This document shows, in pieces, positions 1 through 39,557 of a stretch of DNA of 39,557 nucleotides. The stretch comes from Acidobacteriota bacterium (GTDB lineage: Bacteria; Acidobacteriota; Terriglobia; UBA7540): the NCBI GenBank assembly GCA_902812415.1, contig CADDZJ010000029.1, forward strand, positions 1-39,557. Direction: 5' to 3'. The position numbers and the translations under genes were made by a program. The notes under the pieces were generated by a model. It searched no databases, was not told the DNA's origin, and saw only the letters and a program-made list of their open reading frames with translations. Position 1 is the stretch's first letter. Each line of letters opens with the position of its first letter.

Positions 1-98
1 TAGTACACTGGATTTATTGAAGGGCCTCGCGGGGCAATCCGAGCTTGAATGTGTTGTCGAGAATGTTCAAGAACAAAAGGGAGTTCGTTTAACAAGTC

Positions 99-1166
99 AT
101 GGCAGTCAGAATCCATCCGCAGGATGTCTTGAAGGCCTTGGCGGCCGTCAAGGATGTGAACCATGAGAGGGATATCGTTTCGCTGGGATTCATCAGGGAT
201 CTCGAAGTGGGGGATAATCGCGTAACCTTCACGCTGCAATTGCCTGATCCTGCTAACCCCGCGAGCGGGCCATTGATGCGAAGCGCTGAAGAGGCGGTGA
301 GAGGATTGGGAGTCAGGGATGTCCAGGTTCGTCTTGCTGCGCGGTCTTCTCCTGCCGCGCGGCCGCAGGCCAGCCTGATCCCGCAGGTGAAAAGCACGGT
401 GGCGGTGGCCAGCGGAAAAGGCGGGGTAGGGAAGTCAACGGTGGCCGTGAATCTTGCCGTGGCTTTGCACTTGCATGGCGCGAAAGTAGGACTGATGGAT
501 ACCGATGTCTATGGCCCCAGCGTTCCGCATTTAATGGGCAGCCAGCAAGGGCCGGTTGTCGTTGAGGGTAAGCTGGCTCCGCCGGAAGAAGCTGGCATCA
601 AGATCATTTCGATGGGTTACTTTCTTCCGCCGGACGAGGCGGTCATCTGGCGCGGTCCCATGCTGCACAAGACCATCCATCAGTTTCTGGGCGATGTTCG
701 CTGGGGCGAACTGGATTACCTCATCATGGACCTTCCGCCCGGCACGGGCGACATCCAATTGAGCCTCTCGCAAACAATTCCATTAACCGGCGCCGTTATT
801 GTCTCGACGCCCCAGGATGTGGCCTTAAATGTGGCCTCAAAAGCCATCGCCATGTTTCAAAAGCTCAATGTGCCGATTCTGGGAATTGTGGAGAACATGA
901 GCTATCACGTGTGCTCTCATTGCGGTGAGCGCGAGGATATTTTCGGGCATGGCGGCGCTCGCGCGGCGGCTGCGAAAATGAAATTCCCATTCCTGGGAGC
1001 AATCCCGCTGGATATTCACATCCGCACCGAAAGTGACAGCGGAAGGCCGGTTGCGCTTGATGATTCAACCGCCTACGGCAAAGCTTTTCATGAAGTTGCA
1101 CGCGAGCTGATGAAGCAAGTTAAGTTGGCGCAGGCAGAAGCTGAGCAGGAGATTCACATCGAGTAG
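99..1166 (+). CDS. mrp: Mrp/NBP35-family iron-sulfur cluster carrier ATPase
   Basis: A 355-aa P-loop ATPase of the Mrp/ApbC family, which binds and transfers Fe-S clusters to apoproteins in the cytoplasm. Residues about 5-80 form the MIP18/DUF59-like domain. The deviant Walker A motif GKGGVGKS is at about 106-113, the switch segment MDTDVYGPS at about 133-141, and a Walker B-like DLPPGTGD at about 211-218. The cluster-binding CxxC pair is C272/C275 (VCSHCG). Length is typical for the DUF59-containing form. The ATG at 99 has a purine-rich AAGGGAG about 15 bases upstream, a long but acceptable spacing. A DUF971 gene lies downstream, a common neighbour of mrp. The family assignment is firm; specific client proteins cannot be named. 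Confidence 0.95.
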   Translation: MAVRIHPQDVLKALAAVKDVNHERDIVSLGFIRDLEVGDNRVTFTLQLPDPANPASGPLMRSAEEAVRGLGVRDVQVRLAARSSPAARPQASLIPQVKSTVAVASGKGGVGKSTVAVNLAVALHLHGAKVGLMDTDVYGPSVPHLMGSQQGPVVVEGKLAPPEEAGIKIISMGYFLPPDEAVIWRGPMLHKTIHQFLGDVRWGELDYLIMDLPPGTGDIQLSLSQTIPLTGAVIVSTPQDVALNVASKAIAMFQKLNVPILGIVENMSYHVCSHCGEREDIFGHGGARAAAAKMKFPFLGAIPLDIHIRTESDSGRPVALDDSTAYGKAFHEVARELMKQVKLAQAEAEQEIHIE

Positions 1167-1187
1167 AAGCCGCTATGGTCGTGTCAC

Positions 1188-1317
1188 AGAAAAGATTCAC
1201 CAGGCCGGGGACTGTCATCCTGAGCGCAGCGTAGGATCTCAGCATTTTGTTTTCAATGAAATACCGGGATGCTTCACTGTGTTCGGCATGACATATTCGA
1301 CATTTTCACGTTTTCTA
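1188..1317 (-). repeat. Copy A of a ~132-bp palindromic interspersed element (inverted orientation)
   Basis: The core at 1213-1293 is the reverse complement of the cores at 17528-17609 and 19966-20046. It starts TGTCATCCTGAGCGCAGCG and ends GTTCGGCATGACA. The right arm (ATTCGACATTTTCACGTTTTCT) matches the left arm of the 17.5-kb copy in reverse. The left arm is degenerate. The element is probably non-autonomous and has no coding capacity. With the next repeat it fills the gap between mrp and the DUF971 gene. Confidence 0.75.
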
Positions 1318-1441
1318 CTGAGGTTTACAAATTCTAGTGACAGTATTTTCTCTAGCGCCGGTGTCCTCCCCGGCGTTTTTCGGCGCTGAGGACAGCGCCG
1401 CTACAGTCCGCGTTGTCACTATAATTTGTAATTCTCAATAA
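1316..1441 (+). repeat. Inverted-repeat element, family 2, copy 1
   Basis: Terminal arms TACTGAGGTTTACAAATT and AATTTGTAATTCTCAATA form an imperfect inverted repeat of about 27 bp. They enclose a GC-rich centre that itself folds (CGGCGTTTTTCGGCGCTGAGG followed by CAGCGCCG). A second copy at 3008-3118 lies in the opposite orientation, with the centre TTTTTCGGCGCTG shared. The element looks like a small MITE or REP-like repeat. It abuts copy A of the other repeat family. Confidence 0.75.
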
Positions 1442-1493
1442 GCGATGCCACGTTCTTCGAGCGGAATCTTTCAGCGATCTTTCAGGATTCCTG

Positions 1494-1835
1494 ATGGCCA
1501 GCATTCCCAAAAGAATCAAATTAGAAGGCGGAAATGATACGCTTGCGGTCGAATGGTCAGATGGCCATTTGAGCGCTTACAGATATCAAAATCTCCGCGA
1601 CCGCTGTCCCTGCGCCACCTGCACCGGAGCGGAAGGCGGGCCAGCAAGAGCCCAGACTACCTCTAATCCGTTGCCCATGTTCAAACAAGCGCCCCGGCCC
1701 ATGCGCGTGGAGATGGTGGGCCGTTATGCGGTGCAGATTTACTGGAATGACGGCCACTCGACCGGCATTTACACGTTTCAGTACTTGCGCGACCTGTGCC
1801 CCTGCGCTGAATGTGCCGCGCTCCGCAGCGCCTGA
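1494..1835 (+). CDS. DUF971 (gamma-butyrobetaine hydroxylase-like N-terminal domain) protein
   Basis: A 113-aa protein made of a single DUF971 domain. Two similar halves each carry a WxDGH motif (VEWSDGH at about 20-26; IYWNDGH at about 81-87) followed by a YxxLRDxCPCAxC motif (about 31-43 and 95-107). The CPCxxC cysteines in both halves suggest metal or Fe-S binding, but the biochemical role of stand-alone DUF971 proteins is not settled. The ATG at 1494 is preceded by AGGA with 6-base spacing. Co-location with mrp is a recurrent arrangement and hints at a link to Fe-S metabolism (inference). Confidence 0.88.
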   Translation: MASIPKRIKLEGGNDTLAVEWSDGHLSAYRYQNLRDRCPCATCTGAEGGPARAQTTSNPLPMFKQAPRPMRVEMVGRYAVQIYWNDGHSTGIYTFQYLRDLCPCAECAALRSA

Positions 1836-1983
1836 GGATTAGCGGCAAGCACTTTCTGCAAGCGCCATTTTTGTGATGACAAAGCCGCATCATCTGATGC
1901 AGAATCGCGGTTCAGGTGAAATTTGACCTTGGCATGCGCCGCTCAACGAGGGTGCAGCATCCACATCGAGGGGAGGTTTGGCG

Positions 1984-2997
1984 ATGGTGAGCTTGGCATC
2001 GTGGCTGATGTTTTTTGCAGGAGCGGGACTCTTGTTGCCGTTGTTCTCCGCAGCGCCTGCAAGCGTAGGTTCCAGCCGGGGCTTACTGCTGGTTGAGAAC
2101 AAGGGGGAACACACGCTCGGCATTGTGGACCCCGAGGCGGGCAAGATGCTGACTAAGATCACGTTGAGCGGGATCACGGGGCACGAAGTAGCGGCTTCCC
2201 CTGATGGCCGCTTTGCTTATGCGCCGATCTACGGCAATTCCGGCGTGGGAGCGCCCGGCTCAAACGGGAAAGCCATCGACGTGATTGATCTGCGCTCGCG
2301 CCGGATCGCGCACAAGATTGATCTGCGTCCGGTGCGCCCGCACTGTCCCGTTTACGGCCCGGATGGCATGCTTTATGTTACCGCCGAGCTTGACCACGCG
2401 GTGTACGTCATTGATCCTCACACGCTGAAGATCGTGGCCTCCATTTCCACCGAGCAGCCGGAATCGCACATGCTGGCCATCACTCGCGACGGTAAGCGGG
2501 GTTACACGGCAAACGTGGGTGCGGGGACGGTGACGGCTCTGGACCTGGAGAATCGCAAGCCCATCGCCGTCATTCACGTTTCGAGAGTTGTGCAACGCAT
2601 TTCCGTGACTCCGGATGGCCGATGGGTCTTTACCGCCGACCAGACCGAACCGCGCCTTGCCGTGATTGATACGGTGACCAATCAAGTGAAGAGCTGGATT
2701 CACCTGCCGGGCGTCGCCTTCGGCACCACCGTTTCGCCCGATGGCCGCTGGCTGCTTGCGACTTTGCCGAAGTTGAATCAAGTGGCTGTCATTGAATTGC
2801 CCTCGATGCAGGTCACCCGAACCATCGATGTGCCCAAGGCGCCTCAGGAAATCCTGTTTCGTCCCGGGGGACAGGTGGCTTACGTTTCCTGCGATAGCAG
2901 CGCAAAAATAGCAGTCCTGAACGTTGATGACTGGCGAGTGGATAAGCTGATCGCCGTGGGCCGCGGAGACGACGGCCTGGCTTGGGCGTCGATGTAA
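1984..2997 (+). CDS. Secreted YVTN/40-residue-repeat beta-propeller protein
   Basis: About 337 aa. An N-terminal hydrophobic segment (about residues 4-23, ending before SAAPAS) looks like a Sec signal peptide, so the protein is probably periplasmic. The rest consists of propeller blades with recurring motifs such as SPDGRFAYAP, TPDGRWVFTAD and SPDGRWLLAT, plus VIDxxT strands, about seven in all. This is the YVTN/SMP-30-like fold used for binding or scaffolding; no catalytic residues are evident. The start is taken at ATG 1984 because GAGGGGAGG lies 8 bases upstream; a TTG two codons earlier is too close to that site. Inverted-repeat elements lie upstream and immediately downstream. The ligand is unknown. 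Confidence 0.85.
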   Translation: MVSLASWLMFFAGAGLLLPLFSAAPASVGSSRGLLLVENKGEHTLGIVDPEAGKMLTKITLSGITGHEVAASPDGRFAYAPIYGNSGVGAPGSNGKAIDVIDLRSRRIAHKIDLRPVRPHCPVYGPDGMLYVTAELDHAVYVIDPHTLKIVASISTEQPESHMLAITRDGKRGYTANVGAGTVTALDLENRKPIAVIHVSRVVQRISVTPDGRWVFTADQTEPRLAVIDTVTNQVKSWIHLPGVAFGTTVSPDGRWLLATLPKLNQVAVIELPSMQVTRTIDVPKAPQEILFRPGGQVAYVSCDSSAKIAVLNVDDWRVDKLIAVGRGDDGLAWASM

Positions 2998-3007
2998 CAA
3001 CTACGTG

Positions 3008-3118
3008 TCTTACTGAGGATTGCAAATTATCGTGACAATGAAAACCGCAGCGGCGCTGTCCCCCCAGCGCCGAAAAACGCAGAAATGCTGTCGCGGTAAT
3101 TTGTAGTCCTCAGCAAGA
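3008..3118 (-). repeat. Inverted-repeat element, family 2, copy 2
   Basis: The arms TCTTACTGAGGATTGCAAAT (3008-3027) and ATTTGTAGTCCTCAGCAAGA (3099-3118) are near-perfect reverse complements extending to about 30 bp. The centre contains GGCGCTG...CAGCGCCGAAAAACGC, the reverse complement of the centre of copy 1 at 1316-1441. It sits 10 bases after the propeller gene stop and could act as a bidirectional hairpin there. Confidence 0.8.
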
Positions 3119-3234
3119 CATATAGAAGGCAGCCGAAGTTTGTTCTCGATTCGTCGAGCCACAGGCTTATTGTCCGCATACTTCGCTAAGGGCGAGGCGC
3201 CAGGGGTGCGGATTTTTGAAATACAACATCAGGC

Positions 3235-4311
3235 TCAGCGGCTGATCTCCAGTGTGGTTTTGATTCCGCTCCGCTTCTGCCCGAACCATTTGCCGTACTC
3301 TTCCCAGGGCAAGCGGGTAGTGAGAAGCTTTTGCAGCGCTCCGGGTCGCGCTTTCTCGATGCTCTCAAAATCTTCAACGCCCTTTTTGAAATGCCGCGGA
3401 TGGGCGTTGACGCTGCCAAAGACCACGCTGTTTCGCAGCACGAGGTCCTGATTGATGACGTCCGTAGGCTCCGGGCGGATCGCCGAACCGCCGGTCACGC
3501 TGAGAAGGCAGAGAACGCCGTTCGGCGCCAGCATCTGCATCGCAGCAAACACTACGGAGGACTTTCCCGTGGCCTCGATCACCAGGTCCGGCGCGCCTAT
3601 CTGTTTGGGCAAATCGGTTAGTGAGATGTCCTTCAAGCAGAGATATTGAGCTCCCAGGCTTTGGGCTGCTTCCGCGCGGGGATCCGTGGCTGCTTCAAGG
3701 CTCGCCACAAACGTTCGCAAGCCGCGCGCCGCCAGAAGCGCAGCGGCGAGCAAGCCTACGGGCCCTGCGCCCATCACCAGCGCCATCTGCGGCTGCCAGG
3801 TGATGCGTCTCTGGATCAAATAGGCGTGATCGATGCCTTTTTCCACAATCGACGTGGGTTCGAGCAGAACGGCGATGTCCTGGAGCTCAGGCGGAATCTT
3901 AATAAGATATTGCGGTGATTCCACGTAATATTCGGCCATGAAACCGTGCCGGCCCTTGATGCCGCGTTCGGTGTATTCGCCGCTAGAACAAAAGTCCATC
4001 TCGCCGTGCTGGCAGTTCAGGCATTTGCTACAAGGTCTGCGGACTGTGGAAACAACGAAATCACCCGGCTTCAAACCGGCGTCGTTCTGACCGGCTTCTT
4101 CCACGACGCCGAAGTTTTCATGACCCAGAATCAAAAAGTCATCGCCCGGAGGCGGCTCCCCGTAGTTGCCTTCATAAATATCCGCGTCTGTCCCGCAAAG
4201 CCCTGCGCGAATAACGCGAACCTTAACTTCAGGGTTCCGCCGCGCGGGATCAGGGACGTCGCGCATCTGGATGCTGTCTTTCACATGAGGTTTTACGGTC
4301 AGCGCTTTCAT
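3235..4311 (-). CDS. Zinc-dependent MDR dehydrogenase, glucose 1-dehydrogenase-like
   Basis: A 358-aa medium-chain dehydrogenase. Counting from the ATG at 4311, the catalytic zinc ligands are predicted as C39 (AGLCGTD), H64/E65 (LGHENFG) and E151 (LEPTS). The structural zinc lobe is CxxCxxC-x7-C at C94, C97, C100 and C108. This pattern and the C-terminal region (ATGKSSVVFAAMQML, NQDLVLRNSVVFGSVNA) match the archaeal-type glucose dehydrogenase group, which oxidises aldoses with NAD(P)+. The Rossmann motif GAGPVGLLAA is present. An in-frame TTG lies one codon upstream; ATG is preferred, though the Shine-Dalgarno is weak. It is transcribed away from the next gene. Exact sugar and cofactor preference cannot be read from sequence, and another polyol or sugar substrate is possible. 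Confidence 0.85.
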   Translation of the reverse strand: MKALTVKPHVKDSIQMRDVPDPARRNPEVKVRVIRAGLCGTDADIYEGNYGEPPPGDDFLILGHENFGVVEEAGQNDAGLKPGDFVVSTVRRPCSKCLNCQHGEMDFCSSGEYTERGIKGRHGFMAEYYVESPQYLIKIPPELQDIAVLLEPTSIVEKGIDHAYLIQRRITWQPQMALVMGAGPVGLLAAALLAARGLRTFVASLEAATDPRAEAAQSLGAQYLCLKDISLTDLPKQIGAPDLVIEATGKSSVVFAAMQMLAPNGVLCLLSVTGGSAIRPEPTDVINQDLVLRNSVVFGSVNAHPRHFKKGVEDFESIEKARPGALQKLLTTRLPWEEYGKWFGQKRSGIKTTLEISR

Positions 4312-4513
4312 CAATTCTCATTTTATGTCAGGCATCGTTTCGTGATGACCTATTTTTCAGCGGATTTTTTGCAACGGAGCGTCATGAGAAAGTTTGGGCG
4401 GGTCATTATTCTTGTCGCAAGGCTCTTTCCTGTGCCAGAATACGAGTATCGGCCTTGATTCACCCGTAAGCTGTTCACGTCGAATGGGGCGAGGTTTTTA
4501 TGTGGGAGAGACA

Positions 4514-5278
4514 GTGCATCCGGATTTAAAGACCTTAATTGAACTCCAGCAGGTTGATCGGAACATTTCTGAACTCACTTCTAAAATTGATTCATCCCCT
4601 CTTGAGATCCAGACGCTTCAAGCGCAGCTCCATGAATTTACGCGCGCTTTGGATGAGCGCAAATCGCGTTTGAGCGCCAACCAGAAGGAACGACGCGATC
4701 TTGAAGGCGATCTTCAGGCCATCCGCGCGAAAATCTCCAAACACAAGGACCAGCTTTACGAAGTGAAAACCAACGAGCAATACCGCGCCATGCTGAAGGA
4801 GATTGAGGGTGAGGAAGAAAATATTCGCAAGGGGGAAGACCGCATCCTGGAGAAGATGGTTGAGGCTGAGCAGATTGATAAATTGATTCGCGAGGCCTCG
4901 GGCCGTCTGGATTCGGAAAAAGCGCGAGTTCAAAGTGAGGTTTCGAGGCTTGAAGCCTTGCGCAAGGAATCTGAGCAGACGCGCGCACAATTGCAGGCCC
5001 GGCGCGAAGAACTGACGAAGGCCCTCAGCGAGGAAACCCTGAGGCTTTATGAGAAATTGCGCAAGGCGCGCAATGGCATGGCGCTGGCGGAAGTCCGCGA
5101 TGGGCTTTGCACCGGATGTCATGTGCGGCTGCGGCCCCAGGCTTATAACGACGTTCGTTCGAGCGAACTGTTGCTGACCTGCGAAACGTGCAGCCGCATC
5201 CTCTATTACATTCCGCAGCTTGAGGGCGCCGCCGGAGATGAATTAGCCGCCGATCAGCGGGCCGCCTTTCAGAATTAG
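4514..5278 (+). CDS. Coiled-coil protein with C4-type zinc ribbon
   Basis: About 254 aa from a GTG at 4514, chosen because GGGAGAG lies 4 bases upstream and the family begins near HPDLKTLIELQQVDRNI. An upstream in-frame ATG at 4484 is an alternative. Residues about 10-190 are strongly heptad-like (long antiparallel coiled coil). The C-terminus holds a zinc ribbon, CTGCHVRLRP followed by CETCSRILYY (CxxC...CxxC). The layout matches the family that includes HP0958/FlgZ and CdsZ-like proteins, thought to bind nucleic acid or protein partners. The next gene starts 8 bases after the stop with no clear Shine-Dalgarno, suggesting translational coupling. Molecular function is not established. Confidence 0.85.
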   Translation: MHPDLKTLIELQQVDRNISELTSKIDSSPLEIQTLQAQLHEFTRALDERKSRLSANQKERRDLEGDLQAIRAKISKHKDQLYEVKTNEQYRAMLKEIEGEEENIRKGEDRILEKMVEAEQIDKLIREASGRLDSEKARVQSEVSRLEALRKESEQTRAQLQARREELTKALSEETLRLYEKLRKARNGMALAEVRDGLCTGCHVRLRPQAYNDVRSSELLLTCETCSRILYYIPQLEGAAGDELAADQRAAFQN

Positions 5279-5286
5279 TCTCCCTC

Positions 5287-6939
5287 ATGTCGCAAGCTTC
5301 CAATTCTGAGACGCTGATCGTTTATATCGATGGCGCTTCACGCGGCAATCCTGGCCCTGCGGCTTACGCCGCAATCATCAGGACGGAAGCTGGCGAGCCG
5401 GTTGCATCCCTCTCGAAAACGTTGGGAAGAACGACCAACAATTTTGCGGAATACCAGGCGCTGGTAGCGGCGCTGGAGTTTCTGGCCGAACATCGTTATC
5501 GCCGGGCGAAGGTCTTCAGCGACTCAGATCTGCTGGTGCGCCAGATTCGGGGAACTTACAAAGTCAACAGTGAAGATTTAAAGCCTCTCTACGAACGCGC
5601 CCGGAAAATCATCCATCAGTTCGAGAGTTTTTCCATCGCTCACGTGCCCCGCGAGAAAAATCAGGAAGCCGACCGGCTGGCTAACCAGGCGCTGGATTCA
5701 GCCGGGAGGAATCCTCAGAGCCTCGCTCACCGCGAGACCCGGACTGAAAATCAGGAACCGAAGACGGAGAGAGTATCCGACGCTTTGAAGGCCACACCCC
5801 TCACAATGCTGACTGAAGAAGAGCGCATGTTTCAGACGGCGGCCTATGAGTTTGCCTTGAAGGAAATCGGGCCGCACGTTCGCAAAATGGACGAAGAAGG
5901 CATTTTCAGGAAGGATCTTCTGGATCAGTTTTTTGCCCAGGGCTTTATGGGCATTGGGATTCCGGAGGAATACGGTGGCAGCGGCGGAAGCTTTTTCATG
6001 AGCGTGCTGGCTATCGAGGAGTTTGCCCGCGTTGATGCTTCGGCTTCCGTCATCATCGACGTGCAGAACACGCTGGTCTCGAACGCCCTGCTGCGCTGGG
6101 GAAATGACGAGCAAAAGCGGAAGTATTTGCCGCGGCTGGCGCGGGATACGGTGGGCTCCTACGCGCTCTCCGAGCCGCAATCGGGCAGCGATGCCTTTGG
6201 GCTTGAAACGCGCGCCCGGGAAAAAGGCGCCCACTACGTTTTGAATGGCCGCAAGCTGTGGATCACCAATGCGAAAGAAGCGGGCCTCTTCATCGTCTTC
6301 GCCACCGTCAACCGTGAGTTGGGCTATAAGGGCATTACGGCCTTTCTCGTGGAGCCGAACGCGCCCGGGTTCTCAGTGGGGAAGAAGGAGGATAAGCTCG
6401 GCATTCGCGCTTCTTCCACATGCGAGCTGATTCTTGACGATTGCCATGTGCCCAAGACCAATGTCTTGGGAGAAGTGGGCAAGGGCTATAAAGTCGCGAT
6501 TGAGACGCTCAACGAGGGACGCATTGGTATCGGCGCGCAGATGGTGGGAATCGCCCGCGGGGCGCTCGATCATGCCATCGCTTATGCGCAGCAGCGGAAG
6601 CAATTTGGCAAGCCCATTTCTGAGTTTCAGGCTATTCAATTTCAGATTGCGCGGCTCGCTACAGATATTGAGGCGGCGCGCTTATTGACCTACAACGCCG
6701 CCCGGCTTGAAGATGCTGGCCAGCCCTTTACCAAAGAAGCAGCCATGGCGAAGTATTTTGCTTCGCAGGTTGCTGAGCGCGTGGCTTCGGAATGCATCGA
6801 AATTTTCGGAGGCTACGGCTTCACCAAAGACTATCCGGCTGAGAAGTATCTGCGCGACGCCAAAATCGGCAAGATTTACGAAGGTACGTCATTTATGCAG
6901 CTTCAAACCATTGCCAAGCTCGTTCTTGGAAGTTGGTAA
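5287..6939 (+). CDS. Fused RNase HI - acyl-CoA dehydrogenase
   Basis: One uninterrupted 550-codon frame. Residues about 8-138 are RNase HI, with the four acidic catalytic residues D15 (IDGASRGNPG), E55 (NNFAEYQAL), D79 (SDSD) and D129 (EADRLAN); it would cleave the RNA strand of RNA-DNA hybrids. Residues about 139-173 form a charged, low-complexity linker. Residues about 174-550 are a full acyl-CoA dehydrogenase of the short/branched-chain type. It has the flavin/substrate signature ALSEPQSGSDA, the segment GGYGFTKDYPAEKYLRDAKI, and the catalytic base E532 in IYEGTS. A separate start at M174 (ATG 5806) is possible but has no good Shine-Dalgarno. The frame starts 8 bases after the zinc-ribbon gene, consistent with coupling. 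Both halves keep their active-site residues. Whether one polypeptide is made cannot be decided here. Confidence 0.85.
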   Translation: MSQASNSETLIVYIDGASRGNPGPAAYAAIIRTEAGEPVASLSKTLGRTTNNFAEYQALVAALEFLAEHRYRRAKVFSDSDLLVRQIRGTYKVNSEDLKPLYERARKIIHQFESFSIAHVPREKNQEADRLANQALDSAGRNPQSLAHRETRTENQEPKTERVSDALKATPLTMLTEEERMFQTAAYEFALKEIGPHVRKMDEEGIFRKDLLDQFFAQGFMGIGIPEEYGGSGGSFFMSVLAIEEFARVDASASVIIDVQNTLVSNALLRWGNDEQKRKYLPRLARDTVGSYALSEPQSGSDAFGLETRAREKGAHYVLNGRKLWITNAKEAGLFIVFATVNRELGYKGITAFLVEPNAPGFSVGKKEDKLGIRASSTCELILDDCHVPKTNVLGEVGKGYKVAIETLNEGRIGIGAQMVGIARGALDHAIAYAQQRKQFGKPISEFQAIQFQIARLATDIEAARLLTYNAARLEDAGQPFTKEAAMAKYFASQVAERVASECIEIFGGYGFTKDYPAEKYLRDAKIGKIYEGTSFMQLQTIAKLVLGSW

Positions 6940-7026
6940 CGGAGATCGAAGTCCGTAGACGGCCTTGGCTGTGCTGGCCGAGCGTGAGCGAAGCAACTTG
7001 GAAATTCGTGATGGAGATTGAAATTC
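6925..7026 (+). repeat. Imperfect direct repeat spanning the 3' end of the acyl-CoA dehydrogenase frame
   Basis: CTTGGAAGTTGGTAACGGAG (from 6925) and CTTGGAAATTCGTGATGGAG (from 6997) begin imperfect 30-bp direct repeats 72 bases apart. The first includes the stop codon of the dehydrogenase. The segment downstream to 7136 holds AT-rich near-repeats (GAATTTGAAATCTGAAATTT) and no recognisable gene. Confidence 0.5.
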
Positions 7027-7136
7027 TTTTGCCGGCTGCTATCTGGAATTTGAAATCTGAAATTTGAGATTTGACATCGGCTGCGGCTACGCTAGGCCCT
7101 CTGTGGCATGGGTGCAGCAGGTAGGCGCACAGGGCG

Positions 7137-9617
7137 CTATCGCGTGGTCCGCAAGTGATGGAGTTGCGCGCGCACCTGGCCGGCATCAGGGGCGTCAGGC
7201 GCGAGCCTCAGATAGGTTTCAAGTTCACGCCGGGCGGGCGCAGCTTGTCCCGCGCCTTCATACGCGAGGGCCAGTTCGTGGTGCGCGGCGGGAGAATCCG
7301 GCCTGACGCGCAAGGATTGTTCGCAAGCCGCGATTGCCGCATAGAAGTCGCTCTTCATTCGCAGAGCTTCAGAGAGTGCGATGTAGGCTTCCGCATCCTC
7401 AGGTTTCAGGCGCAGGTAGTCGTAATAGTTCTGGATGGCCTCTGAGAAATCGCCGGACAGTTTCAGGGCGTTCGCCAGAGCCAGGCGGACAGGCGCATTT
7501 TCCGCATCCGAGCGCAGAGCTTCACGAAGCTCACGGATGGCGTCGCTGGTTTTCCCCACGCGCAACCATGCTTCAGCCAGGGCATGGTGAGCAGAAGCCA
7601 GATAAGGCGTCGCTTTGAGAGCAGTTTGCGCCTCGGCAATTGCCTTCTCATACTGTCCGGAGTGGAGATACGCTTCCGAGAGCTTTACGTGGGCTTCAGG
7701 CCAATCCGAACGCTGCTTTAAAGCTTGCTCGATGGCGATTCGAGCGCCTTCCCAATCGCCCGATCGTTCGAGCGCCGCAGCCAGATCAAGCTCGCCCGCC
7801 GCATTGCGAGGCTCGAGCAACAGGCTGGCATGATAGGCTTGCGCCGCGCCTTTGGAGTCGCCCTCCCTTGTTAACAATTCTCCCAATTTGCGGAAGTAGC
7901 CGGAGTTCCGGGGCGCCAGGCGCGTTGCCTCGCGGCATTCCGCGACAGCGTCTCTCAAATCGCCATTCTGCGCCAAAGCGTCCGCCAGGCGTTCATGAAG
8001 GCTTGCATCCTGAGGCCGGACGCGCAATGCATCGCGGTAAGTCGGCACCGCCAGTGCAAAGTTCTTTTCCTGAACCAGCAAATCTCCAAGAGCCTCAAGC
8101 GGCCCGGGAGCGTCCGGACGGAGTTCAGCGGCTTTTTGAAGTTCCGCCAGGGCTTCCTGATTTTTACCCAGACTCTTGAAGGTCATCGCCAGACGGTAGC
8201 GCACCTCGAAATTCTTAGGCTCAAAAATCAGGGCCTGGCGGTACTCTTCGGCCGCTTTCGCAAGGTTGCCGGCGGAAGAGTATGCGTTGCCCAGGTCGAC
8301 GTAAGCTTGGGGATCGCGCGGTCGAAGGCTGACCTCTTCCTGATATTGCTGGATGAAGCTTGTCATGTGCGTGGAAGAATTGATCGCCTCGGCAAGATTG
8401 CGTTTGTAGTCCGCATCTTTGGGAGCCATCCGCGCGGCTTCTTTCAGCTCGGCGATGGCGCCCTTCAAATCACCGGTTTCGCGCATCATCAGACCCAATT
8501 GTTCATGCAGGTCTGGATCCTCAGGTCCCAGCCTCACCGCTTCCTGATATTCCGCGACAGCGCCCGGGTCGTTGCCCGTTGAGAGATAGGTGGAAGCAAG
8601 CGCTTCGTGGGCGAGAAGGTAATCCGGCCGCAGTCGGATGGCGTGACGAAACGCCCGGATGGCATCCGCGTAATCGCCCGCTTTCCGATAAGCCAGAGCC
8701 AGCGAATAGTAAAAGACGGGCTGGTCAGGGCGGAATTCAATCGCCAGCTTGTATTCCTCGATGGCGTGCACGAAATCTCCGGAGGTGAACAGGGCGTTCG
8801 CCAGACTCATGTGCAGGTCTGCATCATTCGGGCGGAACTGCATGGCGTCGCGGTATTCGTCTTCGGCCTCGCCGGTCTCGCCCCCTTGAATCAGAGCGGC
8901 GGCCAGCCCGGCGTGAAAACTGGCGTTATCCGGGGCGAGTTGAACCGCCTTGCGCCACTGCTGGATAGCCGCCCGGATGTTGCCGGACTGCTGAAGCGCA
9001 TTGGCCCAGGCGGCATAGGCTGGCGCATTCCTGGGGTCTAGTTGCAAGGCCTCTTGGTATTCGGCGACCGCCTTCTGGAACTGCTGCGCAGCGGCGTAGG
9101 CGTTGCCCAGGCGAATGTGGTTCATGGCATCGTGGCGATGAAGTTTGACCGCTGCCTTGTAATCCTGAATGGCTTGCTGCACTTGGCCCTGCGCAAGTTC
9201 AAGCGCGCCCAGATTGGGATAAACGTTGGGGAGGTTCGCGTTCAGCCGCGCAGCCTCGCGGTATTCGTAAATGGCTTGTGGAATCTGGTTTAAGCCCACG
9301 TAAGCGCTGGCTAGATCATAATGCGCCGCGGCATCGTCGGGTCGCAGCGCCAACGCGCGGCGGTAAGCTTGGGCGGCCTCACTCCACTTTTGCTCGTGAG
9401 CGAACCTGTTTCCCTGCTTCACCAGACCGGCGACGGTGGCAGGCTCGTGTTCGGTTGAGGCTACGGGTGGAGCAACTTGAACGGGATTCGCGCTTTGGTT
9501 CCCGGTGGGTCCGAAAGGGCTGGCAGCCGGAGCCGTGGTTTGGGGGAGAGAGGGTAAACAGATGAATAGAAAGGTAAGGATGGCCTCCAGGCAGTATCTC
9601 GCCATGTCCTTGATCAT
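7137..9617 (-). CDS. Large secreted tetratricopeptide-repeat protein
   Basis: About 826 aa from the ATG at 9617, which has a GGGGG run about 8 bases upstream. An upstream in-frame ATG at 9656 lacks this. A short N-terminal signal-like segment (about residues 5-25, ILTFLFICLPSLP) and a Pro/Ala-rich stretch precede about 22 consecutive 34-residue TPR units. These run from about residue 60 to the C-terminus and carry motifs such as A..YRRALALRPDDAAAHYDLA and AIEEYKLAIEFRPDQP. Such arrays form a superhelix for protein-protein interaction; no enzymatic domain is visible. It is the last gene of a minus-strand run of exported proteins and starts 46 bases after the propeller gene. Partners are unknown. 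Confidence 0.88.
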   Translation of the reverse strand: MIKDMARYCLEAILTFLFICLPSLPQTTAPAASPFGPTGNQSANPVQVAPPVASTEHEPATVAGLVKQGNRFAHEQKWSEAAQAYRRALALRPDDAAAHYDLASAYVGLNQIPQAIYEYREAARLNANLPNVYPNLGALELAQGQVQQAIQDYKAAVKLHRHDAMNHIRLGNAYAAAQQFQKAVAEYQEALQLDPRNAPAYAAWANALQQSGNIRAAIQQWRKAVQLAPDNASFHAGLAAALIQGGETGEAEDEYRDAMQFRPNDADLHMSLANALFTSGDFVHAIEEYKLAIEFRPDQPVFYYSLALAYRKAGDYADAIRAFRHAIRLRPDYLLAHEALASTYLSTGNDPGAVAEYQEAVRLGPEDPDLHEQLGLMMRETGDLKGAIAELKEAARMAPKDADYKRNLAEAINSSTHMTSFIQQYQEEVSLRPRDPQAYVDLGNAYSSAGNLAKAAEEYRQALIFEPKNFEVRYRLAMTFKSLGKNQEALAELQKAAELRPDAPGPLEALGDLLVQEKNFALAVPTYRDALRVRPQDASLHERLADALAQNGDLRDAVAECREATRLAPRNSGYFRKLGELLTREGDSKGAAQAYHASLLLEPRNAAGELDLAAALERSGDWEGARIAIEQALKQRSDWPEAHVKLSEAYLHSGQYEKAIAEAQTALKATPYLASAHHALAEAWLRVGKTSDAIRELREALRSDAENAPVRLALANALKLSGDFSEAIQNYYDYLRLKPEDAEAYIALSEALRMKSDFYAAIAACEQSLRVRPDSPAAHHELALAYEGAGQAAPARRELETYLRLAPDAPDAGQVRAQLHHLRTTR

Positions 9618-9662
9618 GGGCTGCCCCCTGGATATAAGAATACACCCATTGGGCAAGGCCGC

Positions 9663-12283
9663 CTACCGAAGTGAGTTCTGCTCGAGTTGCTGGATGGCGG
9701 CGTCGATCCACCAGCGTTCTGTCGCATCGGCTTTGGCGCGCGCCTCGCGCAATGCCGGAAGGGTCAACGCCGCAGGTTGACGTTCCAGGGCCTCGACCGC
9801 CGCTTCACGCTGGTCGTCATCGGTCGCGCTCGCCAGACGGGCGATCAAAACTTCAATCTGCTGCTGCGGTTTGATGCCGATATAGACGCTGGCCGAGGCG
9901 GGGATAGGGTCCATTCGCAAGTCGGAGTCGATCGAGGCGGCTTCAATCGGATGTTTTCCGCCGGAAAGGGGTTGAATGAGAGCAAAGTTCTGTTCCTGCG
10001 GAGCGCTCCATGTTCCTCCGTCAACCCGCCAGGTGAAGAGTGGTTTCTCCGAAGCGGTGCTCGAAAAAGTCACGCGCACCGTGGCCGGAGCGGTCTGTGT
10101 CAGGCGGATCGTCGTGTGGGGAAAGGGGCCGGGCGGAGACCAGATGACGTACTCACCCACGTGATTGTTTGCCAGCAGCGTCTCTAGGAACGCGTTGCCC
10201 CGATCATCGATCGGGACCCGCCGTAGCAGTCGCCCGTCGATAAAAGGCTGAGGCTCACCGGAATTAAAGACGGGGCGGCAGAGGCCGGCAACGCCTTCGT
10301 AAACGTTGCCCTGCCACGTCCACCAGGAGCGTCCCAGTCGGTCGCGCGCGAGTGAAGTTGACTGAGTGACCGCGCATCCGGGAGGAGGAGGGAGCGGAGG
10401 GCTTGGCGCAAACCACCGGAGAAGTCGACCGCTGTGCGGCACATAAGGAATCACGTGCCAGCCGGCCCGAGGCTCCAGTTCCCACGTCTCATGATGAATG
10501 TTCACCGCCAGTCTGCCGTCCTGATCAAAAAAGGCCGGGCCGTCGAACGGATACATGGGACTGCCCGGCATCTGCGACCAGTTCCAGAGACGCCAGACGT
10601 TTCCGTCAAAATAATTGACGCCACCGCACGCGCCCATGAAGACAATCTGGGAGTTGGGTCCATAAGTGGGCTGGAACCCGTCCTGAGTGGCGTTCACAAA
10701 GCGCACCAGATGACTGCTTTCCCTTAGCAGGGAGGCCTGATAAGTGGGATAAGGGGTCCAGATTCCGCCGCGCGGATCAAAGACGCCCACCGTTCTTTGT
10801 TGACAACCGGGGAAGAGCCAGATGCGGCCTTCGGAGTCCGCATCCGCGCCGTTAATGAAGACCGGATTGACACTTTCCGGCAAAGGATGCGCGATCCATT
10901 TTTCTCCGTCCCATTCGTTGAGGGCGCGGCCGCCGAGCGCCAGAATGCCCCACAGGCGAAACTGTTGATCCGGCTGGAGGGACGTGAACGTATTGAGTAC
11001 TTGAATGTCCTTTGGAGGCCGGGCAGGTTGAAGCATCGACTTTGCGTCGAAGGCCACGGAACGTGAGGGCTGAAACTGACGGCAAGCATCCGCCCATCGG
11101 CGAGGGCATAAAGCCGGATGGCGCTGTCAAGCGGGAATCCCCGTTGCCAGTCGACGAGTTGCGGCGCGCGAGAACGGGAAGGGATGAACCACAGGCCCGC
11201 TCCAGCCGACCCAAGCCATATCCCTTCGGGCGTTGACAGCCATGGCCGCGATGAAGCTATGGCTGCATCCGGGATGTCATCAATGCCCGTCAGCGCCTTT
11301 TGCCAGCGGCCTTTCCACAGTCGCCACAACGTAGACGACAGGCGATGGGCAGGGGTTTCGGCCACCGGTTCCGAGAAAGGATAGGCCACAACATAGGCGT
11401 CCTTGCCAACCTGGAAAATCTTTGTGATCCGTTCAAAGGCGCCAGGTTCCGGCTCCGGGATGCGATGGGCTTCAAGCTTCACCGTATCGATGGAATAAAG
11501 ACCGTCGCGAAGAATCCCTGCCCACAGGCGCTTTTCGTCTGCCACGCCGAGAAAACTGACGGTAGCATCCGGCAGGCCCGTGATCGCTCGGTGGTGCACA
11601 AACGAATGCCCGTCGTAGATCAGAAAACCTTCGAGCGGCCTCCAGTTGGGGAATCTCCAGCCCGAGCCGACCCAAAACCAGGTTCGGTCCTGGCCGTCTG
11701 AGGTCGCTTCGAGGGGTGTGTACATGGCGGGCCGACCCGGTGGGTGAATGTAAGGGGAAAACTCTCCAGGTGGAAACGTGTAAGCCGGTTTCACGCGGCC
11801 GTCCTGCCCCAGGTGATAGATCCAGCCGTCGTTAGCGGTAATCCATAGGCTATCTGACGGGGCGGGAAAGATGCGCGGGGTAGAGAAAACGCGCGGAGCG
11901 GCTTCGGCAGGCAGCATGCCGAGGAGCTTGGATTCATCCCCGGGATACCACATGATGGCCACCCCGCCCGGCATCTGCTGCCAAGCCACCATCACCCCGC
12001 CGGAAGGCCCTTTCCAGATGCCCAGAGGGAACGAACCCTCTGACTGAACTGCTGCGCGCGCCCAGTGGTGGCCTTCCCAGCGATAGACCCCGCCGGCAAA
12101 CCCAAACCCCACAGCCCACACCATGCCGTCAGCATCCTGGGCCGTCATGGTTATTCGGGTTTGATCGACTGTTGGGAGAGTTTCGCAGAATGCTGCGGAG
12201 AGGCCCGTGAGCGCCAGGAGAACCAGCGCTGCGATCGTGGGCAGTTTGGACGTTGTCGGGATTTTGCCTGCGCGATCGTTCAT
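9663..12283 (-). pseudogene. Frameshifted secreted beta-propeller-like protein gene
   Basis: Two overlapping frames together encode one protein of about 873 aa. The first runs from the ATG at 12283, with a signal-like N-terminus (IAALVLLALTGLSAAF) and repeated blade-like WxxDGxVxW segments. It is coherent up to LADGRMLAVSF and then turns to nonsense. The second frame takes over with QPSRSVAFDAKSMLQP and continues to 9663 (end ...DAAIQQLEQNSLR). The switch lies near 11072-11080; one extra base in the AAA run there would restore a single frame. Blade sequences (e.g. DADSEGRIWLFPGC) resemble two-component-regulator-type propellers; no kinase domain is present. The ATG lies one base past the stop of the DUF4139 gene. 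A sequencing or assembly error is as likely as real decay. Confidence 0.75.
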
Positions 12284-12284
12284 G

Positions 12285-13787
12285 TCACCAGGTGTAATGA
12301 ACCGTGTAGGTCAAAACTTTTTCCCCATCCGGAGGGACCTGAACACGGAATTCGATGGTGTGGCTGTCCATTTTCACAAATACATTGGAGTGCTGAGCAA
12401 TTTCCCAGGTGTCGCCTCGATAGAGATGCTCATCCACGCGGATTTCAACCGGTTGCTGCTTGTGATTTCGCAGCCGGATTTCAAAGGCTTCGTCCAGCCT
12501 GCGACGAAGGTTATCAATCACGTAGTTGGTGCGGCGCCGGTCGCCGGTTAAATCAAACGAATTCCCTGTGTAAACGCTCACATTTTCATTCTCCGGGGTG
12601 TGTGGGATTTCACTCTCGCCCAGAAATTCCAGATTCCCATCCTGATCCTGGCGATAGAAGCGGAGGCGGCCCGCAGGCAGCGGAATGCCCAGGTGGTTTG
12701 CCTGGGTGTTTGCAAACTCGCGCATCACCCGCACAGCATGATTGGATTCCGTGCCGAACTCGCTATTCTGCCGGATCATCTGCATGCTCCAGCCGTTATA
12801 TTGATTCTGCGGAATCTTGAGGCCGTCATAAACGTAATAAAGACTCGACTGCATTCCATCCGCGCGGATGAATTCCACTTGCTTGGCTTCCTGATCGCGC
12901 AACGTGACGGGGCGATGAAGCGTGTAAGGGTGATATTCGTCAAACGGCTTCTGAGTAACCAGTTGGGGTAGTCGAAGGGCGTCTAAGACGCCTCCTGGTA
13001 CACCCCCAACTACGCCGCCATATTGCGGCTGAATCTCGTTCACCGTTCCAGCCATTAATTTAATGCGGGCGTTTCCAAAGGTCATGCCGCTGCGATTATG
13101 AATGGTGACCTAGCCGAGCAGATTGAGCGCCTGGTCTGCACCCGGCTCAATCACGTTATAAGTGGCTTCCCAGTTCATGCCCTGGGTGACGTAGCTGAGG
13201 TCCGCATTCACATGGTCGGCTTTCTGACTCTCAATGACCCAGCTTAAGGCGGGTTTCAGGATGCTGCCTTCGGTAAGCGCAGGGAAGAGCGGCTGCCCGG
13301 GGAGAGAAAACTGAAGCTGCCCGTTCACTTCGACAATAGGCTCGTTGGCTCCGGGGTAATACTGTGGCTGCCCGCCGTAAGGTTGAGGATAAGGAGATGG
13401 ATTGGGCGGCGCGTACCCGCTGCGGATGATCTTGCCGCGAACCACTTCGCTTTGGCCGTCTCGCACCGTAAGGAAGTTAATCTCCTGTCCCTCATAAAGC
13501 TGCAACATGCGGCTCTGGGTCACAGGGCCGGCGCGGTAGTTCTGTTCCAGGATGCGTAGCGGATATTGGCCGGAGGGGTCGCGCAGGATGACGGAATCCG
13601 GCTCAAGGAAGGCCGTCACGTCAGAGATCTGAACGTTGTTCACTCCCGGTTTCAGATCGAGCGGCGTCTGAACGCGAACCACAGCAAAATTTTGATTGTA
13701 GATTGTGAGTCGGGGTTCTTGAGACCAGGCCGCAGCCCCGATCAGGAATAAAATGCAGGAACAAACCAGGACTCTGCGCGCCGCCAT
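12285..13787 (-). pseudogene. DUF4139-domain exported protein interrupted by an in-frame TAG
   Basis: The frame is continuous for 501 codons from the ATG at 13787 (GGAGGGGG three bases upstream) except for one TAG at 13110-13112. The N-terminal part has a signal peptide (VLVCSCILFLIGAAAWS) and LTIYNQNFAVVRVQTPLDLKPG, typical of the start of DUF4139-type proteins. After the TAG the sequence reads VTIHNRSGMTFGNARIKLMAG. Relatives have GWVTLxNxSG at this point, so a conserved Trp (TGG) appears changed to TAG. The remainder, ending at 12285, looks intact and includes the NYVIDNLRRRLDEAFEIRLRN and VHYTW ends. The segment after the stop could restart at ATG 13085, but that would lack a signal peptide. 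Nonsense mutation, readthrough or sequence error are all possible. Confidence 0.78.
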
Positions 13788-13900
13788 GTTCCCCCTCCGA
13801 GGAAGGGCTCTCGATGCCGTGATGCTCAATTGTTATGCAGAAGCTTTAACGAGTCTGCACAGCCCCGAGGCCCACCCATTGATACAAAAATCGTCCTTGT

Positions 13901-13974
13901 GTCATTCCCGCACAGGCGGGAATCTTTTTCCACATCGCCTGCCGGTAGTGGATTCCCGCTTCCGCAGAAATGAC
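13901..13974. repeat. Interspersed palindromic repeat (GTCATTCCCGC type)
   Basis: GTCATTCCCGCACAGGCGGG at the left and ATTCCCGCTTCCGCAGAAAT followed by GAC at the right form nested inverted repeats: the outer GTCATT/AATGAC and the inner CCCGC..GCGGG. Related GTCATTCCCGC-GCGGGAATCC repeats are widespread in bacterial genomes. It lies in the gap between the FecR and DUF4139 genes; the rest of 13830-14157 holds nothing recognised. Confidence 0.6.
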
Positions 13975-14157
13975 CGGCATGGATGATTTTCGAGAGAGCC
14001 GTGAAGCTCCTTGGGCTGAAAGCAAAGGCGAATTTTATCACTAAGCAAAGGCATTATAACTTTGAATTTTGCCCTGCATGCGGAAGGCATTCATCGAATG
14101 CTTTTGAACCTTCCGAAGAATTTGACACCGGCACGCAGCTTTTTGTTCGATAGTTTT

Positions 14158-16578
14158 TCAGCGCCTGCCGTGGCCGCCGCTGGAGGCGCCGCCGTGCAAG
14201 CCGCCGCCGCCACCGTGGTATCCTCCTCCGCCACTACTACGGGAAAAGCCGCCCGATGAGGGCCGGGAGTAGCTGCGGGAGGAATAGCCGCGATAGCCGC
14301 CGCCATAACCTGATGAGCGCTCGTTCACGATGGGCTTGTTGATTTCAAGAGGAGGTTTTTGGTAAGAACCGCGGCTGGCCCATCCCCAACCCGACGAGCG
14401 GGAAGGGGATTGCCAGCCCCATTTGTTGGATTGCGGACGCGGCGCAGAAAATCCCGCCCCACTTCGCTCGAAGGATTGCCGAGGCTGGGGTGTGAAAGTC
14501 TGCCAGCCCGAACGGGCCCCGCGCGCGGGTGATTCCCCGGGGGAGGAGTGGAATGAATTTTGTGGCATTGTTCGCATACCCTGATTCGCCGGGGTAAACG
14601 ACCGCGTGCGGTACTCAGGACGGTTGCCGGAGCCGGCATTTTGGCCAGAGCCAAAACTGCGCCAGCCCTCACGGCCAGATTGTGCAGGAGCGTTGCGGAA
14701 TACTCCTCTGTTGTCCTGGTAGATGCGAGTTCCGGAATTAGCCGAAGCTCCTTGCCGGACGGATGGATTCGAGGAAACGCGGCCCGAGGGCGAGGCCCCA
14801 AAAGTGCGCCAGCCCTGACGAGTCTGCCGATTGTTTGAAAATGCAGGCTGGTTGGCATTCCTCTGAAAGGAATTTGAATTCGATGCTCCACCCTGCCGTT
14901 GATAAGCCGGCTGTGACGTAGTGGAAGAGCCTGCTCCGAGACGGCGCCAGCCTTGCTGTGTCGCTTGCTGATTGCCGGAAAATGCCGAACGCGAAGCATT
15001 GTTGGATTGAACCCGCGATGCAGGATCCGTCGCCATTCTCCCGTTCGTCATGCCGCGAGCGTCGATTGTATTCGGACGGTTGTTCTGGATCATTCTCTGA
15101 ACACTGGCCACCTGCTCGTTGAACGGTCTGGGGCCGGCGGGTGGTTGATGAGTGGTGAAGAAACGGCGATTGCTGACGGCGCTCGATGGGATAGCGCCCC
15201 GGCTCGCAGGTCTTGTCGTGGTACGGAGGCTGGACCTTGTGGGAACCACCGGAACGTGCCCGGCAACGTACTGCGCCTGACGAAGCTGGGCTTCGGTGAT
15301 GGTCGCTCGCCGCGCATGAAGCACGTTGCCAGCCGCGAACTGCTGTGAGGGAACCGTAACAATGGCGCGGCGCACTCGCGCATTCACCATGGCCGCCTGA
15401 AGATTGGAGTAGACAGGTCGTCCTCTCCCGGCCAGCGGTGACACGTAACCAACGTTCCTGATGTTCGTGATGTTTGTAACGTTGCGAATGTTGGTGACGT
15501 TGACGACGTTGAAGCCTCCGCGGTATCCCCACCAACGGTAGAATGGATCACACGGTCCCACGGGCAGCCAGCCAATCGATCCAAAACCAAAGCCGACGCC
15601 GAAATGGAACCTTCCGCCAAAACCAAACCCGAAGAAGGAAACATAGGCAGGGGCCCAGATGGGCCGATAGGCTGGAAACACCGGGCCCGGCCACCAGCAC
15701 CAGGAGTTGCCATAAAAGAACCAACGGCCATAGTGATAAGGCGCCCAGCCCCAGGGCTCATACGAAACCCAGGTCCATCCCCAATAAGGCTCCCAGGCCC
15801 ATCGGCCATCGTAATAGGGAATCCAGCCGGCGTTGACGTAAGGCGTCCAGCACCAGTCGTAACCGGGAACATAGACCCAGTGACCGTAGGCGTCCAAATC
15901 TTCTGCGCCCGTGTAATAGTGATTGGCATATTGCCAACTTCGCGCGTTTTCGATGACATTATCGCGCTGATCGTTCCACTTGTCCCAGTCGTCGCGGCCC
16001 GGCGCTTCGACGATCTGGTACTGAGGATTGTCCGTGCCCTCCACGGTCATCATCTCGTTTTTGTTGAGGTTTGCGCTCCCTTGAGGAGTTGAGACCTGGG
16101 CGCGCCCTTTTCGCACCGTAATCTTGGTTTGAGATTCTGAATCAACCTCAATGCGATAGACTCCCGGTTCGAGGGGATGAACGGCTACGTTCGGCGTGTC
16201 GATTTCAACATTCCCCTCTGCGCCCTTTAGAACTGTATAGTCTGCCAGGCCTTGCGCGATCTGCACCTGAATATGATTTTGCGAGAGGTCGGCGATCTTG
16301 GCGTCGGTTTGCGAACCGAGCCGCAGGATATCCGCATAATCAAGCTGCAATTCAGACCTTGAGTCCTGGCCGGTTGAGACTTTATCGCCGGCAACGACAG
16401 GCGCATTGACGGCGGCTGCGATCCATTCACCCGTATCGCCGCGTTGGGTGGAAACCTGCCCATGAATGAAGCTAATGCGCGCTACACCTGAGTTCGGGCC
16501 TTCTTCAGCTCTGAGTCTGGGTGTTCCAAGAACGACCATCACTGCGAACGCAATCAGCATCCAAAATCGATTCTTCAT
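14158..16578 (-). CDS. Secreted FecR-domain protein with Trp/Tyr/Gly-rich and Ser/Gly/Asn-rich regions
   Basis: An 806-aa protein with a good Shine-Dalgarno (GGAGG, 7 bases) before the ATG at 16578. A signal peptide (LIAFAVMVVLG, cleavage near RAEE) is followed by a FecR-type beta domain at about residues 30-185 (ISFIHGQVSTQRGDTGEW; TPNVAVHPLEPGVYRIEV; ITVRKGRAQV). Residues about 205-365 are extremely rich in Trp, Tyr, Gly and Pro (repeated GWAPYHYGRW-like units), as in the DUF6600 proteins commonly joined to FecR domains. After NVTNIRNVTNI repeats, the C-terminal half is low complexity (Ser, Asn, Gln, Arg, Gly) with repeated GWRxFG motifs and a Gly/His tail. There is no membrane anchor other than the signal. 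FecR normally senses envelope signals with a sigma factor, but none is encoded nearby. A structural envelope role is a guess. Confidence 0.85.
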   Translation of the reverse strand: MKNRFWMLIAFAVMVVLGTPRLRAEEGPNSGVARISFIHGQVSTQRGDTGEWIAAAVNAPVVAGDKVSTGQDSRSELQLDYADILRLGSQTDAKIADLSQNHIQVQIAQGLADYTVLKGAEGNVEIDTPNVAVHPLEPGVYRIEVDSESQTKITVRKGRAQVSTPQGSANLNKNEMMTVEGTDNPQYQIVEAPGRDDWDKWNDQRDNVIENARSWQYANHYYTGAEDLDAYGHWVYVPGYDWCWTPYVNAGWIPYYDGRWAWEPYWGWTWVSYEPWGWAPYHYGRWFFYGNSWCWWPGPVFPAYRPIWAPAYVSFFGFGFGGRFHFGVGFGFGSIGWLPVGPCDPFYRWWGYRGGFNVVNVTNIRNVTNITNIRNVGYVSPLAGRGRPVYSNLQAAMVNARVRRAIVTVPSQQFAAGNVLHARRATITEAQLRQAQYVAGHVPVVPTRSSLRTTTRPASRGAIPSSAVSNRRFFTTHQPPAGPRPFNEQVASVQRMIQNNRPNTIDARGMTNGRMATDPASRVQSNNASRSAFSGNQQATQQGWRRLGAGSSTTSQPAYQRQGGASNSNSFQRNANQPAFSNNRQTRQGWRTFGASPSGRVSSNPSVRQGASANSGTRIYQDNRGVFRNAPAQSGREGWRSFGSGQNAGSGNRPEYRTRSFTPANQGMRTMPQNSFHSSPGESPARGARSGWQTFTPQPRQSFERSGAGFSAPRPQSNKWGWQSPSRSSGWGWASRGSYQKPPLEINKPIVNERSSGYGGGYRGYSSRSYSRPSSGGFSRSSGGGGYHGGGGGLHGGASSGGHGRR

Positions 16579-17300
16579 AGGGCACCTCCGAGGGAGCCAC
16601 AGGTGCGGCGCCGCTCATTGGCAGTAAAGGGCACGCCACGCGCCATTCCGAGCTTTCCAGACAGAGCGAGAATCTGCTTATTCTTCAATCACTTAGATGA
16701 GTTAAAAATCTGATTCATTCTCAACTTGTTGATAGAGGCTTGGTGGATTTCGGCCAGAGATGGTTAAATTCAGCCGAAACAGGCAGGAGTTAGTTTGACA
16801 AAATTTACACTCTGTCTCGGACCCTGTCCAATGGGGGGCGATTCAGGAATCGACCCTTTTTGCTGCTCAATTTGCCCAATTCCACGTCACCCGAATGACG
16901 AACAATTTCCCTCTTTTTCAGCTAAGCCCTTTCTTTTCTGCCCACTGCGAGAAACGAACAAATTCAATCCATAAGTCGTTTAGATTCTTTAAGATACAAT
17001 AAATTTTGGAAATTGTTGGTAAAAGGTGAGCGAACAATAAGCCAATAACATCCCTGTTTTCAATAAGGTAGATGAATTCCCCGCACTCACCCGACCTAAA
17101 CATTCTCTTTTTCCGTGCTTCCTTGCAGAATTGTGGTTATTCAAAACCCCGATCCTGTCCTCTCTCATGACCAAGGGAGAAACACTCCTGTCAGTCCGGG
17201 TGCCCATTGTAGTTTTATATTCCGCTTCCATTTTGATTGCTCGCCGTCCCTCGCTCCCGACAGCGGATAAGCTGCCTGGGAAGGGGGCAGCGGAACTCCT
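16579..17300. other. AT-rich intergenic region with no recognised gene
   Basis: No open frame here has a ribosome site, recognisable motif or coding-like composition. TTTCGGC..GCCGAAA around 16747-16778 could form a 7-bp hairpin upstream of the FecR gene. The stretch from about 16840 to 17230 is clearly more AT-rich than its surroundings. No RNA gene family was recognised. Confidence 0.6.
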
Positions 17301-17307
17301 TCATATA

Positions 17308-17425
17308 TTAGGCTATAATAGTAGCCTAACACAGGTCGCGGCTGACCGCAAGGGGGGTTGACGGATTTCCCGATAGGGAGGAAGAAGCAGCTTCTCGCCA
17401 AGGCGCAAAGGAAGCGCCAAAAAAG
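17308..17425 (+). other. Cluster of short hairpins, possible structured RNA
   Basis: Consecutive potential stems on the plus strand are TTAGGCTA/TAGCCTAA (17308-17329, perfect 8 bp), GCGG/CCGC in GCGGCTGACCGC, TCCC/GGGA in TCCCGATAGGGA, GAAG/CTTC, CGCC/GGCG, and GGCGC/GCGCC with a 7-base loop. No known riboswitch or ncRNA consensus was recognised. Repetitive spacer DNA is a plausible alternative. Confidence 0.35.
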
Positions 17426-17504
17426 ACTGTGACGAGCGCCAAGTGACGAGCAAAAGCAACCAGAACCCTTGATTGATTTTTTTACCCCTCACTCATCATT
17501 CGTC

Positions 17505-17636
17505 AGAAGGTGTGAAAATATCGAATCTGTCATGCTGAACGCAGTGAAGCATCCCGGTATTGTGCGGAAAACAAAATGTGGGGATCCTTCGCTATCGCTC
17601 AGGATGACAACCGCCCCTAATTTTTTCACACCTTCT
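17505..17636 (+). repeat. Copy B of the 132-bp palindromic interspersed element
   Basis: The termini AGAAGGTGTGAAAATA (17505) and TTTTTTCACACCTTCT (ending 17636) are almost perfect inverted repeats. The core at 17528-17609 runs from TGTCATGCTGAACGCAGTGA to CGCTATCGCTCAGGATGACA and is itself a partial palindrome. The copy at 19942-20073 has the same 132-bp length; the copy at 1188-1317 is inverted. There is no coding capacity. Confidence 0.82.
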
Positions 17637-17802
17637 CACTGATCACTGTTGTTGGGATTCCTTGCAGGGCTTACTTTGAGCCGAAGACACCGAAGTGCTT
17701 CGCTTGCATTCAGTTTGCAAATAAATTGTCTCATTTGTCTCAGCGGTCTCCCTGGTCTCACATCAGAGGGCTAAAATAGCGAAGCGTGAAGCGGGTGAAC
17801 AG

Positions 17803-17861
17803 TTGGCTGAACCTCAATGGTCGCGCCCTGAATGGTCTGCTCTGCGACCGCGTTCAGCCAA
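17803..17861 (+). other. Long two-part hairpin upstream of the AAA+ operon
   Basis: The outer arm TTGGCTGAAC (17803-17812) pairs perfectly with GTTCAGCCAA (17852-17861). The inner arm GGTCGC (17819-17824) pairs with GCGACC (17844-17849), leaving a 19-base apical loop. It lies upstream of the proposed promoter at 17900-17929, so it is either a separate small RNA or terminator-like structure (no T-tract is seen) or a DNA-level site. Confidence 0.5.
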
Positions 17862-17899
17862 TGGCGAAAATTTTTATGGCAGCAACCAACATTTTTTAT

Positions 17900-17939
17900 T
17901 TGCATCCAATAAAGTGTAGTGGATAGAATAGCCACTACA
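17900..17939 (+). promoter_or_regulatory. Putative sigma70 promoter overlapped by an inverted-repeat operator
   Basis: TTGCAT (17900-17905) and TAGAAT (17924-17929) are separated by 18 bases and precede the gene at 18017. A perfect 8-bp inverted repeat, TGTAGTGG (17915-17922) and CCACTACA (17932-17939), brackets the -10 box, which falls in its 9-base centre. This is the geometry expected for a repressor site blocking RNA polymerase. The binding protein is unknown. Confidence 0.45.
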
Positions 17940-18016
17940 GTTGAGTTGTTTAGAGAGGGGCTGCGAACGAAGATCTGAGAAGGGCGTTTTCAGTTCGCGG
18001 AGGCAGCTTCATCAAG

Positions 18017-18460
18017 ATGGCGCGAGTCATGGCTTTTATACGCAAGCGAGGAAACGCCTATTATCTGGTTCATAACGTCCGAAAGGAAGGACGGGTACAA
18101 CAATTGCATCTGGCGTGCCTGGGGCGTCATCCGCATATTGATGAGGATGTGATTCGGGGAGTCGAAAAGAAGCACCCCTTTGTGAGAGTGGATTGGGACG
18201 GTTTGAGGGAAAGGGCCTCGCGCGAATTTGTGAGGCCGATTGAAAATGATTCCGATTATCTTCGCAATTTGATTTCGCAGGTTCGCAATTTTCATCTGGA
18301 TATTGCAGATCTTCAGTTGCCGATATTAGGGATGACGCGGGATCGCGAGTTGCAAATGCAATTGCTTGCCGAGTTGAAATTGCTGCGAGGAACCCTCGAC
18401 GTGAAATTAAACCCTTCTCGCAAAGAGAATTTGATGAATTTGCGTGGAAGGCTTTCGTGA
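18017..18460 (+). CDS. Conserved-looking hypothetical protein, partner of the AAA+ ATPase
   Basis: A 147-aa protein not recognised by family. The N-terminus (FIRKRGNAYYLVHNVRKEGR, residues about 7-26) looks like a small beta-rich module similar in style to the first strands of some transposase or SH3-like domains. The rest is largely alpha-helical and rich in Arg, Glu and Leu (DYLRNLISQVRNFHLDIADL; QMQLLAELKLLRGTLD). No catalytic or metal-binding motif and no signal peptide are present, so it is probably cytoplasmic. GGAGG lies 13 bases before the ATG. The stop at 18460 lies 10 bases before the ATG of the AAA+ gene, so the two are probably co-translated. It may be an adaptor or substrate-recognition subunit (inference only). 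Confidence 0.75.
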   Translation: MARVMAFIRKRGNAYYLVHNVRKEGRVQQLHLACLGRHPHIDEDVIRGVEKKHPFVRVDWDGLRERASREFVRPIENDSDYLRNLISQVRNFHLDIADLQLPILGMTRDRELQMQLLAELKLLRGTLDVKLNPSRKENLMNLRGRLS

Positions 18461-18470
18461 GGTCCAATCC

Positions 18471-19616
18471 ATGAATCCACGCCAGACAGTTCTCGATCCG
18501 ATGTTGCGAAGTCCCGAAGTGCAAGATTTCGAGAACGCATTGCAAAAGCGGGTTGTGGGGCAGGATCGCGCCATCCGCCAGCTTGCGCGCGTTTATCAGG
18601 TTTATCTGGCGGGTCTCGGCGCGCCGGGCCGCCCCATTGTCAATCTCCTGTTCCTGGGACCCACCGGCTCCGGCAAGACCCGTCTGGTCGAGGCGGTTGC
18701 GGAAGTGTTGTTTGGGACTGCCAGTGCAGTACTCAAGATTGACTGCGCGGAGTTTCAGCATAGCCACGAGATTGCCAAACTGATCGGCTCACCGCCCGGA
18801 TATCTGGGCCACCGCGAGACGCAGCCGCTCATCACCCAGGAGGCTCTGGAGGAGCACCATACCGACAAGCAGAAGCTCTCTCTGGTCCTTTTTGACGAGA
18901 TCGAGAAGGCGAGCGACGCTTTGTGGCAGCTCCTTCTGGGAATCCTCGACAAGGCCACGCTGACTCTCGGAGACAATCGCCACGTTGACTTTTCGCGTTC
19001 GATGATCTTCATGACCTCGAATCTGGGTTCGCAGGAGATGGTGAAACTGATGACACGCGGGCTGGGTTTTTCTGCCGGAGTTCACGATGAAGATCCCGAG
19101 TTGGATCAGAAAATTTACCGCACCGCGAGCGATGCAGCGCGACGAAAATTCTCGCCGGAATTCATGAACCGCATCGACAAGGTCATCGTCTTCAGAACGC
19201 TGCAATTGGAGCACCTGAAGAAGATCCTGGACATCGAACTGGAGCGCGTACAGGAACGGGTGATGTCCTCGACCGGCGAACGGAAGTTTGTGTTCCAGTG
19301 CACGGAAAGAGCGCGCGAATTTCTGCTGCGGGAAGGCGTGGATACCCAGTTTGGCGCGCGCCATTTGAAGCGCGCGATCGAGCGTTACCTGGTCTTTCCG
19401 CTCTCGAACTTAGTCGCCACCAGCCAGATTGCCCTGGGGGACTTTATCACCGTGGATTATGAGCCTGAAATTAACCGGCTCACGTTTTTGAAACAAGAGC
19501 AGGGCGCTTTGATCGATGCCCCTGAGGAGCCTGATCGGGAGGCGGCTTTAGCGCCCGTTTCTTGCGAGCGGGTGGCATCGTCTCTCGCGCTGGTGCATCG
19601 AGCGACGCGAGAATAG
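18471..19616 (+). CDS. Single-ring Clp/HSP100-type AAA+ ATPase
   Basis: A 381-aa protein with one AAA-2 module and the small Clp C-terminal domain, similar to the second ring of ClpB/ClpA. It has Walker A GPTGSGKT (63-70), the pore-loop segment GSPPGYLGH (106-114), Walker B LVLFDEIEKA (138-147), sensor 1 MTSN (181-184), the FSPEFMNRID box with the arginine finger, and sensor 2 GARHLKRAIER. There is no Clp N-domain, no first ring and no zinc domain, so it is neither a standard ClpB nor ClpX. The aromatic pore loop suggests it can thread substrate proteins. No IGF/LGF-type ClpP-docking loop was identified. ATG 18471 is preferred (GAGG 9 bases upstream) over GTG 18444, which would overlap the preceding gene. 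Its client is unknown. Confidence 0.88.
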   Translation: MNPRQTVLDPMLRSPEVQDFENALQKRVVGQDRAIRQLARVYQVYLAGLGAPGRPIVNLLFLGPTGSGKTRLVEAVAEVLFGTASAVLKIDCAEFQHSHEIAKLIGSPPGYLGHRETQPLITQEALEEHHTDKQKLSLVLFDEIEKASDALWQLLLGILDKATLTLGDNRHVDFSRSMIFMTSNLGSQEMVKLMTRGLGFSAGVHDEDPELDQKIYRTASDAARRKFSPEFMNRIDKVIVFRTLQLEHLKKILDIELERVQERVMSSTGERKFVFQCTERAREFLLREGVDTQFGARHLKRAIERYLVFPLSNLVATSQIALGDFITVDYEPEINRLTFLKQEQGALIDAPEEPDREAALAPVSCERVASSLALVHRATRE

Positions 19617-19637
19617 ACCATTCCTTCTGGATGGGGG

Positions 19638-19925
19638 TTACTGCCGGAAGAGAGCGTTAAACTTCTTTTTGATATCCTCGCGGCTTGAAGGAGATGCGGC
19701 TGAGGACAGGGTCGCGGGCTGAAAATAGTCGCAGTAATTAGCGGCTTCTTTGTTGCGAACCCATTCAGCTTGGGTCTCTGCGCATTGCTGGTGTTTTGAG
19801 GGGTCGTAAAACCGGCAGTTGCGGCAGGAATGAAGGTCAGCGCCGCAGCGGAGGCATTCATCGCGGCTGCTGACCCTTTGTCCAGCAGAGAGATCGATCG
19901 ATTCGCCGCACTTCCAGCATTTCAT
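19638..19925 (-). CDS. Small cysteine-rich (zinc-ribbon-like) protein
   Basis: 95 aa. The cysteine pattern is CWKCG (C3, C6), CLRCG (C24, C27) and CRNC (C34, C37), then C47 and C65 in QQCAETQ and NYCDYF. This suggests one or two zinc sites, with YDPSKHQQC between them. The C-terminal 30 residues are Ser-rich, then basic (REDIKKKFNALFRQ). It lies downstream of rpoC on the same strand and could be the last gene of that transcript. The Shine-Dalgarno is weak. Copy C of the 132-bp element sits 16 bases upstream of the start. Function is unknown; it resembles conserved small zinc-ribbon hypotheticals. Confidence 0.75.
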   Translation of the reverse strand: MKCWKCGESIDLSAGQRVSSRDECLRCGADLHSCRNCRFYDPSKHQQCAETQAEWVRNKEAANYCDYFQPATLSSAASPSSREDIKKKFNALFRQ

Positions 19926-19941
19926 GACCTTGGATTCCAGC

Positions 19942-20073
19942 AGAAGGGCATGAAAATCTCAAAGCTGTCATGCTGAACGCAGTGAGGCATCCCCGTATTT
20001 AATGAAATGGAAATACCGCGATCCTTCGCTGTCGCTCAGGATGACAGTTATCCCTGATTTATTCACGCCTTCT
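19942..20073 (+). repeat. Copy C of the 132-bp palindromic interspersed element
   Basis: The termini AGAAGGGCATGAAAAT (19942) and ATTTATTCACGCCTTCT (ending 20073) are inverted repeats. The core at 19966-20046 runs from TGTCATGCTGAACGCAGTGA to CTGTCGCTCAGGATGACA. Its length is identical to copy B. It occupies the gap between rpoC and the small zinc-ribbon gene. Confidence 0.82.
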
Positions 20074-20106
20074 CAGCGGTCGCAATCTATCCCCGGCAAG
20101 GGGGCG

Positions 20107-24309
<4,203 letters not shown>

Positions 24310-24379
24310 TTTGCGCCTCCTTAAAGACGAGTAAAAAACTCAGGAATTCAAAGCGCCAGGCTCTAACGCCCTGCGCTCG

Positions 24380-24397
24380 CCGCCCCCGGAGGGGCGG
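24380..24397 (-). other. GC-rich intercistronic hairpin between rpoB and rpoC
   Basis: CCGCCCC (24380-24386) and GGGGCGG (24391-24397) form a perfect 7-bp stem with a 4-base loop, just after the rpoB stop. There is no T-run, so it is more likely an mRNA stability or processing element than a terminator. Confidence 0.5.
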
Positions 24398-24405
24398 GGA
24401 TTAGG

Positions 24406-29067
<4,662 letters not shown>

Positions 29068-29424
29068 CCCTTTGACTCCTTGCTTGAAATGGGTTTAAAC
29101 GAACTGTGTAATGATGCAATACGCCTCTAAGGGCTAAGATGCTGAGTTCAGAGATGAGGATGTCGGGGTCTGTCGCAGGTACTCGTAACATCTCAGGATC
29201 GGTGCTTTCCCACCCGGAGAGTTGCTCCCGCTGCGTCAGGCGTGGACCGCATGCGGTATCTTGTTCCACCGATGTTCGCAAAACCGGGCGCTGTCGGATA
29301 GAGCGGTGGAGCGCTTCAGCCACCGGCCTCTCGACGCTTGCCTGGCGCCGCTTGAACTGAGCATGGTCGTTCTGTGTTGCGAACTTCAGTCACCCAGCGC
29401 GGCGTTCATCTGCAGAAACGGGCG
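29068..29424 (-). other. 357-base rplL-rpoB intercistronic region
   Basis: No convincing protein gene is present; the short open frame that overlaps the rpoB start lacks motifs. In E. coli this gap holds an attenuating terminator and an RNase III site that set the L7/L12 to RpoB ratio. A similar role is plausible here, but I found no clean terminator hairpin with a T-run. Confidence 0.45.
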
Positions 29425-29820
29425 CTACTTCACTTCCACCGTTGCGCCCGCCTCCGTAAGCTTCTTTTTGATGGACTCGGCCTCTTCCTTGTTGACGCCT
29501 TCTTTAATGGGTTTGGGCGCGCTGTCCACCAGGTCCTTGGCCTCTTTCAACCCGAGGTTCGTGACCTCACGGACTGCCTTGATGACATTGATCTTGTTGG
29601 ATCCGACCGCTGTAAGGACTACGCTGAATTCGGTCTTTTCTTCAGCCGGCGCTGCGTCTGCGGCCCCGCCCGCCGCACCCGCTCCGGCAGCCACAACCAC
29701 CGGGGCGGCCGCCGCGGCGCTCACTCCGAGCGTCTCTTCCAGCTTCTTCACCAGTTCGGCCGCCTCCAGAAGATTGAGCCCTTTAATTTCCTCAACCAGC
29801 TTTTCAACTCGCTCTGACAT
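29425..29820 (-). CDS. rplL: 50S ribosomal protein L7/L12
   Basis: 131 aa. The N-terminal dimerisation domain ([20 protein letters not shown]) is followed by an Ala/Gly-rich hinge ([20 protein letters not shown]). The C-terminal factor-binding domain contains [20 protein letters not shown] and [20 protein letters not shown]. The protein forms the ribosomal stalk that recruits translation GTPases. GGAGG lies about 12 bases upstream of the ATG. It follows rplJ by 77 bases. Confidence 0.98.
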
Positions 29821-29897
29821 AACGTCGGTTTTTCCTCCTCAGATTTCTGGCCAGTTCTTTATAAAAGACGCTCGGGAATCCGGCGCCCTCATCGGCT

Positions 29898-30434
29898 TTA
29901 AGCGCTGGCCGCTTCTCGAAACTTTTTCTCCTTAACACCCTGCTGAATCACCGCCGCCAGATTGCGCGCCACCGCGGAAAGCGCAGTCGCGACGCGCTGC
30001 GCAGGAGAATTAATCAAGAACAGGACCTTGGCGAACAGTTCCTCGCGTGACGGAAGCGTGGCGATGGCGTTCAGTTCCTGCAGGCCAATGACTCGCCCTT
30101 CGACCACCCCCGCTTTAAACACGAGCACGGCGTTCTCTTTCGCGTATTCAGTGATCGCTTTCGCAAGCGCTACCGGATCGGTCGAGGTATAGGCCAGGGA
30201 AGTGGTTCCATGCAGGTTGGCGGCTACCACCTCAGCCGGCGTGCCCTTGGCCGCCCGCTCGATGATGGTGTTTTTCACCACCCGATACTTGCCGCCGGCC
30301 CCCTCCAACTTGCGGCGAAGCTCATAATCCTGGCTCACAGTGATTCCTTCAAACTTAGAGAGAATCACCGAGCGAGCCTCCGATAATTCCTTGCGAAGCT
30401 CTTCCGCTTTCTGCTGCTTATCTTCTTTCTTCAT
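29898..30434 (-). CDS. rplJ: 50S ribosomal protein L10
   Basis: 178 aa, usual length. The N-terminal rRNA/L11-binding part includes ARSVILSKFEGITVSQDYELRRKL and YRVVKNTIIERA. The C-terminal helices (AQRVATALSAVARNLAAVI) would carry the L7/L12 dimers of the stalk. GAGGAT precedes the ATG at 30434. The gap from rplA is only 29 bases, so a long L10 autoregulatory leader directly before this gene is unlikely. Confidence 0.97.
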   Translation of the reverse strand: MKKEDKQQKAEELRKELSEARSVILSKFEGITVSQDYELRRKLEGAGGKYRVVKNTIIERAAKGTPAEVVAANLHGTTSLAYTSTDPVALAKAITEYAKENAVLVFKAGVVEGRVIGLQELNAIATLPSREELFAKVLFLINSPAQRVATALSAVARNLAAVIQQGVKEKKFREAASA

Positions 30435-30463
30435 GAAAAATATCCTCGAAATCGTTCCGCTGA

Positions 30464-31150
30464 TCAGGCTGCTTCCACCGAAGCGGTGTCAATGGGAACG
30501 CCGGGTCCCATCGTCGATGAGATGACAATGCTCTTAATGTACCGCCCCTTGGCGGTGGCGGGCTTGGCCTTGATCACGCTTGAAATCAGCGCGTGGGCGT
30601 TCTCTGCCAGCTTTTCCTGGCCAAAAGACACCTTGCCGACCGGGCAATGAATGATGCCTGCCTTATCCACGCGGAATTCCACCTTGCCGGCTTTGACTTC
30701 CCTCACCGCCTTCGCAACATCCATCGTGACGGTGCCGGTTTTTGGATTGGGCATCAGGCCGCGCGGTCCCAGGATTTTGCCCAGGCGTCCGACGGATTTC
30801 ATCATGTCAGGCGTGGCAATGACCGCGTCGAACTCCATCCAACCACCCTGAATTTTCTGAACCACATCCTCGCCGCCCGCTTCGTCCGCGCCAGCCTCGC
30901 GCCCTTCGCGCACCTGATCGCCAGAGGCGATCACGACGACGCGCACGCTCTTCCCTAACCCGTGCGGCAGCACGACCGTCCCGCGCACCATCTGGTCAGC
31001 GTGCTTCGGGTCTACGCCCAGGCGCATGGCCACTTCAACCGTCTCGTCAAATTTGGCAAACGCCGCCTTCTTGATCAGCGGCATGGCCTCCTCCAGCGTA
31101 TACGCCGGCTTGTCAATTAATTTTGCAGCTTGATCGTATTTCTTGCCCAA
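30464..31150 (-). CDS. rplA: 50S ribosomal protein L1
   Basis: 228 aa from a TTG start at 31150 (then [20 protein letters not shown]), matching the usual N-terminus of L1 and preceded by AGGGGG at 9 bases. An in-frame ATG 24 codons earlier (31222) has no Shine-Dalgarno and would add a non-homologous leader. Signature regions [16 protein letters not shown] and [17 protein letters not shown] are present. The protein binds 23S rRNA at the L1 stalk and, in relatives, represses its own operon mRNA. Confidence 0.95.
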
Positions 31151-31249
31151 AGCGTCAATCCCCCTGGTTGGGAAATTCAAAAACGGAACCGGAATCCAAA
31201 TTGAGGATTCCGCAAATTCCATCTGGAGATTCTGACTTCTACACTCGCG

Positions 31250-31681
31250 CTAAGCGGTCACTTCAATCCCCATGCTGCGGGCCGTTCCGCGAACCGTGGC
31301 AATGGCGGCTGCCAAATCGCGTGTATTCAAGTCCTGAAGCTTGGTTTTGGCAATCTCTTCCACCTGCTTCTCCGTGACCTTCCCCACTTTATTTTTGTTC
31401 GGCTCACCGGAACCCTTGGCAATTCCTGCGGCGCGCTTGAGCAGCACCGAAGCGGGCGGAGTTTTGGTTACAAAAGTAAAAGTGCGGTCCTGATAAACCG
31501 TGATCACAACCGGGATGATAAGACCTTCCTGATCTTTTCCCGAGGTTTTGGCGTTGAAGGCCTTGCAGAACTCCATAATATTCACGCCGTGCTGCCCCAA
31601 TGCCGGACCGACCGGAGGCGCCGGGGTCGCTTTGCCCGCCGGAATTTGAAGTTTGGCTATTGCCGCAACTTTTTTCGCCAT
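31250..31681 (-). CDS. rplK: 50S ribosomal protein L11
   Basis: 143 aa. The N-terminal proline-rich domain [18 protein letters not shown] contacts factors. The C-terminal rRNA-binding domain includes [18 protein letters not shown] and the final [13 protein letters not shown] signature. AAGGAAA precedes the ATG. It follows nusG and precedes rplA in the standard order; it is a component of the GTPase centre. Confidence 0.98.
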
Positions 31682-31765
31682 ATCGTTTCCTTAGCTAGCC
31701 CTGATAATTTAAGTTCTGCTCGCGTTCCAGGATGACACGATCAATCTGTCACCACGGCCATCGGC

Positions 31766-32299
31766 TTAGGAGCTCTTCTCAACCTGGTAAAAATCCAGCT
31801 CAACCGGCGTCGATCGCCCGAAGATCGTAACCATCACCCGCAAAGTCGATCGGTCGTCATTGACCTCATCCACCAGCCCGGTGAAATCCTTGAAAGGACC
31901 CTCATTGATTTTGACGGTTTCGCCTTTCTCGAACTTCAGCTTCGGCTTGGGATGCTCGGCTGCAACCTCAACCCGATGGACAATGCGATCGACTTCTTCG
32001 CGCGTCAGGGGGCTGGGCATCTGGCCCGATCCGACAAAGCCGGTCACCCGGGGGGTGGAGCGGACGAGATGCCAGGTTTCGTTATCCATGTCCATTTCCA
32101 CCAACACATAGCCGGGATAGAACAACTTGGGCGCCACCACCTTCTTCCCCTGGCGCATTTCCACCACGTCTTCGCTGGGGACCAGCACCTCTCCAATTCG
32201 TTCACCAAGACCTGCCGCCTCGACACGGCTGCGGAGCGTCTCCGCGACTTTTTTTTCAAATCCGGAGTAGGTGTGAATGATGTACCAGTTTTTCGACAT
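31766..32299 (-). CDS. nusG: Transcription termination/antitermination protein NusG
   Basis: 177 aa from the ATG at 32299 ([20 protein letters not shown]). A TTG five codons earlier has no better ribosome site. The NGN domain (residues about 4-115) includes [31 protein letters not shown]. The KOW domain (about 125-175) includes [20 protein letters not shown]. It binds the RNA polymerase clamp and couples to Rho or ribosomal S10 in model species. No extra insertion domain is present. It lies 63 bases after secE. Confidence 0.97.
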
Positions 32300-32362
32300 G
32301 AGTGAAGTTTTCAATCGGAACCCGAGCCGGAGAGCGTTGCAGTACCAGCCTGTTTCAAATGC

Positions 32363-32599
32363 TTAAGCAGCGCGGTGCGTGAGATAGCTCAACATGTGTA
32401 TGACCAAGCGCGAGAAGCACGCATCACAAACCCAGAAAAAAGCGGCGAATGCGAAGGTGCAAGCCAGAACCATCACCGTCGTCCCATAAACTTCCTGCTT
32501 GCCGGGCCACGTGACGCGCTTCATCTCGATCTTGACTTCCTGGTAGTAATCCCGGAGTCTCTGCCACGTTCCTCTTTGGATGGTGATTTCGTCTGCCAT
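32363..32599 (-). CDS. secE: Protein translocase subunit SecE
   Basis: 78 aa, the short single-membrane-helix form. The amphipathic region YYQEVKIEMKRVTWPGKQEV is the SecE signature. It is followed by one transmembrane segment (about residues 39-65, TTVMVLACTFAFAAFFWVCD). It holds SecY together in the translocon. The Shine-Dalgarno is weak. It is placed between tRNA-Trp and nusG, as in many bacteria. Confidence 0.96.
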   Translation of the reverse strand: MADEITIQRGTWQRLRDYYQEVKIEMKRVTWPGKQEVYGTTVMVLACTFAFAAFFWVCDACFSRLVIHMLSYLTHRAA

Positions 32600-32666
32600 G
32601 TCTGGTTTTTATCGCCCCGCCTGTCGTGAGAGTTAGCGCTGCTTTTTACCGTGTCTCAACTGATGG

Positions 32667-32739
32667 CAGGGGCGGAGGGATTCGAACCCCCACGACCGGT
32701 TTTGGAGACCGGCAGTCTAGCCGTTAAACTTACGCCCCT
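32667..32739 (-). tRNA. tRNA-Trp (CCA anticodon)
   Basis: The acceptor stem AGGGGCG/CGCCCCT, the anticodon stem CCGGT/ACCGG with loop CTCCAAA (anticodon CCA), and the T-loop TTCGAAT are all present. The 3' CCA is not encoded, unlike in the four upstream tRNAs. It lies between rpmG and secE, inside the operon. Confidence 0.95.
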
Positions 32740-32779
32740 ACTGACCTGACCGCACCCCTCAGTGTTCAGTGTCCCCAAA

Positions 32780-32929
32780 TTATTTCACTTCTTTATGCGA
32801 AGTGTGATGCCGGCAGGCAGGGCAAAACTTCTTGAGTTCCAGCCGGTCTTGGTTTTTCTTCTTATTTTTTGTCGTCGTATAATTACGATTCTTGCATTCA
32901 GAGCATTGTAGCGTGATGATTTCGCGCAT
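32780..32929 (-). CDS. rpmG: 50S ribosomal protein L33
   Basis: A 49-aa protein reading [20 protein letters not shown] at the start and ending [15 protein letters not shown]. Two CxxC pairs (CSEC and CPAC) form the zinc site of the C+ form of L33. The length is standard. It sits 40 bases upstream of tRNA-Trp in the same direction and about 350 bases after tRNA-Thr(GGU), in the position where tuf is found in E. coli. Confidence 0.95.
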
Positions 32930-33087
32930 ACACGTAAAAACGCCTCACCTGATGGGCGATGAATTCCTCAGATTTGAAAAGTTCCCTAGGAAAAAGAATG
33001 TTTTGCTGGGCGCCACCCCGTTCTTGTAAGCTCTAAGACCGCCCCTCACCGTGAAAGATTCGTTCTGTACTTTAAGCCGCTTAATGA

Positions 33088-33115
33088 ATTATAACAGGAT
33101 TTTTCAAAAAGTGAA
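33088..33115 (-). promoter_or_regulatory. Putative promoter of the rpmG-tRNA-Trp-secE-nusG operon
   Basis: Read on the minus strand: TTCACT (33110-33115), 16 bases, then TATAAT (33088-33093) with an extended TG upstream (TGTTATAAT). It would give a leader of roughly 150 bases before rpmG. The surrounding region 32930-33280 is AT-rich and contains no other recognised feature. Confidence 0.6.
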
Positions 33116-33280
33116 GCACTCTTTATGCCAAAGTTGAAAAGAATTTATCGTCTCGATTTGTAGTTTCACAAACCACAGATAATAAATGATTTATTTGCAG
33201 ATAAACACTTTGCGCGTTAAGTGTCACGTGTGCAAATATCTTCGCCTGCCTGGCATCGGCCAATCATTTTTTTGAATCGC

Positions 33281-33356
<76 letters not shown>

Positions 33357-33448
33357 CCCTCGAAAGCAGTGAAGAGTGACGAGTAACGAGTAAACAGCAA
33401 ACACCTATTTGGGACCCTGCTCGTCACTTATCACTATCCACTGCTGCT

Positions 33449-33523
33449 TGGAGCGGGAGACGGGAATCGAACCCGCGACCAACAGCTTGGAAGGCTGTGA
33501 CTCTACCACTGAGTTACTCCCGC
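33449..33523 (-). tRNA. tRNA-Gly (UCC anticodon)
   Basis: The acceptor GCGGGAG/CTCCCGC, the anticodon stem ACAGC/GCTGT with loop CTTCCAA (anticodon TCC), and the T-loop TTCGATT are present. The 3' CCA is encoded. It corresponds in order to glyT of E. coli. Confidence 0.96.
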
Positions 33524-33607
33524 CCTACTGTGCACAGAGACAAGAGACAAGAGGCGAGCGTCCATCGCGCCTTCTTTCTCATCCCTTGCATCTCAACTCT
33601 GTCTTTC

Positions 33608-33696
33608 TGGTGGACAGGGGAGGATTCGAACCTCCGTAGACCACATGGGCCGGCAGATTTACAGTCTGCTGCTTTTGACCGCTCAGCCACCTGTCC
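33608..33696 (-). tRNA. tRNA-Tyr (GUA anticodon)
   Basis: An 89-base class II tRNA with acceptor GGACAGG/CCTGTCC, an anticodon loop containing CTGTAAA (anticodon GTA), and a long variable arm GCCCATGTGGT. The T-loop is TTCGAAT and the CCA is encoded. It corresponds in order to tyrU. Confidence 0.96.
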
Positions 33697-33804
33697 AAAA
33701 TACTGAGGCAATGAGGCAAGAGACCGCAGGCAGTTGAACCGGCGGCGGTGAGGGTTGAGAACTGATTGTTGGTCTCTTGTCTCTCGTCTCGATATCTATA
33801 CTGA

Positions 33805-33880
33805 TGGAGCTGGCGAAGGGATTCGAACCCCTGACCCTCTGATTACAAATCAGATGCTCTACCAACTGAGCTACGCCAGC
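33805..33880 (-). tRNA. tRNA-Thr (UGU anticodon)
   Basis: The acceptor GCTGGCG/CGCCAGC, the anticodon stem TCTGA/TCAGA with loop TTTGTAA (anticodon TGT), and the T-loop TTCGAAT are present. The CCA is encoded. It is first in the tRNA cluster and corresponds to thrU. Confidence 0.96.
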
Positions 33881-33893
33881 GCCAAAATTCTCC

Positions 33894-33923
33894 ATCATAC
33901 GGTTTTCAGACTTAGAAAAGCAA
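33894..33923 (-). promoter_or_regulatory. Putative promoter of the tRNA cluster
   Basis: On the minus strand: TTGCTT (33918-33923), 18 bases, then TATGAT (33894-33899), ending 13 bases before the first tRNA-Thr. The expected start point would leave a short 5' leader for RNase P. Confidence 0.5.
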
Positions 33924-34079
33924 GAACCTGTGTGGCGCCATCCTCGAAGCGACTCAGTTAGATGCAAAAGTTAGCCTCAAGATACGCTTCTCAAGCCAAG
34001 TTTTGACCTACTAAAGTTAGGCTCACCCTCACACTGATTCTTTTATCATACCGCAATCGGCTTTTAGATGGAGTCGCTT

Positions 34080-34847
34080 CTAGCCAGCCGTCTTCTCAGC
34101 CAGATGCAGAGCGGCAACGCCACCCATAAAATTGCGATATCGGACTTTCGTAAATCCAGCCTCCTGTACGATTTTCTCCAGGGCTATCTGGTCAGGGAAG
34201 CGAGAAGCTGAATCGTGCAGGTACTGGTAAGGACCTGAGACGCCCGAAATCCAAGTCCCAATCCAAGGTAGTACGCGGGCAAAATAGAGACGAAAAAGAG
34301 GCCCGAAGAGAGGCCAGCGGACATGCGAGAACTCCAGAATCGCCAAAATGCCGCCGGGCTTCAGCACTCGCCGCATCTCGCGGAGACCTTCCGAATAGTT
34401 GGCTAAATTGCGGAAGCCAAAGGCGCTCGTGACGACGTCAATCGAATTATCAGCAAAAGGCAGCAAGAGCGTGTCAGCCCCTAAAAAGGAGACGGGATGT
34501 GATGAAGGATGCGGGAGTTTCAGCCTGGCTCTTTGGAGCATCGGTTGACAGAAATCGGCGGCAAGCACCCTGCCCCGGGAAAAGCGTCGAAGGGCGAATG
34601 CCAGGTCTCCCGTTCCACAGCAAACATCCAAGGCGACCGATCTGGGTTTTGCCAGCGACTCCCGCAGCGCATCAGCGGTAGAGCGCCGCCAGGAAAGGTC
34701 CAAACCGGCAGAGAGGAGATGATTCAGAAAATCATAATGCGGCGCTACCGCTTCAAACATCTCCCGCACAGATCGCGCCGTGGAAGCAATCTCCGTTGGT
34801 GATCCCAGCGGACTGCCTGCGAGGGGTTGCGAAGTCTTACGGCTCAT
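34080..34847 (-). CDS. menG: Demethylmenaquinone methyltransferase (UbiE/MenG)
   Basis: About 255 aa. It methylates demethylmenaquinone (or the ubiquinone precursor) using S-adenosylmethionine. Family motifs are VREMFEAVAPHYDFLNHLLS, the SAM-binding LDVCCGTGDLAFAL, VTSAFGFRNLANYSEGLREM and VLKPGGILAILEFSH. It ends with YRNFMGGVAALHLAEK. The ATG at 34847 is chosen. A TTG at 34889, which overlaps the aroB stop as TTGA, is an alternative that would add 14 residues. Neither has a clear Shine-Dalgarno. It is downstream of aroB on the same strand. Menaquinone is the more likely substrate, but the sequence does not prove it. Confidence 0.92.
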   Translation of the reverse strand: MSRKTSQPLAGSPLGSPTEIASTARSVREMFEAVAPHYDFLNHLLSAGLDLSWRRSTADALRESLAKPRSVALDVCCGTGDLAFALRRFSRGRVLAADFCQPMLQRARLKLPHPSSHPVSFLGADTLLLPFADNSIDVVTSAFGFRNLANYSEGLREMRRVLKPGGILAILEFSHVRWPLFGPLFRLYFARVLPWIGTWISGVSGPYQYLHDSASRFPDQIALEKIVQEAGFTKVRYRNFMGGVAALHLAEKTAG

Positions 34848-34885
34848 TGAATTCAACCAAGACCCAAAAGCAGTTAGTCGCTGGC

Positions 34886-35968
34886 TCAAGCACTGAATCT
34901 TTGGATATCACGGAAAGCAGCTTCAACGACTTCCCTTGGCACATCGTCAGTCACACGCACATGGCCGATCCGTTCCGGCACAACCCATTGAATTCTTCCG
35001 CCCACGGCTTTCTTATCCTGATGAAGCAGGCGCAGAATCCTGGCGGGAGAGAGGTCACGAATTGAGGGCAGCGGGCCGAGTCGCCAGACCAAATTCTCAA
35101 TGCGCTCGCCTTCAGCCAGAGCCAAGAGGCCCAGTCGTTGGCCGAGGCGCGAAATAGCCAGTAACCCCCATCCGACTGCTTCTCCGTGTACGAAGCGTCG
35201 ATAGTGGGTAGCTTCCTCGATGGCATGACCGAATGTGTGCCCCAGATTCAGCACAACGCGAAGATTGGCTTCGCGTTCGTCGCGATTCACCACCCTCGCC
35301 TTTACCCGCACCGCCCGCGGCAGGATCGGGAGCAGGGGATCGATGTTGTCCGGGCTTAAGGAATCGATGCCTGTCTCGAGTTGCTTGAAAAACCCCGGCC
35401 CGTCCAGGATGGCGTGTTTGACCACTTCATATAATCCGGAGCGGAAATTGCGCTGGCTCAATGAACTGAGCACGCGCGGCTCCGACAAGACCAACCGCCC
35501 GGGATAAAAGGTGCCGATTAAATTTTTCATCTCCCCCAAGTTCACTGCCGTTTTGCCGCCAATGGAACTATCCACCTGGGAGAGAATTGTAGTCGGGACG
35601 TGAATGCAGTCCACCCCCCGCATATAAACTGAGGCCAGAAAGCCGCCCAGATCGCCAATCACGCCTCCCCCAAAGAGCACCAACAGCGAGCGGCGGTCTG
35701 CGCCTTGCTTCAGTAGCTGGCTTGCCAGCAGCCCGAGCGCCCGCAGAGACTTTGAACGTTCACCGGGAGGAACGAAAAATGTTTTCGTGTTGTTGAGCTT
35801 TGAATCAGCGAGAAATGATTTGCCCCATCGCTTCCAGAGAGGCCCTTCGGTGATGACAAAAATGGAGGAATAACGATCGTGCGGGAAATTACGCAGAGTT
35901 CGCCAGGCCCCCTCGCCCACGACCACCTGGTAATTGAACTGTTTGGATCTTATGTTGAATACTTCCAT
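34886..35968 (-). CDS. aroB: 3-dehydroquinate synthase
   Basis: 360 aa, usual length. It converts DAHP to 3-dehydroquinate in the shikimate pathway, using NAD+ and a divalent metal. The NAD-binding region GGGVIGDLGGFLASVYMRG, the segment PTTILSQVDSSIGGKTAVN, and the metal-binding NLGHTFGHAIE motif are all present, with HGEAVGWG following. A short AGGG lies just upstream of the ATG at 35968. It is followed by menG (stop to ATG 38 bases) and is 15 bases after the DUF1080 gene. The three are probably co-transcribed. Confidence 0.95.
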   Translation of the reverse strand: MEVFNIRSKQFNYQVVVGEGAWRTLRNFPHDRYSSIFVITEGPLWKRWGKSFLADSKLNNTKTFFVPPGERSKSLRALGLLASQLLKQGADRRSLLVLFGGGVIGDLGGFLASVYMRGVDCIHVPTTILSQVDSSIGGKTAVNLGEMKNLIGTFYPGRLVLSEPRVLSSLSQRNFRSGLYEVVKHAILDGPGFFKQLETGIDSLSPDNIDPLLPILPRAVRVKARVVNRDEREANLRVVLNLGHTFGHAIEEATHYRRFVHGEAVGWGLLAISRLGQRLGLLALAEGERIENLVWRLGPLPSIRDLSPARILRLLHQDKKAVGGRIQWVVPERIGHVRVTDDVPREVVEAAFRDIQRFSA

Positions 35969-35983
35969 TGCCCTGATATGAGG

Positions 35984-36634
35984 TTAAGGTAGCACTCTGA
36001 CTCTCAAGTTGCGGAACTCAATTCTCGATCCTTCGGCCTCAAGGCCGATGTAACCCTCCGGGTTGTTACACTCGGTGAATTCACTTTGCTTGATCCCGTT
36101 CACCCAGAGCGAAAGCGCCTTCCCTACACATCGGAGCCGGTAGGCATTCCATTCACCGGCAGGCTTGACGCGGTTTTCTCCAACTTCAGAACTCAGGTTG
36201 AAACGTTTGAGGATCGCGCCGACAGGGTTATCGCCAAACCAGTAGCCGCCGCTTGCGCTGCCCACCTGCGCCTGATACCAGATGCTCCCATCCCGATTAT
36301 TTCGCGCAAAGATGCCGCTGTTGTAATTCTTCGAGCCCGGAACGGGTGTGAGCCGCCACTCGACCTCGAAGACGAAATCCTTATATTCATGATCGTAGCG
36401 CAACCATTCATGGCCGCCTGTTCCCTCGCAAACAATCGTATGTTGCGCCTTGTCCAGCTTCCATTGCGAAACCGGATTGAGCGGTCGCGTGGGTGGGATG
36501 GGAACCCGCGTCCACCCCTGAAGATTTTCTGTAGGGGTAATGTTAATCCAACCGGATGGTGCAGCCCAACCACTTCCCGCAATGCCTATCTGCATTCCGA
36601 TCAACAGACATAATCCGCCGAAGACCAATCGCAT
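35984..36634 (-). CDS. Secreted DUF1080 (3-keto-disaccharide hydrolase-like) protein
   Basis: 216 aa. Signal peptide at residues 1-24 (RLVFGGLCLLIGMQIGIAGSGWA), then a single DUF1080 concanavalin-like beta-sandwich. Typical elements are NLQGWTR, HEWLRYDHEYKDFVFEVEWR, NSGIFAR, GEWNAYRLRCVGKALSLWVNG and GYIGLEAEGSRIEFRNLRV. Some members hydrolyse 3-keto-glycosides; whether this one is catalytic is unknown. AAAGGAAA precedes the ATG at 36634. Its position upstream of aroB on the same strand is probably incidental. Confidence 0.87.
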   Translation of the reverse strand: MRLVFGGLCLLIGMQIGIAGSGWAAPSGWINITPTENLQGWTRVPIPPTRPLNPVSQWKLDKAQHTIVCEGTGGHEWLRYDHEYKDFVFEVEWRLTPVPGSKNYNSGIFARNNRDGSIWYQAQVGSASGGYWFGDNPVGAILKRFNLSSEVGENRVKPAGEWNAYRLRCVGKALSLWVNGIKQSEFTECNNPEGYIGLEAEGSRIEFRNLRVRVLP

Positions 36635-36743
36635 CAGAGTTTCCTTTCGAGGGATGCTTCAAACGAGCGCTTTTCCATCATAACATTGTCAATTCCGGGA
36701 TTGCCGCATCACGTGTGGTCGCTCTGGCGAGCGCACCCGCGCG

Positions 36744-36760
36744 CTGTGATAAGATCACAG
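36744..36760. promoter_or_regulatory. CRP/FNR-like palindrome upstream of kbl
   Basis: CTGTGAT-AAG-ATCACAG is a perfect 7-bp inverted repeat. It contains TGTGA and TCACA half-sites separated by 5 bases (the classic CRP site has 6). It lies 41 bases before the kbl ATG and between divergent genes. It may be an operator; the embedded GATAAGAT also resembles a -10 box. Confidence 0.4.
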
Positions 36761-36801
36761 GGTTGAGAAGCTGCTATTCATGATTTGAGCAGGGTGATCG
36801 C

Positions 36802-37986
36802 ATGCCAAAAGCACAACTTCAATACCTGGCCGATGAGCTTCAGAAACTCCGCGAGCAGGGACTTTATCAGAAGCTGCGAATTTTAGAGGGCGAGCAACTT
36901 CCGGTGGCGCGTTTTGATGGCCGACAGGTGATCAACCTTTCTTCAAACAATTACCTGGGTCTCAACACCCACCCCAAGCTCAAGCAGCGCGCTCTGGAGG
37001 CTATTCAGAAATACGGAGTCGGTTCTGGCGCCGTCCGCACGATTGCCGGCACTATGTCGATCCACATGGAGCTTGAAGAGAAAATAGCCCAGTTTAAGCG
37101 AACCGAAGCCGCGGTAGTTTTTCAGTCAGGTTTCACGGCCAACGCCGGAACCGTATCGGCCATCCTGGGCCGCGAGGACGTGATTATTTCCGACGAGCTC
37201 AATCACGCCTCCATCATCGACGGCTGCCGGCTCTCGCGCGCCGAAATTCGAAGGTTTCCGCATAAGGACGTCGAAGCCTGCGAAAAGATCCTTAAGGAGA
37301 TTGCCGGACACAAAGGCCATAAGCTCCTGATTACCGACGGAGTGTTTTCAATGGACGGCGATATCGCCCCGCTGCCGCAGCTTGTGAAGCTGGCCGAGGA
37401 ATACGGCTGCATCATGATGATTGATGATGCGCATGCTTCGGGGGTGCTGGGCCGCAATGGGCGCGGCTCCGTCGATCACTTCAACCTGCATGGCCGCGTG
37501 GATATTCAGGTGGGAACGCTTTCCAAAGCCATCGGCGCGCTGGGCGGCTACGTCTGTTCCACCCGCGACGCCATCGAATTCCTTTATCATCGCGCGCGGC
37601 CATTTCTGTTTTCCACTTCTCATCCTCCCTCGGTGGCGGCCACGTGCATTGCGGCCTTTGAGTTGCTCGATGAGGAACCGGAACTTGTCGAACAACTCTG
37701 GGCAAACACTCGCTTCTTCAAGGAAGGCCTCGCCCGGCTCGGGTTCAACACCGGAGTCAGCGAGACGCCGATCACTCCCATCATCGTGGGAGACGCCGCG
37801 CTGGCGCATCAGTTTTCCCGTGAACTTTTCGAGGCCGGCGTCTTCGCGCAGGGCATTGGATATCCGACCGTGCCCGTCGGCAAGGCGCGATTGCGGACCA
37901 TTGTGACCGCAACCCACACTCAGGAAAAACTCTCCCGCGCCCTCGAAATTTTGGAAAGCATTGCGAAGAAACTGAAGATTCTCTGA
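36802..37986 (+). CDS. kbl: Glycine C-acetyltransferase (2-amino-3-ketobutyrate CoA ligase)
   Basis: A 394-aa fold-type I PLP enzyme of the alpha-oxoamine synthase family. The PLP lysine is K242 in [13 protein letters not shown]. The cofactor-binding residues D209 and H211 lie in MIDDAHASG, and [15 protein letters not shown] is at 131-145. The N-terminal segment ([11 protein letters not shown]...[11 protein letters not shown]) and [14 protein letters not shown] match the glycine acetyltransferase group better than BioF. BioF-like activity cannot be fully excluded. It would condense glycine with acetyl-CoA (or the reverse) in threonine/glycine metabolism. No threonine dehydrogenase gene is adjacent. 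AGGG lies 7 bases before the ATG. A palindrome upstream may regulate it. Confidence 0.88.
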
Positions 37987-38318
37987 CCAGTGGCTGTGCG
38001 CTGTTTCAAAACCCCGCTCTGTTCCTCCAACAGGTTAATGAGAAAATCTGAGGGGTGTGTCATGCTGAGGCTTCACTTCTCATCCTGAGCGGAAGCGCCG
38101 TGAGCCTTTGGCTCACTACATGGCATGAAAATAGCGCTGTCCTTCCCGCGCAAGTGGGAATCCGGCCAGACCCCCGCTTATTGCGAAGGTGACGTGAATG
38201 CGATTTTCATCCCCTTGGGTGGGCTGCAGACCCATAGGGGCTCCTCAGGATGACGGTTTGGCCGGTTTTGCACCGGGCTGTTGATTGTCTGATAAAAAGC
38301 AGGAAGGACTGCAATTCT
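37987..38318. other. Intergenic region between convergent kbl and PASTA genes
   Basis: No gene is seen. It contains a perfect hairpin GTGAGCC-TTT-GGCTCAC (38100-38116) and fragments resembling the interspersed repeats: TGTCATGCTGAGG near 38058, CCCGCGCAAGTGGGAATCC near 38137, and CTCAGGATGACGG near 38246. It looks like a mosaic of decayed repeats. No T-run terminator was identified. Confidence 0.5.
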
Positions 38319-39104
38319 TCAGTGCGGCGCGCTGGGCGCAGGAGCAGGGGGTGGGGCTGCTGCGTTGTTCCCCTGTGCGACCTGGAAAGTGAAGGAATCG
38401 CCGGCGCTGATCCTGCTTCCGGGGACGGGGGTTTGGCTCAAAATCGTTCCGGGCGGAGCGGTTGTTCCGGTTACGGGTGTAACTTTGTTGACGCTGAATC
38501 CGGCGCGCTGAACGAGCGGAGCCACCGAGTCCAGTTTTTTGCCCAAAAAGTCGGGGCAAACGTAGGCCAGCGTGTTTTCTCCCACCGAGACCAGAAAGTT
38601 GATAGCAGGGCTGCGAATTTCCGTAGTCGAGGGCGGAGGATCCTGGGCCACCACTTGATCGGTCTCCAGGCCCGGCCAATGAACTTCGGCGATGTCGCCC
38701 ACGGTCAACCCTTTTTGGACAGCCAGAATCTGGGCCACACGAGCGCTTGATCCCAGCAGATCGGGCACGACGATGCGTGGGGGCCCCAGACTCACCAGCA
38801 CGTGCACGTGCTGCCCCACTTTCACTTTGATCCCGGGTTGCGGCTCCTGGGAGATAATCTCATCAGCCGGATATTTATCGCTGAAAAGCTTGTCTTCCAC
38901 CTTTACTTCCAAACCCATGTCGGCTGCCGACGCCGTCGCAGTATCCAGGTTAACGCCGACCCAATCCGGCAGCGTCTCCTGGTTTCCCTGAATCGTAAGC
39001 TTGATCGTGGTGATGGCGCTGATCGTGGCTACCGCCGCGAGAAAGGTGAAAAGCAGAAAAATCCGAAAGAGGAAACGAATCCGTTCTACCAGGCGCATGG
39101 CCAT
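38319..39104 (-). CDS. Membrane-anchored PASTA-domain protein
   Basis: 261 aa. A cytoplasmic basic N-terminus (MRLVERIRFLFR) precedes one transmembrane helix (about residues 13-33). Three PASTA repeats follow: about 42-107 (LPDWVGVNLDTATASAADMG), 109-178 (VVPDLLGSSARVAQILAVQKG) and 179-247 (CPDFLGKKLDSVAPLVQRAG). The tail is Pro/Ala-rich. PASTA domains bind peptidoglycan fragments or beta-lactams and usually sit on Ser/Thr kinases or penicillin-binding proteins. No kinase or transpeptidase is attached here. GAGGA lies 9 bases before the ATG. Confidence 0.88.
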   Translation of the reverse strand: MAMRLVERIRFLFRIFLLFTFLAAVATISAITTIKLTIQGNQETLPDWVGVNLDTATASAADMGLEVKVEDKLFSDKYPADEIISQEPQPGIKVKVGQHVHVLVSLGPPRIVVPDLLGSSARVAQILAVQKGLTVGDIAEVHWPGLETDQVVAQDPPPSTTEIRSPAINFLVSVGENTLAYVCPDFLGKKLDSVAPLVQRAGFSVNKVTPVTGTTAPPGTILSQTPVPGSRISAGDSFTFQVAQGNNAAAPPPAPAPSAPH

Positions 39105-39185
39105 GAGTGTTCGTCCTCATTCTAGCAGGTTACTGAAAAGCGTTCCAAAATCGCGTCATTCTGAGGTGACTTCAAGCTGCTTATG

Positions 39186-39420
39186 TCAGAACTTTGACGT
39201 GCGGGTTTTCCAGTCTGCGTTAAGGCGATTAAAAATGGCATAAATAATCCGATTGACGCTCTGCGCACTGGTGGCGACGCCCGTGCGTCGGGTGCGACGG
39301 CGCACCTCCACAAAGCAACGTTTAATGGTATTCGTAGTGCGCAGCTTCTTTCAGAGGTGACGCGGGAAAGCATGGGAGTTAAGCGACTTCTGAAGATCCA
39401 CAATGAGCCTTGTGCGTTCA
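39186..39420 (-). pseudogene. C-terminal remnant of an IS256/mutator-type transposase
   Basis: On the minus strand one frame reads NSHAFPRHL, then a stop, then KKLRTTNTIKRCFVEVRRRT and SAQSVNRIIYAIFNRLNADW, ending at TGA 39186-39188. LRTTNxIERxFxEVRRRT and SVxRIIYxIF are hallmarks of the IS256 transposase C-terminus. The internal TGA occupies the place of a Trp in HLWKKLRTTN. The catalytic DDE core is missing from the window. The remnant is truncated on its N-terminal side near the ISL3-like end at 39431. Confidence 0.8.
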
Positions 39421-39430
39421 GTCTCGATTA

Positions 39431-39457
39431 GGCTCTGCGCAGGAATCTGTGAAGAGG
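39431..39457 (+). mobile_element. Putative left terminal repeat of an ISL3-type insertion sequence
   Basis: GGCTCTGCGCAGGAATCTGT (continuing to 39457) resembles ISL3/IS1096-type ends, which begin GGCTCTTCG/GCGCA. It lies 60 bases before the start of a transposase-like frame at 39491 and directly beside the IS256 remnant. The right end lies outside the window. Confidence 0.5.
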
Positions 39458-39490
39458 TGTGAATGGGTGCGGTTGCGGTAGACTGGCGGG

Positions 39491-39557
39491 GTGCCAACCG
39501 ACAACGATTTCACGCGGATTCTGAATTGGTCTGGGTACCAGGTCTACCAACACGAGA
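39491..39557 (+). CDS. 5' fragment of a putative ISL3-family transposase
   Basis: The frame from a GTG at 39491 reads PTDNDFTRILNWSGYQVYQH and runs off the window. This resembles the N-terminus of ISL3 (IS204/IS1001/IS1096/IS1165) transposases, which start with a similar LxxPGYxVYxHE segment before a zinc-binding region. Only 22 residues are visible, there is no clear Shine-Dalgarno, and the GTG start is tentative. The ISL3-like terminal repeat just upstream supports the call. Confidence 0.45.
   Translation, partial: MPTDNDFTRILNWSGYQVYQHE

Follow-up and report, generated by a model that had tools for sequence, protein, structure and literature searches.

The ISMac2 MITEs of Methanosarcina acetivorans are 160 bp long, occur in 14 copies, and have 26-bp inverted repeats and 4-bp direct repeats (PMC3852290). 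In A. variabilis GTAG-15 and H. neapolitanus CGTC-1, a REP dimer is regularly found in the middle of a palindrome; the same report describes no dedicated transposase for CGTC-tagged REPs and treats their spread as an open question (PMC3733652). QMITE2 of Coxiella burnetii is a MITE containing a GTAG REP, with duplications of 7–11 nt, and its REP is a landing site for IS1111 (PMC5896051). In the REPINs of Pseudomonas fluorescens, which are linked to RAYTs, an inverted REP doublet with its spacer is the replicative unit (PMC3116915). Insertion sequences (ISs) that target REPs are already known (PMC1525189), and IS1272, a member of the IS1182 family, is reported to target stem-loops (PMC5678879). 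These accounts were available to us in part, and the comparisons made with them are limited to those parts.

The window, i.e., the whole stretch of 39,557 nucleotides that was analysed, contains three copies (A, B and C) of a repeat that is probably an IS1182-derived MITE (miniature inverted-repeat element) carrying a REP dimer and moved in trans. What is new is how its parts are combined; the parts themselves are known, and the repeat is not a new kind of thing. Like the ISMac2 MITEs, it is short and non-coding and has IS1182-family ends, and their 4-bp duplication is shared by the shell of a congener; unlike them, the element of this genome has a REP dimer, which the available part of the ISMac2 account does not mention, as its core, and a 3-bp duplication (PMC3852290). 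As in GTAG-15 and CGTC-1, the dimer lies inside a longer palindrome, and REP-free outer palindromes were not seen; however, the outer palindromes of those families are not traced to an IS in the part of the report that we had, whereas the present ones match IS1182 ends and come with target duplications, and a single type of shell holds both GTAG and TGTC dimers here (PMC3733652). A REP within a MITE is also what defines the likeness to QMITE2, although the account of the latter, as available, describes no link to IS1182 such as we find (PMC5896051). The inverted doublet is that of the P. fluorescens REPINs, for which neither IS-like ends nor target duplications are described in the corresponding part of the source (PMC3116915). 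With the CGTC-tagged REPs the core shares a TGTC tag, a stem starting with AT, and an arrangement in inverted dimers; that class was reported from five phyla that, in the part available, do not include Acidobacteria, and the present case is from the Acidobacteriota (PMC3733652).

The features in the window are as follows, "no strand" marking those to which none was assigned.

17506–17635, no strand: element copy B, 130 bp between the duplicated bases
17506–17518, plus strand: terminal inverted repeat of copy B, GAAGGTGTGAAAA
17623–17635, minus strand: terminal inverted repeat of copy B, other end
17503–17505, plus strand: target duplication TCA, left of copy B
17636–17638, plus strand: target duplication TCA, right of copy B
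17528–17553, plus strand: TGTC-tagged REP-like hairpin of copy B, arm 1, stem ATGCT/AGCAT
17583–17609, minus strand: TGTC-tagged REP-like hairpin of copy B, arm 2, stem ATCCT/AGGAT
17443–17505, no strand: host repeat H, left part, with GTGACGA heptads, core GAGCAAAAGCAACCAGAACC..., and heptads on the other strand
17636–17650, no strand: host heptad array, right part, TCACTGATCACTG
19943–20072, no strand: element copy C, flanks GCA/TCA (2/3 matching)
19966–20046, no strand: REP dimer of copy C
1189–1316, no strand: element copy A, old, with degraded ends, in the opposite orientation
1213–1293, no strand: REP dimer of copy A

A sequence-only reading had proposed a 132-base repeat with copies B and C at 17505–17636 and 19942–20073. 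The repeat is real and reaches beyond the window: with copy B as query, its own genome (4.84 Mb in 261 contigs) yielded 41 matches, with E values from 7e-64 to 8e-5. Copy C is among them, with 80% identity over query positions 9–132, as is copy A, which matched on the opposite strand (85% over positions 8–105) and is thus the inverted form it had been taken for, with degraded ends (one recognisable with 3 mismatches in 13 bases, the other unrecognisable). Both ends were kept in 20 of the 34 copies inspected, one end in 7 and neither in 7. In this classification up to 4 mismatches in 13 were allowed at each end, and 7 short or overlapping matches were omitted; a contig edge cuts two of the one-ended copies and one of the end-less ones. 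The best 30 copies were aligned with their flanks, and the ends were sharp at AGAAGG/CCTTCT in the best of them. These limits agree with those first proposed, except that the A and the T at the extreme ends are part of a 3-bp duplication, and the mobile unit, of about 130 bp, is therefore best read as GAAGG...CCTTC (17506–17635 in copy B and 19943–20072 in copy C). As is usual for a MITE, the copies have no coding capacity, lengths of about 113–132 bp, and 13-bp inverted ends.

Copy C does lie just upstream of a gene start, as had been noted; 17 rather than 16 bp separate it from the start codon, ATG at 19925, of an ORF of 95 codons on the minus strand. It was absent at the syntenic gap in all three congeners examined. 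In one of these (G001, locus L200) the gap holds a different palindromic repeat, CTCAGCACTCAGCCATCAGCAAAGGAGC....

Three features had escaped the sequence-only reading, i.e., the paired REP hairpins that make up the core, the existence of a second family with the same ends, and the location of copy B inside a repeat of another family. Going inward from the 13-bp inverted end, a short spacer, unequal on the two sides, is followed by a pair of inverted arms; both arms are REP-like hairpins tagged with TGTC, and they stand head-to-head. The stem has 5 bp, a 2x2 mismatch and 2 bp, the class being defined by a stem of 8–9 bp and a loop of 4–5 bases. The stem is ATGCT/AGCAT in one arm and ATCCT/AGGAT in the other, each arm thus having its third base pair swapped. 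With the base at this position left free, it formed a Watson-Crick pair in 64 of 67 arms from the own genome, compared with 22.5 expected for independent bases, and in 29 of 31 arms from relatives (13.5 expected). In an alignment of 50 cores, 96.1% of cells were paired in the two local REP hairpins, compared with 92.6% after shuffling, and there were 31 two-sided changes compared with 9.9. By contrast, the long hairpin that would join the arms was close to shuffled (86.5% versus 86.1%), with pairing failures at three column pairs in 46, 28 and 43 of the 50 cores. It follows that each arm is selected, or was copied, as a separate hairpin. These 50 cores were drawn from 57 listed, after dropping L086 as spurious and L043, L048, L093, the second L143 match and two L146 matches as differing in arm length or chance-like; L021 was reversed by hand, and all cores were oriented with the C-bearing arm first, which lowers the apparent variation. 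REP dimers without a shell also occur, both in the own genome and in relatives, and the core must therefore spread in some other way as well.

The 14-base end of the element had 60 matches in the own genome at up to one mismatch, compared with 2 for the reversed control. Among 36 two-ended copies collected, 19 had TGTC cores and 17 belonged to the second family, in which the same ends surround an unrelated GTAG-tagged REP dimer, TGTAGCGGCGATC.... Of the end pairs collected at spacings of 40–3000 bp, none enclosed a shell free of REPs.

Copy B is inserted in repeat family H, whose heptad GTGACGA had 59 forward and 55 reverse matches, with a single match for the control. A heptad (at most one mismatch) lay within 21 bp of 30 of the 36 two-ended copies, compared with 2730 of 20,000 random positions in the same loci. 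Genome-wide, H consists of GTGACGA arms around the core GAGCAAAAATCAATCCGAGGTTCTGGTTGCTTTTGCTC, with many plus/minus pairs, and is often itself located between TGTCATTC-type REP arms. Across the insertion junctions, the 7-base period was kept at 0.59 of positions after removal of 3 bases of the right flank, and at 0.15–0.29 after removal of 0, 1, 2, 4, 5 or 6 bases. As no removal other than that of 3 bases brings the heptads back into phase, 3 bp (TGA/TCA) are duplicated on insertion. The target-site duplication was exact in 22 of the 36 copies (mean 11.7 with shuffled flanks, 0/2000 shuffles as high); outside heptads, judged from 12-bp flanks, the 3 bp matched in 11 of 20 (mean 6.6, 29/2000 as high). 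The inverted ends, this duplication and the dozens of dispersed copies support the original suggestion of a non-coding element moved by a transposase encoded elsewhere, which is backed also by the lack of copy C in three congeners and by IS1182-family transposases with the same kind of ends. Targeting of hairpin loops was not supported for the element of this genome, the flanks being paired at a mean of 3.67 of 10 positions versus 4.55 after shuffling (500/500 as high).

In the own genome, contig C200 carries an exact end, GAAGGTGTGAAAAA, and about 280 bp downstream of it begins the ORF of a truncated IS1182 transposase, which scored 139 bits on model NF033551, below the 270-bit cut-off. The own genome yielded no intact IS1182 bounded by GAAGGTGTGAA on both sides. 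In the relative G006, however, a full-length IS1182 transposase (405 bits, over the cut-off) lies between GAAGCTGTGAAAATATCTCGC and GAAGCTGTGAAATAATTG, flanked by CTC on both sides, in an IS of about 3.0 kb. Its transposase is 70% identical over 170 residues to the C200 fragment, of which it is the nearest relative among the loci compared. GAAGCTGTGAAAATATCTCGC resembles the right-type end of the MITE at 16 of 17 positions and GAAGCTGTGAAATAATTG the left-type end at 15 of 17; position 5 of the end is C in this IS and G in the MITE. A full-length transposase gene bounded by near-identical termini was thus seen in a relative, and a truncated, one-ended copy in the own genome. On the same model L297 scored 405 bits (over the cut-off) and L296 417 bits, and L294 matched in two pieces; in the relatives, then, transposases of the IS1182 model do lie between such ends. 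Inside the IS end on C200 (locus L310), the truncated gene is preceded by a short ORF, which, from the usual fold of such short ORFs, we take to be AbrB-like. In L296 (120–320 and 1985–2000), from a class-level relative, an IS1182 with GGAGCTGTGAAAAAAATC ends has entered a GTAG-type REP at its loop and duplicated TAT, giving TAT/TAT flanks.

A second type of shell was found in the congener G003, where GTAG dimers lie within a different end, GAGTCTGTGTGAAAA, that gave 60 + 68 matches (128 in all; control 0 + 0). Exact 4-bp duplications were present in 15 of 23 copies, most of them from G003 and a few from the neighbouring genomes G002 and G030, compared with 2.8 in shuffles. The flanks of 22 copies were palindromic more often than after shuffling, with 5.27 positions paired versus 4.43 (0/500 as high), which supports loop targeting by this shell. 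Ends of this type also lie on either side of IS1182-family transposases, at eight places distributed over six relatives (L294, L302, L303, L304, L327, L328, L329 and L334). In six GAGTCTGTGTGAAAA-type pairs of IS length, 5.83 flank positions were paired versus 5.13 (80/500 as high) and exact 4-bp duplications were seen in two of the six; one of these pairs (own C200, 909 bp) was set aside, the transposase match not being enclosed by it. Stem-loop targeting by IS1272, as described in the part of the account that we had, would fit the palindromic flanks of IS1182-type shells (PMC5678879).

Could the element instead be a REPIN, i.e., a doublet of REPs that a REP-associated tyrosine transposase (RAYT) moves in single-stranded form, with the outer repeats a mere extension of the doublet? 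The inverted REP pair, a core of about 82 bp, is found family-wide without the outer ends also, two RAYT genes in the own genome, at 99 and 102 bits, score above the NCBIfam cut-off of 80, and GTAG REPs lie on both sides of the RAYT in 7 of 30 loci. However, a pair of TGTC REPs flanked none of these 30 loci (any TGTC match occurred at three, the nearest at about 350 bp), i.e., no cognate RAYT flanked by the same REP was found among them for the TGTC class. The GAAGGTGTGAA end was also present in 0/30, and a RAYT or a TIR-associated tyrosine transposase element (TIRYT) as carrier of these ends was rejected on these 30 loci; the same ends, moreover, enclose two unrelated types of REP. A 3-bp duplication is not expected of an enzyme of the IS200/IS605 type. 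On this evidence we regard a REPIN origin as unlikely. Both RAYT genes of the own genome (L205 and L226, on contigs C120 and C198) are among the seven loci with GTAG REPs on both sides, and those REPs are of the type that forms the core in the second MITE family.

The ends might also derive from an element of the IS5 group rather than from IS1182, since the E. coli IS5A end GGAAGGTGCGAATAAG equals GAAGGTGTGAATAA at 13 of 14 positions; with an IS5 end so similar, the family cannot be told from the end alone. The transposases adjoining such ends in this clade nevertheless match the IS1182 model best, and an IS5-type gene lay between GAAGGTGTGAA ends in none of 35 DDE_Tnp_1 loci checked (5 from the own genome and 30 of the 49 matches in eight relatives). 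An IS5-group origin was rejected for this reason, and we would give it very little credence. Least probable of all is that the whole 130-bp palindrome is kept for a long transcript hairpin (a terminator, mRNA stabiliser or regulatory RNA), mobility being secondary. Copy B folds strongly as single-stranded DNA (z = -5.5; 0/200 shuffles fold as well), and copies C and A are close to gene ends. However, the covariation favours the local REP hairpins and not a single long functional one, congeners do not share copy C at its position, and the element had no match when the whole window was searched against Rfam at gathering thresholds, which returned only five tRNAs. The genes for these tRNAs lie at 32669–33880 of the window on the minus strand; between them are heptad arrays, near 33369 and near 33423.

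If the element is an IS1182-derived MITE, its GAAGGTGTGAAAA ends would be recognised by an IS1182-type transposase acting in trans, and each insertion would duplicate 3 bp of the target, for the most part TGA/TCA within the heptad arrays of H. We infer from the shared ends that such a transposase moves the element. The shell would have arisen by internal deletion of an IS, and the REP dimer presumably rides in it as cargo, having entered probably by its own mobility or by rearrangement.

In six loci of a Bacteroidetes MAG, TGTC dimers were found within GAGACTGTGTGAAAACAT ends, an IS1182-like shell, with 4-bp duplications in three of the six by eye (ATTC, TTTC and TTTC). The contig scan was targeted at the pattern of a TGTC dimer in a shell and shows existence rather than frequency; it returned 13 stretches, of which at least three (Cytophagales, Jeotgalibacillus and Saccharibacteria) appeared by eye to be chance-like. 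With two types of shell and two REP classes in the genus, plus the Bacteroidetes MAG, the combination seems to have arisen repeatedly. We found no report of MITEs with IS1182 ends and REP dimers in the open-licence papers searched, and the recurrent pairing of an IS1182 shell with a REP dimer appears unreported. A TGTC dimer between recognisable IS1182 ends offers a concrete, testable route for the spread of REPs of the CGTC/TGTC class, and such elements explain nested palindromes that would otherwise look like unexplained composite repeats. More tentatively, MITE shells of the IS1182 type might be a general vehicle for REP dimers, particularly of the TGTC/CGTC class. REPs and IS1182 might then feed each other, REPs attracting IS1182 and IS1182 ends carrying REPs, because the elements and their parent IS enter hairpin loops, those of REPs included. 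In a Gastranaerophilales MAG (L155 and L157), single TGTC hairpins, TGTCATCCTGAACTTGTTTCAGGATC, were observed within GAAGTGTGAAAAAATTTC-like inverted ends.
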